The notes under the pieces were generated by a model. It was given only the letters and a program-made list of their open reading frames with translations. It was not told where the DNA came from and made no database searches. A stretch of DNA of 64,000 nt from a virus: positions 60,149-124,148 of the IMG/VR virus record IMGVR_UViG_3300043449_002510, one strand, 5' to 3'. Numbering within the stretch: position 1 is the stretch's first letter; each line of letters opens with the position of its first letter. Both the position numbers and the translations under genes were made by a program. This document shows, one piece after another, positions 1-64,000 of this stretch.

Positions 1-1263
1 ACACAAAATGAAGATGGGACAGTAAACGTTAATCACAAAATTAGTGCGAGAGGTGTAAGAAATAATTTAGGAGCATTTCAAAATGCAATAAATTTTGTAA
101 AATCTTTTACTGGAAAAGATCCTTTTTCAAATTGTGTGCCCTACTTTGTCCCTAGTGGATCTGGAGTTTTATTAAATTTATCTGAAAATATAAATAGAGC
201 AGATGGAATTTATTCTGTTACTGAGGTATATAAGTATAATACGGGAGTTATTTCTGAAGCTTTACATATTACATCATTAGATATTGATGAAAGCTTGGGG
301 TCTGAATATAGTTCAATAAGTTATAATTTAAAAGTTATTGGTTCTCCAATTTATAAGAATACAGACTCAATTATAAGTAATTATTTAAATTATAATCTTT
401 TAAATGATATTCAAAATGATTTTGGTTTAAATACATCTGGCTGGGTAAAAAATACATATTCTGCCGCCGTTGATTCTGGAGCCGCAACAATTGATATAAA
501 AGTCGAATATCTTTCTGGCGCAAATCCTAGTGGTTTTTTTGATTATGTTATATCTTGCGACAAGGATCATTTAATGGGAATAGAAAATTGGAAGATAGAG
601 GGAGAATTTAAATGTTTCGGTCCTTTAGATTATAAAATTAATCAATTAAACGCTTTCAAATCTACAAATAAGAATAATTCTTGGAGAACGTATTTAATTA
701 ATTTGATAACTAATTCGCAAATTTACAATTCTTTACATGATGTAGACAAAGTTTTTTCTATAAACACAAACGTTAATCAGGATGAAAATTTAAAAATCGG
801 AGCTTTAAAGTTATCTCTTACTTTAAATATGGGATACGAGCCTGATGGACTTGCTGATTTAAAATATTCAATTAATGGAAGTCCAAGCAAATGGATCTAC
901 GAACTTATGCCATCGGTTAATATAGAAGGGGCTTATGTTGTTCAAAGTTTGGAGACAAAAACGAATGGCGTAATTGAATTAAATGTTTCAGCTAAATCTC
1001 TTCAAAAAGAAAATGGATTGAATCTATGCAATAGTTATATAAATAATTTGGCAAATACTTACATTGATTCTGGAAATGATTTGAATGTGAAAGCATTTTT
1101 GATTGAAGATTTTTATTCTACTGGAACATACGATGTTTCTTACTCAAAAAAATTTATAGGAAATATAAAAGATATAGATTCAACTTTGGTTAATTTACAA
1201 TGTTTTGGAACATTTGATTATTCAGTGCCAACAAGAATAAAAGGATATAATTTTGGTTACTAA
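1..1263 (+). CDS. Virion (tail-region) protein, 5'-truncated by window edge
   Basis: The frame is open from base 1 (it reads TQNEDGTVNV...), so the gene begins upstream of the window; a GTG at 136 is only an internal codon. About 420 residues are visible up to the stop at 1263. The sequence is rich in Asn, Ser, Tyr and Gly with short beta-strand-like stretches, no Cys-rich motifs and no membrane segment, as expected of a structural protein. It is the first of five collinear + strand genes with very short gaps, which supports a structural operon. I recognise no named family. Tail or baseplate is an inference from context. Confidence 0.7.
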   Translation, partial: TQNEDGTVNVNHKISARGVRNNLGAFQNAINFVKSFTGKDPFSNCVPYFVPSGSGVLLNLSENINRADGIYSVTEVYKYNTGVISEALHITSLDIDESLGSEYSSISYNLKVIGSPIYKNTDSIISNYLNYNLLNDIQNDFGLNTSGWVKNTYSAAVDSGAATIDIKVEYLSGANPSGFFDYVISCDKDHLMGIENWKIEGEFKCFGPLDYKINQLNAFKSTNKNNSWRTYLINLITNSQIYNSLHDVDKVFSINTNVNQDENLKIGALKLSLTLNMGYEPDGLADLKYSINGSPSKWIYELMPSVNIEGAYVVQSLETKTNGVIELNVSAKSLQKENGLNLCNSYINNLANTYIDSGNDLNVKAFLIEDFYSTGTYDVSYSKKFIGNIKDIDSTLVNLQCFGTFDYSVPTRIKGYNFGY

Positions 1264-1296
1264 TTTTGTGTAATTATATTGGTAAAAAGGTAAAGA

Positions 1297-4227
1297 ATGA
1301 ATAAGGATGTATTTTTAAATTGTTTGTCATATACTGGAATTAATACAGGAATTTCAGTAATGGGTCTTTATTCTTTTTCTAGTGGTCTTTCTGGAGCTTG
1401 TTTCAATCAATTGTATTCATCTGGATATAATTATTTTAGTGGATTGCCGTATGAAGGCGCTCTTCCATTAATTTATAATGGGGCTGGAAATCAAACTAGT
1501 GGTATTTTTTCTTCTAATCAGTCGTATCATATACCAATAAAAAATTTTAATAGTTTTGGTGCTTTAATTTCTTTAAATCATAGTGGCTGTTTAAATACTG
1601 GAAATACTAATTTAGTTTTATTCTCTACTGTTTCTGATTTCTCAGGAATAAATTCTGGGATAGTATTGGGAATTACTCCTTCTAATAGGTTGTTTTTAAA
1701 TGCTTCTGGATATCTTTCGACCATTTCAGAAGAAATAACTCCAAATGATTTTGTTTTCGTTAGTTTAGAAGAGAAAAGATTTGTTAATTTTGGAATATTT
1801 AACATAAAACATAATGAATTTTATAAAAAATCTTATGATTATAATTCTTCAGATTTAATTATTGAGAAATTGTATTTTGGAGGGGTTTTGAAATATCCTT
1901 CTATTTATACGGGTTATTCTGGAAAATTAAATGAAATTTATTTTTTTAGTGGAGCTATAGATGATTTTTTGTTTAACTCTTGTATTGATTGCACTTATGC
2001 AACCGGATATTCTTATTCGCAATCAATAGATATTTTTAATCAAGTAAAAATAACAGGTTCTTTCTGGAGTGGAATAAAAGAAACAAGAATTACTGGAAGC
2101 AAAAAAACAACGGGCACTTTTTTAAAAACCGATGGTTCAACTGGTAATTTTTATTATGATTCTGGCTTAAGTGGAAGTGTAGAAGTTTATCAAAACTTAT
2201 TTCCCGGAACAGGAATAGAAAATTTATATATAACAGGTAGTGGTATAGATTTTTATTTTGATTCTAGTAAAAAAATTTCTCAAACAAGTTTTGATTTATT
2301 TTTTGATCTGGGGTTAGATTCTGGAGATGTTCTGGAAATTTATACATATAAAAATTTTAATCCTAATGTTAACTTAAATATTATTGACGATTTTTTCCCA
2401 TCTACAGATAATTATGTTCAATTATTTGCCAACGGTTTGGCCGAAACGAAGGATGGAGAAAGTCAATATTTTTCAGATTTTTATACTGGTTTTAATAATA
2501 AAATTTATAATTTTGATTCGCAAGATATTCTTTCTTGTGATTTTACTACTGGAAATTCTATAACTATTCCTTACAATAATCAAGGTTGCATTACTGGTGA
2601 AGCCACTTCAAGCGAAGTGATTGATATATATCAAATAAACGCCTATCCCTTCTTCCCAGAGGTAAGTAGCGAAGAAGAAATTCCTCCTTTTATTTACGAT
2701 CTTTATTTGAATGGCAAAAAATTAATAAGTGGTTTAGACTATATTATAACTGGAGTTCCGGGGGGTATTGATGGTTGGTCTAATCATATTTATCTTTCTG
2801 GAGATAATAGTTTGTTATTTAATTTAGAAAATCCTCAAGAATTTAAATTAGTTATATCTCAACCAAATTATGTAAGAAATTTATTTTATATAACTAAAGA
2901 TACTCATTATTTAACTGGTTTGTCTGGATTTTCAGAGCAAATTTGGAAAAATGGTATTCGTCAAAAAAATAAAATAGACTATTATATAAAGAATTCTTGT
3001 AATTTTTATTCTGGAGAATATTTAGATCCAAACTATTCTTTCCAATTATTAAATTCTACAAATTCGTTTATTAATGATTTTACAAGTTTAGGTAATTATG
3101 TTTATAGAAATGCTCAACAACAAATAGAATCATTGACTCAAAATTCATCTGTTGATACGAAGAAAATTTTTTCAAATACTGATTTTATTAATTATGAAAC
3201 TCAAACTTCTTTGCCTTCATGCGTTTTTAGTGGAAGTGGAGTAAATAAAAATTTATACGTAACAAATATAAGCTCTGGAACAATAAAGAGTGGAATGTTT
3301 ATATATGGGGCAAATTATCAAAATCAAATTATAACAGGATTTGTCCAAGGAACCTATGGAAATACCGGTTTATATTCAACAAATACATCAGATAACTTTT
3401 CTCAAAAATTATTGACTGGCTATTCTATTCCAAATTTTGAAAGAAATACTGGTTGTTGGGTTTATCCTCTTGGAAAAGAATTGACATGTATCAGCCCATG
3501 GAATTCTCACAATTTATTTGAATCAAATACTAGAACTTGCACTTTAATAACTCCACAACATGTATTATGCGCCACTCACTTTCCACCAAATTCTGCCGGA
3601 AATACAATTGTTTTTGTAACGGAAGATAATCAAATAATTACAAGAAAAGTCGTAGATAATTCTTATGTCCAAAATTTCATGAGTGATTTACTTGTTATTT
3701 TGTTAGATTCTCCATTGCCAGATTCAATAAAACCATGTCTTTTATTACCTTCTAATTATTTAAATTATTTAAATTTTAAACCTATTATTAGTAACATTCA
3801 ATATAGTTATAAACATACTTCTCCGGAAGTTTGCGGTCTTTTTTTAGACAAGCAAAAACAAGCCAATATAGGCGCTATGGAATTCGGTTTTAAATTAGAT
3901 GGTGTTAATATAATAAGTAATGGAACAAGAACCGTTAGAATAATAGATTCAGAAAATGAACTTTTGAAATCTTTTTATGAACAAGTTATTGTTGGAGACT
4001 CTGGTAGCCCTCTTTTTCTTATAATAAATGGAAAACTGTGCTTGTTAACTACATTTAAAGATCCTGGAGGTGGACATTTGGTGGGAGATTATATTTCTTA
4101 TATTAATTCCGCTATAGCAACACTAAAAATAGAAAATCCAGATTGGATTTCTACTGATTATACAGTTACAGAATTTGACTTTTCTGAATTTGATAAACGA
4201 AATAATTATCCATTTTTTTATCCTTAA
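1297..4227 (+). CDS. Virion protein with C-terminal trypsin-like serine protease domain
   Basis: A 976-residue protein. Residues 1 to about 720 are a beta-rich region dominated by repeated SG and TG dipeptides, resembling fibre or adhesin-like virion proteins. Residues about 725-960 carry chymotrypsin-fold (S1/trypsin-like) signatures: His761 in CATHF (equivalent to TAAHC), Asp797 in SDLLVILL (equivalent to the DIALL region) and Ser902 in VGDSGSPLF (the GDSGG motif). Order and spacing (36 and 105 residues) fit the H-D-S triad. There is no signal peptide, so activity would be on the particle or in the infected cell. A ribosome site AAGG precedes the ATG by 6-7 bases and a GTGTAA element lies 23 bases upstream. 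The protease assignment rests on motifs; its substrate is unknown. Confidence 0.8.
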   Translation: MNKDVFLNCLSYTGINTGISVMGLYSFSSGLSGACFNQLYSSGYNYFSGLPYEGALPLIYNGAGNQTSGIFSSNQSYHIPIKNFNSFGALISLNHSGCLNTGNTNLVLFSTVSDFSGINSGIVLGITPSNRLFLNASGYLSTISEEITPNDFVFVSLEEKRFVNFGIFNIKHNEFYKKSYDYNSSDLIIEKLYFGGVLKYPSIYTGYSGKLNEIYFFSGAIDDFLFNSCIDCTYATGYSYSQSIDIFNQVKITGSFWSGIKETRITGSKKTTGTFLKTDGSTGNFYYDSGLSGSVEVYQNLFPGTGIENLYITGSGIDFYFDSSKKISQTSFDLFFDLGLDSGDVLEIYTYKNFNPNVNLNIIDDFFPSTDNYVQLFANGLAETKDGESQYFSDFYTGFNNKIYNFDSQDILSCDFTTGNSITIPYNNQGCITGEATSSEVIDIYQINAYPFFPEVSSEEEIPPFIYDLYLNGKKLISGLDYIITGVPGGIDGWSNHIYLSGDNSLLFNLENPQEFKLVISQPNYVRNLFYITKDTHYLTGLSGFSEQIWKNGIRQKNKIDYYIKNSCNFYSGEYLDPNYSFQLLNSTNSFINDFTSLGNYVYRNAQQQIESLTQNSSVDTKKIFSNTDFINYETQTSLPSCVFSGSGVNKNLYVTNISSGTIKSGMFIYGANYQNQIITGFVQGTYGNTGLYSTNTSDNFSQKLLTGYSIPNFERNTGCWVYPLGKELTCISPWNSHNLFESNTRTCTLITPQHVLCATHFPPNSAGNTIVFVTEDNQIITRKVVDNSYVQNFMSDLLVILLDSPLPDSIKPCLLLPSNYLNYLNFKPIISNIQYSYKHTSPEVCGLFLDKQKQANIGAMEFGFKLDGVNIISNGTRTVRIIDSENELLKSFYEQVIVGDSGSPLFLIINGKLCLLTTFKDPGGGHLVGDYISYINSAIATLKIENPDWISTDYTVTEFDFSEFDKRNNYPFFYP

Positions 4228-4245
4228 TTCCAAATATAATAATAT

Positions 4246-7200
4246 ATGATTCAAAAATTGCAAGGAGTTAAAATAACGCCAAGGGGCAGTGATAATAGAT
4301 TTGTTAAACAAAACTGGCCTAATTCATACGCTTTTGGTGGGTGGATTTATAGCGCTAATGTTTCTATTGGTTATAATGATAATCCAACAGAAATTAGAAT
4401 GAGTATAGTTTTAGAAACCTCTACCTTTTCTCAATCTGCTGCGAAATTTGACATACTTGAATCTGATTTGCGTTGTGATGCCGGAAATGGAGGCTTAAAT
4501 AATGAAACATGGTTTGATATAGATCTAGAAGGTTTACTTTTTAAAAATTTTCTTCTTTATCAATACGATTTTTCAATAGAATCAAATCAAAAAATTTTAA
4601 ATATATTATTTAAAGATTATTCTATTCTTTTAGATAAAATTTATATCGGTCTTTATAAAAAACAAAGTTATAAAGAAAATTTTATAAAAAGTGCTAAATG
4701 CGAAATTAATTTACCAATCAGATGTCAAGATTGCGAATATAATGGATCTGCAATTATTGGAACTGGAAGTGCATATAGAGACATCGGCTTTGCTTCTTAC
4801 GCCGGAGTAAACGGGAAAATTTTTGATAATTTTAGTAATTTTTATTATGGAGCTGGAAATGTTTATGATGCTTGGAATCAATTAATTTCTAATACTGGAG
4901 TTGGCCCTGGAAAATTTGATTTAAATGGTGGTTATTTAATTATCGGTACAGAAAGCGCAACTGAAGAAAGGTGTAATTCTTCTCCAAACATAACTTATAG
5001 TTTCATAGAGCTGTTAGCTTCTTTAAGAAAAAATGGAATGAAATTCATAGGTTCTTTTCCGACTGGGTTAGTCGATTCTGATTTTATTTACAGAGCAAAT
5101 CATATAGGTTCATTAAGAGAAGTGTTACAAAATTGGTGTTCTGATTTGGGTTATACTTTTTATTGTAGTGGTAGAAGTTTTGTTGGAATTGACTTAAAAA
5201 ATCCGATAGATATTTCTAATATAGCAAATATTGCGGATCCAACAACTAATTTAGGTAAATATTTTGTTATAAATAATCGCAATACAGAAATAGGTGGTTC
5301 AGATACCAATAGTGCAATTTTATCTTTCAAATCTTCTTTTTCTTTGGATAATACTTTTAAACAATCTGTAATAGTAGAAAATAGTTATCCTACAACAGAG
5401 TCAAACACTTCAAAAACTGTCAAAAGATATGTGGGGATTACTCCATTACATCCAATATCTTTAAATCAATACGATAGAGATAATATTGCAGATTCAAATA
5501 TTTATGGAGAACCATTTATTAGGCCACGCTTTGATATAAAATGGTATGATAATCAATATGTAAATGGAGATTCTCTTTACGCAAATTTTGAAATGTTAGA
5601 TGGTAGAAGTTATTATGATGTTGATGCTGCTATAGCTTTATCAAATTATAATGATGTATTAAGAGATTTATTTGTAGCTCAAAGAGTTTTGTATAACGTT
5701 AGATCATTAAATGCTAGCGAGACAGATTCTTTAGCGAATCCGTATTGTTTAGCTAATTTTAATGCCTTGGGAATGTTTCCAATTTTAGAAATAGACGATA
5801 GTCAAATCAAAGCTGATATAATTACAGACTATTTTAGTAATGGAGAAAAAGATGACGTTTCTAATTTAAATATGGAATCCGAATATTTTCGAGTTTTTGT
5901 TGGTTTTTATAACGAAGACTTAAAAAACGAAATCGTTTCATGGGAAAAAAATGCGGCTAATTCTATGTATAAATATGGAGTAGTAACTAATGGGCCTTTG
6001 AGATATGCACCTTATGTTTCTCCAGATGTTTTAAGTGATGTTTCTCCAACTCTTGGTTTTTATGGTAAAGATGGATTGATATATAATAGAATAAAAAATA
6101 ACTTTACTCCTTCTGCTGATAGATATGCGAGTGTAAAATATACTCCATTCTTAGACGTTTTACTTTATGATGGTTTAGTCAGAAGTTCTAGCGAAGGAAT
6201 TTATCCTGAAAATAATCCAAATTATCCAGAGTTTGTTCCACCCGGTTATTCTATTTCTTCAGCAAGAATCCCAACTGGTTTATGGATTGCTGCATTGGAA
6301 AACGATTGGGGAACTTCAAAGCAAGAATTTGACAAAGCTCTTTCTTTTAATTTTGATGATGAATGCGCTTCTCAATATTCTTTGGATCAAACAGTATCTC
6401 AAATTGTTACTGCGAGCGATAGAAATGCCCAAGATTGGAATTTAAATTATTTCAAACCAATAGCTAGTCCAAATTTAGAAAAGATAAGTGATATCATTGA
6501 AAGCGATTTGTATAATTTTGATTCAGTCTTAGATAATGTAATAACAACTTATACTGATTTTCATTGGGTAGAAAAAAAACATTGTCAAAAATTACATGTA
6601 TTAATAATTCCAGATACAACAAGACACCCGAATTTAAATATTTCCTTTGCTAAAAATGGTATCAATAAAGTTAATGGGCAAGTTTTAGAACAATTTAAAC
6701 AAAAACTTTACAACAAAGACCAAGAAAAGAAAGTTACAAAAACTCCAAGTATTTGTTCTTTAGGAGTTTTAGAAGAGATGTGCAGAAATGTTTTAAGTGG
6801 AAATACCTCTTCAAATTTTAAAAACTTAGACGGTAGCAAGTTATATACTTATCAAGTTGGGTGCGCAATTTTTGAAGATAAAGATAATTACTTTTTAGAT
6901 GGCTTTGATAGCAACCTTTTGTATTCTCCTAATTCAAGAAGTTTAAGTATAACAATTAGTAAAAATCCGGGGGGGTACAACGAAATAGGCCATTCTGTTG
7001 ATGATAATGGAGATTATTATTATGAAGATTTAGATTTGGGGATATTAGAAATTAAAAGCAATTCGGCTACTTTAGATATTGTATATCCAATACAATCTAA
7101 TGCAGGTTCTGCAAATTATTATGGTATTTTATCAACTGAAGTTTCAACAGATATTCGTCTTCCAGCTTTTACTCAAGTATACGGAGAACCAGTTAATACA

Positions 7201-7620
7201 ACGAACAATAATGTTTCTTCTTTTAAGATAATAAATAACATAACTGATAATTCTTTAAATCCAAAATTAGATCCTTATAGTAATCAAGTTAAATCTTATA
7301 TGACTGTAATAACTGGAGGGGGGTCGGATACTATTATCACTACGCCTGATCAATATTATAATTATGTTAAAAATTTAAATAACTATAATCTTGAAACACC
7401 AATGAAAACGGTTGAAGTTACTTTGGCTGGGCCTCCAAATCAATTCGGTAATTTTATTAAATATTTAAACCCGTCTTATGGATTAAACCAATTGTCTCTT
7501 TCTATTTCTGATAATGGAGTCAAAACTTCGCTTTCTTTTTCTGATAGACCAAAAACATTACCGAAACAAGAAGCAATTTTAAATAACATAGGACCAAGAA
7601 TTAAGGGTAATTATAATTAA
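4246..7620 (+). CDS. Large virion protein, probably tail or baseplate
   Basis: An 1124-residue protein with no signal peptide, no hydrophobic segments and no catalytic motif that I can see. The first 150 residues (KLQGVKITPRG..., then NILFKDYSILLDKIYIGLY) look like a beta-sandwich of the kind found in hub or baseplate proteins, but this is weak. It lies between two other structural candidates with 18- and 1-base gaps and shares their Asn/Tyr/Ser-rich composition. The ATG follows a TATAAT-like stretch, with no clear Shine-Dalgarno. Function beyond structural protein is not assigned. Confidence 0.7.
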   Translation: MIQKLQGVKITPRGSDNRFVKQNWPNSYAFGGWIYSANVSIGYNDNPTEIRMSIVLETSTFSQSAAKFDILESDLRCDAGNGGLNNETWFDIDLEGLLFKNFLLYQYDFSIESNQKILNILFKDYSILLDKIYIGLYKKQSYKENFIKSAKCEINLPIRCQDCEYNGSAIIGTGSAYRDIGFASYAGVNGKIFDNFSNFYYGAGNVYDAWNQLISNTGVGPGKFDLNGGYLIIGTESATEERCNSSPNITYSFIELLASLRKNGMKFIGSFPTGLVDSDFIYRANHIGSLREVLQNWCSDLGYTFYCSGRSFVGIDLKNPIDISNIANIADPTTNLGKYFVINNRNTEIGGSDTNSAILSFKSSFSLDNTFKQSVIVENSYPTTESNTSKTVKRYVGITPLHPISLNQYDRDNIADSNIYGEPFIRPRFDIKWYDNQYVNGDSLYANFEMLDGRSYYDVDAAIALSNYNDVLRDLFVAQRVLYNVRSLNASETDSLANPYCLANFNALGMFPILEIDDSQIKADIITDYFSNGEKDDVSNLNMESEYFRVFVGFYNEDLKNEIVSWEKNAANSMYKYGVVTNGPLRYAPYVSPDVLSDVSPTLGFYGKDGLIYNRIKNNFTPSADRYASVKYTPFLDVLLYDGLVRSSSEGIYPENNPNYPEFVPPGYSISSARIPTGLWIAALENDWGTSKQEFDKALSFNFDDECASQYSLDQTVSQIVTASDRNAQDWNLNYFKPIASPNLEKISDIIESDLYNFDSVLDNVITTYTDFHWVEKKHCQKLHVLIIPDTTRHPNLNISFAKNGINKVNGQVLEQFKQKLYNKDQEKKVTKTPSICSLGVLEEMCRNVLSGNTSSNFKNLDGSKLYTYQVGCAIFEDKDNYFLDGFDSNLLYSPNSRSLSITISKNPGGYNEIGHSVDDNGDYYYEDLDLGILEIKSNSATLDIVYPIQSNAGSANYYGILSTEVSTDIRLPAFTQVYGEPVNTTNNNVSSFKIINNITDNSLNPKLDPYSNQVKSYMTVITGGGSDTIITTPDQYYNYVKNLNNYNLETPMKTVEVTLAGPPNQFGNFIKYLNPSYGLNQLSLSISDNGVKTSLSFSDRPKTLPKQEAILNNIGPRIKGNYN

Positions 7621-7621
7621 T

Positions 7622-9406
7622 ATGCAATTTTCAGAAAAAACTATTTTTTATGATCTTCCTCAAGTAGAAAATTTTTCTTTCTGCATTAGTGGAATTTCAA
7701 TTTTTGATATGTCTGACGTATCATTTTCGTTTTTTGATACTGGTTCTGGCTCATTTTCTTTTAATTTAAAAAGTGGTTTATTATACGCAGACAAACTGGT
7801 ATATACTTATAATACTCAAGAAAAAATTGATATTTATGGTTATACGAAAAGTGGAGATATAATTTATAAAATAAATGATGTAGCAGGAAAAATAACGGGA
7901 AAATTTTCTAAATTAGACAAGCTTTCTATAGATTTATTTGGCGAGCCCATTTATTGTGATATTTATATAAATTCTTATCCTATAAATTATAATTTATCTG
8001 TTCTACCTAACTATTCTTTAAGTGGTACATTATCTGGCTCATTAATATCTGATGCAAAATTTAATGTAAAAGATTATTCTTTATTGTTTTATAATTCAAA
8101 TATAAACCTTCTTTCTGGAGAAAGTAATTTAACTGGCAAAGTTCTTGTTGGAGAAAAAGCTATTTCTTTTAAAGATATCGATCCTTCTAATTTTGAATAC
8201 ACAAATCCTTTTGTAATAACTCTGAATACTGTATTTGGAGGAATACAAAAAAGTGTTTCTTCTTATAGAGGAGATTTTTATAATAGAAATACTTTTTCTT
8301 TAAACGGAAATTTAATTAATGATTATGAAAAATCATTATTATTCGATGGGTCTTGGGAGGGAAATAAATTTACTTATTCTAAAACAAATCAAAATTATAA
8401 TTTAAATTATTCTTTTCAAAGTTTAGATTATGTTGGAACAGTTTTATCAACTTCAGTATCAGCAAAATTTGAACCAATTTTTCCAATTAACAATTCTTAT
8501 TACAAGTCTGAATATGTAACTGGATTTATTCTTACAAATTCCGGAATTTATTCGGGACAAAAACCAACTGCAGAATTTTCAAAATACTATTATGTGGAAG
8601 GTGTTAGTCAACCATTTCAAAATTTACTTTTTAGTTCTGGTTGCGGAGACTCTATTTTAATAAATTATATTGGAAATTCAACTGGGCAAGCTAGCGGGTA
8701 TTTAACAGCTAGAAATGTATATATTAGTGGCATCTATGGAGAAGGAGTAAATCTTTATAAAGGAATATTTAAATATACTTCTTATAGTAATGGGTCTGGT
8801 TATACAGAGGCTCCTTTAATTTCTTGGGGGACTGGTGGGGGTTGTTTTAGTTTGGCCGATGTTTCTGGAGAAAAAGGTCAATTTAAAAAAATAAATGGAA
8901 CTAAAGCTAATGTAATCTCTCACGCAGATTATTTAGCTGGAACTGTATTAACTGAGGATTTAATAAGTGGGTCTTATGTTACTGGATATAAAGTATCTGG
9001 ATTAAAAATAACAAACATTGGATCTGGATATAACTCCACCTTTCCTCCAAAAGTTACTTTCATAAGATTTAATGGAGATTCTTTAAATAATAATGCATCT
9101 GGAGTTTTAAATTACAAACAGAGTGGTTTATATAATTTTACTGGATCTTGGTCTGTTAATTATAATTTATTAGACTCGGATAATTATAATTTAAGTGGTT
9201 ATTCTAATTATTATTCTGGAGATATTGTGTTGCCTTCTGGAAAAAATATTATTAATTTTAATATAAATTTATCTGGTTTAGATAACACGAGCCCTATATC
9301 TGGATTGTTTACTTTGAAAATGGGATATGGGTCAAATGAAAAAATAATACAAAATTACATTTATAATGATAGATCTTATAATTCAAATACTGGAGCTTTA
9401 AATTAA
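7622..9406 (+). CDS. SG/TG-repeat virion protein
   Basis: A 594-residue protein made largely of short beta-like segments separated by SG or TG dipeptides (for example SLSGTLSGSLISDAKF and DNYNLSGYSNYYSG). It has no signal peptide, membrane segment or enzyme motif. The ATG follows the upstream stop by one base, so translation is probably coupled. The composition matches the neighbouring gene at 1297, suggesting a related fold that may form fibres or decorate the tail. Exact role unknown. Confidence 0.7.
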   Translation: MQFSEKTIFYDLPQVENFSFCISGISIFDMSDVSFSFFDTGSGSFSFNLKSGLLYADKLVYTYNTQEKIDIYGYTKSGDIIYKINDVAGKITGKFSKLDKLSIDLFGEPIYCDIYINSYPINYNLSVLPNYSLSGTLSGSLISDAKFNVKDYSLLFYNSNINLLSGESNLTGKVLVGEKAISFKDIDPSNFEYTNPFVITLNTVFGGIQKSVSSYRGDFYNRNTFSLNGNLINDYEKSLLFDGSWEGNKFTYSKTNQNYNLNYSFQSLDYVGTVLSTSVSAKFEPIFPINNSYYKSEYVTGFILTNSGIYSGQKPTAEFSKYYYVEGVSQPFQNLLFSSGCGDSILINYIGNSTGQASGYLTARNVYISGIYGEGVNLYKGIFKYTSYSNGSGYTEAPLISWGTGGGCFSLADVSGEKGQFKKINGTKANVISHADYLAGTVLTEDLISGSYVTGYKVSGLKITNIGSGYNSTFPPKVTFIRFNGDSLNNNASGVLNYKQSGLYNFTGSWSVNYNLLDSDNYNLSGYSNYYSGDIVLPSGKNIINFNINLSGLDNTSPISGLFTLKMGYGSNEKIIQNYIYNDRSYNSNTGALN

Positions 9407-9407
9407 T

Positions 9408-10334
9408 ATGCCATCAACATCTAAAACAATAGAAGAAATAAAGAAAACAAATAAAAATATTAAAGATCAAAATAGTGTTTATGATGCATTTGTTTTAGCT
9501 AACTATGGCGATCCCGGATTAGATGAAGATTATTTTGCAGATATTCACAGTAGGTATCTTATATGTATATTAGATTCGCCATTAAGGCTTTTTAGTTATG
9601 ATCGCTGGTATGTAAAAATGACTGTATTGGTGAAAAGACCAGAGCAATTATGGATAGACTATGAAGGGGATTTTTTAAATTCTCCATCTTCACAAAAAAG
9701 AAAAGATTATTCTTATAATATTAATTCTGGACCCGCTGGCTCTTATGTCGTTGATAATATACCGAGAATAAATTATCCTTACGAAATTGGTGAAAAAATT
9801 AAAATAAAAAATACTTCTCCTCAAGATATTTTCTATTCAAAAACTCCAGTAGAACTTTTTGAAAGCAATCTTTTGTATAAAACATGGCACAAAAAAGGCG
9901 CTGACAAATTAAATTTTTATACTTTAGATAATCCTATAGAAAATTATTTAAATACTAGAACAATTTACCCAATTGAAAAAATAAATGATTCATTAAGTAA
10001 TTATGGGGTATTTTTTAATAAATATCAATATGAAGCAATGATTTTGAATTTATTAAATAATTCTTTTTTAAGAAATTTTTTCAAAGGTTTAAATACAGAA
10101 GCATTTTTTAATAATGCTCATGGTGGATATTTTTTTAGAAGAGAAGCGGCTACTCCAGCTATTAGTTTTAAAAAATTAATATACGAAGATGTAAACGTCG
10201 GTGGAAAAGCAAGAATTGCTTCAAATAGCTGTCTCCCTTTGGTTGTAACGTCTCCAAACTCTTTTGCGACACCCAAAGTAAGAGAAGGTGGAGTTATAAA
10301 TTATAACCCCACCTATATTCCTTATACAAATTAG
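9408..10334 (+). CDS. Virion operon protein of unknown function
   Basis: A 308-residue, mixed alpha/beta-looking protein, less SG-rich than its neighbours. It starts with a polar Lys-rich helix (TSKTIEEIKKTNKNIKDQ). It begins one base after the preceding stop and ends just before a convergent gene. It closes the first structural operon and could be a tail completion or connector protein, but no family was recognised. Confidence 0.65.
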   Translation: MPSTSKTIEEIKKTNKNIKDQNSVYDAFVLANYGDPGLDEDYFADIHSRYLICILDSPLRLFSYDRWYVKMTVLVKRPEQLWIDYEGDFLNSPSSQKRKDYSYNINSGPAGSYVVDNIPRINYPYEIGEKIKIKNTSPQDIFYSKTPVELFESNLLYKTWHKKGADKLNFYTLDNPIENYLNTRTIYPIEKINDSLSNYGVFFNKYQYEAMILNLLNNSFLRNFFKGLNTEAFFNNAHGGYFFRREAATPAISFKKLIYEDVNVGGKARIASNSCLPLVVTSPNSFATPKVREGGVINYNPTYIPYTN

Positions 10335-10347
10335 TAGTAAATAAAAA

Positions 10348-11076
10348 TTATTTTTTATTAACTTTCTTTTTTATTCTCTCTATTAATTCAAATTGCTTGA
10401 ATTTGGGGATATCAGAAATCGATTCTAATGAGCCCGCATTATCAAAATTTTCTTCGATTAATTTATCTTTAATTTTTTGAAATGAAATTCCGTGTTTTTT
10501 CATTAATTCTTCAAGAATATTTGAAGAAGTATCCTCTATCGTTTGCTCAGACACAGAAGGGGCCATCTCGTCTTGACCAGTAATGTTGATTTTTAAGAAA
10601 TTCCGTACGCAACGAATAAAAGCTCGATTTTCAGCTATTGGTCCAAGAAAATTTTTACCAAAACTTGTCGTATTAAATGGACTAGCGTCACCTATTGCAC
10701 TAAATGTAATTGCCTTATTCTCTGTCTCAAAATTAGGATTCCAAGTTATTTTGCAAACGACGGCGATATAATCTCCAGCTGGAGAATCAATCTGATATTC
10801 TACGGATTGATAACCTCTAATTTGAGCTAATTCTTTAATTCCGCCAAGTAAAATTAAAAGATCCTTGTCTTCAAGACCATCTATGTTTTTAGGCACAGCT
10901 TTTCCAAACTTTTCAAAATTTTGTTTATTTGGAACAAGATATTTTGGATTTATCATTCTTCTCCAATCTACAAGACCTTCTGAAGTATAAGAATATTTTA
11001 CTGATCCATTGTTGATTAATCCATACTCATTTCTGGTGACAAAAATACTTGGGATAAAAGAATTGTTTTGACTCAT
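10348..11076 (-). CDS. Putative Rad52-like single-strand annealing protein
   Basis: A 242-residue soluble protein. The middle (about residues 75-165) reads as a beta-beta-beta-alpha unit: YQSVEYQI, YIAVVCKITWN, then TFSAIGDASPFNT followed by PIAENRAFIRCVRNFLKI. The turn-plus-helix pattern (G-ASP-N, then AE-RA--R--R--L) resembles the Rad52/DdrA-type annealing core, where the conserved turn precedes a basic helix. The C-terminus holds helical segments rich in Lys. It has its own host-like promoter immediately upstream. The family call is by pattern only; a fold prediction would settle it. Confidence 0.5.
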   Translation of the reverse strand: MSQNNSFIPSIFVTRNEYGLINNGSVKYSYTSEGLVDWRRMINPKYLVPNKQNFEKFGKAVPKNIDGLEDKDLLILLGGIKELAQIRGYQSVEYQIDSPAGDYIAVVCKITWNPNFETENKAITFSAIGDASPFNTTSFGKNFLGPIAENRAFIRCVRNFLKINITGQDEMAPSVSEQTIEDTSSNILEELMKKHGISFQKIKDKLIEENFDNAGSLESISDIPKFKQFELIERIKKKVNKK

Positions 11077-11082
11077 TTTCTA

Positions 11083-11110
11083 ATGATAGAACTTTTTCTA
11101 AAAAAGTCAA
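11083..11110 (-). promoter_or_regulatory. Sigma-70-like promoter, leaderless arrangement
   Basis: On the minus strand TTGACT, 16 bases, TATCAT. The -10 box ends only 6 bases before the ATG at 11076, so the transcript would start at or next to the start codon. No Shine-Dalgarno is present. Confidence 0.65.
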
Positions 11111-12291
11111 GTATTTATTTTGACTATAGTATAAAATTCTATATTTTCCCAAAACTCAGGAGAATCAATTACTTTTTGATATTCAACTGTATTTTCTAAT
11201 GGAAAATCTTTGTTTTTCGCAGCTAGACTATAATACATTTTATTATTAGAAGACGTTATTTTAGAAGATTTATAATATAATTTATTTAAGTCTTTTTTCA
11301 ATTCCTCCACTTTCTCTTGATGATTTGGAGAAATTTTATTTATAGAGCCAAATTCATAATAATTTATTTTTTCTTTTTTTAAATCTTCTTCGTTCATTTC
11401 AGAGACCAAATGAATATTTAATCCTATTCCTCTTGCTTTTTCCAAAAATTTTATATTATTATTTTTTGTAATTTTAAAGACTATCAAATTTATATGGCTT
11501 TTAAATTTTTCAAGAATATTTAAATTAATTTCTTTGTCAGTTATGAGGATGACTTTTTTATAATTTGAAAGTTGAAAATCAAAACTTTCTTCGTCATATT
11601 CATGATCAACTTTTATTTCAACTAATGTTTCTGGATGAAAAAGAATGCTTTTGTGATTTGGAATTACTTCTTGGATTCTATGATTACCGTATTTTTGTCC
11701 ACAAAAAACTGTTTCAAAAGGTATTTTGAAATTTATTTTTAATAATTCAAATATAGCGTTAGCGATTTGTTCTGGTTTAATTGAATTTATTGATTTTGGA
11801 TTTTCTTGAGAATTAAAAGAAGCTTTTCCATTTCCCACATTTTTAAAACTTTCAAAAACTTTTTGTATATTTTTATTTCCAAAATAAGAGCCGGTATTTT
11901 CTTTATATGTGATGCTATTGATTGAAACTGCGGGTACATTTTCTGCACCAGCTATATGGAATTCCAATCCATCATTTCCAAAAATTAACATTGAGTTACT
12001 TATTAAATAAGAAATTTGATTTACAGAAGCTTGTCCACAAATATTTATAATTTTATTATAAATAGTATTGTTTTTTGGACCAACTTGCAATATTTTAATA
12101 TTCTCCTTTTCAAGAATTGGGAAAATCATATCTATCACATCTTGAAAATAATTATACTCTTTGCTTGGGGATTTTGCGTTTGGAGCAAAAATAATAAATT
12201 TTTCAAATGGAATTGGAAAAAAGTTTTTATAAACAAAAGGTTTGTCTATTTTTGCGCCACAGTTTAACGAATAAGATTCTAAAATATGCAT
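11107..12291 (-). CDS. GT9-like (heptosyltransferase-type) glycosyltransferase
   Basis: A 394-residue protein. Residues about 30-130 show the donor-binding half of a GT-B enzyme of family 9: FIIFAPNAKSP, a helix, ILQVGP, then ISYLISNSMLIFGNDGLEFHIAGAENVPAVSI, which matches the GT9 signature (isn...ignDsg..HlA...P...). The N-terminal acceptor domain usual in GT9 is very short or absent, and the C-terminal 150 residues are an extra domain of unknown kind. It lies directly downstream of the larger glycosyltransferase at 12299, probably in one operon. Substrate unknown. Confidence 0.7.
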   Translation of the reverse strand: MHILESYSLNCGAKIDKPFVYKNFFPIPFEKFIIFAPNAKSPSKEYNYFQDVIDMIFPILEKENIKILQVGPKNNTIYNKIINICGQASVNQISYLISNSMLIFGNDGLEFHIAGAENVPAVSINSITYKENTGSYFGNKNIQKVFESFKNVGNGKASFNSQENPKSINSIKPEQIANAIFELLKINFKIPFETVFCGQKYGNHRIQEVIPNHKSILFHPETLVEIKVDHEYDEESFDFQLSNYKKVILITDKEINLNILEKFKSHINLIVFKITKNNNIKFLEKARGIGLNIHLVSEMNEEDLKKEKINYYEFGSINKISPNHQEKVEELKKDLNKLYYKSSKITSSNNKMYYSLAAKNKDFPLENTVEYQKVIDSPEFWENIEFYTIVKINT

Positions 12292-12298
12292 AATTAAA

Positions 12299-14227
12299 TT
12301 AATTATTTAAAGAAAAAGCTATCTTGTCGATTCCATTGTGCATAAAAGAAGGAAATTTTTGAGTAGTCAGATAAGGCAAATAAGCTATATCGAAATATCC
12401 TTTGTGATTATTATTTCCTTCTAAGAAAATTATATTTTCCATAACTGGCGAGAATTCTAGCCATTTATGCACATAAGGATTACCATCTATTAATCCTTTG
12501 TGTTCTGGTTTTGTTGCAACATACAGCGACCAATCTGGATAATTTTCTTTAATAGACTTAAATAAAGAAGTCAATAAATAAATATCTTCTGCGCTATCTG
12601 GTTGAACGATTATCACTCTTCCTTTATCATTTTTATCTAAAGCGTCTTCAAAACTTTTTGTCTTGCCATCTTTTTCTTGTATTTTTTGAGTTGCAACTTG
12701 TCTAAAATATTGATCAATTTGTTTTCGATTCAAGTCTTTATTTATTCTCAACATCCAATGCTTATATCCATCATCATTTTTGTCGATTTCTTTTCTATCT
12801 AAAATATTATGATACAAACTAATAATCCAATCCCCATCATCTTTTATTTCTGGAATTACAGCGTTCGGATTTGGGTTTTCTTTATTCTCTACAATAGAGA
12901 AATCTATTACTTTTGGAGCCGAATCAATAAAATCCTCTAAATATTTTCCTATTGTTTCTACGGAGAAGTTATCTATAACCCATTGGCGAGCTTTTTTACC
13001 CAATTCTTTTTTACTTTCCGGCTTCATTTCTAATACTTTATTTAATTGTTTTGCTATAGAACTTGGGTAAGTGCTTGCCTTGATAAACATTGTATCTGGC
13101 TCTCTATATTCTGCCCAATCCAAAGAAAGAGATCCAGCTTCTGGCTCGCAAGAATCCTCTCCACAGCTATAATTAGTGACTAAAGTAATAAGTTCTGTTA
13201 ATTTAGCTTCTTGAATTGGAATTTCTTGACCGCCAGAAGTGAATGGATGACAATAAACGTCCATTAAATTATAAATTTCATTTAATTGAATTTCATTTAC
13301 TCCAAAGCCGGGGCTAGTTGTCGTTTGAGACTTTTGTGTACGACAAAAATTACAATTTTCTTCATTGCTTGAAAATGACTTTATTTCGTATTTTCCACAA
13401 TTTTTGCAGACATATGTAGTTAAAATATCTGAATTTGAAACACCATGTTCTTGCAAAAGTTTTTGAATATTCCAGCCTTCTGACCAAGAAGTATGTAATA
13501 ATAATTTTGTTTTTAATTTAGGATTGTTTTGTTTAAATAATTTGAATCCTTGAATTAAATTAGGAACACTTTTTCTGAGTTGATTTCTAAATACGAATCC
13601 AACAATAAAAGTATCTTTATCTATTTTATTTTTTTGTCTAATCTGTAATCTTTCGGAATCGCTTAATCTATAAAAATTATTAACATTTAAACTTCCTCTT
13701 ACAGTTTTAACATGATTGAGCCCCATTTTATGCATTGCTTTAGTTGCAAAATCAGCCCAACTCCAAAAATGTTTTGTTTTTTGTGCAGCAACAACTGCTT
13801 TATCTAAAATTGGCAAAGAGTCCAGCGTTGTCCATAAGACTGAGGTTATCTTATTAAACCATGGTTTTTCTATTGAAAAATCAATTCCCCAAATATCTTG
13901 TATCGATATTAAAACATCTGGTTTTTCTTGTTTAATAGCATCATCAATGCTGTAAGCTCCATATCCAGCCATTCTACTAATAGCATCCCAGCTCTTAGGA
14001 TCATTTTGTTGGTGAATTTGTTGTACTTTCTCTGGATTAACAGTTCCAATTGTTTTCCAAGGAGTTCTTTCTAATTCATGAGTATTTGTGGTTAAAGAAC
14101 CAACTGCTAAGTTAACAAGTTCATATTTGTTTGTTTTATATAAGTATTCCATTATGTTTCTGCAATTTTTGCCGAAACCCGTTTTAGCCAATGGAAAATC
14201 CGAATGAATTAAAACCTTTTTTTTCAT
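12299..14227 (-). CDS. GT-B glycosyltransferase with inserted zinc ribbon and C-terminal extension
   Basis: A 642-residue GT4-type glycosyltransferase. The N-terminus (MKKKVLIHSDFPLAKTGFGKN) is the glycine-rich first strand and loop of a GT-B domain; the nucleotide-sugar half has FVFRNQLRKSVPNLIQGFKLF and the E-x7-E-like stretch GGQEIPIQEAKLTEL. A zinc ribbon with CxxC at 274-277 and CxxC at 292-295 is inserted between them. The last 110 residues (VIIVQPDSAEDIYLLTSLFKSI...) look like a GT9-style acceptor domain. It is two-thirds of a pair with the gene at 11107. Acceptor and donor cannot be read from the sequence. Confidence 0.75.
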   Translation of the reverse strand: MKKKVLIHSDFPLAKTGFGKNCRNIMEYLYKTNKYELVNLAVGSLTTNTHELERTPWKTIGTVNPEKVQQIHQQNDPKSWDAISRMAGYGAYSIDDAIKQEKPDVLISIQDIWGIDFSIEKPWFNKITSVLWTTLDSLPILDKAVVAAQKTKHFWSWADFATKAMHKMGLNHVKTVRGSLNVNNFYRLSDSERLQIRQKNKIDKDTFIVGFVFRNQLRKSVPNLIQGFKLFKQNNPKLKTKLLLHTSWSEGWNIQKLLQEHGVSNSDILTTYVCKNCGKYEIKSFSSNEENCNFCRTQKSQTTTSPGFGVNEIQLNEIYNLMDVYCHPFTSGGQEIPIQEAKLTELITLVTNYSCGEDSCEPEAGSLSLDWAEYREPDTMFIKASTYPSSIAKQLNKVLEMKPESKKELGKKARQWVIDNFSVETIGKYLEDFIDSAPKVIDFSIVENKENPNPNAVIPEIKDDGDWIISLYHNILDRKEIDKNDDGYKHWMLRINKDLNRKQIDQYFRQVATQKIQEKDGKTKSFEDALDKNDKGRVIIVQPDSAEDIYLLTSLFKSIKENYPDWSLYVATKPEHKGLIDGNPYVHKWLEFSPVMENIIFLEGNNNHKGYFDIAYLPYLTTQKFPSFMHNGIDKIAFSLNN

Positions 14228-14232
14228 TTTTA

Positions 14233-14721
14233 TTAAAAATCTTTGACTGTTGGTTTAACAAAAGCTTTTCTTAAAGAAAAAATCAAAAACTCTCTAATCA
14301 ATCTTGATTCAGCAAAAGTTAATCCAATATAAAAACTGTTTTTTGAAGTAGAATCTTCTTTATCTGTTACCGTTATAGAAAATGAGTAGCCTTTTTGTGT
14401 TGGTTTTTCTCCCTCTGCCACTTTATTCATCCATGGAGAAAACTGTATTGATTTTATATATTTTTCTCCATCATGCATTGTAGAAAATGAACGATTTTTA
14501 TCAATACAATCTAAAATAGCCCCCACTTCAACGGGCTCTAATTTTACGCTAACATTTTTAGAGGGATCATTTTTACTATCTTTAAATACTCCTATTTTTT
14601 TATTTACATCCCAACCGCATTGTTTTAATAAAGTAGCAAAAATAGTCTTATCTTTATCTGATTGAGAAAATGAACAGGCAAACCCAGTATTATTTTTATT
14701 TGGATGATATATTTGCGGCAT
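14233..14721 (-). CDS. Conserved-looking phage protein, possibly ssDNA-binding
   Basis: A 162-residue protein opening MPQIYHPNKNNTGFACSF. Its second half alternates beta strands (GYSFSITVTDKED, NSFYIGLTFAESRL) with a closing helix (REFLIFSLRKAF), a layout like PC4/Whirly-type ssDNA-binding proteins, but the match is only impressionistic. It is first in a minus-strand operon with two glycosyltransferases. The upstream region has TATAAT 14 bases before the ATG. No confident function. Confidence 0.6.
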   Translation of the reverse strand: MPQIYHPNKNNTGFACSFSQSDKDKTIFATLLKQCGWDVNKKIGVFKDSKNDPSKNVSVKLEPVEVGAILDCIDKNRSFSTMHDGEKYIKSIQFSPWMNKVAEGEKPTQKGYSFSITVTDKEDSTSKNSFYIGLTFAESRLIREFLIFSLRKAFVKPTVKDF

Positions 14722-14772
14722 ATATTGTGTATTTTATTATAGAATAAATAGGTAAAAGGTTCTAAAATTTAG
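14722..14772. promoter_or_regulatory. Divergent intergenic region
   Basis: A 51-base AT-rich spacer between divergent genes. On + it has GTGTAT at 14727-14732 followed by TATTATAGAAT, and a purine-rich AGGTAAAAGG about 14 bases before the ATG at 14773. On - it has TATAAT 14 bases before the ATG at 14721, without a clear -35. Probable promoters for both directions. Confidence 0.45.
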
Positions 14773-17700
14773 ATGAATTTAGGAGAAAAAAATTCAACAT
14801 TAAAGAATAAAGTTTTTGATGGAGCTTATTCTGTTTTTATTACTTCAATTGATCCAGAGTTGGAGAGTTTTTGGATTTCTACGGGAATAAATCCAAGTGG
14901 GGTAACTGGCATTTTAGTAAAATATACTAGCGGTAACAAAAATATTGAAAGTGGATTTTATGCCACAGGATTAAGGCCAAATATAGGATATCAATCTGGA
15001 GCGTCAAGCGTTGGTGATTTAAGTGGATATCTTTACTACAGGGTAAATGTTCCCATTTTTGGGACATGTCATGGATTTGGAAATGATGAAAATACTTGGT
15101 ATAGCGGATATAATTTTTATAACGCTTTTCATCCAGAGGGATTTGTCTCTCCACCTTTTGGACAAAATTTTTCCACTTACAAAGCTGGAAATTATGGGTT
15201 TTCAGCTTTAGATTTAAATGGTAGCTGCTCTTCTTTGACTTCAAAAGAATATAATGATTTATTCGGTATAGTTTCTCAAAGTGATGATGGAATTACAGCT
15301 TCGGCAGAAGAAATAGATCCTCAAGCTGATTCTTTTTTAAATTCTCCAGCTATAGCTTGTCCACAAGATCTGTCTGTTGCTTATTATTGGAGAGAAAAGC
15401 AATATAAAATAATAGCTGGTACAGCCGGTGCAATTACTGCGAATATATTTTTTAATAATAATCCTATTCCAATTTCATTGGATATGTTTGATATTAAAAC
15501 TAGCTTTAGATATGATTCCAGTGGAGAAAAATTAGATGGAGATTTATACGAAGATTCAGATGGAAGAAAAAAAGAAAAAATTTTATATACAATAAAATAT
15601 TTAAATGGTAAACCAGTTCCCAAATATTACAATTTAGTAACTAAAGGCAGTAATCCTCTATTAAGTAAAACATGTTACGGCTCCATAACTGAAGGGAAAT
15701 TGGTAGAAGGAAGTGTTTTAGGCAGTACACAAATTACAAGTTTGTTAATAGATTCTCCAGACATTCTTGGAGAGCCATCAAAAAGCGCTTTTGATCCTTT
15801 TGTTTGGTGGAATTCTTGGCATTTTTTGTTTAAAGAAAATTCTGATGGGTTTCCTTTTCAAAATGACTATAAATCTTACTCTACTGAAGGTGGAGATTAT
15901 TTTGGTCTTGCAAAAACTCCTAATAGTGCAAATTATGGAAGCAAAATATTTAAAGCTGAATTATCTGACCCAGATCATTATTGGGAAAATAGACAATGCC
16001 CAGGAATTGTAGATTTCCTTCCTCATACTTTTGGAGCTTCTATATATGCTTGTCCATCTTATTATTTTGATGTTCCATATTATGCTGCTTTAAATAAATT
16101 TGGTTTTTATGGAGTTAGGTTTTTTAATGGTTGCGTTAGTTTAAATTTGAACTATCCATCCTCTGGATATAATCCTAATTCGAACCCTCCTTCTGGAGCG
16201 GAAAATGCTTTAGAGCTTCCCGGAGAAGGTTATTCTTATGTTTATCCAGAAGAAGATGAGCCAGATGAAGATGTTGGAATAAATTATGGAAATAATATAT
16301 ATGATAATTTATTAAATATAGCTAAATCAGAAGAGTCGGTTAATGATTTTTTTGCTTTAAACAAGTCTTTTTTTCTGTGGGCAAATTATCAAATAATCAC
16401 TGGTATTAATGAATATAATATTTTAACAGGAAAATATTCTTTCTTTTCTGGCTTATTGTCAAGATATTTAAATGAATTTGATTTAATTTTTCCAAGTGGT
16501 AAAAACGATTTATTGTCAAATAAAAATTGGTTTCAATTACAAGAGTCAAAGTTATTTTTTGATACTGGATTTTCTTCCTCACTTCTTTCGAATAATGAAA
16601 ATTACAAACAGTTAACAAAATCTATACTTAATTCGATTTCTCCAGAAGATCTTTCTTTCTGGGATAAAATAGAAAAAGAATTTTCTAATTACGTTTTGTT
16701 TGAGTCTGGAATAGTTGACACCGGATTTTATGACTCGTTTGAGAAAGCAAAAATAGAAAGATTCCAAACTAGATATTTAGAAAATTTTGTACAAGGCAAT
16801 GCAATAGATTTATACCCATCAAATAAAATAACTTTCGGTTTTGATTACGCAAAAAATTTTATAGATAGTCCATCTTGGGGGAAAGCAATAAATCTTTTTG
16901 GCTTAACTTCTAAATTTGAAGACTCGGGATTAGATAGAAGATATTTTGTTGGTGCTTATGCAGAAGCATTAGATTTCGTTGGATATTCAGAGTACATAAA
17001 TTTAATAAATTCTCAAATAGAAAATCATTCGTTCTATCCGGGTTATTTTAATTCTAAATTTGGAAAAGATTTTCAAGATGAAGAATATTTGCCGGTATTA
17101 ATGGGTAATGCTTTTTCTGGAGAAGAGATAAATAAAAATACAATTACTGGGGGAAGAAATATATTTAAAGATGGTTGGTTTGCCTTGGGATATGGAGGAA
17201 TGATTAAATTAAAAAATTCTTATTCTTGTTTTACTCCCATTTTTATTCAACAACCGATAAATACAGTTCATTGTAAAATAGGACAATCTCCAACTTTCAG
17301 ATGTTTGGCAGTTGACTATCACACCATTCCAGAAGATAAGATAAATGATCGATATCCAGAAATAATTTATTGGACTAAGAAATTAAAAATAATAGATTCA
17401 AAATATAAAAATAAATACCCTTTATCTTATAAATGGTTCAGAATACCTAAATCAAGCTGTGGAAATAATTTTGATAATTTTTTACTTAGTGGTTATTTTA
17501 CAAACACGGGAACTACTGATTATTTTCATAATCCAACCGGTTTTCCTCCTTTGGAACCTTCTGATATAAGTGGAAAGTGGTGCTGTCTAGAAGGAGATGG
17601 TCCAAATTGCACTTTAATTCACCCAAAAGAATGTATTCCTGTTTTTTCTGGTAACGCTTCTTGGTCTTCAAAATATGAAGGAACTCCTGGATTCGAAGAT

Positions 17701-19680
17701 GCTAAAAGAAATAATTTCTACATGAAATTAAAAAAAGGAGCAATTAAGGATGAAGATGATGAATATTATTATTTTTGTATGACAAAAGGAAGATTTGGAA
17801 TTAGAATTAGCGAACCTTCTGAATTATTTGTAGATGAAACTTTAAGATTTGATATATCTGTTCAAAATGGAGGTAATTCAAAAATTAATCCAAAAATTTC
17901 TTTTGACTTCGGAACTGGGATAATAGAAATCGGAGAAGTTGAAGTTCCTTCTTATGGAGGTTTTTATAAAGATTCAAATTTTATACCAGAAAACATAGTT
18001 CAACAAAAAATACCTCCTCCAAATAAAGGTTTTGGAGATGTTTATTCATATAAATTTGTTGGAACTTGGGGTTATGGAGGAGCTTTACAAACTTACTCAC
18101 CGGGAACATTAGACGACACGAGAGGTTTAAAAGAAACATGGGGTAGATTTTTACATTATGGATCATTAATAAAATATCAAAAACAATTGTCTCAGTCAGA
18201 GGGAGATTTAATTTATGGGACTCCTCATTTACCAACCTGTGTTAGCGGTTTAATAAAAGAAGATAAATATGGTTTATTTCTAAACATAAGCGTTGACACA
18301 AAAAATGGTTCTTCAAAAATTATTCATTGGGCAAATATGCAGGACCCAATTGTTAGTACAGATGGAAAATTCGGAGTTCTTTGGAAAAAATTAGGAAACG
18401 CTGGAGAGCTTTATAATCCAATTTCTTATTTAAAGAATGGAGCAATAGATTCCTCTATATCTCCCGGTTTAGGGCAGTGGCAGTGGGGAAATAATTTGGG
18501 AACAATCCACAAGTTTGGATATACGAGTCCAAACAGTGAATTAAAAACCTCTCCTGGATTTTTAAATGACGATAACAAAAATGAATTGAAAGAAAAACTA
18601 TTAAAGAATAGTTTGGATGGTCCTGATTGTGGTTGGAATGAATACGGTTTGGGAAGAAATATGCTTTATTGGATTGAAGGTTTTAGCTCTTTTTATCTTT
18701 TTTGTGATCCAATCAAAAAGAAGAATGTAACTAATTATAACTATATGGGTCCGGCATTGAGACAAACAAATAGTTCAATTCAACATTTTTGGCTTGGTAA
18801 ACCATCAAATACTTATTTAAAAAGATATCCAATGTTTGGGCCTTATGCATATCAATGGAAAGTTATGCCACATAATAGAGATAGAAATGGTAATGGAATG
18901 TCAGAAGGATTTTACTCTTATGGTTGGGGAACAAACTATAACTCCATGTATGATGCACCAGCTATATATGGTTTATTTAGACAATACAAAGAACCTTCAG
19001 AAGGACAACAAGAAGAAATAAATCAAATAAATAATTTAAGAACAGAAATTTTTGGGGTGTTTGGTCAAGCAGCAGTGAGAAGTACTCGTTTCGGATTTAC
19101 TTATGGAAATGGTGGAGCAGTTCGATATGGAAATATTTGGATAGGAAAAATAACGGAAACTGGAACCGGAATAAATTATCCTAATTATAAGATTCGAGAA
19201 TATGTTAAATCTGGGGAATACTTATCTAAGTATCCAAAATTTGGATTGTATGGATGCGATGATTCTGATTTAAAAAATGGGGATTGTTTTGACCCATGTT
19301 TAAGTATACGATATCCTTTTGGATTTTTACCGGGAGGAAAAAAACAAAAACTTACAAGTGCGGTACCTAGTGGCTCTGGTTATAGTATAGTTGCAAACAA
19401 TATATTTTCTGGAGATTCTTTTTATGAAAAAACTTCTTATTTAAGTGGCGAATTTTTTCGGGGCCCCTTTGGAACTCCTCATCATATATATTTAAAAGGA
19501 ACAGGAAAAAACATAAATGGTTTTTCTCCTTGTTCTGATGGTGGAGCAGATCATTGCAATTATCTTACTCCAACTATCAATTTAGGGGCTTCTTCTTATT
19601 TATCTACAGAAATTCCAACTATGATATCTGCTTCAGCGGTAGCAACTTCTTCAATTGATTACGTGCTTCCTAATTTATAA
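14773..19680 (+). CDS. Giant virion protein (1635 residues)
   Basis: One of two consecutive proteins of about 1630 residues. It is rich in Gly, Ser, Tyr, Asn and aromatic residues with many SG/TG dipeptides. There is no signal peptide or membrane helix. A segment near residues 820-890 (PIFIQQPINTVHCKIGQSPTFRC, later SYKWFRIP) has the spacing of an immunoglobulin-like or carbohydrate-binding beta-sandwich with paired cysteines; further Cys-rich loops occur near 930-960. A tail fibre, tape-like or long surface protein is likely. No enzyme signature was seen. The gene starts a new + strand block after an inverted minus operon. Confidence 0.7.
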   Translation: MNLGEKNSTLKNKVFDGAYSVFITSIDPELESFWISTGINPSGVTGILVKYTSGNKNIESGFYATGLRPNIGYQSGASSVGDLSGYLYYRVNVPIFGTCHGFGNDENTWYSGYNFYNAFHPEGFVSPPFGQNFSTYKAGNYGFSALDLNGSCSSLTSKEYNDLFGIVSQSDDGITASAEEIDPQADSFLNSPAIACPQDLSVAYYWREKQYKIIAGTAGAITANIFFNNNPIPISLDMFDIKTSFRYDSSGEKLDGDLYEDSDGRKKEKILYTIKYLNGKPVPKYYNLVTKGSNPLLSKTCYGSITEGKLVEGSVLGSTQITSLLIDSPDILGEPSKSAFDPFVWWNSWHFLFKENSDGFPFQNDYKSYSTEGGDYFGLAKTPNSANYGSKIFKAELSDPDHYWENRQCPGIVDFLPHTFGASIYACPSYYFDVPYYAALNKFGFYGVRFFNGCVSLNLNYPSSGYNPNSNPPSGAENALELPGEGYSYVYPEEDEPDEDVGINYGNNIYDNLLNIAKSEESVNDFFALNKSFFLWANYQIITGINEYNILTGKYSFFSGLLSRYLNEFDLIFPSGKNDLLSNKNWFQLQESKLFFDTGFSSSLLSNNENYKQLTKSILNSISPEDLSFWDKIEKEFSNYVLFESGIVDTGFYDSFEKAKIERFQTRYLENFVQGNAIDLYPSNKITFGFDYAKNFIDSPSWGKAINLFGLTSKFEDSGLDRRYFVGAYAEALDFVGYSEYINLINSQIENHSFYPGYFNSKFGKDFQDEEYLPVLMGNAFSGEEINKNTITGGRNIFKDGWFALGYGGMIKLKNSYSCFTPIFIQQPINTVHCKIGQSPTFRCLAVDYHTIPEDKINDRYPEIIYWTKKLKIIDSKYKNKYPLSYKWFRIPKSSCGNNFDNFLLSGYFTNTGTTDYFHNPTGFPPLEPSDISGKWCCLEGDGPNCTLIHPKECIPVFSGNASWSSKYEGTPGFEDAKRNNFYMKLKKGAIKDEDDEYYYFCMTKGRFGIRISEPSELFVDETLRFDISVQNGGNSKINPKISFDFGTGIIEIGEVEVPSYGGFYKDSNFIPENIVQQKIPPPNKGFGDVYSYKFVGTWGYGGALQTYSPGTLDDTRGLKETWGRFLHYGSLIKYQKQLSQSEGDLIYGTPHLPTCVSGLIKEDKYGLFLNISVDTKNGSSKIIHWANMQDPIVSTDGKFGVLWKKLGNAGELYNPISYLKNGAIDSSISPGLGQWQWGNNLGTIHKFGYTSPNSELKTSPGFLNDDNKNELKEKLLKNSLDGPDCGWNEYGLGRNMLYWIEGFSSFYLFCDPIKKKNVTNYNYMGPALRQTNSSIQHFWLGKPSNTYLKRYPMFGPYAYQWKVMPHNRDRNGNGMSEGFYSYGWGTNYNSMYDAPAIYGLFRQYKEPSEGQQEEINQINNLRTEIFGVFGQAAVRSTRFGFTYGNGGAVRYGNIWIGKITETGTGINYPNYKIREYVKSGEYLSKYPKFGLYGCDDSDLKNGDCFDPCLSIRYPFGFLPGGKKQKLTSAVPSGSGYSIVANNIFSGDSFYEKTSYLSGEFFRGPFGTPHHIYLKGTGKNINGFSPCSDGGADHCNYLTPTINLGASSYLSTEIPTMISASAVATSSIDYVLPNL

Positions 19681-19691
19681 TATAATGCTTT

Positions 19692-22600
19692 ATGAGTTCT
19701 GCTAATTATATTTATGGTTTAACTGCTGTAACTGCTTTTCTTAGGTGCGAAGCGAAAGCCTCTAATTTAACAGAGGTTCTTTTGCAAAATTTAAGTTTGG
19801 CTTTTGGTGGTAAAATTGAAGATGGAATTTATTTATATAAAAACTTTAAATTAAATTCAAGCCTTAATCAAACTTTGGGTTTCACTAATGCTGAATGGGA
19901 TAATTTGGAAGCATTAATAGATGGAAATCAGCAGTCAAAAATAGGAATAGCTTCATTAATATATTGTTTTTCTATATATTCAAATATTGAAAATAAATAT
20001 AGAGAATATTATGTAAATAAATTATTTAATTATATTTATAGTAACAAACCTCCTAAATACTTTTCTTCTTCCGAAATAAAAACTTTAGTTGATTCATTTT
20101 CTATTTCAGCAATTAATTTAGAAATAGAGCAATCTAATGCAAAAACAAGCTCTAAAGCAATAAATTATAATTTTTATGATTCTCTTCCATTGTTTGCAAA
20201 TCTTGAGTCAGATTCTAATTTAAAACAATTAATAAAAGATTCTGAAAATCAATATTATTATCTTTCTGGAGAACTTATTTATGACCTTGATGTAAAGTCA
20301 ACGGAGTGCGAAAAAAATATTATTTCTATATTAACTCCAAGCGGAGAAATAACAACAACTGTTTACAGAAATATTCCATGTTTTGAAAAAGACTCATTTG
20401 TTGGACCCGTTTCTGGAATTAAATTTTTAAGATTTTTTAATGACGGCCCTCCAAGCTCTGGGTATTTTGAGAAGGATATTATGGAGGCTTATATAAAATT
20501 TGATGAAAATATAAATAATTCTAAAGATTATCTTTCTAACAAAAACATTTTATACTCTTTTGTAAAAGATCAAAGTGGAAACTATATATATTTAAAATCT
20601 GGAGTTCAGATTGACGCTCAAGGAGCTTTCAGTTCAACTGGAGAGTATGGGTATCTTCATACTAATTTAATTTATTCTGACGAAGGTTGTGAATGGACGA
20701 AAGAAGAGTTAGAAAAGCTGCCTTTAATGCGAATGCATCAAGGAGATAATATACCTAAATATATCTATTCAAAAACTAAAAATTTATCAAATGAATGTGT
20801 TACAGGTATAAGTGGTCCATTTAATTGGACGGGATTTAAGTTTGTCAATTTTGAATTAAAAGATTCTTGGTTAAAATATTTCGATTTTATTGATGTTAAT
20901 CCGAGAATGGATAAATCAAGAACGTTAAAAAGGGCTTTGAATATAGAGAATGATTTGCAAGATTCAATTATTCATTCTCCTTATTTAAATGTTACGAGTT
21001 CGGAAAATGGAGTTTTAGAATGCAATCAATATGTCGGCCCACCACAATTGAATTCAGATTATTCTAGTTTGCCGGGATTTGCTTTTTATCAAACTTTTGA
21101 TAATAAAAATTTTGGAACTGGAAATTCAGAAGAGTTTTCTACCATAAATATTTTTCCGACTATATCCTCGGGGTCCGCTTTTACAAATTTAAAATCCAAT
21201 AGAGAGCTAAGTGTATCTTCATTTCCAATTTTTACTGGAAAAAAAATAAATCATGATTCATTTAATAATACAACAAAAATAATAATAAACAAGACCTTTA
21301 ACTCCAGTTCTATTGCTGATTATGATGATATTTTCAAAAAATCAATTGCAATTGGTGACGCTTTTAATAATCAAATTTCTGGAACGACTTCTCTTCAATA
21401 TAATGCTGGTTATTTCTATACTGGATATGATATTTACAAGAATGGAGAAAAAGTAATTTTAGGATCTTTGTTGTCCGAATATGAAGATAAAAAAATTGGA
21501 GCAAAATATTCAAAAGTAAAGTATTTAACAGGGTATTTAGATACTGAAACTGATAAAGTATATTCAATTACCCCTCTAACTGCTCATATTTTTACTGGGA
21601 TTTCTGGCGAAAATTTAAAATCTGTTGGTGAATATATAGTTTATTATTACTTTAATACAAACACTGGGGCTGGATCTATCCTTTCGGTGAACACAGGATG
21701 GAATGCGAGTTTTGCTCCTATCCCAGAGGGTGTTTTACAAAATCCAAGTAAATATAGTGGTCTTTATGATTATCAAAAAGTAGAAAATTATTTTCCAAGA
21801 TATTATAGCGGTCCATTTGCATCTTACGAGAATAAATTTCTTTATCCAAACGCTGAATACACATACAACGAATATAGTTCTTTTGTAAATGGATTTCCAT
21901 ATAAAATTTCTTACAAAATAAAAATAAAAGAAGAAACGGTTCGCGAGATATGTTTTTCTTCCGGTTTTGATGGTTCATTCGAATATTTAAATGTTATAAG
22001 AGCTGGACCATCTGGTGTTGATACGCCTTATGTTGATTATAATGCTTTGACAGGATTAGAAAGAAAAATGGTTACGCCATTTACTTTAAGTACCCCAGAT
22101 TTGTCTTTACAAAATAAATACAATTTTTATAAAAATACTGGTTTTTATAATTCTAATGGTTGGTTTTTTTACAATTCTCCAATTTCTTTAAATCAAAACT
22201 CTTCTTTTGTTGATTCTTTTTATGTTAGGGGCAGCGTGAATTATTGGCTTCCAGAAAAAATAAACAACACAAATTATAAATTTTCAATTATTGATTATAA
22301 CAAATCCGTTAATAGACTCAATACATTTTTTAATGGTGTTAGAATTACTGGGTTACCAATTCAGAAAAAAATAAAAATAAGTAATAATTTAGAAAAGACT
22401 GTTTCATCCATTGTTGAAGCTCCCTCTTCTCTTTATTGGGGCTACAAGGGGACTGAAATTAGTGGCGAGATGTTTTATTGTCCTCCAATTTTTGATTTAA
22501 ATTATTATCAAAAATATATAAATAGTGGATTTTTAAATGTTTTCGCTAAAGAAAATAGTAAATTTTGGACTTTTTATGGAGAGCCTAGACATGTTTTCTC

Positions 22601-24590
22601 TCTTAATGGAAAAATTAAAGAGACAGACAGGCTATATAGTGGAAATTCAGTTTATACTTATAATGGTAGAGATCCATTATTTTATCAATATATTGGGGGT
22701 AGAATAGGGGATGGTGCAGAGTTGGAGGGTGGATATAATGACAAAGGTATTATTGGGGATAGTTGGTATAGCTTCTCTGGAGAAAGAATAGATGGTAAAT
22801 TTAATAGAAATTTTGTTACCCTTTATCCGGAGGATATTATAGTTAGAGATACACAAAAAGATTCTTATTTGCTATTGTTTTCAATAGACAGTGGGAATTT
22901 TAATATATATACAAAAGGGTTGTCTTTTTATCCTTATTTTTATAACTTTCAATATAAACCATTTATTAGTCCAACTTTGGCTGAACCAATTGGGGTTTCT
23001 TTAAATTATCTAACAGTAAACAATGCAGAATACTATTATCAATTTAATTTAAAAAATTATTTTCCTTTTAAAAACGTTTCATCAGAAGGATCTTTTTATC
23101 TTGAATCTGGATTAGATATTGGCCCTTTTGATAGAGATGTAGAGTTGTGTGTAATGAGTGGAAATTCCGTGTTTCCATCTGGTAATTTAATTATAGATAA
23201 TAGGGAAATAGCTGGTCCAGGTCCTTTTTATAATGCTTATGGTGGAGATTTTAATGGTAATATTATTTTTTATGATAATTATGTAAATTTAAATCAAATA
23301 ATTTCATATATTGCCCCAAGCACTGGAGAAGCTGGTAATACTAGAAACTCAACGATAACAACTTTTAAAATGATTCCCAAAGGGGAAAAGATAAATATAA
23401 ATATCTCTGGAAAGACTGGTATTGGTTTTAAAGATTCTGCTATTGTAACTATAAGACCAAGAACGGTTCTTTCATCAACTTATACAAATAATATTCTTGA
23501 TGAAGCGAGTGACCCTATTTTTTCTCCTTTCATCACTCAGGGTGATCCTTCTTATTTAAATATTTTTAACTATATAGATAATGGAGCAGAAACAAAGTTT
23601 TCTCTACCTCATCAAGGAGAATTTAAAAATTTAGTTGGAAAAAAATTCGAATTTCAGACAAGACCTGTTTTAAAAGTTTTATATCCTGAACCAGAAGAAG
23701 ATTTTATTCAAACTCTCTTAAGTAAGAATTATATTTCTTACGATTCTTATGGAAATTATGTTTACAACAGAACGCCCGGTCCAACTCATGATTATTGGAA
23801 ATTAAAAAATCCAAGTTTAAAATTAACTGGAATAAGAGATGTTTCTAAAATATCTTTTGAAATTGAATCTATAGATTTAGAATATGGCGACATTCCATAC
23901 CAATCTCAAAAAATAATTATTCCATCTGGAAATTGTACAATAAGTGGAGTTTTTGCTTATACTGGTCAAACAGAGAGCGCAATTTTATCTCAAGGATTAT
24001 TTCTGACTGGTGTTACAAGACCAAGCGCATTAGACTCTTATTATAGCCCACATTATGTTTCTGATATTTTAAAAAGACTGCCCGAAGAAATTCAAGTATT
24101 ACCATCTGGAAGTGGAAAATATATAGTTCTTGACGCGCCATCTTATGCAAAAAAAAGGAAAAATTATTTTTCAATTAATAACCAATCAGAATACGAAAAC
24201 TATTCTCCATTTGGATTAAATTATAATAAATTTATTTGGCCTGCGCTAAGTGATTTAGCGGAATTAAATCCAGACATTGTTTACGAAGAATTAATGCCGG
24301 AAGACGATAAGACTTTTAAAAATAGTTATTTATTTTTTAGCGCTTCTCAAGGTCAAGTTTTATTTAGTGGAGTTAGCGGTCTTTCTAATCCAAATGAAAA
24401 TGCTACTTATAAAACAGAATATTTGTATGCTTTTGTAGACAGTACTTCAACGAATTCATCTTACAATACTGGAAAATGCATAATAAAAGCAAATGGAGTT
24501 ATAGACACATTGGACTCTGGTAACTTATCAGGTATTTTGACAAGTGAAGGTTTAACATTAGGATTAATAAACAGCTTTAGCAATCTTTAA
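19692..24590 (+). CDS. Giant virion protein (1632 residues)
   Basis: Follows the previous giant gene by 11 bases and has nearly the same length and composition: many short beta strands ending in SG/TG, Tyr- and Asn-rich, no membrane segment. The first 180 residues are more helical (TAVTAFLRCEAKASNLTEVLLQNLSLAFGG), perhaps an attachment or oligomerisation domain. A TATAAT box lies 5 bases before the ATG. Its 3' end overlaps the convergent polymerase gene by 14 bases. I propose a tail fibre or large adhesin-like protein, by context only. Confidence 0.7.
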   Translation: MSSANYIYGLTAVTAFLRCEAKASNLTEVLLQNLSLAFGGKIEDGIYLYKNFKLNSSLNQTLGFTNAEWDNLEALIDGNQQSKIGIASLIYCFSIYSNIENKYREYYVNKLFNYIYSNKPPKYFSSSEIKTLVDSFSISAINLEIEQSNAKTSSKAINYNFYDSLPLFANLESDSNLKQLIKDSENQYYYLSGELIYDLDVKSTECEKNIISILTPSGEITTTVYRNIPCFEKDSFVGPVSGIKFLRFFNDGPPSSGYFEKDIMEAYIKFDENINNSKDYLSNKNILYSFVKDQSGNYIYLKSGVQIDAQGAFSSTGEYGYLHTNLIYSDEGCEWTKEELEKLPLMRMHQGDNIPKYIYSKTKNLSNECVTGISGPFNWTGFKFVNFELKDSWLKYFDFIDVNPRMDKSRTLKRALNIENDLQDSIIHSPYLNVTSSENGVLECNQYVGPPQLNSDYSSLPGFAFYQTFDNKNFGTGNSEEFSTINIFPTISSGSAFTNLKSNRELSVSSFPIFTGKKINHDSFNNTTKIIINKTFNSSSIADYDDIFKKSIAIGDAFNNQISGTTSLQYNAGYFYTGYDIYKNGEKVILGSLLSEYEDKKIGAKYSKVKYLTGYLDTETDKVYSITPLTAHIFTGISGENLKSVGEYIVYYYFNTNTGAGSILSVNTGWNASFAPIPEGVLQNPSKYSGLYDYQKVENYFPRYYSGPFASYENKFLYPNAEYTYNEYSSFVNGFPYKISYKIKIKEETVREICFSSGFDGSFEYLNVIRAGPSGVDTPYVDYNALTGLERKMVTPFTLSTPDLSLQNKYNFYKNTGFYNSNGWFFYNSPISLNQNSSFVDSFYVRGSVNYWLPEKINNTNYKFSIIDYNKSVNRLNTFFNGVRITGLPIQKKIKISNNLEKTVSSIVEAPSSLYWGYKGTEISGEMFYCPPIFDLNYYQKYINSGFLNVFAKENSKFWTFYGEPRHVFSLNGKIKETDRLYSGNSVYTYNGRDPLFYQYIGGRIGDGAELEGGYNDKGIIGDSWYSFSGERIDGKFNRNFVTLYPEDIIVRDTQKDSYLLLFSIDSGNFNIYTKGLSFYPYFYNFQYKPFISPTLAEPIGVSLNYLTVNNAEYYYQFNLKNYFPFKNVSSEGSFYLESGLDIGPFDRDVELCVMSGNSVFPSGNLIIDNREIAGPGPFYNAYGGDFNGNIIFYDNYVNLNQIISYIAPSTGEAGNTRNSTITTFKMIPKGEKININISGKTGIGFKDSAIVTIRPRTVLSSTYTNNILDEASDPIFSPFITQGDPSYLNIFNYIDNGAETKFSLPHQGEFKNLVGKKFEFQTRPVLKVLYPEPEEDFIQTLLSKNYISYDSYGNYVYNRTPGPTHDYWKLKNPSLKLTGIRDVSKISFEIESIDLEYGDIPYQSQKIIIPSGNCTISGVFAYTGQTESAILSQGLFLTGVTRPSALDSYYSPHYVSDILKRLPEEIQVLPSGSGKYIVLDAPSYAKKRKNYFSINNQSEYENYSPFGLNYNKFIWPALSDLAELNPDIVYEELMPEDDKTFKNSYLFFSASQGQVLFSGVSGLSNPNENATYKTEYLYAFVDSTSTNSSYNTGKCIIKANGVIDTLDSGNLSGILTSEGLTLGLINSFSNL

Positions 24591-27144
24591 GATCAGAAAG
24601 TTTTGTATAAATTTTATTTTGCTGAGTAGCAATAAGATCTGCAAAAACAGTGTCGTCTTCCATTTTGGTACCACAAACAATAACTATGTCTCCTTCTTTG
24701 GGAAGACCATTGTTTAAAGATTTGCATTCTTCTAGCTTTTCTTTAAAAATCATAACTTTTAAAGATCCAGTTTCATCTGAAATCTGAAATTTTGCATAGG
24801 CGTTACCATTTTTAGATTTGCCAATTTTAGGATCTTCTTCGATTTTACCAATGAAATCACATTTTCTTTTAGTTGTAAAATCTTTAATTATATTAATAGA
24901 TTCAAGGCTCTCTTTTTTCGTGAGAAAAATATCGATTAGTCTTTTATTACTTGTATAACCAAGTAGTTTGTTCTCATACCACCAATTTGCAAAATCTTGA
25001 CTAATTTTATTCTGAGTATAGATAGCCTTGTATTTTTCGCTATTCTTTTTGATAGTTTCAAGTCTAGAGCCTTTGATTATAGGTTTGCTTTTTTCATCTT
25101 TAATATTTTCACACAAAGCTTTAACTGTTTTAGAAATATTGTTTTCATAATCTTTAGCATAAGAAACAACATACTTTTTTTCTTTTTCAGTTAAGATGTT
25201 CCAAAGTTGGGCTTCATAGACCAACAAAACTCTATTTTTAGAAATAGAATCAAGAGTTCCCGCCTGAATCAAAGCTGAAAGAACGCCGATTCCAAGTCCA
25301 GCCTCTTTTGCAGATTGAAACAGTTCAAATTTATTTGCATGCTCTCTTTTAAAGTTATTAATCTTCTCAATGGTTTTTTCACTAATACCTTTAATAGAAG
25401 ACAAGCCAAATCTAATATTTTTATCTTCAATAGAAAAGTCCATTTTTGACTTGGTTAAACTTGGAGGCAAAAGTTCAACACCAAGAGCAGACATTTCTTT
25501 ACTGATTTTCGAAATTTCTCCAATTGGATCTGGTTCATGCCTAGTCATTTTGAGTAATGACAAATAAAATTCGGCAGTATGATTAAATTTAAGATAAATT
25601 GTTTGAGCCGAAAGGGCTGCATATGCAGCAGCATGAGATTTATTAAAAGAATAATCCGCAGAGTCCAAAAGAAGACTCCAAAAGAAATCACCAGCAGATT
25701 CAATATTCTTTTCTTTGGCTCTTTGCTTGATGATTTTCTCAAACTTCATCATATCCTCTTTCTTTTTCTTACCGCAGGCGCGACGAACCATTTCAGCTTC
25801 ATCAAGAGAAAGATCAAAAACCTCTTTACAAGCTCGCATTAAAGTCTCTTGAAAAAGACAGCATCCACCAGTCTCTTTCAGGATATCATCAAGAATTTTA
25901 GATCCAGTATTTATATCAATAGTCCCAGTGTTTGTAAATCTTGCGTATTGATCTGTAAATTGCATAGCACCGGGACGACCAAGGCTAAGAACCGCAGCCA
26001 ATTCTTCAATGTTTTTGGGCTTAACCTTTTGTGTAACTTTATAATTAACATCCGCTTCAATTTGAAAAAGACCATGAGGATGCTTTAAGTCTTGCAGATA
26101 TCTATAAATAGAAGAATCATTAATATCAATATCCTCTGTCTTTATTCCAATAGACTTACAACAATCATCAACAACAGAAACGCTTCTTAAACCAAGGGCG
26201 TCAAGTTTTACAGTAAACAAAGAAACCCAACTCATGTCATAACCAGAAACATCTTCCTTATCAGAAGAGAACTCTACTGGACAGCAATCTTCAAGGGCTT
26301 CAAAAGAAATAAGAATTCCAGAAGGATGAACACCCTTATTTTTAATAAGGTTCTTTAATTTGAGAGCAGTTTGATAAATTAAAATATTTTCATCACACCA
26401 TTCTTTAAATTCTTTAACTTCAGAATAAGCTTTTTCAATGTCTTCGACTTGACCATGAACCTTTGGAATAAGGCCAGTGACATGAGTCATTTCTTCTTCA
26501 GATTTCATTCCGAGGATTTTACCAACTTCTTTGATAAGAAGTTTTGAAGAAAGAGTATTTAAGGTAAGAATCTTACAAGTTTTACCTTGGTATTTATTAT
26601 TAACATACTCAAGAACTTTATGTCTCTGATAATAATCAAAATCAATATCAACATCAGGCATCAGAGACCCATCAAGATAAGTAATACCATCTACAACCGT
26701 CTTTTTAGCCCTTGTCTTAGAAACGAAACGCTCAAAATAGAGACCATACTTAAGTGAATCAATTTTTGTGACGCCAATCAGGAACAAAACTAGACTACCA
26801 GCAGCAGAACCACGACCAGGTCCAGTTGGAATATTGTTTTCTCTACAGAAGTTGACAACATCCCAAACAAGCAAAATATAATCAACGAATCCTAAGTCAT
26901 TAAGAATTTCGAGTTCGTACTTGATTCTATTTGCATACTCATTGTACTCTTTTGAATTCTTCTTAAGATTTAAATTTAAGAATCCCTTCTTGCACAACGC
27001 TCTCAAAAAATCATAATTCGAGCAATTATTTTCAAGCCCAACCTCTTTCTTGTATTTGTCTTCAATCTTTAATACAGGAAGACGAACGCCTTTAATCGGG
27101 GTTTCAATATCAGAAAAAGTATTTACAAAATCAACTGGATTCAT
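24577..27144 (-). CDS. DNA polymerase III alpha core (palm, fingers, HhH, OB) without PHP domain
   Basis: An 855-residue C-family polymerase core that starts where the PHP domain of DnaE would end. Signatures: GPGRGSAAGS at 108-117, PDVDIDF at 163-169 (catalytic Asp166 and Asp168, as Asp401/Asp403 of E. coli) and VKLDALGLR with Asp315 (as Asp555). The finger region includes GRPGAMQF and SFNKSHAAAYA. A helix-hairpin-helix (GISEKTIEKINNF) and a C-terminal OB fold (GKIEEDPKIGKSKNGNAYAKF...) follow. Its ATG overlaps the stop of the exonuclease gene by 4 bases, and the PHP-like gene is next upstream, so three adjacent genes rebuild one replicase. It is the probable phage replicative polymerase. 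Confidence 0.95.
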   Translation of the reverse strand: MNPVDFVNTFSDIETPIKGVRLPVLKIEDKYKKEVGLENNCSNYDFLRALCKKGFLNLNLKKNSKEYNEYANRIKYELEILNDLGFVDYILLVWDVVNFCRENNIPTGPGRGSAAGSLVLFLIGVTKIDSLKYGLYFERFVSKTRAKKTVVDGITYLDGSLMPDVDIDFDYYQRHKVLEYVNNKYQGKTCKILTLNTLSSKLLIKEVGKILGMKSEEEMTHVTGLIPKVHGQVEDIEKAYSEVKEFKEWCDENILIYQTALKLKNLIKNKGVHPSGILISFEALEDCCPVEFSSDKEDVSGYDMSWVSLFTVKLDALGLRSVSVVDDCCKSIGIKTEDIDINDSSIYRYLQDLKHPHGLFQIEADVNYKVTQKVKPKNIEELAAVLSLGRPGAMQFTDQYARFTNTGTIDINTGSKILDDILKETGGCCLFQETLMRACKEVFDLSLDEAEMVRRACGKKKKEDMMKFEKIIKQRAKEKNIESAGDFFWSLLLDSADYSFNKSHAAAYAALSAQTIYLKFNHTAEFYLSLLKMTRHEPDPIGEISKISKEMSALGVELLPPSLTKSKMDFSIEDKNIRFGLSSIKGISEKTIEKINNFKREHANKFELFQSAKEAGLGIGVLSALIQAGTLDSISKNRVLLVYEAQLWNILTEKEKKYVVSYAKDYENNISKTVKALCENIKDEKSKPIIKGSRLETIKKNSEKYKAIYTQNKISQDFANWWYENKLLGYTSNKRLIDIFLTKKESLESINIIKDFTTKRKCDFIGKIEEDPKIGKSKNGNAYAKFQISDETGSLKVMIFKEKLEECKSLNNGLPKEGDIVIVCGTKMEDDTVFADLIATQQNKIYTKLSDLKDC

Positions 27145-27785
27145 AATTCAATTTGAAACTTCAATCTATTCCAAACTTTGAGATTGAGTCTTAGATCAAC
27201 AAGAGCATTGTGCAAATTCTCGTAATCGTGCTCAATGTTATACTCTTTTCCCAAAGAAGTCAAATTGGTCTTTATACCTCTCACAAAAGTATTTGCCATT
27301 CTGTATTGATATTCTAACCAAATGTCATCATTAGGTTTATAAGGGCAATTCATTTTAATACCTTGAGCGACTGACTTTGTATCAATCGTTTTATTTAAAA
27401 TAAAAGACCAATCTTCACCCATATATTCTGCATAACCTTTGAGCAAGTGAATATCAAATCTCAAACCATTATGCATTATGATATGATCAGCCCATTGAAG
27501 AATAGGCCAAAATTTTTCGAAAGCTTCATCTGGTCCAATACAATTAGCATTAAAATGATTTTCATTAAATTTAGTTACAGCGGCGGCTCCAGCACCGATT
27601 TTAAATTTGCAATCATCCCATTTAATTAAACAATCAACTTCTTCAAGGATTTGTTCTCCTTGAACTTTCAAAACAGCAACTTGCCAAGGGCGATTGATTT
27701 GAAAATTTAAAGCTAAATTATATGTTTCAACATCAATAAAAGCTATTTTAGCATTTTTATTAAATCTAAGCCAATTTTCTTCCAT
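27141..27785 (-). CDS. DnaQ-like 3'-5' proofreading exonuclease
   Basis: A 214-residue DEDD exonuclease. Exo I is FIDVETYN (Asp18, Glu20), Exo II is MHNGLRFDIHLL (conserved Asn and Asp) and Exo III is HNALVDLRLN (His and Asp, DEDDh type). These are all the catalytic residues needed for editing. It lies between the PHP-like gene (2-base gap) and the polymerase core (4-base overlap), so it is likely the epsilon-like subunit made in fixed ratio with them. Confidence 0.92.
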   Translation of the reverse strand: MEENWLRFNKNAKIAFIDVETYNLALNFQINRPWQVAVLKVQGEQILEEVDCLIKWDDCKFKIGAGAAAVTKFNENHFNANCIGPDEAFEKFWPILQWADHIIMHNGLRFDIHLLKGYAEYMGEDWSFILNKTIDTKSVAQGIKMNCPYKPNDDIWLEYQYRMANTFVRGIKTNLTSLGKEYNIEHDYENLHNALVDLRLNLKVWNRLKFQIEL

Positions 27786-27787
27786 AT

Positions 27788-28552
27788 TTAAACCTTTTCC
27801 TCTCTTCTAAGCCAACTTTCATAATTAAATGAATCACTGCACAAGTGATTAAATTCTGGCTTTTCTATAGTTCTTCTTTCCGAAATGCACTTGAAAGTCA
27901 TATAAGCAATAAAATCACTCTTTGATTTATAATAAATACTTTGAGAATTAATTGAGTCAAAGCCATTGTCTTTACAATATTTTTCGACTTTAGACTTTAG
28001 GTATGCATCAAAAGGGATATTATTGTTCTCTATAAAGAACTTTGGTTTAATTGAATCAAACTCTGGAACATGAAAATATCCTTCAAGGGAATTCAAATGA
28101 AGAAATGAATCATAGAAAGGGACAACAAGCGTTAAATTTTTATTCCAGAGATTTTTTAAATTTTTAAAATCAATACAAGGATTATAATAAAATCCTTCTC
28201 TAGCTGCCAGAGACCAAATTTTGATTAACGCTTTGTATCCATCGTTATTATTCGCAAAAATGATATACTTAGCTCTATTCTTCAGAGACTTTTCGTCTTG
28301 ATTTTCAATATCCTTAGTTACATCTAGTCTAAGACCAAACATTAACTTTAATTTATTTTCTTGACAATTTTTGCTTGCTTCAAGAAAACTTGTCATATTG
28401 TCTTCAACTAGACAAAGAAAATCTTTTTTAGAATGTAAAACTAAATCAAAAATAGAAGTTGGATAATTATCAATGCTTCCAGTTGGTTTTTCGAGAGTTA
28501 AGATTGATTTGCCCAAAGAGTAGTGACTTTTATAGCAAGGTAGAGATTGCAT
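27788..28552 (-). CDS. Stand-alone PHP-like domain of Pol III alpha, probably catalytically degenerate
   Basis: A 254-residue protein corresponding to the N-terminal PHP region of DnaE: CYKSHYSLGKS aligns with the HLHVHSEYS start, IFANNNDGYKALIKIWSLAAREGFYYNP with the conserved middle segment, and FIAYMTFKC follows. The first HxH metal motif is replaced (only one His, in SHYS) and the usual TDH motif reads VED, so metal binding is probably lost. It would be a structural partner of the core polymerase. It is first in the polymerase operon, behind a leaderless-type promoter. Confidence 0.85.
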   Translation of the reverse strand: MQSLPCYKSHYSLGKSILTLEKPTGSIDNYPTSIFDLVLHSKKDFLCLVEDNMTSFLEASKNCQENKLKLMFGLRLDVTKDIENQDEKSLKNRAKYIIFANNNDGYKALIKIWSLAAREGFYYNPCIDFKNLKNLWNKNLTLVVPFYDSFLHLNSLEGYFHVPEFDSIKPKFFIENNNIPFDAYLKSKVEKYCKDNGFDSINSQSIYYKSKSDFIAYMTFKCISERRTIEKPEFNHLCSDSFNYESWLRREEKV

Positions 28553-28559
28553 ATTTTAT

Positions 28560-28587
28560 ATGATATCTAATCTTGATCAAAAGTCAA
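28560..28587 (-). promoter_or_regulatory. Sigma-70-like promoter of the polymerase operon
   Basis: Minus-strand TTGACT, 16 bases, TATCAT, ending 7 bases before the ATG at 28552. The site sits exactly where the divergent + gene could have an ATG (28560), which argues that the + gene starts further in, at 28623. Confidence 0.65.
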
Positions 28588-28622
28588 GATTTTCTGTAAA
28601 ATATATCGGTGTAATTAAAAAT

Positions 28623-29348
28623 ATGCTTGATATAAATTTTTCTGGATTGCAATCGTTTGCTTCAAACAAAGAAAGTCTTGAACAAACAATAAAATATTTA
28701 TTAAATAAAAATAAAGTTCTTCTTCTTGCTACATCTAATCGTTGGGAGGGTCACGAAGATGATACTCCTAAATCTACATTGTTGGCAAAAATTGTTAAAG
28801 CTCATCTCGGTGAAAAAGCAGAATTAATTGATGTAAGCAAACTTCATATTTATATTTGCGAAGGAAATGTCTCAAGTAAAGAAGGCAATCATTGTGGAAC
28901 AAAAGACTCCGTTTTAAAAGACAAAAGCAAAAATCCAAGTGGCCATCACAGATGTTGGGCAAGTATAAATAATAAAGATGATGAACTATGGAAAATTAGC
29001 AAACCTTTATTTGAGAGTGATGCTATTGTATTTTTTACTTCCATTAGATGGGGACAAACAAACAGTATTTATCAAAAATTAATTGAAAGACTTTGCTGGA
29101 TAGAAAATAGACACTCAACTCTTAAAGAAGATAATATAATTAAAAATATTGACGCTGGAGTTATTGCTATTGGCCAAAATTGGAATGGAGCAAATGTAAT
29201 TGAAACTCAGAAAAAAGTATTGTCCTTTTATGGTTTTAATACCCCAAATCAATTAAGTTGGAATTGGCAATATACTCAAAATCCTTTAGATGAAACAAAA
29301 GAAAGTTATAACAATGCAATAATTAAATTTAAAAATACTTTTCTTTAA
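28623..29348 (+). CDS. Flavodoxin-like / NADPH-dependent FMN reductase family protein
   Basis: A 241-residue protein from the ATG at 28623 (an ATG at 28560 would lie inside the opposite promoter). VLLLATSNRWEGHEDDTPKS followed by a helix is the FMN phosphate-binding first strand and loop; DAIVFFTSIRWGQTNSIYQKLIERLCW is the second flavin-binding stretch, where members bury the flavin. VIAIGQNWNGANVIETQKKVLSFYGF is the later strand-helix. A GTGTAA element is 9 bases before the start. It is the only + gene inside the replication block. It could be a redox partner, for example for ribonucleotide reductase, but this is speculation. Confidence 0.75.
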   Translation: MLDINFSGLQSFASNKESLEQTIKYLLNKNKVLLLATSNRWEGHEDDTPKSTLLAKIVKAHLGEKAELIDVSKLHIYICEGNVSSKEGNHCGTKDSVLKDKSKNPSGHHRCWASINNKDDELWKISKPLFESDAIVFFTSIRWGQTNSIYQKLIERLCWIENRHSTLKEDNIIKNIDAGVIAIGQNWNGANVIETQKKVLSFYGFNTPNQLSWNWQYTQNPLDETKESYNNAIIKFKNTFL

Positions 29349-30397
29349 AAATCATCAAGTATATCTTTTTTAATTAATTTTTTATTATCGCCAATTTCTT
29401 CAACTACATTTCTATGTTTAGGGCAACCTTCGTAGTAAATTTCTTCTATTGATTCACCCTCTTTTAAAGTCGGAACTTCTTCCTTCTTTAAATAAGATTT
29501 AATTATTTTTCCATCCTTTTTAACTGCGTAATAATAGAAACTCCATTTCATAGGACATCCCCATTTTACGGTTCCATCTTTTTTTAATTCTCCCGGTTTT
29601 GAATTAAAACCACAAAGTAATTTTCCTTTAAATTCACCATTACTTGGCATAGGTTGATCTGCGGCAAAGTTTGAATAAGCATGTTTTGAAGAAAAAGAAT
29701 CGAGCTGTTTTTGTATTGATTCCAAATAATACTCAAAACCTTTTAAAGCGTCTTCTTCAAAAGTAACTGGCAACATTGGGTCATCTGGGAACTGAAGAAA
29801 AATAAATCTGACTTCAGGTTTTAACTCTGGCCATATTTTCTTACAAGCTAAACTATAAATTAAACCTTGAAGATTTGATTCAATGTCTTCTCCCTCAAAT
29901 TTCTTTTTAGAAGATTTAAAATCATCGATAATAATTTTATTTCCTTTTATAAAAGGTTTATCAATGAATCCTTTTATATAGTAATATGGAGATTCGTTTA
30001 GAATGTTGAATTCATATTCTGGTTTTACAAGCTTGCCGCCTTTAACAAAAAAATCACTATTCAAACCAACCATGATCATTTTATCAATATGGTCAAAAAG
30101 TTGATCAGTATATCTTAATTTATAAAAAGAAATATATTTACGAACTAATCTTTCTACGCTCTTTCTACCCTTAATTGACTTAGCCTTGATTATGTCTTTA
30201 TATTTTTGTTTATGTTTTGGATTAAGCAATAATTCAAAAATATTATGACAAACAGAACCTTTGAGAGCCCCATCGTTGGTAGGCTCAGGTACTTTAAGAA
30301 TATATTTTGAATAATAAAGCCAACTACAATTTTCAAAAGTTTTAATTCTGGAAGCAGATATCGGAGTTGTTTCTAGTTTTGGTAATGATTCTTCCAT
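29345..30397 (-). CDS. Cas4/RecB-like PD-(D/E)XK nuclease, possible Fe-S protein
   Basis: A 350-residue nuclease. The N-terminus (TPISASRIKTFENCSWLYYSKYIL) is the typical SAS-L-F--C--YYYKY start of RecB/Cas4 nucleases, followed by GSVCHNIFELLL. The active-site core is GFIDKPFIKGNKIIIDDFKSSKK (Asp in GFID, then D-x-K). One Cys near residue 24 and three C-terminal Cys (LLCGF, WGCPM, EGCPK) have the one-plus-three arrangement seen in iron-sulfur AddB/Cas4 nucleases. Next to primase and helicase genes it probably trims or resects DNA. Its 3' end overlaps the + flavodoxin-like gene by 4 bases. Confidence 0.8.
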   Translation of the reverse strand: MEESLPKLETTPISASRIKTFENCSWLYYSKYILKVPEPTNDGALKGSVCHNIFELLLNPKHKQKYKDIIKAKSIKGRKSVERLVRKYISFYKLRYTDQLFDHIDKMIMVGLNSDFFVKGGKLVKPEYEFNILNESPYYYIKGFIDKPFIKGNKIIIDDFKSSKKKFEGEDIESNLQGLIYSLACKKIWPELKPEVRFIFLQFPDDPMLPVTFEEDALKGFEYYLESIQKQLDSFSSKHAYSNFAADQPMPSNGEFKGKLLCGFNSKPGELKKDGTVKWGCPMKWSFYYYAVKKDGKIIKSYLKKEEVPTLKEGESIEEIYYEGCPKHRNVVEEIGDNKKLIKKDILDDF

Positions 30398-30398
30398 T

Positions 30399-31310
30399 TT
30401 AATTTAAAAGTTTATTTTCTAAGCAAAAATTTTTAAATGATTCTCTGTCTTTAATGAGCATGTCATTTAAATCATTTTCTGGTGGAGTAACAATTTCTAT
30501 TTGAGAATCATCAAAGTGACTCAAAAGCTCTTTCTTTATTTCTCCAGCGGCCTTATTGCCAACAAAATTATTATCATAATCGTTATTAAGAATAATTTTA
30601 ACATTATTAATATCACTTTTTAAGAGGTAACAGATTATTTTTGGACTTATGCTTACTCCAAAAAGAACGATTACATTTTTAACTCCTACTTCTATTAGAC
30701 TAAGAGCGTCACCGGGAGATTCTACGAGAATAGCACTTTTTTTGTTTTGAATCTCTTTAAATCCAAAGTTTGGGAACAGCCAATTTGATTTATTTCCTAA
30801 ATGCTTCCAGCGAATATTATTTTTATTAATAGCTCTACCAGTAAAACCTATAATATCTCCTTTTTCATCAAAGATCGGAAAAACGTATCTACCCTTCATT
30901 CTCCCATTATCAGCTATTCCACCCTTAAACTGCTCAAGAGTAAAAGGGCTTATGCCCCTAGCCTGCCAATAAGAATGATCTTTAATTAATTTATTAATTA
31001 ATATTTTATCGAATTTTTTAACATCTATTAGCCCTATTTCCTGGTTTGAGCTATTTGTGGGTATGGAAAGACCTCCTAAATGCTGTTTTACGCTATCAAG
31101 AGATGACAAATTAAGCGTTTTCTGTATCAGTTGGGGTAATTTACCCCCTACGCGCTCAGAAAAGTCGTACCATTCACCTGTAGACTTTTTTATACATAGA
31201 GAAGTTGGGTTATCAGAAGGCCTATAAATAGGCTTGGTTCTCCAAGAATCTCCAAAGTCTTTTAAATCAGAATAACCTATATTATTTAATATAATTAAAA
31301 TTTCATTCAT
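30399..31310 (-). CDS. DnaG-type DNA primase with TOPRIM domain
   Basis: A 303-residue, short primase. The N-terminal part (YRPSDNPTSLCI, GEWYDFSERVGG) matches the CHC2 zinc-domain fold of DnaG in shape but lacks the Cys/His ligands. RMKGRYVFPIFDEKGDIIGFTGRAI is the conserved RNA polymerase basic region. The TOPRIM core has Glu197 in LVESPGDALSL and the D-x-D of NNDYDNN. There is no C-terminal helicase-binding domain of normal length. It overlaps the helicase gene by 4 bases, forming a primase-helicase pair. Confidence 0.9.
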   Translation of the reverse strand: MNEILIILNNIGYSDLKDFGDSWRTKPIYRPSDNPTSLCIKKSTGEWYDFSERVGGKLPQLIQKTLNLSSLDSVKQHLGGLSIPTNSSNQEIGLIDVKKFDKILINKLIKDHSYWQARGISPFTLEQFKGGIADNGRMKGRYVFPIFDEKGDIIGFTGRAINKNNIRWKHLGNKSNWLFPNFGFKEIQNKKSAILVESPGDALSLIEVGVKNVIVLFGVSISPKIICYLLKSDINNVKIILNNDYDNNFVGNKAAGEIKKELLSHFDDSQIEIVTPPENDLNDMLIKDRESFKNFCLENKLLN

Positions 31311-32791
31311 AGGGTTTCAGATTCAACTGTTGCCTGTTGGTCTTGAACTAAAAATTGACTGTTTTGACGATTAATTGAATCAACCAATGATCCTCTTTCT
31401 TCGACTTTAAAATTACGAATCTCAAAATTAATAAAATTCTTAACGTATTTAACCTTACCGTCTGGGAACTGCCTTCTAATAAGATCTTGGTGACCAGCCG
31501 CATCTCTACCCTGAAAACGAGCCACAAGCTCAATTAGTTTGTGTGTTCCGCTCTCTGGAGTGTCTAGAGTAATCTCTTCAGCAACTCTCCTTCTCAGGAG
31601 ACCAACGTAAGTTGCATACCAAGTAATTCGATCAGAGATACCGATAGAACTTTCATCATCAACGATTTCGGAAACATCCCTATTGGTAACGATGCCACTT
31701 CTATTATTTTGGACGGCAGTAATAATTGGAGTATCAAGCTCTTCAGCCAACTTTTTAAGAGAATCAACTTTTTCGCCCATGAGCTGATATTCTTGCTGAT
31801 TACCACTAAGCTTATCAATTGCTTTAATGTAATCAAATACAATCATGCATTTATTTCCTCTGCCTACTTCCCTCAAATACCATCTTCTGGCCATCGACAT
31901 AATTTCGTCTATCTTCTTGTTGCCAATAAAGTGGTGAGTAACATTATAATTATTTTTAATATCTTTTAATACGCCTCTGACCTTGGTAACCATTTCCTGG
32001 TTCTTTCTCCAATTGCCAGTTTCAATATACCAGAGTGGAACACTAGTCTTTGCAGCGATTGCTCTAAACTTAGTTTCTTCAGTTGACATTTCTGTATCAA
32101 GATACAAAACTTTCATCTTATGAATCTTACTCATTTCCGATGCGACTTCGTTAAGAAATGTAGATTTACCGCTTTTAGCTCTTGAAGCAATAATATAAAG
32201 ATTTCTTCTTCTGAAGCCTCCATACAATCTGTTAAACTCTGGGAATGGGGTAGCATAGCCAATTTCTTCTTGGGGATTATTTCCTCTTTCTTCTGCGAGA
32301 TCTAAAAGGTCTTCAAAAAGGTTTTGATTGCCTTGTTCAATTGAAAAAGAATTAATTTTATCTCCGTAAATTGCATCAATTTCAGAAACCGTTTTATCTA
32401 AAGATTGATTTACAGATTTATTGATGTGATCTTTGATTTCGTCACAAGTACTTTCGACTTCTCTCAAGGCTCTTAATTTGACAAGCTCTTGACAAGCCTT
32501 AATTGTGGCATCCTTTGTAATCGGAGCAAAGGAAATGCTATCAATATAATCAAAAATATTAATATTATCTTTAAAAGATATACCAAGATTTTTAATTTTT
32601 TGCGCAAGAATGACTTTGTCTATCTTTTCCTTTTGAAGATAAGAAGAGATTATGCAGCTATAAATTGTGGAATGAGGTTGAGCAACAAAATCCGATGCAG
32701 AAACAAATCCCTCTATTTCAGAAATTGCTTCCTGATTTTGGATTAGTCCACCAAGAACATGTTTTTCAATTTGAAGAGAATGAAGAGGCAT
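31307..32791 (-). CDS. DnaB-like replicative helicase
   Basis: A 494-residue protein with the DnaB domain order. The N-terminal helical domain (LEKHVLGGLIQNQEAI-like start) is followed by a RecA-fold motor with Walker A ASRAKSGKST (Lys209), MKVLYLDTEM for the H1a region, MIVFDYIKAI for Walker B and ITAVQNNRSG for H3. The C-terminus has the arginine-rich DnaB element (ELVARFQGRDAAG). It is about the normal length. It is first in a helicase-primase-nuclease operon driven by a promoter directly in front of the ATG. Confidence 0.93.
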   Translation of the reverse strand: MPLHSLQIEKHVLGGLIQNQEAISEIEGFVSASDFVAQPHSTIYSCIISSYLQKEKIDKVILAQKIKNLGISFKDNINIFDYIDSISFAPITKDATIKACQELVKLRALREVESTCDEIKDHINKSVNQSLDKTVSEIDAIYGDKINSFSIEQGNQNLFEDLLDLAEERGNNPQEEIGYATPFPEFNRLYGGFRRRNLYIIASRAKSGKSTFLNEVASEMSKIHKMKVLYLDTEMSTEETKFRAIAAKTSVPLWYIETGNWRKNQEMVTKVRGVLKDIKNNYNVTHHFIGNKKIDEIMSMARRWYLREVGRGNKCMIVFDYIKAIDKLSGNQQEYQLMGEKVDSLKKLAEELDTPIITAVQNNRSGIVTNRDVSEIVDDESSIGISDRITWYATYVGLLRRRVAEEITLDTPESGTHKLIELVARFQGRDAAGHQDLIRRQFPDGKVKYVKNFINFEIRNFKVEERGSLVDSINRQNSQFLVQDQQATVESETL

Positions 32792-32799
32792 ATTGTATT

Positions 32800-32828
32800 A
32801 TTATGCCAGTTTTTCTGCTGAAAGTCAA
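32800..32828 (-). promoter_or_regulatory. Sigma-70-like promoter of the helicase-primase operon
   Basis: Minus-strand TTGACT, 17 bases, CATAAT; the -10 ends 8 bases before the ATG at 32791. The -35 box overlaps the stop codon of the preceding gene. Confidence 0.6.
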
Positions 32829-33109
32829 GAATCTTGTCCGTTTAAGCCTTCTGGATCTTCTCCAACTGCCTTTTCAATATCATGCCTAGCATTTTCTATA
32901 TTTATATCTCCAAGAGCAATCGCCCAATCCGTTATGTATTTTTGTAAAGCTAAACAATGAGCAGGAGAATCAAAAGTCATCGCGTGTTCTGGGGAGCCGG
33001 ATTCTGAATTAAAATAAAATATAATAAAACCACCAGCAGTATGTTCTATCAACTGATTTAATAAATGATTTGGCACACCACCGTGATTTTTATTTTTTTG
33101 ATTTGCCAT
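32825..33109 (-). CDS. Small protein of unknown function (94 residues)
   Basis: A 94-residue soluble protein (GGVPNHLLNQLIEHTAGGF, then a beta hairpin and an acidic tail). No motif was recognised. It follows the recombination genes and is preceded on its own strand by GTGTAA 12 bases before the ATG, so it may have its own transcript. It lies between the RecA/nuclease genes and the helicase. Confidence 0.6.
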   Translation of the reverse strand: MANQKNKNHGGVPNHLLNQLIEHTAGGFIIFYFNSESGSPEHAMTFDSPAHCLALQKYITDWAIALGDINIENARHDIEKAVGEDPEGLNGQDS

Positions 33110-33135
33110 CTTAAAATTTATTACACATTTTATTT

Positions 33136-33552
33136 TTAAAGTTTTAAATCAAATTTTTCTAAGAAGAATTCTTTATTTAATTTTGGAACCTCGTCTTCCA
33201 TTATTTCAATTAATTTAAAATTATTCTTTTCTAACCATTTTATTTTTTTAAAATCATTTTTGATTCCTTTTAAATAATTGGCTGGATTTCCATTATGAAA
33301 AAATGAATTGAAAGATTCGTGCTGCTTGCCATGAACTTCGATTGCTATTTTTAAAGTAGCGTTTAAAATGTCTACTTTAAGAAGAGTTCCAAAGCAGGGG
33401 AACTCTTCATAAACAATTTGACTTTGCCAAAATGGTCTTAGAAACTGTTTTGTTAAAAATTGTACATTTGAACGAGACTTTTTGTCCCAATCAATTATAT
33501 AATTAGAAACATTCCTGTTTACTAATCTTCCATTTATATCAAATAATCTCAT
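33136..33552 (-). CDS. Small PD-(D/E)XK-type endonuclease
   Basis: A 138-residue protein. LLKVDILNATLKIAIEVHGKQHE is a restriction-endonuclease-fold active site (D, then E-V-x-G in the place of E-x-K, as in Vsr/DUF559-like and related phage nucleases), followed by a helix and LEKNNFKLIEIMEDEV. It overlaps the RecA gene by 4 bases, so it is probably co-expressed for recombination or repair of DNA ends or mismatches. Subfamily uncertain. Confidence 0.7.
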   Translation of the reverse strand: MRLFDINGRLVNRNVSNYIIDWDKKSRSNVQFLTKQFLRPFWQSQIVYEEFPCFGTLLKVDILNATLKIAIEVHGKQHESFNSFFHNGNPANYLKGIKNDFKKIKWLEKNNFKLIEIMEDEVPKLNKEFFLEKFDLKL

Positions 33553-34682
33553 TTTGAGAGAGCTTCTTTAAATTTATTAAAGAAATACTTGGTTACATTT
33601 TGATTTTCTTCAAGATAAGATCTGAGATTGTCCATGCCTTGATGCTGCTGCTGAATTTCAACTCCAGCTTCTTTAGCTTCTTTAAGAATGGATTCATTAA
33701 AACTGAGCCATGGACCTTTCTTAATAATCATCTCCCACATGAGAAGCATGTCACAAATCTCGTACTCAACCCAAATACTGTTACCACCAGTTCTTCCATG
33801 TTTAACTGGATATTTAATTTTAACCATTTCATTTTCTTTATCGCTTTTCTTGATGGTTACGGAAACCCAATGACCAATAATTTTATTTTTATCTGGGTCA
33901 GGCTTTTCATTTGGCTTTTCAAGAATATTGTCACCATTATAACGGGGCTCAAATTCAAGAATATAATTAGCAAAATGTACTAATCCATAACCGCCACCGC
34001 CAGATGTTAAACGAGGTGGTTCTTTCGAATAAGGATCAAGCTTGATAGGGGAACTCATTTGAGAAATGCAAATGCAAACACATCCATATTTATGGATTGG
34101 TAAAGAAAGTCTCTGCAAAAATCTCTTCATTAGACCTTGGGGTCCAGCAACTTTTTCAGAACCAAGCTCCTTTTTTTCGTCAGCTTTGAGTCTTAAACCA
34201 TCAACGGAATCAATGATGATACAAAGCTTTTCCCCCTTTTCGTAACAAGTTTTAATAAGAGATTCAATCATAGAACAAATTGCTTCCATGATATTTGACT
34301 CAAGAACAAAACAGGTTCCAAAATCCCATTCCTCAGCAGAAAAAACAAATTTTAATCCTGATCTGCTTTTTACATTTTCAGAAAGTCTTCCTTCGGCTTT
34401 GACGAGAAGACCTCTGTGTTTTGGGTCAAGTTCCAAGAAGTTTTTCATTACAAGGAGTGACTCTGAGCTTTTTCCAGCGCCAGTATATCCACAAAATCTA
34501 TGAACACCTTCGCTAAGTGAAACTTGTTGGTCAAGAATTAGAGATCCAGTTGAAACTTTTACCGGATTATCTTCTACGAAGTTGTAGTGGTCATCCTTGT
34601 ATCCAGAGAGGAGTGAAGAAAGCAAGTTCTTTGTCTCTTCACCCGAATTTTTAACATCATCTGTATTTTTATTTTTAGCCAT
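33549..34682 (-). CDS. RecA/UvsX-like recombinase
   Basis: A 377-residue RecA-fold ATPase. Walker A is GYTGAGKSS (residues 65-73), Walker B is LCIIIDSVDGL, and CICISQMSSP precedes a TSGGGG-like loop (PRLTSGGGGYG), matching the RecA L2 region. The N-terminus is long and polar, and the C-terminus has a helical tail. Length and motif order fit bacterial RecA or phage UvsX. It lies downstream of the gene at 34685 with a 2-base gap and upstream of the small nuclease; it should catalyse strand exchange. Confidence 0.88.
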   Translation of the reverse strand: MAKNKNTDDVKNSGEETKNLLSSLLSGYKDDHYNFVEDNPVKVSTGSLILDQQVSLSEGVHRFCGYTGAGKSSESLLVMKNFLELDPKHRGLLVKAEGRLSENVKSRSGLKFVFSAEEWDFGTCFVLESNIMEAICSMIESLIKTCYEKGEKLCIIIDSVDGLRLKADEKKELGSEKVAGPQGLMKRFLQRLSLPIHKYGCVCICISQMSSPIKLDPYSKEPPRLTSGGGGYGLVHFANYILEFEPRYNGDNILEKPNEKPDPDKNKIIGHWVSVTIKKSDKENEMVKIKYPVKHGRTGGNSIWVEYEICDMLLMWEMIIKKGPWLSFNESILKEAKEAGVEIQQQHQGMDNLRSYLEENQNVTKYFFNKFKEALSK

Positions 34683-34684
34683 AA

Positions 34685-35074
34685 TTATTTAAATAAATTT
34701 AAAAAGTCTTTTAACGATTTTGGTTTTTTTACTATTTGTGCGTCTTCCCCCACTTTGTATTCTTCCATTTTGATATTACTTTGTTGTGGAGATAGATTGT
34801 TTTTTGTCTTTTGATATTCAAAAAGCTGGTCAGAAAGATAATTCTTGCCGTCTTTGGTGAGAAAGAAAGCGAGGGTTGAAACTTTATAATTTGAGGGTGG
34901 AGAAAGCCATTCAAGAAATTCTATACCATAAACTCCAATGAGCTTATTAAGCATTTTCATTTCGCGAGGCCAGAAGTTCTTATTACAAAAGAACTCGACA
35001 TTGACAAATTTTTTAATTAAAATTTGATTTTTGCTAAGTTTTCTAGCTTTTTTAGGTTTGGATTCCAACTTCAT
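34685..35074 (-). CDS. Small basic protein of the recombination operon
   Basis: A 129-residue protein with a strongly basic N-terminus (KLESKPKKARKLSKNQ), a globular middle and a C-terminal KKPKSLKDFLNLF helix. No family was recognised. It is first in the operon with RecA, has its own promoter, and may be a recombination mediator. It overlaps the gmd 3' end by 23 bases. Confidence 0.6.
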   Translation of the reverse strand: MKLESKPKKARKLSKNQILIKKFVNVEFFCNKNFWPREMKMLNKLIGVYGIEFLEWLSPPSNYKVSTLAFFLTKDGKNYLSDQLFEYQKTKNNLSPQQSNIKMEEYKVGEDAQIVKKPKSLKDFLNLFK

Positions 35075-36119
35075 TAAGGCATGATTCTACCATACATTTT
35101 ACTAAGTTGTCAAACGAAATCTCAGGTTTCCAATTTAGCTCCTGTCTGGCAGGAGTAGAATCTCCAAGAAGTAAATCCACTTCTGCTGGCCTATAAAATT
35201 TGGGATTAATTTTTACTAAAATAGAACTTTTTAAATTAAATTTTTCAACAGTCTCTTTTGTTGCAGAATATTCTTCGCTAACGCCATTACCATGCCAAAC
35301 ACCTTTTAATCCAGCGTATTCAAAAGCTTTTTCTACAAACTCTCTAATACTATGAGTTTCATTAGAAGAAAGGATGTATTCTTTAGGTTTTTCTTGGTTC
35401 ATCATTAACCAAATACCTTTAATAAAATCTTTCGCGTGAGACCAATCCCTTTTTGAATCAAGATTTCCGAGTTCAAGGGCTTGAAAAGTTTCTTGATTTA
35501 AAATAGATTTTTTAATTCTTGCTACATTTTTTGTTATTTTTTGAGTAACAAACTCTTCTCCTCTTCTTTCGCTCTCATGATTGTAAAGAATAGAGTGGAT
35601 AGCGTATAGTCCATATGAATCTCTGTAAACTTTAGTTATGTGTCTGGCGGCAGCTTTTGCTGCTCCATATGGAGAACGCGGCCTAATTGGATGGTTTAAA
35701 TCTTGAGGGGAATAAACAACATCCCCCATTTCTTCAGAACTTCCTGCACTATAAAAACGACACTGAGGAGCCAGTTTTCTTATTGCTTCAAGACATCGCA
35801 ACACTCCCATTGCAACACAATCAAATGTTTGCTCCGGAATTTGCCAACTTGCCCCCACAAAAGATTGCGCTCCGAAATTAATAAAATAATCGGGTTTAAT
35901 TTCTCTTACTATATTTTCTATTGATTGAGAATCGCACAAATCTCCCGTTACGAATTTAAATTTTGAATTATTTATTGAATTCTTTAAATTAGAATAGTCT
36001 GGTTTAGCTGACCTTCTTATAAGTCCATAGATTTCATGGTTTGTATTTTCAAGCAAATAATCAACCATAAAAGATCCATCTTGTCCACTCACTCCGGTAA
36101 TTAAAACTTTTTTATTCAT
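35052..36119 (-). CDS. gmd: GDP-mannose 4,6-dehydratase
   Basis: A 355-residue short-chain dehydratase of normal length. The Rossmann loop is ITGVSGQDGSF, the catalytic YxxxK is SPYGAAKAAA, and the Gmd-specific stretch NHESERRGEEFVTQKIT follows. It converts GDP-mannose to GDP-4-keto-6-deoxymannose, the precursor of fucose, rhamnose and perosamine sugars. The next enzyme for any of these is not seen in the window, so the host or other phage genes would finish the sugar. It is the last gene of the glycan island. Confidence 0.92.
   Translation of the reverse strand: MNKKVLITGVSGQDGSFMVDYLLENTNHEIYGLIRRSAKPDYSNLKNSINNSKFKFVTGDLCDSQSIENIVREIKPDYFINFGAQSFVGASWQIPEQTFDCVAMGVLRCLEAIRKLAPQCRFYSAGSSEEMGDVVYSPQDLNHPIRPRSPYGAAKAAARHITKVYRDSYGLYAIHSILYNHESERRGEEFVTQKITKNVARIKKSILNQETFQALELGNLDSKRDWSHAKDFIKGIWLMMNQEKPKEYILSSNETHSIREFVEKAFEYAGLKGVWHGNGVSEEYSATKETVEKFNLKSSILVKINPKFYRPAEVDLLLGDSTPARQELNWKPEISFDNLVKCMVESCLNEVGIQT
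35084..35113 (-). promoter_or_regulatory. Sigma-70-like promoter of the RecA operon
   Basis: Minus-strand TTGACA, 18 bases, TAGAAT; the -10 ends 9 bases before the ATG at 35074. The site lies inside the gmd coding region. Confidence 0.5.
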
Positions 36120-36121
36120 AT

Positions 36122-37075
36122 TTAATTTCCATTATATGCTTCATTATATCTGATCAGTAGTTCTTTTAAGTATTCAAAATGAGTGTTTGGATCTAAAATG
36201 AGGCTGGCAAATTTTTTTTGTTTTTCTTTTATTTCTGGATTATATTTTATATTAAAAGACAAAATATCTTCTTCTGAACAAATAGGTAAAATGTTATTTT
36301 TTTGGATATAAGGATAATACCAATTTACTAAATTGCATAATTCAGATTTTAAATGAATTAAATAACAATTCGATGCCATTCCCCACCCTGTTCTATCCCA
36401 AGATGCAGCATTGCCATCTATGTTTAGAATATATTTATTTTCAAGCTGTTTGTTTATTGGTATATATTCCCCTTTTATTTTATCAATATCAACTCCTAAA
36501 TCCTGAAGCATTTCTTTTTTAAATGAAACAAAATTAGTAATTTTTGCAGTTACATTTGCATTTCCATAAGCTTTGTTACAAAATTTTATTCTTTGATTCA
36601 ATAGATCTTCATATAAAGCTCCGGTGTCTGATCCACAAAAGTGTATTTTATCTTTTTTTGTTTCAAATGAAGTGTCATTTTTTAAATGTTCATTTAAACT
36701 AAATATATGATAGAAAATATGTGGATCTGGTATTTGTAAGTGATTTGAATCAAATGAACAAGAGAAACAAAGTCTTGTATATTTTTCTCCTTGTTGTACA
36801 GTATCGTGAGTTGCTACTATGATTTGGCAATTTAAATTTAAATTATAATAATTGATTGTTCTATAAATCAAATCTTTTACAAAATTAAATCTTATTTCAC
36901 TTTGTTCTTGATGCGCCCTTGATATATTTATATTTTTGCCATTGATATCAAAAACTATTTCTTGAGAAGAAATTGACCAATCTTTTCTGCATCTAAGATG
37001 TTTTATGCAATTTTTTTTGAAAACTTCATTCAAACAATGATTTATAAGCTCTTCTTTAGAAAAATTTATTTCCAT
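36122..37075 (-). CDS. GT90-like O-glycosyltransferase
   Basis: A 317-residue protein. KYILNIDGNAASWDRTGWGMASNCYLIH matches the core of family GT90 (KY--DI-G---S-R------SG--V-K), which includes O-glucosyl and O-xylosyl transferases and capsule proteins. The segments FCGSDTG and SRAHQEQSEIRFNFV also fit the fold. The 5' neighbour is a GT2 enzyme 14 bases away. It may add a sugar to glycan or to Ser/Thr of a virion protein; neither is shown by the sequence. Confidence 0.7.
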   Translation of the reverse strand: MEINFSKEELINHCLNEVFKKNCIKHLRCRKDWSISSQEIVFDINGKNINISRAHQEQSEIRFNFVKDLIYRTINYYNLNLNCQIIVATHDTVQQGEKYTRLCFSCSFDSNHLQIPDPHIFYHIFSLNEHLKNDTSFETKKDKIHFCGSDTGALYEDLLNQRIKFCNKAYGNANVTAKITNFVSFKKEMLQDLGVDIDKIKGEYIPINKQLENKYILNIDGNAASWDRTGWGMASNCYLIHLKSELCNLVNWYYPYIQKNNILPICSEEDILSFNIKYNPEIKEKQKKFASLILDPNTHFEYLKELLIRYNEAYNGN

Positions 37076-37088
37076 GCTTATATTATGT

Positions 37089-37796
37089 TTAAAATTTTAT
37101 TTCAAATCTTTTTCTATTAAAAAATTCTTCATATTCTTCTGGATATATGTCTTTATATTTTGTAGATTCGTCATGCGATCTGTTTTTATCATGCACTTGA
37201 TATATTGAGACTGTCTTGTCAATATATTTAAATTCTCCAAGTGGTTTTATTAACTTTGCTAATTCCCAATCACATGCTCTTTTAGGAAAAGTAATGGGTA
37301 TTTTTTCGTATACATTGCTCTTATAAATAAATTGTCCATTATCTATTCCCCAGCCATTATTTTCTAATGGATTCCAATTTGGTTTTTTAATATCTTCTGT
37401 GAGAGTTTTTGAATCACAATAAAAATTTTTTCTATTTCCATAAGAAAGAACTATATTTTTTTCAAAACCATTTATTAAATCTTCAAACTTATTTGGCAAA
37501 TTTACAACGTCGTCATCTATTGGAGCTATAAATTCTCCGATTGAATTACATATTCCAATTGCCCTCGGAATAGAAACAGAGCCAGAATTTTTTTTTAAAT
37601 TTATTAATTTAATTTTTTCTGAAATGTAGGGCTTTACTTTTTCTTCTGTATCATCAGATGAATTATCATTTATGATTAAAAGTTCCCAATTATCGTAAGT
37701 TTGATTTTTAATCTCTAATATTCTTTCTATTAAAAAATTTGAACGGTTATAAGTGGGAAGGATTGCTGAAATTAATTTTTCTTTAATCATATTCAT
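37089..37796 (-). CDS. GT2 family glycosyltransferase
   Basis: A 235-residue GT-A enzyme. ISAILPTYNRSNFLIERI is the family 2 start, LLIINDNSSDDT carries the first Asp pair and EFIAPIDDDVVN carries the metal-binding DxD. RACDWELAKL is the later acidic region. It overlaps the deacetylase gene by 14 bases. Acceptor unknown. Confidence 0.85.
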   Translation of the reverse strand: MNMIKEKLISAILPTYNRSNFLIERILEIKNQTYDNWELLIINDNSSDDTEEKVKPYISEKIKLINLKKNSGSVSIPRAIGICNSIGEFIAPIDDDVVNLPNKFEDLINGFEKNIVLSYGNRKNFYCDSKTLTEDIKKPNWNPLENNGWGIDNGQFIYKSNVYEKIPITFPKRACDWELAKLIKPLGEFKYIDKTVSIYQVHDKNRSHDESTKYKDIYPEEYEEFFNRKRFEIKF

Positions 37797-38418
37797 TTAT
37801 AAATTTAAATTCTACGTCGTTTTCTTTTATGAACATCGCGACTCTTTCAAAAGTTTCTTCTATTCCATTTTGACAGACATTATGAGTATGACCGTGACCT
37901 ATTAAAAATAAATTATTTGACTGGGGGGCATCTTTTAAATTCCAATTATAAATTACATTTTTTATATTTGTATTTTTTTCTGCTAAACTTTTGTAATCTT
38001 CGTGAGTATAAACATGAGTATAATTTAATTCAATTAAAGCATCATATGTATTTTGGTTTATTCCCCAATGTGGACCTCTAAATACTTTTACAAAAGGTAA
38101 ATTACATTCTTTAAATTCATTTTCTGCATCTATTATTTTATTTACAGCTTCTTCTCTTGACAAATGTTTAAATTCTTCAATCGAATGAAACAATCCATGA
38201 ACTCCAAGTGTTATATTTTTATCATTTATTAAATTTTTAACTTCTTCACACCACTCTTTATTTGAAGATAGCTTATAACCAGAATGTTTTGGAGTAGTAA
38301 AAAGAGAAATTTTTATATTAGGTATTATTTCAATAAATTTTTTTATTGTTTTTAAACAGTTCTCTGGATATTTCCAATGAAAATCATCGTATTCTAAAAT
38401 AAGATTTTTCTTAATCAT
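37783..38418 (-). CDS. NodB-like polysaccharide deacetylase
   Basis: A 211-residue protein with NodB-fold landmarks: EYDDFHW (paired Asp motif 1), GVHGLFH (H-x3-H metal motif 2), VFRGPHWGIN (motif 3) and GHGHTHN (motif 5). It probably removes acetyl groups from N-acetylated sugars in the glycan made by this island. It overlaps the genes on both sides (4 and 14 bases), so it belongs to the same operon. It has no signal peptide, so it acts in the cytoplasm. Confidence 0.75.
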   Translation of the reverse strand: MIKKNLILEYDDFHWKYPENCLKTIKKFIEIIPNIKISLFTTPKHSGYKLSSNKEWCEEVKNLINDKNITLGVHGLFHSIEEFKHLSREEAVNKIIDAENEFKECNLPFVKVFRGPHWGINQNTYDALIELNYTHVYTHEDYKSLAEKNTNIKNVIYNWNLKDAPQSNNLFLIGHGHTHNVCQNGIEETFERVAMFIKENDVEFKFINEYD

Positions 38419-39215
38419 GATAAGATTTTTATTAATTTTCTTTCTATTTCTTCTTCATTATAAGAAGTAGCCAAGCATTCATGAAAACAATTATTTTTTG
38501 TTCTCATTTCTTTTTCTTTCTCTTCGCACATTGAAACGCATTCTCTCAAATCATAAATTGGAATTGTTCTTGAAAAATGAGAAAACTTCCAATATGGCAT
38601 ATAAGAAAAAAAAGTTAAACAATTCGTTTCTATTGAAGCAGCCAGGTGATAACAAAAAGAAATCGGACCTATAAAAAGTTTAGTTGTTTCTAATTTTTTT
38701 AATATTTCTTTAATATCTGATGTGCTTTTATAAATTCCACAATCTCCTATGAATTCTATTTTGTATCCAAAGTCATTGGCTATTTTAAAAATAAGATCGC
38801 AATATTTTTTTGGAATAAATCTACGATTGTATTCTTTACTAAAAATATTTAAACAAATTGTTTTTTCGACCTCTTTATTTTTTATTATTTGTTTGTTTTC
38901 ATTATATAAATTTACTACTTTTGTTGGATCAATAAAAAATCCTAATTGATAGGAAAATCTTTGCATTGTATGTAATCCATAAAGATTTTCTTTTAGCTGA
39001 CTTACCCACTTTAATTCTAAAGCGATATCCTCTGTATCTTTTTCATTATCTGTTACATTAAAGTAGGGATTATTATTTAATATGTTTAATAAACCTGGAG
39101 AAGTTATATATGTAGGTTTTATATTATGAATTCTTGCATACTCTTGAATACAGCTTGCCGCTATAATACAATCTCCAAGTCCTTCTTTTAATTTAAAAAC
39201 TTTACAAACATTCAT
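38415..39215 (-). CDS. GT9-like glycosyltransferase
   Basis: A 266-residue protein from the ATG at 39215, chosen because it overlaps the upstream stop as ATGA; an upstream ATG at 39239 is less likely. KLKEGLGDCIIAASCIQEYAR is the GT9 N-terminal glycine motif, and LFIGPISFCYHLAASIETNCLTFFS is the donor-site helix. The C-terminus contains a Cys-rich stretch (ECVSMCEEKE...NCFHEC). Substrate unknown. Confidence 0.75.
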   Translation of the reverse strand: MNVCKVFKLKEGLGDCIIAASCIQEYARIHNIKPTYITSPGLLNILNNNPYFNVTDNEKDTEDIALELKWVSQLKENLYGLHTMQRFSYQLGFFIDPTKVVNLYNENKQIIKNKEVEKTICLNIFSKEYNRRFIPKKYCDLIFKIANDFGYKIEFIGDCGIYKSTSDIKEILKKLETTKLFIGPISFCYHLAASIETNCLTFFSYMPYWKFSHFSRTIPIYDLRECVSMCEEKEKEMRTKNNCFHECLATSYNEEEIERKLIKILS

Positions 39216-39823
39216 TTTTTTATAAAAAAAGCTATCCATGATCTTCCTATTTTAAAACATTCATCATTCCTTGATTCGAGATAAATTCTTACATCATCAT
39301 GATCTGGCTCGCATAAAGACTTGTTACATTTGTTGTCTTTATTGTAAACATCGTGCCATATTAATATGCCGCCTTCTTTTAATGCTTTTAGAGAATTTTC
39401 TGAATCTTTTTTTACTTGATCGAAAGAATGATCTCCATCTATAAAAATAGCATCAAATTTTTCTTTATTTTTTAAGAAAAACTCATCTGATTTTATCAAT
39501 TCTTTAGTTACATTTTTACTAATTATTTTTCTTCCACTTTCTTCTCTGCTTAAAATTTCATTATTTTGATACAAAAGATTTTCGCATATATCTTTACATA
39601 TATCTATTGTTAATATTTCTGAATCTAAATTATTTTTTGCTATATTTTCTGTAGTATGCCCCAGATATGTTCCTATTTCTAAAATTTTTTTTCTATTAAA
39701 ACATAAATTAACTACGGTTTCCGTATCCAAATGATCTGTCCAATGAAGATTAAGATTATCAAATGATAAATTTGGAATATTAAGCATTCTACAAGCTTCT
39801 TCTTTAGTTATCGTTTTTAACAT
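39212..39823 (-). CDS. Class I SAM-dependent methyltransferase
   Basis: A 203-residue protein from the ATG at 39823 (just after the neighbour's stop at 39825; a longer form would overlap it by 68 bases). ILEIGTYLGHTTENIA is motif I, ILTIDI motif II, FDAIFIDGDHSFDQVKKD the central motif and GGILIWHDVY motif IV, as in Methyltransf_24. It probably methylates a sugar in the glycan. Confidence 0.82.
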   Translation of the reverse strand: MLKTITKEEACRMLNIPNLSFDNLNLHWTDHLDTETVVNLCFNRKKILEIGTYLGHTTENIAKNNLDSEILTIDICKDICENLLYQNNEILSREESGRKIISKNVTKELIKSDEFFLKNKEKFDAIFIDGDHSFDQVKKDSENSLKALKEGGILIWHDVYNKDNKCNKSLCEPDHDDVRIYLESRNDECFKIGRSWIAFFIKK

Positions 39824-39824
39824 A

Positions 39825-40742
39825 TTAATAATAGTAATCGTTTTCAAAAACAAATATTTGTTTTTCTTTTGGGTACCCTTTGTATAAATCACATATTATT
39901 TTTTTCTTTTCTTTTAAATACTTATGCATATCCTCAATTCCGTATTCAAATCCTTGCGCAGATTTATTCCACTCTATTGAGTGAGCGCTCTTTTCATTTA
40001 TAGGCCAATTTAATTTATGTGAATGAAAAAAATAAATTGGGATTTGTAATTCTATGTTTTTAATACTAAGTTCTTGAATTTTTTTATTCATGTACTCTTC
40101 GCATGATCCAGAGCTTCCATTTAATGGGAAAAATTTTTTATAAGTTTCTGTAAGCATTAAGTGATGAGCATTACCTAATAAATTATATATTATTCCATTA
40201 TAATTTCCAAATTTACCCCATCCTTTAGGTCCCCAAGCGCCATTTATTCCAACGTTATCTAAATCTGAAGGTAAACCGCTTCTAAAAGTTATTACTCCAA
40301 CATTGTTTTTTTTTGCTTCCTCACTATTCAATACTTCATAACAAATTTCAACAAAGTCTAATTTTAAAGGATTAAAACATATATGATCGTCTTCAATATG
40401 TAAAACCAAATCAGAATCTATCGTCTCTGCGTATTTGTTGATCATTGCAGATGATCCTCCATGTTTAAAATTTAAAATACTTGGAGATAAAATAGTTTTA
40501 TGCCAATCCAAGGCATCTTGATAATCACTTCCATCATCAAGCAATGAATATCTTTTTATTTTTTGTTGATTTATTGAGTTTACAAAGCTAGTTATGCTTT
40601 CAACTGAATATTTGCTGATTCTTAATCTTTCTTCTGATGTCCAAGGTTTTATATTGTTCCAGTCTGGAAGACCTATTCTTTCTCGGCATTTGACAGTTGA
40701 ATGATGACAGCTTGTAACGTGAATATCTATTTTCATTTTCAA
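39825..40742 (-). CDS. GT-A glycosyltransferase
   Basis: A 305-residue protein. KRYSLLDDGSDYQDAL is a GT2-like nucleotide site and SDLVLHIEDDHICF holds the metal-binding DD. The acceptor half includes SCEEYMNKKIQEL. It has no membrane segment. The stop is 2 bases from the start of the downstream methyltransferase. Confidence 0.75.
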   Translation of the reverse strand: MKMKIDIHVTSCHHSTVKCRERIGLPDWNNIKPWTSEERLRISKYSVESITSFVNSINQQKIKRYSLLDDGSDYQDALDWHKTILSPSILNFKHGGSSAMINKYAETIDSDLVLHIEDDHICFNPLKLDFVEICYEVLNSEEAKKNNVGVITFRSGLPSDLDNVGINGAWGPKGWGKFGNYNGIIYNLLGNAHHLMLTETYKKFFPLNGSSGSCEEYMNKKIQELSIKNIELQIPIYFFHSHKLNWPINEKSAHSIEWNKSAQGFEYGIEDMHKYLKEKKKIICDLYKGYPKEKQIFVFENDYYY

Positions 40743-41296
40743 ACTTTATATACCCAAAAATTTCCTGCATAAATATCTACAGTGCAATCGCCACCTGATC
40801 TTGGTTGTACATAAAAATTATTTAAACATTCTGAAACAGCTTTAGTTACTCCTTCCCAATCATAATCATCTCCACAAAGTGTTCCACCTTTTTTTACTTT
40901 TGGAATCCATTTGATAATATCTGTTTTTACGTCTTCGTATTCATGAGAAGCGTCTATCATGATTGCATAAACAGAATTATCAGGGAAAAAATCTGCTAAT
41001 CTAGAACTTTCACCTTTTAAAACTGTTAATGGGTATTTTTCATCTAAATTGTCAATATTTTTCTTAAAGTCGTTATAAAAATTTGTCTCTGTATGCTCTT
41101 TCGATCCCATAAATGTATCTATTGAGACAATTGAAATATTTTTTTGTGATTTTTTTGCTAATTCTAAAAGATAAGCTGTTGATCTTCCATAATAGCTGCC
41201 TATTTCAATAATCATTTCATTTTCTGGAATATTATTTATAATTTCTTCGTACAGTTTCCCATATCCAAAAAAACCTTTTATATCGGAATATTTCAT
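40739..41296 (-). CDS. Class I SAM-dependent methyltransferase
   Basis: A 185-residue protein. MIIEIGSYYGRSTAYLLELA is motif I, ISIVSIDTFMGS motif II, VYAIMIDASHEYEDVKTDI the central acidic motif and GGTLCGDDYDWEGV the post-motif loop. It is related to the methyltransferase at 39212 in order of motifs. It overlaps the following gene by 4 bases. Confidence 0.82.
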   Translation of the reverse strand: MKYSDIKGFFGYGKLYEEIINNIPENEMIIEIGSYYGRSTAYLLELAKKSQKNISIVSIDTFMGSKEHTETNFYNDFKKNIDNLDEKYPLTVLKGESSRLADFFPDNSVYAIMIDASHEYEDVKTDIIKWIPKVKKGGTLCGDDYDWEGVTKAVSECLNNFYVQPRSGGDCTVDIYAGNFWVYKV

Positions 41297-41299
41297 ATA

Positions 41300-41689
41300 T
41301 TAATTATTTTTTTCAAAAAAAGCTTTCATTTCTGTCGCAAGTTCTTCTTTCACATGTTTTGCATGTTGATAACAAATTTCTTCGATTAAATCTGGAATAG
41401 ACTTAGTTGGTTGAGAAAATGTTCTATTGTCTGATAAAGTATTGTAGCTTTGGGTTTCGACAATCTCAGAAAGTATTTTATCCATTTCTCTTTTTAATAA
41501 ATTTCTAAATTCACATTCATTTCTAGATAATCTATCGTATTCGACAATTAAGCTTTTGTCAGGATTTTCTTTTAAACTCTCTTCTCTCTTTTTGTTTTCA
41601 AAAAACGCCAATTTATTTGTTGTTACAGCCAAACGATCGACAATATCGGCAAATGTATTAAAATTAGGTATGTATATTTTTTTATTCAT
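41300..41689 (-). CDS. Helical protein of unknown function
   Basis: A 129-residue all-helix protein (FADIVDRLAVTTNKLAFFENKKREES..., ATEMKAFFE). It is charged, without cysteine clusters or membrane segments. It sits inside the glycan operon and may be an adaptor or regulator of its enzymes. No family was recognised. Confidence 0.6.
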   Translation of the reverse strand: MNKKIYIPNFNTFADIVDRLAVTTNKLAFFENKKREESLKENPDKSLIVEYDRLSRNECEFRNLLKREMDKILSEIVETQSYNTLSDNRTFSQPTKSIPDLIEEICYQHAKHVKEELATEMKAFFEKNN

Positions 41690-41716
41690 ATTTTATATTT
41701 TTAAAATCGTTATTTA

Positions 41717-42766
41717 TTAGTTTGTATATATATCTTTTAAAATTTCTTTATTTGTTTTTACCCAAGTTAAAATTTGATTATATCCATCTGCTATTGAAAC
41801 TTTAGGTTTCCAATTAAATTCGAAAGAAACTTTAGTTATGTCTGATATATATATTGCTTGATCAGCTCTTCTGACTTTTTCATGATAAATGATATCTTTG
41901 AATTTTTTATTATCATTTAAAATGTCTATTGCTTCATTTACAGACATGTGATTTTCAATTCCTCCTCCTACGTTAAAAATTTCACCTCTGTATTTGTTAA
42001 TTTTTTGCATCTGCTTCTCTATTAAAATGTTTAAGTCTTCTGAAAATAAACAGTCTCTAACTTGATTACCCTCGAATCCAAAAACTTCTATTGGTAACTC
42101 AAGCTCGTTTGCGATTGCAAACCATGTAACCCACCCTTGTTCTGCTTTTCCCCATTGATTTGGTCCAGCCAAGCATGAAAACCTATTGCAAATCATTGGA
42201 ATATTATATGCATCAGCCCATTCTTGAACTAAAAGATCTGCGGCTATTTTGCTTGCTCCATAAATAGAATGATCTTTTCCATTGACATTAAGTGATTCAT
42301 TAAATCCTTTTTCAGTCCACCCATTTAAAATAAAATCTTTTTTATTCCATACGAATTTGCGTTGAACTTTTTCATATGGAACTGAATTAATTAAATCTCC
42401 AGAATAGCATTTATTAGTTGACCAAAAAATTAAAGGAGTCTTGTTTTTTCTACAAAATTCTAAAACATTCACTAAGGCTCTGGTGTTATTTGTAAAATCA
42501 AATTCAGGATTTGAATAATTTATCGCACTTGGCTGCGCAGCGCAATTTAATACTAAATCAACTTCTGGCAAATTTAAGATGTCTTCTTTATTTCTTATGT
42601 CGCAATGAAAAAATTTTATATCTTGTTTTTTAAATTTTGGTATTGATAATTCAGAACCTCTTCTAACTAAGTTGTCTGCAATGATTACGTCATAATTTTG
42701 ATTTTTTAAATATGTTGCTAAATTGTATCCGACAAAACCAGCCCCTCCAATAATTAAAGTTTTCAT
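41717..42766 (-). CDS. NAD-dependent sugar epimerase, CDP-paratose 2-epimerase-like
   Basis: A 349-residue extended SDR enzyme. IIGGAGFVGYNLA is the NAD loop and SIYGASKIAADL the catalytic YxxxK. CNRFSCLAGPNQWGKAEQGWVTWF resembles CDP-paratose 2-epimerase and its relatives (R-S--YGP-Q-G---QGWV-WF). It makes or converts a nucleotide sugar for the island. The nucleotide specificity cannot be decided by eye. Confidence 0.8.
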   Translation of the reverse strand: MKTLIIGGAGFVGYNLATYLKNQNYDVIIADNLVRRGSELSIPKFKKQDIKFFHCDIRNKEDILNLPEVDLVLNCAAQPSAINYSNPEFDFTNNTRALVNVLEFCRKNKTPLIFWSTNKCYSGDLINSVPYEKVQRKFVWNKKDFILNGWTEKGFNESLNVNGKDHSIYGASKIAADLLVQEWADAYNIPMICNRFSCLAGPNQWGKAEQGWVTWFAIANELELPIEVFGFEGNQVRDCLFSEDLNILIEKQMQKINKYRGEIFNVGGGIENHMSVNEAIDILNDNKKFKDIIYHEKVRRADQAIYISDITKVSFEFNWKPKVSIADGYNQILTWVKTNKEILKDIYTN

Positions 42767-42778
42767 GTTTTTATTATA

Positions 42779-43354
42779 TTATTCTTTGCTAAAATAAGTC
42801 CAAATTTCTTCTCCTAATCTGTGTTTTTTTTGATATTCTACTTTTATATTTGTTTTTTCTATTGCCTTGTTTACTACGTTTTCCCAATCTTCAAACGTTT
42901 TAAAAGGATATGTGTGTGGCGAATTAACTTGAGAGGTATTTTTTTCTTCTATTGGAGTTATTATCATGACTTGTTTTTTAGTCACCCTAATTGCTTCTGA
43001 GACTGCTTTTACTGGATCTAAACTATGCTCTATTGAGTGAGACATAAAAGAATAATCAAATTCGTCATTTGAAAATTTTAAATCATGCATGTCCATTTCA
43101 ATTAAATTGGCTCCTTTTTGTATTCCATATTCTATTTTTTCTTTTATAAGATCTGCTCCGACGATATTATTGTATCCTAGATTTTTCATTTCCAAAACAC
43201 CAACACCAAAAGCACATCCTATATCTAAAATTTTAGAATTTTTATCTTTATCTTTCAAAAAATCTTTAAAAGCCTCAATCATTTGAAAAGCCCATCCTCC
43301 AGATAATTCACCAGCTTCGTTTTTTTGTAAATCGTAATATTGTTGATAATTCAT
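42779..43354 (-). CDS. Class I SAM methyltransferase
   Basis: A 191-residue protein from the ATG at 43354, right after the upstream stop (an ATG at 43426 would overlap the neighbour by 71 bases). ILDIGCAFGVGVLEM is motif I, NIVGADLIKEKI motif II, EFDYSFMSHSIEH motif III and QVMIITPIEEK a later strand. Methylation of a sugar or small molecule is likely. Confidence 0.82.
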   Translation of the reverse strand: MNYQQYYDLQKNEAGELSGGWAFQMIEAFKDFLKDKDKNSKILDIGCAFGVGVLEMKNLGYNNIVGADLIKEKIEYGIQKGANLIEMDMHDLKFSNDEFDYSFMSHSIEHSLDPVKAVSEAIRVTKKQVMIITPIEEKNTSQVNSPHTYPFKTFEDWENVVNKAIEKTNIKVEYQKKHRLGEEIWTYFSKE

Positions 43355-43355
43355 T

Positions 43356-44030
43356 TTAAAATCTTCCTTTAAAATATTTTTCTCCATATCTTTGATGTTG
43401 TCCAAGAGTACTTTCTTGATGTTCAATTATCAAAGAATTTTCGAGATAGAACATTTCTATGTTATTATAATGACAGAAATTAGAAAACTCAACGTCTTCA
43501 TTATGAGAATCAGAAAAATTTATACTTTTAAAATAAAAAGATGGAGATATTCTTGCAAATCCACCTACGTGATTTACTTTTCTGAATGTATAAAAAATAT
43601 TTAAATTTTCACTATACAATACTTTTCTGTTATTGCTTTGAATGCCTCCAAGATTATTTATTAATCCAACTGGAAACGGAGAAAATACACTTCCAGGAAT
43701 GAGTTTAGTTATTTCAGAAGCGTTTTCAAAAAAATCTTGAGATCTTATAATCGCATCATCATCTAATTTCATTACATATGGACAATCAGTTTCTTCGGTT
43801 TTTATTTCATTCAAAATACTTCCTACTGTTTTTTTAGTTTGAGTCTTAATTATATTTATTTTACTTTTGTATTCATCGTTTACATTTTCAAAGACCTTCT
43901 CTTCGAATGAATTATCTTGAAATATAATCTTGTGTTTTTTAATAAAATGATTAGATTGCGAAGATATTGATTTTAGTAATCTATTTAAATAAAGAGTCCT
44001 TCCGCATGTGATTGTAATTATTTCAAACAT
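43356..44030 (-). CDS. GT-A glycosyltransferase
   Basis: A 224-residue protein. EIITITCGRTLYLNRLL is the nucleotide-binding start; CPYVMKLDDDAIIRS carries the DDD metal motif; NHVGGFARISP and DSHNEDVEFSNFC are acceptor-side features. It fits GT2-like enzymes. Operon position suggests glycan elongation. Confidence 0.78.
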   Translation of the reverse strand: MFEIITITCGRTLYLNRLLKSISSQSNHFIKKHKIIFQDNSFEEKVFENVNDEYKSKINIIKTQTKKTVGSILNEIKTEETDCPYVMKLDDDAIIRSQDFFENASEITKLIPGSVFSPFPVGLINNLGGIQSNNRKVLYSENLNIFYTFRKVNHVGGFARISPSFYFKSINFSDSHNEDVEFSNFCHYNNIEMFYLENSLIIEHQESTLGQHQRYGEKYFKGRF

Positions 44031-44036
44031 ATTTTA

Positions 44037-44696
44037 TTAATTTAATAATTTTATAAATTCTTTATGTATGGGTAAATGTCTGCCATGGAAGCCAAAAGTT
44101 GCCATTGGACTTCCTTCTTTTATTGGGTTTTCCCATGAAAATTTTGCCGCAACATCTACTGTAGCAAATTTAAATCCATTTTCTTCAATTAGTTTTCTAT
44201 TTTCTAAACAAATATAATTATCCTCTAGTGAATCTTCTTTTGATACAAAACCCATTTTAGAAACAAAGTCCATAAGCTTCTTACTTCTTAAAGAAAATCC
44301 ACCATTTCCTACTCTTCCCGCTCTGTTGGGCCACTCTGATGGCCATGGGGCACCTACATAGTCATAATTCAAAAAAATATCATTCCATAATTCAGGTCTT
44401 AAAACAAAACCATCCCATTGAACTAACAAAACATAATCAGATTCAATATAATTAACAAGACTATTAATTAAAAAGTCATTATACTCAATCATGCTTAAGT
44501 TTTTTATATATATATAAGTTTCATCAAAAAAGGTTGGACAATAAGTTGAAAATAATTTTATTTTTGAAAATTTTATATTTTTCGATGAAAAATTTAATGC
44601 TTTTGCTGATAATTGAATTTTTTCTATATCAGATCTTCCGTCTACGCACACTAGTTCGACTTTTTTAGATAGATCAATAAAATTCATAAAGAACAA
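44037..44696 (-). CDS. DUF5672-like putative glycosyltransferase
   Basis: A 219-residue protein. SDYVLLVQWDGFVLRPELWN followed by YDYVGAPWP and VGNGGFSLRSKKL is the characteristic DUF5672 pattern, a GT-A-like family often seen beside polysaccharide genes. The last residues (GFHGRHLP) are also typical. The start could be at 44696 or three codons later. Confidence 0.8.
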   Translation of the reverse strand: MFFMNFIDLSKKVELVCVDGRSDIEKIQLSAKALNFSSKNIKFSKIKLFSTYCPTFFDETYIYIKNLSMIEYNDFLINSLVNYIESDYVLLVQWDGFVLRPELWNDIFLNYDYVGAPWPSEWPNRAGRVGNGGFSLRSKKLMDFVSKMGFVSKEDSLEDNYICLENRKLIEENGFKFATVDVAAKFSWENPIKEGSPMATFGFHGRHLPIHKEFIKLLN

Positions 44697-45466
44697 TAAT
44701 TTATATATTTTTTTATTTCTGTTTGACTGGTTTCTTTTGTTATTTTAAAAAATTCTAATACTCTCTCATTAACATAGGGAGTTACAAAATTCATATCTCT
44801 AAAATCATCTTTATAATCGCCCAGTATGCAATAAGTTTTTATTTGATTCATGCAAGCCATGTTTTTGAAACAACTATCTGTTCCTATAAACAAATTACAT
44901 ATCTTTACAGCATATAAACTTTTTACTATATTAGAATAACAAACAAATTTAACATTTTCTTTTTCAAAAAAATCATTTTCAAAAATCTCTTCTTCTGTTC
45001 CAAAAATTAAATAATTGAATTTATCGTTAAATGATTCATAGATAACTTCTTTACTTATATTTTTTGTTATTAAATTATTAGATTTAGCGTATGTGTTCGA
45101 AAAAAAACTTCCAAAGGGATGAATACCTATTATTTTCTGGGTTTTTAAAAAACTATTAATTAATTTTCTATTTTCGTTTTCTAATTCTTGAAAAATGGGA
45201 AATTTATAAAACAAATCTCTTTCAGCAATTTTTAATTCAATTTTTTCGTCAGAAGTGAGTCGTTTTTTTTGTTCTATAAATTCGTTTACATTATCAAAAA
45301 ACAAATATTCTATATTTTGAAAAGAAAAAAAATCATAGAAGTCTTTTGCTTTTTTATAATGAGTATGAATTAAAAATTTCTCATCTTTATTTTTAAGAGA
45401 AAAGGGTAAAAATTGAAGAAAGTCTCCTATTCCACCGCTAACGTAGTTTGTTTTTACCTTTTCCAT
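44684..45466 (-). CDS. GT9-like protein
   Basis: A 260-residue protein. VSGGIGDFLQFLPF is the GT9 N-terminal glycine loop and CNLFIGTDSCFKNMACMNQIKTYCILG the donor-side signature. It is shorter than standard heptosyltransferases (about 330-350). It overlaps its neighbours by 13 bases on each side. A glycosyltransferase role is likely but the acceptor is unknown. Confidence 0.65.
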   Translation of the reverse strand: MEKVKTNYVSGGIGDFLQFLPFSLKNKDEKFLIHTHYKKAKDFYDFFSFQNIEYLFFDNVNEFIEQKKRLTSDEKIELKIAERDLFYKFPIFQELENENRKLINSFLKTQKIIGIHPFGSFFSNTYAKSNNLITKNISKEVIYESFNDKFNYLIFGTEEEIFENDFFEKENVKFVCYSNIVKSLYAVKICNLFIGTDSCFKNMACMNQIKTYCILGDYKDDFRDMNFVTPYVNERVLEFFKITKETSQTEIKKYINYCSL

Positions 45467-46299
45467 GTTATTTCAAGTTCTTTATTTAGAAGGCTTTCTT
45501 TATCAAGATATTCAAAAATAAATCTTATTTGGGGAAAAGAACTACTTTTGCATTCTTTTAATTTATTGAAAAGATTTTTTAAAGACACATTTTTAGGTAT
45601 GTCTATAGAAGCCTCCTCTTTGCCTAAGGCTGATAAAGCTGTAATCTTTTTTATAAAAATGGGAGATTTTGTATTTTTCAATAGAGATGTTAGTTCTGCG
45701 TAAAATGGATTGTTTAATGCAGAAAGGTGAGATTTTATATTCCCAAACCTTATAGACTTAAATCCTACTATATTATTAAAATAATCTAAACCTAGATTAT
45801 AAACATCGTCACACTCGAACTTTGTTCCGTCTTCATCCAAAAAATATCCATAGAATGTGCATATTTCTTCATCTTTTTCTATATCTTTTGATGCAGAAAA
45901 TACAAAAGTTTTTTCATTTATTTTCCATTCTGCATTATTTCCACTATTTGAACTATTATAAATAGGGCCAAATCCAAGTGGTAAAACAGTATAAACTATT
46001 TCTTCTTCATCTGGTTGATATTTTGGCATCCATTTAAAATAATATTCTTCAGAGTCTTTAAAACCGAGATTCTTTGCTAAATTTGTTATATATTTTTCTT
46101 TTGGATTTGTGAGGTTGTGTTGTTTTAAAACTTCGAAAAGTGGTTTTCCGGCAAGTATCCAATTGGGTAAAACCACGAAAGGAGACTCTTCAAGAATCTC
46201 TCCTTTAAGTATTTTTTCTTTAGCAAAAACCCCCCACCCCTCTATTTGAGACTCTCTAACTTCAATTTTAGATGTAAAATGTAGTATTCTTTTTTGCAT
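45454..46299 (-). CDS. SET-domain protein (putative lysine methyltransferase)
   Basis: A 281-residue protein from the ATG at 46299; a longer start at 46359 would overlap the FmdB-like gene by 92 bases rather than 32. The SET domain is at about residues 10-150: VRESQIEGWGVFAKEKILKGEILEESP is the N-terminal SET pattern, PIYNSSNSGNNAEWKI replaces the NHxCxPN motif, and KDEEICTFYGY is the terminal ELxxDY-like motif. The remaining 130 residues are an unassigned helical domain resembling the substrate domain of Rubisco-type SET enzymes. SET proteins use SAM to methylate protein lysine. It lies inside the glycan operon, where no such enzyme is expected. Confidence 0.75.
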   Translation of the reverse strand: MQKRILHFTSKIEVRESQIEGWGVFAKEKILKGEILEESPFVVLPNWILAGKPLFEVLKQHNLTNPKEKYITNLAKNLGFKDSEEYYFKWMPKYQPDEEEIVYTVLPLGFGPIYNSSNSGNNAEWKINEKTFVFSASKDIEKDEEICTFYGYFLDEDGTKFECDDVYNLGLDYFNNIVGFKSIRFGNIKSHLSALNNPFYAELTSLLKNTKSPIFIKKITALSALGKEEASIDIPKNVSLKNLFNKLKECKSSSFPQIRFIFEYLDKESLLNKELEITWKR

Positions 46300-46627
46300 G
46301 TGGGTGTCTTTTTCCTGTTTTCTTCTCGTAGGATTTCTCAGCTTTATCTCTAACTTCATCTTTTCCAGAAATCCCGCCGCGCTTTTGAGATAACTCAGCG
46401 CTTTTATCCCAAAGTTGACCCAAGGTATAATTTTTATTTTTCGTTTTATTTACAAAATCTTTGGGATTATCAGCTGACATTTGCGTGTCTATGGAAGCTT
46501 GAGGCTTAGTAAAAACACGCTCCCATTTCACACCTTTATCATCTATGTAAATATGGTCTTCATTCATTCCTTGAATGATTTCTACAATTTTTTTTGTCTT
46601 AGGATGCTGAAAAATATAAAGCGGCAT
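46268..46627 (-). CDS. Small protein with FmdB-like N-terminus, zinc ribbon lost
   Basis: A 119-residue protein from the ATG at 46627, next to the upstream stop. MPLYIFQHPKTKKIVEIIQGM followed by WERVFTKPQ resembles phage FmdB-like proteins (MP-Y-F-C--CG---E---) but the cysteines are gone. The C-terminus is Lys-rich (EKSYEKKTGKRHPHAKKN). Function unknown. Confidence 0.6.
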   Translation of the reverse strand: MPLYIFQHPKTKKIVEIIQGMNEDHIYIDDKGVKWERVFTKPQASIDTQMSADNPKDFVNKTKNKNYTLGQLWDKSAELSQKRGGISGKDEVRDKAEKSYEKKTGKRHPHAKKNTTFYI

Positions 46628-46628
46628 A

Positions 46629-46814
46629 TTATCTAGAAAAAATAAATTTAATTTTAGCTGTGTCAAAATCAATCCATTTACCTTCTTTGTTTTGAACTTG
46701 AAGTTTTATTTCATCCAAGGATGCTTTTATTCCAAGACTTGAGTTGGCTAATGCATCGACAATCATTTGTTGAATTTCTGAACCAGTCGTTTCTGACGAT
46801 ATGTTAATTTTCAT
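46629..46814 (-). CDS. Small protein of unknown function (61 residues)
   Basis: A 61-residue protein (MKINISSETTGSEIQQM, a helix and a beta hairpin). It overlaps the FkbM-like gene by 4 bases (ATGA) and touches the FmdB-like gene, so it is likely a real operon gene. No motif was recognised. Confidence 0.6.
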   Translation of the reverse strand: MKINISSETTGSEIQQMIVDALANSSLGIKASLDEIKLQVQNKEGKWIDFDTAKIKFIFSR

Positions 46815-47503
46815 ATATTAAAATTTTTACTTAAATCAATTTTTGAAAGCCACATGAGCTTTCTGCCCTCTTTACTTTCTGAAGAAAAAAAGTTTACAAA
46901 TCCCTTGGTGCCCATTGCTTTTTTAAAATCAAAAAGTTCTTCATCTTCTATTGTTATCTCTGCGCAAATAGACTCTACATTTTTTTCTATCAAACTGCTT
47001 AATAAAAGAATTTCTTTTTCTGCGTATCCGATATTTATTTTTAATATATCTATTTTTTCATCAAAACAGTAAGTTTTTAGTATTTCATCAAGTGTAGCGC
47101 ACTGACATGGATAAAAATTTTCTTCGTTGTCTGGATCAATAGAAATACCTATAGAATTCATGTCAAAATAAATATTATCTATAAGCTCTGGAATTGTAAA
47201 TTTAGCTAATTTTTTTTCTGTGTACACCCCCAATTGATAAGGAGTTATTCTTCCAACAAAGTAATAATTATAACAATTCTCTAACAAAAGTTTATAACTG
47301 TCCACAAATGGTTCAAAGGAATAAACTTTTCTTGCGCCCAGACTTAAAGCGGTAAATGTGAAATAACCAGCATGAGCACCTATATCAACAAATACTTTAC
47401 TTGAGTCTTTTTCTCCTTTTATTTTATATATATTGTCGAAAAAAACTTTATTGAAAACGGTTTGATCGTTTGTAAAGCTTCGCGTTGTTATTTCGGGAGT
47501 CAT
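46811..47503 (-). CDS. FkbM-family methyltransferase
   Basis: A 230-residue protein. VFVDIGAHAGYFTFTALSLGARKVYSFEP is the FkbM motif I and II region, followed by YQLGVYTEKKL and later IDILKINIGYAEKEIL (the D-LK-D-EG-E motif, here with changes). It probably O-methylates a sugar. It overlaps the GT4 gene by 4 bases. Confidence 0.82.
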   Translation of the reverse strand: MTPEITTRSFTNDQTVFNKVFFDNIYKIKGEKDSSKVFVDIGAHAGYFTFTALSLGARKVYSFEPFVDSYKLLLENCYNYYFVGRITPYQLGVYTEKKLAKFTIPELIDNIYFDMNSIGISIDPDNEENFYPCQCATLDEILKTYCFDEKIDILKINIGYAEKEILLLSSLIEKNVESICAEITIEDEELFDFKKAMGTKGFVNFFSSESKEGRKLMWLSKIDLSKNFNI

Positions 47504-48594
47504 ACAATTGATGAAATTACATTATTCAAAAAATTTTCTTTGGAGTATTTTTTTTGCAACTCTAGACCTTCTTCATTTATTTTGTTTTTATGAACTTTTA
47601 AAATAACTTTTTCACAAGCATCAATAAAATCATCTTCATTGAAATCAAAAATATTCCCCTGGTTAAAAGGCTGATTCGGATGGAAGAATACTCCATCATA
47701 AACTGATGTTTTACTATGCGGCTCAACCCAAGAAACCATGTCATCGCTAGCCCAGTCTTTATATGCATGAGCCTTCATCAATACGGCATGTTTTCCAATA
47801 GCAATACTTTGGAATTCAGGAAGACCAAAGCCTTCTCCCCCACTCATTCCTATAATAACGTCTGCGCTATTTAAAAAGTCATTGTATACAGAATTCTCAT
47901 TCATCATTGGGAAAAAATTAACATTAAAAGGTTTATTACCCTCTAAAACACCCATCAAAAGTTGTTGATTTTGTTCTTCATTCAAAAATGGATTATAAAC
48001 AGCACACTGAAGAGAAAATTTTGGATTATTTCCATATTTTTTAATCCAAGATTTTATAATTTTAGCGTGATGTTTTCTTTTTTCAAATTTACCGCAAAGA
48101 TTAAATACGATTCTTTCGTCATTAAAATATTTTTTGTTTTTCTGAAAGAAATTAAAAGAATCAAAAGCTAAGGGCATATATTTAGCTTCAACCCCGTTTT
48201 TCTTAAAAACTTCGCAGGTATATTTTGAAGAAAAATAAATATTATTATTTTTGGCTATGTTTATTTCTATTTTTGTTGGTTGATCAAGTTCGTAAAAAGT
48301 TAAAAGCGTTTGATTTTTAGAAAAACTTTCAAGACTACCGTTGAGGTGCCACAATTTAAAAATAGGTATATCTTTGTTGTAGTTTTCTAAACCATTTAGA
48401 ATCTTCTCTCTTATCCAATCTTTGAACTCTGATGTTACATTTTGGCTTTCTAAATTTACATTTCCTATAGGAAATAAATAGATATCGTTCTTTTCGGAGG
48501 CATTTTTTTCTCTCTCAAAGAGGGTTCTAAGCAAAAGAGTGGATGTTTGACCAAAAGATACAGGATTTAACGGAAGATTAAAAGCTAGTTTCAT
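47500..48594 (-). CDS. GT4-like glycosyltransferase
   Basis: A 364-residue GT-B enzyme. FNLCGKFEKRKHHAKIIKSWIKKY begins the nucleotide-sugar domain and VIIGMSGGEGFGLPEFQSIAIGKHAVL is the characteristic E-x7-E motif (GGEGFGLPxxE) of GT4. The N-terminal acceptor domain is present. It is first in the glycan island, just behind a strong intercistronic hairpin. Confidence 0.88.
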   Translation of the reverse strand: MKLAFNLPLNPVSFGQTSTLLLRTLFEREKNASEKNDIYLFPIGNVNLESQNVTSEFKDWIREKILNGLENYNKDIPIFKLWHLNGSLESFSKNQTLLTFYELDQPTKIEINIAKNNNIYFSSKYTCEVFKKNGVEAKYMPLAFDSFNFFQKNKKYFNDERIVFNLCGKFEKRKHHAKIIKSWIKKYGNNPKFSLQCAVYNPFLNEEQNQQLLMGVLEGNKPFNVNFFPMMNENSVYNDFLNSADVIIGMSGGEGFGLPEFQSIAIGKHAVLMKAHAYKDWASDDMVSWVEPHSKTSVYDGVFFHPNQPFNQGNIFDFNEDDFIDACEKVILKVHKNKINEEGLELQKKYSKENFLNNVISSIV

Positions 48595-48610
48595 ATTTTT
48601 ATGATAATTT

Positions 48611-48631
48611 GGGGTGAGAGATTCTCACCCC
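48611..48631. other. Strong intercistronic hairpin
   Basis: A perfect 9-bp stem (GGGGTGAGA with TCTCACCCC) and 3-base loop between the stop at 48640 and the ATG at 48594. No T-run follows in the minus direction, so it is a processing site or partial attenuator rather than a plain terminator. On + it would be followed by TTTT. Confidence 0.5.
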
Positions 48632-48639
48632 TTTTAACT

Positions 48640-48960
48640 TTACATAACATCATCATCTGATGCTGTAAGCGCCTGCTCTTCTTGAGGCGTTTCATTTTGC
48701 TTGACTTTGGGCTGGGTTGGTTTTGTGATTTGAGTTTTTGTAACGGGAGCGTTTTCGCTCTTGGGTTTAGAAAGGTATATCCTAAGATCTGGGTGAGAGT
48801 CTTTCTGCTTGTACTTATTGCTAAATACAACAACTGGGACATCTTTATCATAACCAAGCGCTTTTAGGTTAATAGTTCCAGACAGAAACTTCTGAGTCTT
48901 TCCCTGTTTTTTCCATAATGCGCCGACTTCTACTTTTTGCTCTGAGTTGTTTTCGTTCAT
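48640..48960 (-). CDS. DUF736-like protein
   Basis: A 106-residue protein. EVGALWKKQGKTQKFLSGTI followed by VVVFSNKYKQKDSHPDLRIYLS resembles DUF736 proteins, small beta-rich phage and bacterial proteins of unknown role. The C-terminal 35 residues are a disordered, acidic-ending tail (LTASDDDVM) like those of ssDNA-binding proteins. A promoter with a 39-base leader lies in front. An SSB-like role is possible but unproven. Confidence 0.6.
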   Translation of the reverse strand: MNENNSEQKVEVGALWKKQGKTQKFLSGTINLKALGYDKDVPVVVFSNKYKQKDSHPDLRIYLSKPKSENAPVTKTQITKPTQPKVKQNETPQEEQALTASDDDVM

Positions 48961-48999
48961 ATTTTTTAGTTAAAAAACCTAATTTTCGTAGGTAAAGTT

Positions 49000-49027
49000 A
49001 TTATATCATTTTTCAAAAAAAAGTCAA
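49000..49027 (-). promoter_or_regulatory. Sigma-70-like promoter
   Basis: Minus-strand TTGACT, 16 bases, TATAAT, the closest match to consensus in the window. It leaves about a 30-base leader before the ATG at 48960, unlike the leaderless sites. Confidence 0.7.
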
Positions 49028-49034
49028 TGTGTAT

Positions 49035-49664
49035 TTATACAATATCGCAAATATTTGACATGTTTTTTATTTTATTTTTAATCAAAACCAACCCTTTTTT
49101 GTGAAGAGACATTACTGTTTGTGGCGAGCTGTTTATTTTTTTAGCAATTTTGTCCCATATCATTTTTTTGTCATCAAAGTATCTGTAGTAAAATATTTGT
49201 TTTATTCTTTCGTCTTTTAACTGCTCTAATATATCAACTACATATTCTCTATATTCTTTCAAGTTGTTTTGATTTTCAAAAAATAATTGTCTTGTTTGAT
49301 TTTCTTCTATTTTGTTTTTGATTTCCTCGTCATTTGCTGGAGCTATAAATTTTCTTTCATTAATAGAGTTTAAGCAGAGATATCTTGCGTAATTTCCAAT
49401 CCAAGAAGATAATTTTACATTCTTTTTAGGATCGAAAGTGTTTACGCAATGAAGTATAATTATATTTTTTTCATTAAAAATGTCTTGTATATAAACTCCC
49501 GAAGCGCTTAAAGCTGGAGAATATTTTTGACAAATTTTATAAAAAACATCTTGATACCTCCTGCAAATTTCTTCAAACGCCTCGCTTGAGGCTTTGTTCT
49601 TTACAGCTCTAACCAATTGAATATCTGTTTTAGCTTCTGATAAATTTTTCAATTTTTTCTGCAT
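49035..49664 (-). CDS. Sigma-70-family RNA polymerase sigma factor
   Basis: A 209-residue protein. AFEEICRRYQDVFYKICQKY resembles the region 2 start, and KKNVKLSSWIGNYARYLCLN region 2.3/2.4. The C-terminal region IKQIFYYRYFDDKKMIWDKIAKKINSSPQTVMSLHKKGL is a region 4 helix-turn-helix. Its size suits a group 3/4 (ECF-like or sporulation-type) factor. It overlaps the dNMP kinase by 35 bases. Confidence 0.8.
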   Translation of the reverse strand: MQKKLKNLSEAKTDIQLVRAVKNKASSEAFEEICRRYQDVFYKICQKYSPALSASGVYIQDIFNEKNIIILHCVNTFDPKKNVKLSSWIGNYARYLCLNSINERKFIAPANDEEIKNKIEENQTRQLFFENQNNLKEYREYVVDILEQLKDERIKQIFYYRYFDDKKMIWDKIAKKINSSPQTVMSLHKKGLVLIKNKIKNMSNICDIV

Positions 49665-50214
49665 GTGTTAATAAGTTTAAATTTTTAAAAGAAAACGGTT
49701 CTACCTTATTCCAAATCACTCTATAGTCTGCATTTTTTTTCAAAATGGGGTCATTTTGTTCTTCTTCTCTGTTTGGAGCTTTCAGCTTTTCATTATTGTC
49801 TAAATTCATTGTGATATGAATTAAATATCCGCCTAGTTGTTTTTTTAACCAAAAAAGTTCATCTTCTTCGTATTCGGCATACCGAATATCAGTTATTACT
49901 GCTATGTTTTCTTCGTCTTGATTTAAGAAGTTTTTTATTTCTTCTGTTAATTTTGAAGTCCAGTATGTTCCATTGGTTAAAGTTCTTCTAATTTTTCCAT
50001 GAGCAACTAAAAGTGGACGTATCAAGTCTTTTTCTTCTCTAGTGCAATTAAATAAATCAATTTTATACAAATCTTTCGTAAAAATATTTAATTCATTTTT
50101 AAGACAGTCTGCTAAAGCAAATCTTTTTATTTTTGAATTTTTAAAATTTAGCAAAGCAAACATGGTATCTTTACCGCTTCCAGCAACACCAGATAAACCA
50201 ATGACTCTTTTCAT
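49630..50214 (-). CDS. Deoxynucleoside monophosphate kinase
   Basis: A 194-residue P-loop kinase. VIGLSGVAGSGKDTM is Walker A (residues 4-18), and VITDIRYAEYEEDE is the motif typical of phage dNMP kinases such as T4 gp1. PNREEEQNDPILKKNADYRV is a lid-like region. It supplies dNDPs for phage DNA synthesis and is next to the sigma factor and GMP reductase. Confidence 0.85.
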   Translation of the reverse strand: MKRVIGLSGVAGSGKDTMFALLNFKNSKIKRFALADCLKNELNIFTKDLYKIDLFNCTREEKDLIRPLLVAHGKIRRTLTNGTYWTSKLTEEIKNFLNQDEENIAVITDIRYAEYEEDELFWLKKQLGGYLIHITMNLDNNEKLKAPNREEEQNDPILKKNADYRVIWNKVEPFSFKNLNLLTHAEKIEKFIRS

Positions 50215-50248
50215 AAAGATGTGACTAAGTATACAAACAAAAATTCAA

Positions 50249-51223
50249 TTATCTTTTTGGAGGAAGGCTGTTTTGCTTTATCTCAAAAACTCCATTGCCG
50301 ATAAAATCCGTTAATGTAGAATAACCGCTATAGCTAACAGCACTACTTAACCCACCCCATAATTCATCAACAAGTTTGGAAAGAGGCTTTAGTTCTTCTT
50401 CTATTTTATAAACTTTTCCCTCGCTGTGTTTTTTTATTCCTCCCCAGCGCTCTTGTTGTTTGTGGCTTGCACCACCCCAATATGTTCCGTCACCAGAAAG
50501 ATGCGTTTCAGCCTCAAAAGCTCTAGCAAAATACCCACCCATCATAACATAATCAGCCCCAGCTCCAAACGCTTTTGCCGCATAGTTCCCATTTTTTACC
50601 CCTCCGTCAGCAAGAATAAAATTATTTTTATAAATTTTATTGGATTTTTTTATACTATATATTTCCGTTAATTCAGTTATTTGCCCCCTGTTGTAACCTG
50701 TAGCATCAGAAGTAGCGCAAGCGCTGCCACCGGCAATGCCGACTCTTATAAAGGTTTCAATATCTGGGTTAATTAAATTATAAAAACCCTCACTAGTCAT
50801 AACGTTTCCAACCATTATTTTTTTAACGTCGCAAAGATTTTTTATAGAAGAAACGATGTTTTTTATACTAGGGATATAACCATTAGCTATATCGATTAAA
50901 ATATTTTTAATATTTTTAGAAGCCAGTTTTTTAACTCTTTCAAAGTCATTCGCGCCAACAGAAACAAAAACGTTATCTTTATTAATTAAAGAATTATAAA
51001 TCTGGATTTGTTTTTCAACATCACAAAATCTATGCAAACAAACGGTCAACCCTAATTTGTTTGCCTCAAATGCAAACTTCTCGCCTATAACAGCATCCAT
51101 TGGCGAAACAATTATTCTGTTTAATTCTTTAGGAACATCACTTCGTGATGAAATAGAAGAATGTTGAGCTATTAAATTAACGTCGTTATAATAAATGCTT
51201 TTTGTTTGAAGTATTGTAGGCAT
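50249..51223 (-). CDS. GMP reductase / IMP dehydrogenase family enzyme
   Basis: A 324-residue TIM barrel without CBS domains. The active-site loop RVGIAGGSACATSDATGYNRGQ carries the catalytic Cys (GSxC) and the TG-N-GQ tail more like GMP reductase than IMPDH. The phosphate loops FILADGGVKNGNYAAKAFGAGADYVMMGG are complete. It would interconvert purine nucleotides. The 500 bases upstream are the structured region at 51300-51670, which may be its leader. Confidence 0.85.
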   Translation of the reverse strand: MPTILQTKSIYYNDVNLIAQHSSISSRSDVPKELNRIIVSPMDAVIGEKFAFEANKLGLTVCLHRFCDVEKQIQIYNSLINKDNVFVSVGANDFERVKKLASKNIKNILIDIANGYIPSIKNIVSSIKNLCDVKKIMVGNVMTSEGFYNLINPDIETFIRVGIAGGSACATSDATGYNRGQITELTEIYSIKKSNKIYKNNFILADGGVKNGNYAAKAFGAGADYVMMGGYFARAFEAETHLSGDGTYWGGASHKQQERWGGIKKHSEGKVYKIEEELKPLSKLVDELWGGLSSAVSYSGYSTLTDFIGNGVFEIKQNSLPPKR

Positions 51224-51299
51224 ATTATTTGGACTTAAATTTCAAATAAACGTTCAACGGAGAAAAGGAAACATGATGTATTCTTTAGCAAATAAGAGA

Positions 51300-51671
51300 C
51301 AATATCCCCCACAAAGTAATAAATAATATTACTTCGTGGAGGATCTACATGAATGTCTTCTTTGAGGGCTTTATTTTTTTATGTCAAGCAGCCACCCTGA
51401 CGACATTTGAGAGCTTATAAAAATAAGCCAATAACTACCAAGTACTGGTGATAGGAAAGGTGAAAAACCCATTTACGTTATTGTCCCCTCTGGTTAAGAC
51501 ACAGCGGGTTACTTCTACGACTTCTCGTAGCCTTTTTTATTTTCCATCTCAAAATGGAGCTTTAACCCCTCTTGTTGCGTGTATCTAAAGCTTAAATACC
51601 TCACCCGCGATGGGGCAACTTGAGAAAACCTCACGTTTGACGTACGGCTTAAAAGTGGTTTGTCACTTTTT
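51300..51671. ncRNA. Unassigned structured RNA region (strand uncertain)
   Basis: This ORF-free part of a 500-base gap holds many helices (+ coordinates): 51309-51321 with 51327-51339 (13 bp, one mismatch); 51381-51385 with 51402-51406 enclosing CAG/CTG; 51413-51417 with 51424-51428; 51429-51435 with 51477-51483 enclosing hairpins 51437-51440/51446-51449 and a GGT-GAAAA-ACC loop; long-range 51504-51509 with 51603-51608; 51515-51520 with 51525-51530; 51543-51547 with 51554-51558; 51651-51657 with 51664-51670. A promoter at 51675-51704 points into it on the minus strand, but purine-rich loops (GATAGGAAAGG) favour a + strand RNA. No tRNA, tmRNA, RNase P or riboswitch core was recognised. Confidence 0.6.
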
Positions 51672-51674
51672 CAT

Positions 51675-51704
51675 ATAATAGATTCTTTTTGCTTAAAAAG
51701 TCAA
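51675..51704 (-). promoter_or_regulatory. Sigma-70-like promoter into the structured region
   Basis: Minus-strand TTGACT, 18 bases, TATTAT, followed by the structured region and then the GMP reductase-like gene. The same bases also contain TATAAT just before the + ATG at 51726. Confidence 0.45.
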
Positions 51705-51725
51705 GAGTAAATCTTATAATAAAAT

Positions 51726-52085
51726 ATGTTAAACATCATTTCTGTTTTTTGGATTATTTTATTTTTATATATTTATTTTGAAACTTCTGCAATTGTTGAA
51801 TGGTCAAAATTGTTAAAATTAAAATTTATCAAATATAAAGAATATGAGGAAAGCATTAAAATGTTTCCAGATCTTAAATACCCAGATTTTCTAGCAATGA
51901 GGTATGATAACTTTTTTATAAAATTAATAACATGCCAAGAGTGCCTATGCATCTGGATTAATATAATATTATTTTTATTTTTTAATTCTTTTTTGGGCGG
52001 TTGGTTATTTTTCAGTATAAATACAATAGCGTCTTTATTTGGAATAGCTTTATTTAAATTTTCAATGAAAAGATTTTATGAGTGA
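51726..52085 (+). CDS. Small membrane protein with CxxC
   Basis: A 119-residue protein with three hydrophobic segments: about residues 5-20, 76-95 and 97-112. The loop LITCQECLCIWINI (a CxxCxC cluster before a membrane helix) resembles DUF1360-like phage membrane proteins. TATAAT precedes the ATG by 6 bases with no Shine-Dalgarno. Role unknown. Confidence 0.65.
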   Translation: MLNIISVFWIILFLYIYFETSAIVEWSKLLKLKFIKYKEYEESIKMFPDLKYPDFLAMRYDNFFIKLITCQECLCIWINIILFLFFNSFLGGWLFFSINTIASLFGIALFKFSMKRFYE

Positions 52086-52575
52086 TTTTTTTTTAAAAAG
52101 ATTACAAAAAGAAAAAAGAGAATTAAATGTAAAAGAAAAACCTTTTATACAAATAAGAGAGTCAGATGATGTCTTTTTTGAAAAAGAAAAAAGTCGAGTT
52201 GTCGATCCAGAAGAATTAAAAAAACAATTAATAAATAAATTAAACGAAGAATCAAAAATAATTATGAACGAAGAAAACAAATTTTCAAATATAGAAATGG
52301 TGCATTTTTCTTCATTAGAAGAGTTTGTTTCTTGGTATGAAAAAAATAAATCTTTTTTTGAAGAAAAACAACAAAAACCCCTAGACACTCTTATTCAGGC
52401 TAGAGATATGACGCTTGGAGGATGCAACTGCAACAAACAACAAAGAAAAAATATGGCAAATACTTATTTTATTGATTTTTGGACTAAAAACAGAAACACA
52501 GATTTACTTCCTACACTTCAAAAAATATTAAAAACAAAAAAAATTGTATTCGGTGATTTTTTAAGCTACCCCTAG
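52078..52575 (+). CDS. Protein of unknown function with CxC motif
   Basis: A 165-residue, mostly helical and charged protein that starts inside the previous gene's end (8-base overlap). A CxC motif in LGGCNCNKQQRKN precedes a C-terminal globular part (YFIDFWTKNRNTDLL). No family was recognised. It precedes the ribonucleotide reductase gene. Confidence 0.6.
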   Translation: MSDFFLKRLQKEKRELNVKEKPFIQIRESDDVFFEKEKSRVVDPEELKKQLINKLNEESKIIMNEENKFSNIEMVHFSSLEEFVSWYEKNKSFFEEKQQKPLDTLIQARDMTLGGCNCNKQQRKNMANTYFIDFWTKNRNTDLLPTLQKILKTKKIVFGDFLSYP

Positions 52576-52657
52576 CAAAAAAGCTGTATTTATCATTACC
52601 TCAAAAACAACTTGCACAATAAAGAAAAGTTGTTAGTATAAATATATTATTTTTGTT

Positions 52658-54628
52658 ATGGAAAAAAAACACTTTGACGGTTTAGAAGAAATGGCGAATT
52701 TTACTTTTACTACTAAGTACGCCAAGTATGATGAAAAAAAGAAACGTAGAGAAACTTGGGACGAAACCGTCTCCCGAGTTGAAAAAATGCATTTAAAGAA
52801 ATTTAACTTTCTGTCTGAAAAAGACAAACAAGAAATTTCAAAAGCGTTTGATTTTGTGCGTAGTAAAAGAATTACGCCATCAATGCGCTCTATGCAGTTT
52901 GGCGGCAAGGCCGTTGAAGCCCACAATGGAAGAATTTTTAATTGTGCGGTAAGGCACGTTGATTCTCTGCGTTCTTTCGCTGAGTCTTTTTACACTCTTC
53001 TTTGTGGGACCGGGGTTGGATTTGGTTTGACTAACTTTTTTCTTAATAGACTTCCAGATTTTGTTAACGCAAATGATAAAACTGGGACTGTCATAACTTA
53101 TGTTGTTCAAGACAGTATAGAAGGATGGTCCGACTCTATTGAGGCATTGTTAAACTGCTACTTTAAAAACACGCCTTATTCTGGAAGAAAAATTGTTTTT
53201 GATTATAGCCGCATTCGTCCAAAAGGCGCAAAACTTAAGACTGGCGGAGGAAAAGCCCCCGGATACAAAGGCTTAAAGAATTGTCATAAAAAAGTAAAAA
53301 TGCTTTTAGATTCTCTTATCGAAGAGAAGAAACAAATTCGCTTAAAAACCATTGATGCTTACGATATCTTGATGCATTGCGCTGACGCAGTTCTTTCTGG
53401 TGGTATTCGCCGCAGTGCTTGTAGTGTTATTTTCGATGCCTCTGATGAAGATATGATGAACGCCAAGACTGGAAAATGGTTTGAAGAAAACCCGCAGAGA
53501 GCCAGAAGTAATAATTCTGCAATAATCATTAGAGATAAGACCTCTTATAAAGACTTTTGCAAACTGATTGAAAAAACCAAACAGTTTGGTGAACCAGGAT
53601 TCCTGTATGTCATTGACGAAAAACAACTCTTAAACCCCTGTTTTGAGATTTCATTTATTCCAATGACTTCTGATGGTCGTTGTGGATTTCAATTTTGTAA
53701 TTTAACTTCCATTAACGGAGCAAAAGTTACTTCCGTTGAAGAATTTAAGGAAGCTTCTTGGGCTGCTTCATTAATCGGAACACTTCAAGCTGCTTATACT
53801 ACTTTTCCATACCTTGGTCATACTTCTGAAGAGTTGACTAAAGAAGAAGCTCTTCTTGGGGTTTCTATTACTGGAATGATGGATAATCCAGACATTTTGT
53901 TTAATTCAAAATTTCAAAAAGAGGCTGCTAAAGTCGCTGTTGAAACCAATAAGGAATGGGCAAAAAAGATAGGTATTAATCAAGCTGCTCGCGTTACCTG
54001 CATTAAGCCAGAGGGAACAAATTCAATTGTCCTTTCTGCTGCTTCGGGGATTCACCCTCATCACGCAAGAAAATATTTTCGCAGAATTCAGGTAAACAAA
54101 GACGATAATGTTTATAAATATTTTAAAATGTTTAACGAACACGCTTGCGAAGAAAGTGTTTGGAGCGCAAATAAAGTTGATGACGTAATCACTTTTCCAA
54201 TAGAGATTTCTGAAAAAGCAAAAATTAAGTCTGATTTAAGTGCCATCGAACACCTTAAGTTAATTAAATTAACTCAAGAGAATTGGGTTAATTCTGGAAC
54301 AACAGACACAAATAAAAAGCCACTAAACCATAGTGTCAGCTGCACTGTTATCGTCAAAGACGAAGAGTGGGAAGAGGTTACTCAATTCTTGTTCAAAAAC
54401 CAAAAAGACTTCACTGCTGTTTCTTTGTTGCCGTTTTCCGGTGATAAAATTTATCAACAGGCGCCGATGGAAGCCGTTGTTACCCCAGAGGACGAAGAAA
54501 AGTTTAATAAACTCGTCCAAAATTGGACCAAGGTAGAGTATAAGAAGCTTGAAGAAGAAGATGATGCAACCAATCATTCTGCCGAAGTTGCTTGTGCTGG
54601 TGGAGCTTGTGAGGTTACAAAGGTATAA
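52658..54628 (+). CDS. nrdJ: Class II (adenosylcobalamin-dependent) ribonucleoside-triphosphate reductase
   Basis: A 656-residue monomeric B12-dependent reductase. SMRSMQFGGKAVEAHNGRIFNCAVRH and LLCGTGVGFGL are the class II N-terminal signature, NPCFEISF holds the catalytic Cys/Glu and CNLTSING follows. The C-terminal ACAGGACEV is the redox Cys pair (C-x4-C) that regenerates the site. No ATP-cone is present. It makes dNTPs from ribonucleotides with no oxygen or second subunit, but needs host cobalamin. TTGCAC, 19 bases, TATAAA lies upstream. GC content is slightly above the neighbours, perhaps from transfer. Confidence 0.92.
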   Translation: MEKKHFDGLEEMANFTFTTKYAKYDEKKKRRETWDETVSRVEKMHLKKFNFLSEKDKQEISKAFDFVRSKRITPSMRSMQFGGKAVEAHNGRIFNCAVRHVDSLRSFAESFYTLLCGTGVGFGLTNFFLNRLPDFVNANDKTGTVITYVVQDSIEGWSDSIEALLNCYFKNTPYSGRKIVFDYSRIRPKGAKLKTGGGKAPGYKGLKNCHKKVKMLLDSLIEEKKQIRLKTIDAYDILMHCADAVLSGGIRRSACSVIFDASDEDMMNAKTGKWFEENPQRARSNNSAIIIRDKTSYKDFCKLIEKTKQFGEPGFLYVIDEKQLLNPCFEISFIPMTSDGRCGFQFCNLTSINGAKVTSVEEFKEASWAASLIGTLQAAYTTFPYLGHTSEELTKEEALLGVSITGMMDNPDILFNSKFQKEAAKVAVETNKEWAKKIGINQAARVTCIKPEGTNSIVLSAASGIHPHHARKYFRRIQVNKDDNVYKYFKMFNEHACEESVWSANKVDDVITFPIEISEKAKIKSDLSAIEHLKLIKLTQENWVNSGTTDTNKKPLNHSVSCTVIVKDEEWEEVTQFLFKNQKDFTAVSLLPFSGDKIYQQAPMEAVVTPEDEEKFNKLVQNWTKVEYKKLEEEDDATNHSAEVACAGGACEVTKV

Positions 54629-54662
54629 TATGTGGGAACAATTAGAATTTAAATTTTAATAA

Positions 54663-54668
54663 GTGTAT
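54663..54668 (+). promoter_or_regulatory. GTGTAT element before tmRNA
   Basis: GTGTAT 21 bases before the first base of the tmRNA, the same element found before several late-looking genes. It is short and could be chance. Confidence 0.3.
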
Positions 54669-54689
54669 AAGTTTTTAGATCTTTGATAT

Positions 54690-55062
54690 GGGGGTGCAAA
54701 GAATCGATTTATGAATAATCGAAATGGATTGCACGTAGAGGATAACAGTTGGCCTCTTTAAAACTTCTGTTAAAAACAAATGCTAAAGCATTGAAATCGC
54801 TTGCCTTTAAGCCAGTTATGGCCCGCAAGGCGGCTGTTGTAGCCTAATTTATCAGGTTACCCGTTTGTCTTTTGATTCTCGCTAAAAAGAACAAACGCCA
54901 TTTGCGAGAAAAACGCGGGTAACAAATGCGCGTAATCAGGTGTTAAAAACTCAATAAAGATGGAGTGATGGTTCCTATTTATTGTTTTATTAATTCCATC
55001 TAAACATGTAGACGTTCTTTTGGTTAGCATAAAGACGCGGCTCGCTGCCGCCACCTCCACCA
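54690..55062 (+). ncRNA. ssrA: Transfer-messenger RNA (tmRNA)
   Basis: A 373-base RNA. The 5' GGGGGTG pairs with 3' CACCTCC (55052-55058) followed by A and CCA, giving a tRNA-Ala-like acceptor with the G3-U70 pair read by AlaRS. A D-loop-like GAATCGATTT follows. Pseudoknot 1 is clear: AGAGG 54737-54741 with CCTCT 54753-54757, and TAACAG 54743-54748 with CTGTTA 54767-54772. Nine bases later GCT at 54782 is the likely resume codon. The tag is 21 codons, starting AKALKSLAFK and ending ARKAAVVA, stop at 54845. The T arm has a 4-bp stem and CTCGCTG loop. It rescues stalled ribosomes with host SmpB. Confidence 0.9.
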
Positions 55063-55076
55063 GTTTAAATAAAAAT

Positions 55077-55361
55077 ATGAAAAAGAACCCCCGCAGAGAA
55101 CAAATGCTATCAGAAGCGGCTTTAATTTTTAGTTCTGTTTCCTTTTTTGAGGATGAAGTAAATAAAAAATTAGGCGAGCTTGACGAAGCAATTAATAATA
55201 ATTATATTGAAGACTTGCCTCAATTAGAAAAAGAGGTAGTCGCTTTAGTAAAAAAACTAAACGATGAAAATAAAGAAATTGATAATTTCATTATAAAATA
55301 CAAAAAGGAATTATCTAATGAAAAAAAAGCAATTTTACCTCGTTCTAAACAAAAAGAATAA
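55077..55361 (+). CDS. Small helical protein of unknown function
   Basis: A 94-residue protein from the ATG at 55077, which keeps it clear of the tmRNA end at 55062. It forms one long charged helix (SSVSFFEDEVNKKLGELDEAINNNY..., KKLNDENKEIDNFII), coiled-coil-like, with a basic tail. No family was recognised. It overlaps the next small gene by 44 bases. Confidence 0.6.
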   Translation: MKKNPRREQMLSEAALIFSSVSFFEDEVNKKLGELDEAINNNYIEDLPQLEKEVVALVKKLNDENKEIDNFIIKYKKELSNEKKAILPRSKQKE

Positions 55362-55470
55362 ATACACTTACGGAGCTTTTCCCAGAACAAAAGAAGGAAA
55401 ACAGCAAGCGATAGAATATAAAAATAAATTGTTAAAGCAAAATAAAAACTTCGAATTTATAATTAAATAA
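55318..55470 (+). CDS. Very small basic protein (50 residues)
   Basis: A 50-residue reading frame, MKKKQFYLVLNKKNKYTYGAF then a Lys-rich helix. It has the beta-hairpin-plus-helix look of small phage DNA- or RNA-binding proteins. It overlaps its upstream neighbour and ends 1 base before the next ATG, which supports it as a gene, but it is short. Confidence 0.5.
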   Translation: MKKKQFYLVLNKKNKYTYGAFPRTKEGKQQAIEYKNKLLKQNKNFEFIIK

Positions 55471-55471
55471 C

Positions 55472-55648
55472 ATGGACAAAAAAGAAATAGCGTTAAATTT
55501 AATTGAAGATCTAATTGTTTTAGCTGATTTTGAAGACAAAGAAATTCTAAGATTAAAATATAAGCTTGGAGAAAAAACAAACGCAGAAGGTCAGAGTGCA
55601 TTAGTTTTTCATTTAAAAAGCTTAAGAGAATTAATAAAAACAATATGA
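55472..55648 (+). CDS. Very small protein (58 residues)
   Basis: A 58-residue helical protein (MDKKEIALNLIEDLIVLADF..., LVFHLKSLRELIKTI). Its stop overlaps the next ATG as ATGA, a typical translational coupling, so it is probably real. Function unknown. Confidence 0.55.
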   Translation: MDKKEIALNLIEDLIVLADFEDKEILRLKYKLGEKTNAEGQSALVFHLKSLRELIKTI

Positions 55649-55926
55649 TAACTGTTGGACTTGTTCAAGAGTTAGCTTTCGTATCTCATTTTTTAAAAAC
55701 TCCAGTATATTTAAAAATGGCAACAGAGAAAAACTCTGGTGTCTTAAATATTATTTTAAAAGATCAGTATTTAGAATTAGTCTATAAACAAAACAAAATT
55801 TGGAAAGAAAAAGTTCTTTCTCCAGAATCAATGTTTGGGATAGAGTCTTGCGAAACTATATTAAAAATAATTTCTTTGATTGACGCCGAAAATGAAAAAT
55901 GGAAAAATCTTTGTTTTTTTGAATAA
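55645..55926 (+). CDS. Small protein of unknown function (93 residues)
   Basis: A 93-residue protein (ITVGLVQELAFVSHFLKTPVYLKM, then two beta strands and a helix). It follows the 58-residue gene by ATGA overlap. No family was recognised; operon partner of the small genes after tmRNA. Confidence 0.6.
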   Translation: MITVGLVQELAFVSHFLKTPVYLKMATEKNSGVLNIILKDQYLELVYKQNKIWKEKVLSPESMFGIESCETILKIISLIDAENEKWKNLCFFE

Positions 55927-55965
55927 AAGATTGACTTTTAAAGGAAAATAAAAGAAAATCTTAAA

Positions 55966-56484
55966 ATGACCGAAAAAGATTTTGTATTAAAAATTCCAGA
56001 AACATTAAATAAAACGAAAAACTTTTTAGCTTTTAAATTTAAATTGCATATTCATGACATAAATGATATCCTCCAAAATGCATCACTAAAAGCCTACAAA
56101 AATCTCCCTTTTTTTAGGGAAAAATGCTCTTTTGACACTTGGTTTATTTCGATTGCAAAAAACGAAGCAAAAACTTTTTTACTAAAAAGAAGCAAAACAA
56201 AAACAGTAGATGATTCGGAAGAGTTTTTAAAAGATTATTCGTTTAAATGGATAGAGCCAGAGGTAAATTCCAAAGAAGAACATGAAGACGTTTCTTTATT
56301 ATTGAATGAAATAATTTCAGATTTAAGTTCAAAACATAGAGTTGTTATTGATTTATTTCTAAAAGACCACTCCTCAAAAGAAATCTCTTCAATATTAAAC
56401 ATACCGATAAATTCTGTTAGAACAAGAATTTTCTACGCAAGAAAAAAGCTTAAAAATTTAATATTAACACATGGAAAACAATAA
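55966..56484 (+). CDS. ECF-type sigma factor
   Basis: A 172-residue protein. HDINDILQNASLKAYKNLPFFREKCSFDTWFISIAKNEAKTFL is a region 2 signature of ECF sigma factors (D-x2-Q...F...S..tWl..Ia.N). Region 4 is SKHRVVIDLFLKDHSSKEISSILNIPINSVRTRIFYARKKL, a typical helix-turn-helix. It would redirect host RNA polymerase to phage promoters. A TTGACT lies 35 bases before the ATG but no matching -10 was seen. Confidence 0.88.
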   Translation: MTEKDFVLKIPETLNKTKNFLAFKFKLHIHDINDILQNASLKAYKNLPFFREKCSFDTWFISIAKNEAKTFLLKRSKTKTVDDSEEFLKDYSFKWIEPEVNSKEEHEDVSLLLNEIISDLSSKHRVVIDLFLKDHSSKEISSILNIPINSVRTRIFYARKKLKNLILTHGKQ

Positions 56485-57034
56485 TATAAATTATTTAATT
56501 ATAGAAAAAATAGATAAGCTTTCTTTTCCAAAAGAAATTGAATCTCTTGTTTCTAAGATAGACTGGAATGAGCAGCGATGGGTTTCTATCGGATTGCCAA
56601 GAAATAATTGTAAATATTGTATTTCAAATGATTTTTTATATTTTGAACAAGATGAACTCGGAGAAATAAACTTACAAAAAACAGAATTTACTGGTGAAGT
56701 GTTTTTTTGCACAACAATAATAAACCCAGAAAAAGGAGAAGATAATTACATTATTTCTTTTGAAGCCTTGTTTTTTAAAGGGATGCTTTCAGAGACTTCT
56801 TTAAAAGATTTTTCTGTTCAAACGTATGAAGAATACGAAAAGGGATTTGATGAATATTGCAAAACTGTTGACAAAAAAGAAAAAATAAAAAGATCTTTTT
56901 GGTATAAATTTATTTATATTCCTTATTACAACATTGTAAAACATGTTTTTTTGATTGTTTCTTGGTTATTAAATAAATTAATAAAAATTGTAATAAAAAC
57001 ATTTTATATTCTCACTCCTATAGACCCACTCTAA
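56471..57034 (+). CDS. Protein with C-terminal membrane segment next to the sigma factor
   Basis: A 187-residue protein overlapping the ECF sigma gene by 14 bases. The first 140 residues are soluble; residues about 150-178 (IVKHVFLIVSWLLNKLIKIVIKTFYIL) form a hydrophobic segment with Lys spacing. Genes in this position can encode anti-sigma factors, but no such motif is visible. Unknown function. Confidence 0.6.
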   Translation: MENNNINYLIIEKIDKLSFPKEIESLVSKIDWNEQRWVSIGLPRNNCKYCISNDFLYFEQDELGEINLQKTEFTGEVFFCTTIINPEKGEDNYIISFEALFFKGMLSETSLKDFSVQTYEEYEKGFDEYCKTVDKKEKIKRSFWYKFIYIPYYNIVKHVFLIVSWLLNKLIKIVIKTFYILTPIDPL

Positions 57035-57048
57035 GTGTAAGTATTTTT

Positions 57049-57312
57049 GTGCCATACACAAAGTATATAATTAGAAAACCTCGCGTTAAAGAGGTAGATT
57101 TGTCTAAAGAAAACGCCTTGGGGTTCGCTTATCAAGATGATTTTGAAATAGAAATAGAGCCAAATCAATCAAGCAAAGAATATTTAAATACATTAATTCA
57201 TGAAATGCTTCATTGTTTTTTTCCAGAATTAAAAGAAAATCAAATAACAAAACTGGCCGATATAATGGCGGACAACGTTTGGAAGAAAAATTATAGAAGG
57301 ATTAAAAAATAA
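57049..57312 (+). CDS. Small HExxH metallopeptidase-like protein
   Basis: An 87-residue protein from a GTG start. LIHEMLHCFFPEL contains HExxH, and the small size suggests a minimal zincin or SprT-like fragment. The rest is helical (ITKLADIMADNVWKK). A GTGTAA element lies 8 bases before the start. It could be a toxin-like or regulatory protease; the active form is not proved. Confidence 0.6.
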   Translation: MPYTKYIIRKPRVKEVDLSKENALGFAYQDDFEIEIEPNQSSKEYLNTLIHEMLHCFFPELKENQITKLADIMADNVWKKNYRRIKK

Positions 57313-57363
57313 AAAATATCTATTTCTTTGTACGTTTCTATAATATAGGTAGGAGACAAAAAC

Positions 57364-58293
57364 ATGAAATGGATTCAAAAACTTACTTGTATTTTTTTAC
57401 TTTTAGCTTTATTAACTTCAACAGCATATTCTAAATCTGAATATTTTTATTACCAAACCCAAAAAATTGACAATGGGTTTAGTCTTTTAGGATTTAGTGT
57501 TAGACCTTCTTTCAACAGTATTTCTTTTTTATTTTCTGGCGTTGATTTACCCGATGGTTTTACAGTTTATAAGCCAATAAGAGATCAAAACGACAACTTT
57601 AACTGGGCTGTATATACATACGATTTACTTCTCGGTGGTTGGACAATAAACCCAAATGACACAAATGCCGTAGTTAATCATGGAGAAAGTATATTTATAT
57701 ATAATCCAAGCAATTCTTTTGATTTGGTTGTAGTTGGGCACATTGTCCCATTCTCAACCTCTTCTTTAAAAAGCGGATTTAATTTAATTTCAAGTAGAAG
57801 CTTGAAAGTTGGAGGAGTATCAACGGTCCACGGTTTAAGCCCAAATAATGGAGACATAATCTATAAGTTTATAAATGGAAACTGGAATGTATACACTTTT
57901 GAAGATGGACCAGAGCCTTCTTGGCAGCCAAGCGAGCCTTCAATTTCTCCAAACGAAGGATTCTATTATCAAACAACCACGCCATTTAATTGGAATCAGT
58001 TTGATTATGCCCCAAATGCTTACAACACAACAACAAATAGAAATCTTTACGCTTTTTTTTATCGAGATTTATCTATTCCTAGCGCTCAAAATCAAATATG
58101 GTTTGGGGGCACTCTGAAAGCAAATATAGAAGGCACAATCAATTTTGCAGCTTCATCTGCAATAACAAATACAGATTGGTTTAGTGTTGCAACCTACGGC
58201 CCAGCAGTTCAACCAATAGATATGGACTTTACAGCTGTATGGCCAATTTATTTTAATAATAAGAATGGATATCTTAGAATATCCACTTATTAG
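57364..58293 (+). CDS. Secreted host-like protein of Verrucomicrobiota type
   Basis: A 309-residue protein with a signal peptide (MKWIQKLTCIFLLLALLTSTAYS). It has two similar repeats with G-F-L, DG--VYK, W--YTY-LL-GGW and a P-E-F-Y unit, each followed by a GF-LI-S-like strand, a design I recall from secreted Verrucomicrobiota proteins. It has no known enzyme motif. It is preceded by the clear ribosome site AGGAG and followed by a strong terminator, so it is a one-gene unit typical of a phage-carried moron. Confidence 0.75.
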   Translation: MKWIQKLTCIFLLLALLTSTAYSKSEYFYYQTQKIDNGFSLLGFSVRPSFNSISFLFSGVDLPDGFTVYKPIRDQNDNFNWAVYTYDLLLGGWTINPNDTNAVVNHGESIFIYNPSNSFDLVVVGHIVPFSTSSLKSGFNLISSRSLKVGGVSTVHGLSPNNGDIIYKFINGNWNVYTFEDGPEPSWQPSEPSISPNEGFYYQTTTPFNWNQFDYAPNAYNTTTNRNLYAFFYRDLSIPSAQNQIWFGGTLKANIEGTINFAASSAITNTDWFSVATYGPAVQPIDMDFTAVWPIYFNNKNGYLRISTY

Positions 58294-58309
58294 TTAGCGG
58301 CAAAAACAA

Positions 58310-58345
58310 CCCCCTTTCGCCTTATAGAACGAAGGGGGGATTTTT
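58310..58345 (+). terminator. Rho-independent terminator
   Basis: Stem CCCCCTTTCG (58310-58319) with CGAAGGGGGG (58330-58339), loop of 10 bases, then TTTTT at 58341-58345. It ends the secreted-protein transcript. Confidence 0.85.
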
Positions 58346-58427
58346 AATAAACTAGTAAAACAGGCTTAAAAAATAAAGTATATTTTTGTGTATTTAAGAT
58401 TAAGCAGTTTTAAAAATAAAAAACATT

Positions 58428-58640
58428 ATGCCATTACCAAAACCAAATAAAAAAGAAAAGGAACAAGAGTTTGTTTCTCGCTGTATGGAATCAGAAACCA
58501 TGAACAAAGAATTTCCAGACCAAAAACAAAGAGTAGCAGTTTGTTATTCACAATATAGAAAAAGAAAAGACACTGCAAAGGGTGGCGAAGAACCCAAGTG
58601 GGAAGATTGCGAAGGAGACAATACAATCACTTTACTTTAA
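58428..58640 (+). CDS. Small conserved phage protein (70 residues)
   Basis: A 70-residue protein. [20 protein letters not shown] and [21 protein letters not shown] form a pattern I recognise from many phage genomes, although its function is not settled. It starts 35 bases after a GTGTAT element and ends 2 bases before the pilin gene. Confidence 0.75.
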
Positions 58641-58642
58641 AG

Positions 58643-59329
58643 ATGTCAAAAAAGAATAAAGCATTCACATTAATAGAATTGTTGGTTGTTATAGCGATTA
58701 TAGCTATTTTAGCTGGGATGCTTTTACCAGCATTAAGTAAAGCAAAAGAAGCGGGTAAAAAAACTTATTGTTTAAACAACCTCAAACAATTAAGTTTGTC
58801 TGTAACAATGTATGCAGATGAACACGAATCCAAATATCCACCAAGAGGCGCTCCGGGCTCAAATTTAAACTTGTTGAGTAACACATGGCCAGCTACGCTC
58901 GGACCCTTTTACGAAAATAATAAAATACTTCTTTGTCCAAGTGATGTAACCGCCCCCTCAAACAATGGAAATAATAGCAATATCAGAAATTTAGAGGCTC
59001 CAAGAAGTTATATATTTAATGGGTTTAATGATTATTTCAAAGGAACTCCAGCTTTAGGCCAATCAATGCTTGAGACGGCAGTTCTTGAAACCAGTGATAC
59101 AATTTTATTTGGAGAAAAAGAGTCAGACTCTGGACATTGGTGGATGGATTGGTGGTTCGGAGATGATTACAAAGAATTAGATTTGAAAAGGCATAGTTTT
59201 GGGTCTAATTATGCTTTTGCGGATGGAAGCGCGAGATACGTCTCTTTTGGTAAAACATTTGCACCAATAAACATGTGGTTTGTTGATCCGATATACAGGA
59301 GTCAAGGAGAAAATCCAATTTTTCAATAA
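58643..59329 (+). CDS. Pseudopilin-like protein with H-x9-DG motif
   Basis: A 228-residue protein from the ATG at 58643. [26 protein letters not shown] is a type IV prepilin/pseudopilin leader, with the usual cleavage Gly replaced by Ala (A-F-T-L-I-E). It continues with the [15 protein letters not shown] pattern of DUF1559-type proteins and ends with H-x9-DG ([18 protein letters not shown]), typical of Verrucomicrobiota, Planctomycetota and Lentisphaerota. It probably needs a host prepilin peptidase. In a phage it is likely a moron of host origin, for example to alter pili. Confidence 0.88.
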
Positions 59330-59335
59330 ATTTAC

Positions 59336-59364
59336 TTGACTAAAATATAAGATTTTATTATCAT
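59336..59364 (+). promoter_or_regulatory. Sigma-70-like promoter, leaderless arrangement
   Basis: TTGACT, 17 bases, TATCAT; the -10 ends 7 bases before the ATG at 59372. It is the + strand counterpart of the early-gene promoters at 11083 and 28560. Confidence 0.65.
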
Positions 59365-59371
59365 AAACAAT

Positions 59372-59608
59372 ATGGAAAACATTGATCAACAACAATCATT
59401 GCAACAACAACAACAAATCCAAAAAATAATCAATGAATCACCAAGAAAGAAATGTTCTTGTGGTTCCGAGCATTTTGATACAGCTACTGTTCAAGTAGAG
59501 GTATCTTCTCTTCTTTCTGGCACCGGAAAGAATGAAATTCTGCTCGTTGGAGTTCTTGTTTGTCGCAAGTGCGGAGCAGAGGTTCAAAAGCCTTTGATTA
59601 CTGCTTAA
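59372..59608 (+). CDS. Small zinc-ribbon protein
   Basis: A 78-residue protein. The Gln-rich N-terminus (QQQSLQQQQQIQ) is followed by a ribbon with CSCG and CRKCG, the two halves of a four-Cys zinc site. It probably binds nucleic acid or protein. It is transcribed alone between its promoter and a bidirectional terminator. Confidence 0.7.
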   Translation: MENIDQQQSLQQQQQIQKIINESPRKKCSCGSEHFDTATVQVEVSSLLSGTGKNEILLVGVLVCRKCGAEVQKPLITA

Positions 59609-59615
59609 AATAAAA

Positions 59616-59647
59616 AACCCGCTAGTTTTCGCTAGCGGGTTATTTTT
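59616..59647. terminator. Bidirectional terminator
   Basis: Stem AACCCGCTAG (59616-59625) with CTAGCGGGTT (59632-59641), 6-base loop, flanked by A-run on one side and T-run on the other. It separates two convergent genes. Confidence 0.9.
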
Positions 59648-60421
59648 TTATACCTTGTCTTCGGTTTCTTTTTTTCGTTCGGGATTGGCAGGAGAATCAT
59701 AAGGATATTCCTGTCCTTTGTTGACCACTATTTCATCATCATAAGTAGGGTCAACATTTCTGAGTTCTGGCATTGCTTTTAATATTTCTTCTTCAGAATA
59801 GAAGGTGAAGCCATCCCAATCTTCATTAGGGTCAATCAACACTGGTTTTTCGTAATAATAATCAGAAAGTTGATTTAAACTATGAGTAGCTTCTTCTTCG
59901 CTAGCCATTGCTTCGGGAGAAGATTTTTTAGTTTCAAAAAAATGATAAACTTGCTCAATATTTGTTTTTGCCTCTGCTATATGATCGGCAGCCCAATCGT
60001 GACCATCAGAAATAATAGCGTCAACTGATTTTTCGTTCATAGCTAATAAATCATCAACAGCACTTTTAATTGTTTTTAAATTAGCAAAGAACATGTAGTT
60101 TTGGGTTTCTTCGCTTGAACGGCTGGTTAACTTGCTAACTGGCTTTGCGCTCCACATTTTGCAGCTCCAATAACGAGCTTTCCACTTTGGACCAGGATTA
60201 TCGCATCCATGTCTGGCACGAAAATTTTTTCTGCGCTCTGGGTCATCGCGTTTTATTTCCATGTTGGGGTCGCCAAAAGTTACTTTAACAACATTTCCTT
60301 TGTCATTTTTGACATAAACAGCGAATTTTTTAGGTCCACCCGGTGTCCTAAACGGTTTATTTAATGTTTTTTTCTCTTTTGTAGCTGCAATAGCGTTAGA
60401 GATATCAACTTCGTGTTTCAT
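59648..60421 (-). CDS. Protein with DUF5872-like N-terminal domain
   Basis: A 257-residue protein. KPFRTPGGPKKFAVYVK followed by RDDPERRKNFRARHGC and KARYWSCKMW is a conserved stretch that I associate with DUF5872 and phage capsid-assembly proteins; the exact name is from memory. The C-terminal half is acidic and helical. It could be a scaffold or core protein. Shares an operon with the gene at 60426. Confidence 0.65.
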   Translation of the reverse strand: MKHEVDISNAIAATKEKKTLNKPFRTPGGPKKFAVYVKNDKGNVVKVTFGDPNMEIKRDDPERRKNFRARHGCDNPGPKWKARYWSCKMWSAKPVSKLTSRSSEETQNYMFFANLKTIKSAVDDLLAMNEKSVDAIISDGHDWAADHIAEAKTNIEQVYHFFETKKSSPEAMASEEEATHSLNQLSDYYYEKPVLIDPNEDWDGFTFYSEEEILKAMPELRNVDPTYDDEIVVNKGQEYPYDSPANPERKKETEDKV

Positions 60422-60425
60422 ATTA

Positions 60426-61073
60426 TTATTTATTTTTTAAAGCTTTTTCAATTAACTCCCCAACATTTATTGAAGCAAAGTTAACCTCTTGTTTATTACA
60501 CTGATTTTCTATTTCCAAGCCATTCGGTAATAAATTATTTACTTCTGAACTGCTTGAAAGCTGGGTTTGTGGAGGAGTATAATCGTCTTTATAGTCTTGG
60601 GTTTGTTTGGGAAGATAATGGTCTCCTATCCATTGTGCGGTATTTGTTTTAACGTCAAGCATTAAAACGCCCTTTTTATTAAGATCCATTTTACTAGTTG
60701 GCTCTTGAGAGGCTGATTCTGGATTTGTGTTACCAAAAGGCATTGGATAAACAACATCAAAAGCCTGTGGTGGGGTAGGCTTCATTTCGTCTTTTTTGGC
60801 AAAATCTTCCACTCTGTGATATTGTTGATCAAAAAGCTGAACTAATGCCCCGCTTTGAGTATGTTCTGGAAGAACATCTTTAGAGAGTTGAATTTGTGCG
60901 TCATGAAACTCTTTAACTTCTGCACCTTTGTCTCTTTCTTTAAGGACAAAACTTCCTGAATTGGCAGATTCTGCAACTTCTTTGAATTGCTCGTTTTTTT
61001 CTTTTTCTTCCCAGTATTTTTTTCTCCAGTTATCATAAGATGGATCTTCGAAAAGTTTGACTTCAATAGCCAT
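60426..61073 (-). CDS. Protein of unknown function (215 residues)
   Basis: A 215-residue, charged protein with a helical N-terminus (YDNWRKKYWEEKEKNEQF) and a flexible, Gln-rich C-terminal half. No family was recognised. It is first in a two-gene minus operon with the DUF5872-like gene, preceded by GTGTAA 11 bases before its ATG. A virion or scaffold-related role is possible by context. Confidence 0.6.
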   Translation of the reverse strand: MAIEVKLFEDPSYDNWRKKYWEEKEKNEQFKEVAESANSGSFVLKERDKGAEVKEFHDAQIQLSKDVLPEHTQSGALVQLFDQQYHRVEDFAKKDEMKPTPPQAFDVVYPMPFGNTNPESASQEPTSKMDLNKKGVLMLDVKTNTAQWIGDHYLPKQTQDYKDDYTPPQTQLSSSSEVNNLLPNGLEIENQCNKQEVNFASINVGELIEKALKNK

Positions 61074-61131
61074 ATAAATTATATTACACGAAATTTATAA
61101 AAACAAACAATAAATAGGTGTAAGTGGGGTT
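61074..61131. promoter_or_regulatory. Divergent intergenic region
   Basis: 58 bases. On - it has GTGTAA (61084-61089) 11 bases before the ATG at 61073; on + it has GTGTAA (61118-61123) 8 bases before the ATG at 61132. The two copies face outwards, suggesting a shared divergent control region. Confidence 0.4.
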
Positions 61132-61344
61132 ATGGAAGACAACACTGAAATAATAAAAAAAAGCTCTGAGAACGTAGATTCAAAGATAGCAAACGTAAGT
61201 TTAAGGGGTTGGATTTCTGTAATAGTCATTCTAACAGTATGTTTGATGTCTGGACTACAAATAGAAGTAAAAGAACCACTTTATACTTTGGCTGGCTTAA
61301 TTGTTGGATTTTATTTTGGATCTAATAATAAGAAAAATCAATAA
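61132..61344 (+). CDS. Small membrane protein, holin candidate
   Basis: A 70-residue protein with two membrane segments (about residues 24-40 and 50-64) joined by a short loop, and a Lys/Asn-rich C-terminus. Size and layout fit a class II holin. It is directly upstream of a cysteine-type hydrolase, which supports a lysis role, but proof is lacking. Confidence 0.55.
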   Translation: MEDNTEIIKKSSENVDSKIANVSLRGWISVIVILTVCLMSGLQIEVKEPLYTLAGLIVGFYFGSNNKKNQ

Positions 61345-61352
61345 AATAAATT

Positions 61353-61784
61353 ATGAAAATAGTTTTTAATTATTCTGGAGGCTTTTATGCTTATCTAATA
61401 CGTTTTTTCACTAAAGGCCTTTATACCCATTGTGGAATAGTGATAGGAGATGATTTATATCAAGCTCAAATATTTAAAGGGGTATACAAAAAACAATGGC
61501 ATCCAGAAACTTGGGATGTTGTTTACATTGACGTTTCAGATAAAAAAACCGAAAAAGTAAAAAAATTTCTTGAAGGAGAGTTGCAAAGCGGATATGATTG
61601 GTTAGGAGTTTTACATTTTGTTTTTAAATGGTTAAAGCCTAGTAGAAAAAGATGGTTTTGCTCGGAATTGTGCGCCAAAGCATTAGTAGAAGCTGGCATT
61701 TTAAATAAAAAAGAAAAATTAATATATTTTTCTCCTGAAAGTCTTTTTAGGAGAATAAGCAACAAATACTATAATAAGATATGA
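61353..61784 (+). CDS. Permuted NlpC/P60 (YiiX-like) cysteine hydrolase
   Basis: A 143-residue protein. The order is His first, Cys later, as in the permuted papain fold of YiiX-like enzymes: YTHCGIVIGDDLYQA with His26, and WFCSELCAKALVEAG with Cys103. It could cleave peptide or amide bonds in the cell wall and act as endolysin with the holin candidate upstream; it has no signal peptide. It overlaps the next gene by 4 bases. Confidence 0.72.
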   Translation: MKIVFNYSGGFYAYLIRFFTKGLYTHCGIVIGDDLYQAQIFKGVYKKQWHPETWDVVYIDVSDKKTEKVKKFLEGELQSGYDWLGVLHFVFKWLKPSRKRWFCSELCAKALVEAGILNKKEKLIYFSPESLFRRISNKYYNKI

Positions 61785-62386
61785 AAAACATTATTACAAC
61801 ATTAGGAATTGCTATTTGTCTGGTGGCAAATTCTGCTTTCGCTCAGACGCCTCCTCCTCTTCCAACTGTTTCAAGCACTGCGCCTGTTACTGATACAAAA
61901 GGAATTATTGAGGCAGTAAAAGATTCTGGTCTTTTAAATGCAACAAATTGGGCCTTTGTTCCTTATGCAACTTACGCTCCAAATACCAAGAAGGGTGATC
62001 TTTGGGGTGCTGGCGCATTGGTTGCTTATAATATTAATCCATATGTAGGTGCTGGATTTGGCGTTGATTATCTTGGAAGATTCAGTTTGCTTTCTGCAAA
62101 TGTATCTTTTAAGTATGCTATGCCATTTGGCAAGTATATTTCAAGCAGTCATCCTGTAATCAAGGACATAGAGCTTGTACCCTTTGCTCTTGCTGGAATT
62201 GGCAGACCAATGGGTGGAACTGACGAAGGAGTTGCAACTCTTCAAGACGTTGGAGCATTTTTTGAAGTTGGCAAATTCGCTGACGGAAAGTTCGCTGTTG
62301 GCGGATGCTGGGGCCAATGGCAAAATGCTGGTGATTATTCTGGAACCAGATATCACTTTTTCTTAGGATGGTCTAAGAATTTTTAA
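61781..62386 (+). CDS. Exported beta-barrel-like outer membrane protein
   Basis: A 201-residue protein with a signal peptide (KNIITTLGIAICLVANSAFAQ) and an outer-membrane-type barrel pattern of alternating Gly/aromatic strands, ending FFLGWSKNF with terminal Phe as in BAM substrates. It is preceded by the hydrolase gene by 4-base overlap and followed by a terminator. GC is a little higher than neighbours. It may change the host surface, for example to block other phages. Confidence 0.7.
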   Translation: MKNIITTLGIAICLVANSAFAQTPPPLPTVSSTAPVTDTKGIIEAVKDSGLLNATNWAFVPYATYAPNTKKGDLWGAGALVAYNINPYVGAGFGVDYLGRFSLLSANVSFKYAMPFGKYISSSHPVIKDIELVPFALAGIGRPMGGTDEGVATLQDVGAFFEVGKFADGKFAVGGCWGQWQNAGDYSGTRYHFFLGWSKNF

Positions 62387-62398
62387 ATTAAAAAAAAT

Positions 62399-62431
62399 CA
62401 AAGCGCCAGCTTAACAAGTTGGCGCTTTTTT
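62399..62431 (+). terminator. Rho-independent terminator
   Basis: Stem AAGCGCCAGCTT with AAGTTGGCGCTT (one G-T pair), 3-base loop, then a run of T (to 62431). It ends the 61132-62386 transcript. Confidence 0.88.
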
Positions 62432-62436
62432 AGTTT

Positions 62437-62619
62437 ATGGGAATCTTATCTATAATTTCAACTATTTTTAAATTTTTATTAAATTTCTTTTTAAATAAAA
62501 ACACAAAAGAAATGAAAGATCAGAAAATTAAACAACAAACTCAAGACAAAAAAGACGAAATAAATAAAGCCATAGAAGATAGAGATATAGATAAAATAAG
62601 GAGAGAAATAAGTGACTAA
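62437..62619 (+). CDS. Small membrane-anchored coiled-coil protein, possible inner spanin
   Basis: A 60-residue protein with an N-terminal membrane segment (ILSIISTIFKFLLNFFL) followed by a charged helix (KEMKDQKIKQQTQDKKDEINKAIED). This is the layout of an Rz-type inner spanin, but it is short. It overlaps the lipoprotein gene by 8 bases, like Rz/Rz1 pairs. Confidence 0.5.
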   Translation: MGILSIISTIFKFLLNFFLNKNTKEMKDQKIKQQTQDKKDEINKAIEDRDIDKIRREISD

Positions 62620-62953
62620 ATTTATCCCTATATTATTTTTAACACTTATTGTTAGTTGTTGCACAATGATTCCTCCTCCGATTGAATCGGACGGTCCCTC
62701 CTTTGATAATGGAGAAAGAAATAGCGGTCTTATTTGTTGGGTAACCAATAATTCAATTCCTTATGGACTCATTACGACAAATGCTAGAAATAGATATAAT
62801 TACTTAATTGAAAATTACGGCAAAAGACTATCTCCACCCATAACAAAAGATTTTGGAATAATTAATGTCCAAACAAATTATTTAATTTCCCTACAAGGAC
62901 TGTCCTATTTTGGGACAATGAACAATTGGAGAAAAAATGAATCACTGAAATAA
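62612..62953 (+). CDS. Small lipoprotein, possible outer spanin or exclusion protein
   Basis: A 113-residue protein from a GTG start. FIPILFLTLIVSCC is a lipoprotein signal peptide with lipobox (V-S-C), followed by a Pro-rich stretch (PPPIES). It overlaps the small membrane protein, suggesting a spanin pair; alternatively it may be a phage superinfection-exclusion lipoprotein. Neither is proved. Confidence 0.55.
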   Translation: MTKFIPILFLTLIVSCCTMIPPPIESDGPSFDNGERNSGLICWVTNNSIPYGLITTNARNRYNYLIENYGKRLSPPITKDFGIINVQTNYLISLQGLSYFGTMNNWRKNESLK

Positions 62954-62986
62954 TAAGCTATATATTTCTGTGTAAATATTATTTGC

Positions 62987-63610
62987 ATGGAAAATATATT
63001 CAATAATCCGAGTAATTTATATTATGGCATCTCCGCTATAATCGCAGCTTTAGGTCTTCTAGGAATTTTATATAGGATATTTAAAACTATTTTTTTATTT
63101 TTAAAGAAAAAATATTCCGATATAGAATCTGCTAACGAAAAAATAGAAAAAATATTCAAAGAAATAACACCAAACCACGGCACTTCTATAAAAGACAAAA
63201 TAAATTCTCTAGATAAAAGAATGAATACAATTGACGAGAATTTAAAAAGAAATAATCAATTGACTGAAAAAATGTTTTCTCGCCAAAGATGGATTCTTGA
63301 CCAAACAACTGGTGCGGTTTTTGAAAGCGACGAAGAAGGAAGATGTATTTGGGCTAATTCTTTTTATTTAAAATTAATACAAAGAAGTTTGGATTCTGTA
63401 GTTGGTCATGGTTGGAAAAATGCCATCGCACCAGAAGACAGAGAAAGAGTCATTGAAAATTGGGAAACCTGTATAAAAGAAGGCAGAGACGCTGAAGATA
63501 CATTTACAATAATTTGCGAAGATGGAAAAAGAGTAAAAGTTTTTTGCTTGGCCCATAAAACAGAAAACAATGGATATATTGGATCTTTAAAAGTTTTAGA
63601 TGAAAAATAA
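62987..63610 (+). CDS. Membrane-anchored PAS-domain protein
   Basis: A 207-residue protein. Residues about 14-38 are a membrane segment, then a coiled-coil (ESANEKIEKIFKEI..., DKINSLDKRMNTIDENL) and a PAS domain at about 105-205 (GAVFESDEEGRCIWANSFYLKLI, GHGWKNAIAPEDRERVIENW, GKRVKVFCLAHK). No kinase or other output domain. It would sense a small ligand or redox state at the membrane. A GTGTAA element lies 12 bases before the ATG. Confidence 0.75.
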   Translation: MENIFNNPSNLYYGISAIIAALGLLGILYRIFKTIFLFLKKKYSDIESANEKIEKIFKEITPNHGTSIKDKINSLDKRMNTIDENLKRNNQLTEKMFSRQRWILDQTTGAVFESDEEGRCIWANSFYLKLIQRSLDSVVGHGWKNAIAPEDRERVIENWETCIKEGRDAEDTFTIICEDGKRVKVFCLAHKTENNGYIGSLKVLDEK

Positions 63611-63656
63611 TTTTAATTTTTTAGGTGTAAAATCTATTATAAGTTATAAAAGCAGT

Positions 63657-63684
63657 TTGACAAAAACATAAAGTTGAGTAATCT
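63657..63684 (+). promoter_or_regulatory. Possible promoter of the terminal RNA cluster
   Basis: TTGACA, 16 bases, TAATCT. A separate GTGTAA with TATTAT lies at 63624-63641. Either could drive the structured RNA and tRNA. Confidence 0.45.
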
Positions 63685-63916
63685 TTATTAAGGCCTTAGT
63701 AAAGGTTGAGCCTATAATCAAAACCGTTAGAGGCGAGCCATGGGAATCGGAGACGCCGGTATTAGCAGGAATGTTAATGCTACCAAACGAACAAGGTAAA
63801 AAATCCCATTATAAATTTTGGTCACAGAACAAAACGAGTAATAGGTGTCTTCTCAACGCCCTCAAAGTCATTCGACATGAGAAATTAGCTTTCTCGTTGT
63901 TCGCTTTTCTGTGACC
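63683..63916 (+). ncRNA. Unassigned structured RNA upstream of tRNA-Ala
   Basis: No reading frame, but many helices: CTTTA 63683-63687 with TAAAG 63700-63704 around a TAAGG/CCTTA core; GGTT 63704-63707 with AACC 63722-63725; GGCG 63732-63735 with CGCC 63754-63757; GGT plus AGCA (63758-63767) with TGCT plus ACC (63778-63784); and GGTCACAGAA 63820-63829 with TTCTGTGACC 63907-63916 (10 bp) enclosing AACGAG/CTCGTT. ATGGGA 63740-63745, in the GGCG/CGCC loop, can pair with TCCCAT 63804-63809, a pseudoknot. Its position next to a tRNA recalls GOLLD-type phage RNAs, but I cannot match a consensus. Confidence 0.6.
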
Positions 63917-63925
63917 GACTCTTTC

Positions 63926-64000
63926 GGGGGTATAGTGCTAATAGTAACACGCTAGATTTGCAATCTTGAGTCAGCGGGGCGGAACCGCTTACCTCCACCA
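63926..64000 (+). tRNA. tRNA-Ala(UGC) with non-standard D and T loops
   Basis: A full 75-base cloverleaf that ends on the last base of the window. The acceptor GGGGGTA pairs with TACCTCC including the G3-U70 pair, discriminator A and encoded CCA. The anticodon loop is TTTGCAA (anticodon TGC) and the 5-bp T stem AGCGG/CCGCT is intact. Unusual: the D loop TAATAGTA lacks the GG pair, the D stem has one C-A mismatch, the anticodon stem has a T-T mismatch, and the T loop is GGCGGAA instead of TTCGAAN. It shares acceptor identity with the tmRNA at 54690. Confidence 0.85.

Follow-up and report, generated by a model that had tools for sequence, protein, structure and literature searches.

A 124 kb phage contig, of which the 64,000 nucleotides analysed here (the window) are part, carries a structured non-coding RNA of about 375 nt on the minus strand. 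Comparison with its homologues establishes a conserved secondary structure, the strand and the orthologous position of this RNA and the conservation of promoter-like and terminator-like sequences at its ends, and the RNA is best read as a new family, carried by a few uncultivated phages and matching no known RNA family. The explanation that we favour, with a probability of about 0.65, is that of a stand-alone early phage RNA that is transcribed by the host polymerase, intrinsically terminated and acts in trans as a folded molecule, most likely by binding a protein or ribonucleoprotein.

Genomic context and homologues

The relatives were retrieved from IMG/VR by a search with NrdJ, a route that is independent of the RNA itself. 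In blastn comparisons, the gene-free stretch matched the sequence immediately upstream of p119 in L018, L020 and L021, with a short match in L042, and the locus of L023 was located via p119 and p165. The five IMG/VR contigs with an RNA homologue (L018, L020, L021, L023 and L042) represent four distinct sequences (L020 and L021 did not differ in their matches), two of which are mutually close; together with the window, the alignment holds five distinct sequences. In all homologues, the RNA occupies the orthologous position, upstream of and divergent from p119, p165 and nrdJ. Homology spans the whole RNA in the five aligned sequences, and identity to the window over the full length is 51-55%. 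Between L018 and L023, the 3' part is almost unchanged, whereas the 5' domain differs strongly but retains the first two hairpins. The stretch had been called gene-free from the window sequence, and this holds among the homologues: no conserved ORF is found in it, so a coding explanation fails.

The gene directly downstream of the RNA is guaC in the window, a dNMP kinase gene in L018 and L023, a sigma-like gene in L020 and an HNH-like gene in L042, and a sigma-like gene is found among the first three downstream genes in every homologue examined; the sigma and kinase genes of the window were identified by Pfam or PHROGs. The earlier note had considered a leader RNA of the GMP reductase gene. 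A guaC-specific leader was rejected, since the downstream genes of L018, L023, L020 and L042 are different ones and since the guaC locus of L002 (72% identical to guaC of the window) and other guaC loci are without the RNA.

Several other features of these loci were recorded. Two sigma-factor-like genes bracket the RNA locus in the window (49035-49664 and 55966-56484). The small HNH-like gene of L042 (4055-4543) looks zinc-binding by eye and has no Pfam match. In L023 (6001-8901), L024 and L042 (6001-8937), nrdJ is interrupted in frame by about 300 extra codons, at sites that differ between L023 and L042; these insertions are probably inteins. A window protein at 58598-59329 has, by eye, a prepilin-type N-terminal signal, which we take to be typical of Verrucomicrobiota or Planctomycetota and which hints at the host.

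Further members were sought by several routes. Model R1, applied to 71 phage records, detected no copy of the RNA outside the six known contigs, the window's included, and in scans of IMG/VR and GTDB genomes with a three-way junction pattern, the extra matches that were examined or tested with R1 proved to be chance, so that these scans, within the limits of their sensitivity, added no member. As handles, guaC led to relatives in which the RNA is absent, dNMP kinase gave no new RNA, and the p119 and p165 alignments gave no further RNA. In L025, a more distant relative, the gene-free sequence at the same place (4545-5094, about 500 bp) gave no convincing R1 match; an RNA of another kind, or a very diverged one, may lie there. 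A nucleotide search of isolated phages returned short chance matches only, and no description of this RNA was found in the literature, the coverage of which was incomplete.

Covarying structure and strand

The core alignment comprises 171 columns, and the structure model comprises 33 pairs. Pairing is kept in 95.1% of the cells, 14 of the 33 pairs are changed on both sides, and the covariation score is 0.479, compared with 0.246 in shuffles, all of these figures being subject to the caveat that the core structure was derived from the same few sequences that were used to score it. None of 500 shuffles reached the covariation score, the pairing figure or the both-side-change figure, and when the alignment was slid by 1-3 columns, pairing fell to 31-49%. 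The earlier note had read the stretch as a large structured RNA, some 370 nt long, to be checked by covariation in homologues, and the core bears it out. Judged from the alignment, the shape of the RNA is kept while its sequence diverges.

Table 1. Positions of the RNA, its elements and neighbouring features in the window
Feature	Position	Strand	Basis or remark
Gene-free stretch	51224-51725		flanked by guaC and p119
guaC (GMP reductase)	50249-51223	minus	directly below the RNA in the window
p119, small gene	51726-52085	plus	followed by p165, then nrdJ
Structured non-coding RNA, about 375 nt	51290-51668	minus	homologue alignment, core covariation; both ends predicted
Promoter-like site TTGACT-N18-TATTAT	51675-51704	minus	points into the RNA
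5' hairpin Ha	51651-51670	minus	compensatory changes, hand alignment, all five sequences
Hairpin Hb (AAGCC...GGUUU)	51626-51650	minus	compensatory changes, hand alignment, all five sequences
Long-range helix, 5' side GCGGGU	51603-51608	minus	GCGG in all five sequences; without covariation
Hairpin H1	51543-51558	minus	100% of cells paired; both-side changes in 3/5 pairs
Hairpin H2	51511-51533	minus	91% of cells paired; both-side changes in 2/9 pairs
Long-range helix, 3' side ACCCGC	51504-51509	minus	CCCG in all five sequences; without covariation
Three-way junction: closing helix and two hairpins	about 51430-51482	minus	covaries
Hairpin H6	51412-51429	minus	95% of cells paired; both-side changes in 3/4 pairs
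Hairpin H7, conserved UGGCU loop	51382-51405	minus	hand alignment UGUC/GACA, GUCC/GGAC, UUCG/CGAG; all five sequences
Conserved loop sequence, GCCCUYRAAGAA-like	51357-51372	minus	homologue alignment
Terminator-like hairpin, 18 pairs	51304-51344	minus	3' end of the RNA
Recurrent TTGACT-N16-18-TATNAT sites	11083-11110, 28560-28587, 49000-49027, 51675-51704, 59336-59364
tmRNA (RF00023, 84.6 bits)	54690-55062	plus	after nrdJ

The three-way junction, which had been placed at 51429-51483 from the window alone, is the most conserved part of the RNA (GCGUAAAUGAG...AUCACC...GGUAG), and its closing helix is paired in 100% of the cells, with both-side changes in four of six pairs. The helices outside the core, in the 5' and 3' domains, were counted by hand because the MAFFT alignments there were out of register. 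By this hand alignment, the helix that flanks the GCCCUYRAAGAA-like loop (H8) covaries in the other homologues and is not clear in the window. Two further elements of the earlier note stand in part. The halves of its long-range GCGGGT/ACCCGC helix are present in all five sequences, with GCGG and CCCG 96-116 nt apart; both are invariant, so the helix is compatible with the alignment, not proven by it. There is indeed a hairpin where a 13-bp end hairpin was described, and it is really the 18-pair terminator-like stem.

With regard to strand, the core helix cells, read on the minus strand, include 16 G-U pairs and no A-C mismatches. On the other strand these 16 cells would be A-C mismatches, which rules out the plus-strand RNA that the earlier note had held open; on the pair counts of the alignment, the RNA is of the minus strand only. 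A plus-strand string resembling a conserved part of 23S rRNA, GGAAAGGTGAAAA, is present as described, lies opposite an unconserved hairpin loop as its complement and was matched by no rRNA model, so a 23S rRNA fragment was rejected. Both strands of the window fold better than shuffles (z of -4.6 for minus and -3.1 for plus). Removal of the terminator hairpin leaves a minus-strand z of -2.5 for the window and of -2.4 to +0.6 for the homologues, and the remaining folding energy is unremarkable in three of the five sequences. Since the energy signal comes largely from the terminator, covariation rather than energy was taken as the evidence for the structure.

Promoter-like and terminator-like ends

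A TTGACT promoter pointing into the RNA on the minus strand had been noted from the window, and the promoter-like site recurs across the relatives: TTGAC is present at this place in all homologues, and the site scores 10-12 out of 12 in L018, L023 and L042. The strict scan missed the -10 element of L020, where TTGACA-N18-TAAGTT is seen by eye. In the window, TTGACT-N16-18-TATNAT is found at five sites, compared with 0.36 expected, and four of the five lie just upstream of protein genes; this excess and placement suggest that the motif is probably the phage's own promoter class. At the other end, every homologue has a counterpart hairpin with a T-rich tail in the equivalent position, separating the RNA from the following gene, and the scan rule scored the terminators of the window and L020 only, missing the tails of L018, L023 and L042. 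Judged by these motifs, the RNA appears to have conserved promoter and terminator sequences of its own, as an independent non-coding RNA gene would. In addition, a TTGAA-N18-20-TCYAA motif is seen by eye just before the first downstream gene in all homologues.

Known RNA families and alternative explanations

At gathering score, none of the 4227 families of Rfam 15, a set that includes ROOL, GOLLD, OLE, 6S, RNase P, SRP, tmRNA, group I and II introns and riboswitches, matched the RNA in the window or its homologues, and at permissive thresholds, applied to the window and three homologues, only sub-threshold chance matches appeared. This agrees with the earlier view that the RNA belongs to no known class. 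Both GOLLD and ROOL, which are known from phages or prophages, are longer than the window RNA. Like the latter, GOLLD, ROOL and OLE are large, multi-helix, non-coding RNAs of the ornate type (PMC12286853); their models gave no Rfam match to the window RNA or its homologues. The tmRNA located 3 kb away (373 nt) has a similar length, neighbourhood and conservation in the clade (it is conserved in L018, L020, L021, L023, L025 and L042), but it is a separate plus-strand gene, and the RNA studied here has no match to RF00023. ARAGORN does not report the window copy of the tmRNA, nor does it report a tRNA match at 63926-63997 (RF00005, 40.4 bits).

The strongest rival, because one of the first three downstream genes is sigma-like in each homologue examined, is a riboswitch-like or attenuator-like 5' leader, long and bearing a terminator, that would control the downstream minus-strand operon of dNMP kinase, sigma-like factor and neighbours. 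The RNA is always upstream of and co-directional with that operon, and a terminator-like hairpin, recognized from sequence only, stands immediately before the first gene, as in an attenuator. Known leaders of these kinds are likewise folded RNAs that precede genes and finish with a terminator-like hairpin; however, the first downstream gene differs in nearly every phage, known classes are unmatched, and the size of the structure far exceeds that of typical aptamers. In addition, a conserved alternative pairing that would open the 18-pair hairpin was not seen by eye in the alignment, and the TTGAA-N18-20-TCYAA motif could be a separate promoter of the first gene, although as a promoter class it is not enriched in the window. 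On balance, we regard a leader as unlikely. A replication primer or origin RNA is a good deal less probable. Like ColE1 RNA II, the RNA is structured and lies where transcription diverges; the cumulative GC skew of the window genome turns upward at the RNA, and the skew minimum falls at the RNA in two relatives, over the stretches read. In this genome, however, GC skew tracks gene direction, so the change of gene direction would by itself produce such a turn, and the skew argument is confounded.

It is more improbable still that the RNA is what remains of a mobile element or of an intron (group I or II, or an IscB-type guide RNA). The HNH-like gene adjoining the RNA in L042 and the probable inteins of nrdJ in relatives would fit such an origin, but the HNH-like gene occurs in one phage only, the orthologous position is fixed, the RNA has promoter-like and terminator-like ends of its own, and the Rfam intron, HEARO and ribozyme models are unmatched even at E values up to 5-10. 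As for chance hairpins or a DNA element with no RNA at all, to which the modest folding energy without the terminator would be suited, almost no weight is left: covariation exceeds that of shuffles and slides, and the retained G-U pairs, for which a DNA cruciform would have no preference, indicate constraint on RNA and not on DNA. Provided that the alignment is correct, the pair counts already refute this last reading.

An independent trans-acting RNA is favoured because antisense targets at phage gene starts did not exceed shuffles and because the skew follows gene direction; the null antisense result argues weakly against an antisense regulator. In this explanation, host RNA polymerase would transcribe the RNA from the sigma-70-type promoter early in infection, and the intrinsic terminator would end the minus-strand transcript. 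The folded RNA would then act in trans, and we infer that its partner is most likely a protein or ribonucleoprotein of the phage or the host, and not phage messages bound by base-pairing. More tentatively, and with considerable doubt, it may be the founding member of a new class of large phage RNAs with an activity of its own in host takeover (as a protein-binding machine, ribozyme or replication primer), the 5' domains of which diverge faster than the remainder, as between L023 and L018.

To our knowledge, large structured phage RNAs are few, and most are without a known function. Because covariation supports its structure, its ends are defined and a handful of homologues are listed, this RNA lends itself directly to synthesis, probing and expression. 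Action in trans would make it a new phage RNA family; a leader role would make it a control element of unusual size before a phage sigma-factor operon.

Follow-up and report, generated by a model that had tools for sequence, protein, structure and literature searches.

We identified a tmRNA gene (ssrA, 54690–55062, + strand) in the window, the 64,000-nucleotide stretch of virus DNA analysed here (positions 60149–124148 of a 124,148-base IMG/VR virus record), and its sequence features and relatives confirmed it as a genuine phage-encoded tmRNA. The molecule probably functions in rescuing ribosomes during infection of a host that uses long tags of its own, with the appended tag serving as a degron whose front half would be bound by a host factor; we assign this reading a probability of about 0.75.

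Architecture and genomic setting of the tmRNA gene

The gene was matched by the Rfam model RF00023 over the entire model (positions 1–374 of 374) at 84.6 bits (E = 2.2e-31; the gathering score is 47 bits), and it is the sole tmRNA in the record. Within pseudoknot 1 (PK1), stem 1 is AGAGG/CCTCT (54737–54741/54753–54757) and stem 2 is TAACAG/CTGTTA (54743–54748/54767–54772), the latter with Watson-Crick pairs at six out of six positions, and the 21-codon tag AKALKSLAFKPVMARKAAVVA arises from the model's resume-codon frame alone. The sequence-only reading had described complete tmRNA ends, a G3-U70 acceptor, pseudoknot 1 and a resume codon opening a 21-codon tag on a phage genome. These elements are all present (full-length RF00023 match, GGGGGTG/CACCTCC, encoded CCA and both PK1 stems; Table 1); the covariance model accepts the structure and places the resume codon in the reported frame, which also agrees with the translation and with the equivalent frame that ARAGORN calls in two relatives, L003 and L008. 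The phage origin likewise held up, since a terminase and other phage genes lie on the same contig.

Table 1 Features of the tmRNA gene and its surroundings (positions in the window)
Feature	Position	Strand	Basis
B12-dependent (class II) ribonucleotide reductase, conserved upstream neighbour	52658..54628	+	Pfam PF21995, PF02867; synteny
tmRNA gene (ssrA), 373 nt	54690..55062	+	Rfam RF00023 full-length; syntenic homologues
Acceptor stem 5' strand GGGGGTG with G3 (G3-U70 alanine identity pair)	54690..54696	+	sequence; stem covaries in nine tmRNAs
Pseudoknot 1	54737..54772	+	stem 2 pairing kept in nine sequences despite sequence change
Tag frame: resume codon GCT (54782-54784), 21 codons AKALKSLAFKPVMARKAAVVA, stop TAA (54845-54847)	54782..54847	+	translation; covariance-model placement; constraint on codons 1-9
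Helix 3' of tag, CGTTTGTCTTT/AAAGAACAAACG, at the PK2 place of the Rfam model	54862..54897	+	11 covarying pairs, RNAalifold consensus
T-arm GCGGC-TCGCT-GCCGC: 5-bp stem, 5-nt non-canonical loop	55037..55051	+	stem covaries; loop shortened stepwise across relatives
Acceptor stem 3' strand CACCTCC, discriminator A, encoded CCA	55052..55062	+	sequence
Conserved downstream ORF, function unassigned	55077..55361	+	same place in L003, L005, L006, L008, L010, L027; 35-50% identity
Phage sigma-70-like factor, conserved downstream neighbour	55966..56484	+	Pfam PF08281, PF04542; synteny
tRNA-Ala(UGC), G3-U70, CCA, at contig end	63926..64000	+	Rfam RF00005, 40.4 bits

ARAGORN made no call for the window tmRNA. 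Its T-loop (TCGCT) has 5 nt in place of the usual 7-nt TTCRANN, two bases fewer than in L003, and its D-loop (AGAATCGA) is without GG, so that both the canonical TTCRA T-loop and the D-loop GG, which are usual consensus features that the Rfam model does not demand, are absent. The shortened T-loop probably explains the ARAGORN miss. Upstream of the gene, no promoter signal was found above chance.

The contig carries matches to the terminase large subunit, tail-fibre and virion-structural proteins, replication genes (DNA polymerase III alpha, DnaB helicase, primase and a UvsX-like recombinase) and sigma factors, and the tmRNA sits among these phage genes, with synteny conserved across phages, and not at a host integration junction. 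It starts 61 bases after the end of the upstream reductase gene (nrdJ), through which we reached 48 related IMG/VR loci. A tmRNA was found downstream of the reductase in six of them (L003, L005, L006, L008, L010 and L027; those of L005 and L006 are identical), in the recurring order reductase, tmRNA, 55077 ORF, 55645 ORF, sigma factor and 56471 ORF (L005 ends after the sigma factor), and flanking proteins at these syntenic loci share only 28–54% identity. A tmRNA lies elsewhere in two larger relatives, whose contigs measure 193 kb and 354 kb, and a further phage contig with a tmRNA, L148, has ORFs that by eye resemble PhoH and tail-fibre genes. Gain and loss of the tmRNA evidently occur, because no tmRNA was detected in L007 and L009, which are close by reductase. 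The reductase genes of L008, L009, L027, L030, L017, L045 and L050 are split by insertions of roughly at least 0.9 kb, some of which read like inteins; the window reductase is without them. SmpB (PF01668) was found in none of 13 phage records, some of them possibly fragments, while control genomes were positive. No isolated phage with similar tmRNA DNA was found in the phage collection, and the new records that a tag-motif pattern retrieved from IMG/VR (L066, L068, L070 and L072) were all without an Rfam match.

Selection on the RNA and on its tag

An alignment of nine phage tmRNAs showed compensatory change at 32 of 45 consensus pairs. Between the window and its nearest relative, L005, 10 of 40 pairs differ; in 7 of these both partners changed and still pair, and 1 is broken, in the window. 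PK1 stem 2 retains 5–6 of its 6 pairs in all nine molecules while its sequence varies, and the T-stem stays paired across the phage tmRNAs through compensatory changes. The loop that it closes differs in length: 7 nt and canonical in L003, L008, L148 and L058, 6 nt in L027, L010 and L057, and 5 nt in L005 (TCGAT) and the window, both of which have also lost the D-loop GG. Because base-pair changes are compensated and PK1 stem 2 keeps its pairing, decay is excluded as the main reading, and the sequence evidence indicates that the window tmRNA is a complete one-piece molecule maintained by selection.

Constraint also appears to reach the encoded peptide. The tags of the relatives are ANALKSLAFVPVVGREVAAVA (L003 and L008), ANALKSLAFKPVMAFEAAAVRA (L005 and L006), ANAIKSLAFVACMSFDRQEVMA (L027), AKSALKSLVSKSFLKLAPQAELAVA (L010), ANNDISEMLGEISANPDAVLAEFASENVLV (L057), ANRLSQLAAMDEVDLSVDCEELAIA (L058) and AKNVIAYDFIPVEEEVLVVA (L148). 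Over codons 1–9, L003 and L027 differ by 10 base changes and a single amino-acid change (leucine to isoleucine), the serine codon being TCG in one of them and AGT in the second, and 20,000 random placements yielded no case that was equally conservative; for the window against L027 the same codons gave p = 6e-4. Codons 10–21 showed no comparable constraint against L027 (p = 0.66 for L003 and 0.31 for the window), although some is seen in the close pairs window/L005 and L005/L003 (p about 0.01–0.02), and the back half is thus not wholly free. With few sequences and changes placed by simple random placement, this test gives good but not final evidence of amino-acid-level constraint on the tag front A[NK]A[LI]KSLAF between phages. 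The usual tag pattern is a C-terminal ALAA ending. Here the C-termini are VVA in the window, AVA, VRA and VMA in relatives and VLV in L057, which suggests that the C-terminal half drifts while codons 1–9 are kept, unlike the usual conservation of the tail.

Tag length, tRNA elbows and candidate hosts

A survey of bacterial tmRNA tags with RF00023 and ARAGORN gave sampled lengths of 8–32 residues in Patescibacteria (median 21), 14–24 in Cyanobacteriota, 8–13 in Planctomycetota and 9–10 in Bacteroidota. The 21-residue tag had been taken for non-standard on the rule that most bacterial tags have about 8–15 residues; that rule suits Planctomycetota and Bacteroidota and fails in Patescibacteria and Cyanobacteriota, where such lengths are ordinary, and a phage-specific tag length was rejected on the same grounds, equal lengths occurring in two bacterial phyla. 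The supposed rarity of phage tmRNAs did not hold as stated, in that tmRNAs are not very rare in IMG/VR, but many of those counted there may come from prophages or from hosts. The tag motif itself had no bacterial counterpart in our searches: neither KSL nor SLAF occurs in any tag of the surveyed bacterial sets, and 84,980 GTDB species genomes yielded 38 stretches with the motif, of which the 33 checked by ARAGORN held no tmRNA.

The host of the window phage probably uses long tags and may be Patescibacteria-like or Cyanobacteria-like. A Patescibacteria host is favoured by tag length, by the -VA ends, by a tree in which 8 of 9 phage tmRNAs fall among those of Patescibacteria (weakly supported and made from short conserved parts, it serves as a hint only) and by a relaxed T-loop position 55, with G55 present in 8 of 26 Patescibacteria tmRNAs, 0 of 60 from other sets and 0 of 30 from Cyanobacteriota. 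Against it stand the phage terminase, which had no match in 379 Patescibacteria genomes (an empty result being weak evidence), the reductase, whose Patescibacteria matches do not exceed 38% identity, and a borderline OmpA-like match, at 20.9 bits just under the cut-off of 21, that, if real, would suggest an outer membrane. A Cyanobacteriota host is possible; the nearest isolate reductase, that of Microcystis phage Mel-JY01, has an identity of just 41%, and its surroundings carry no annotated tmRNA. At 58598–59329 the window also encodes a prepilin-type N-terminal motif and an SBP_bac_10/DUF1559 protein. Such proteins are typical of Planctomycetota and relatives and odd in a phage, which makes this one a possible host hint; Planctomycetota are nevertheless disfavoured, their tags being short.

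The relatives' tRNA arrays lie about 10–13 kb downstream of the tmRNA, in the same place as the window tRNA-Ala, and since the contig stops exactly at the CCA of this tRNA, the record was probably cut inside such an array. Some phage tRNAs of the group swap the near-universal G18-U55 elbow pair for A18-G55. Across the tRNAs of the phage group and of wider reductase relatives (L075–L101 among them), U55 goes with G18G19 in 30 cases and G55 with A18G19 in 18 (one of these after manual reassignment), and one molecule departs from the rule; the count excludes molecules that have C55 or whose D-loop is unclear. The link between positions 18 and 55 has p = 1.6e-12, a value that ignores relatedness and is therefore overstated. 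The A18-G55 pattern recurs across isoacceptors, and the window tRNA-Ala is of this type; the window tmRNA is without the swap. The G18-Psi55 pair has been said to involve a universally conserved residue (PMC4810234), and our literature search found no report of an A18-G55 swap. Among Patescibacteria tmRNAs, A18 accompanies G55 in 7 of 8 and GG accompanies U55 in 18 of 18 (p = 2e-6, again overstated as relatedness is ignored). Position 55 seems to be relaxed in Patescibacteria. Three of their genomes (G144, G165 and G142) have C55 in the T-loop of 10 of 46 tRNAs, and the parsed Bacteroidota tRNAs were canonical in 8 of 8.

Proposed function and comparison with known systems

In the favoured reading, the G3-U70 pair would allow the host AlaRS to charge the phage tmRNA with alanine, and host SmpB would carry it to stalled ribosomes; because no SmpB was found in the 13 phage records, the host protein would have to serve the phage tmRNA. 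The RNA would then free ribosomes on broken mRNAs during infection, and the product would gain alanine plus the 21-residue tag with its selected front half. In a host with long tags of its own this tag would probably be a degron, and an adaptor, an unfoldase or another host factor would bind its front half. Since our searches turned up no bacterial tmRNA that shares the motif, the case for a degron is one of analogy. The window tag ends in VVA rather than LAA or ALAA, and such VA-type ends resemble LVA, which together with AAV is a known SsrA degron variant in E. coli (PMC9382460). Earlier, the tag had been thought to point to altered ribosome rescue or to a changed protease route; the structure does argue that the tmRNA works in rescue, the length of 21 residues does not count as an abnormality, and altered protease routing of tagged products is possible but unsupported.

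The tag might instead not be mainly a degron, its front half (ANALKSLAF) directing products to a phage or host partner or shielding them from a host protease. Such a role would agree with three observations: the constraint lies in the front half, whereas tags usually end in ALAA; the ends vary, with VLV in L057; and no bacterial tmRNA found has the motif. We consider it unlikely, since recognition of a tag's front by an adaptor, E. coli SspB being an example, itself belongs to degradation (PMC9382460), and VA-type ends are like those of LVA degron variants and of many tags sampled from Patescibacteria. It is similarly doubtful that the tag serves two purposes, A[NK]A[LI]KSLAF steering rescued proteins to a particular partner from phage or host and the C-terminal degron varying with the host; if true, the phage would have taken control of what becomes of rescued proteins, beyond ribosome rescue.

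The non-canonical T-loop and the D-loop without GG could weaken the tRNA-like fold, and an eroded elbow of the tRNA-like domain would suit an inhibitory decoy that titrates host SmpB or blocks trans-translation, a role suggested for the molecule of mycobacteriophage DS6A that consists of a tRNA-like domain (TLD) only; PMC4131195 gives an inhibitory precedent for TLD-only molecules. This is very unlikely here, as the mRNA-like domain, PK1, the resume codon and the in-frame tag and stop are present and constrained, and a decoy needs none of them. Scarcely credible is a degenerating pseudogene, or a host ssrA brought in by contamination or integration, which would fit the ARAGORN rejection and the lost loop consensus but not the 7 of 10 changed pairs that are compensated against the nearest relative, the embedding among phage genes syntenic in several phages, or the lack of a second tmRNA in the record.

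Retained in several phage lineages, the tmRNA and its tag front make phage control of rescued-protein fate testable with a defined peptide, and the eroded elbow means that ARAGORN-based surveys can undercount phage tmRNAs. We found no earlier description of a phage tmRNA family with evidence for selection on the tag itself; the literature search on phage and Patescibacteria tmRNA returned PMC4131195 and PMC7162821, and nothing on these tags.

Compared with the one-piece bacterial tmRNA of RF00023, the window molecule shares the G3-U70 acceptor, encoded CCA, PK1, a GCN resume codon, the tag with its stop and the downstream helices, and differs in its 5-nt T-loop, its D-loop without GG and a tag conserved in the front half. 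The tmRNAs of mycobacteriophages (Bxz1 group, Wildcat) and Bacillus phage G are likewise complete or near-complete ssrA genes on phage genomes (PMC4131195, whose 2014 census counted ten phages with ssrA), but they belong to another phage lineage and gene context, and the window has no DNA similarity to the phage collection. The huge phages of Al-Shayeb et al. 2020 (PMC7162821) are likewise large and uncultivated, with a tmRNA and tRNA arrays; SmpB was described there as well, whereas none was found in the window group, and their tmRNAs were called with ARAGORN, which misses that of the window. Cyanobacteriota tmRNAs have tags of 14–24 residues, some ending in VAVA, yet their T-loop is canonical in 30 of 30 and their motifs are others (ANNIVxFxR and NLFALPS among them). 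Virus contigs of IMG/VR (L157, L161, L202, L207, L208, L212 and others) hold many permuted tmRNAs of the two-piece type whose long tags contain ANNIVAFSR or a close variant; these resemble the sampled Cyanobacteriota ANNIVxFxR and could be cyanophage copies of host-like tags. Patescibacteria (CPR) tmRNAs share with the window long tags, often with -VA or -LA ends, and relaxed T-loops, but no sampled tag has the KSLAF motif. Phage tmRNAs themselves are thus already known, and what is new is the combination of a lineage-specific, front-conserved tag with an eroded elbow.
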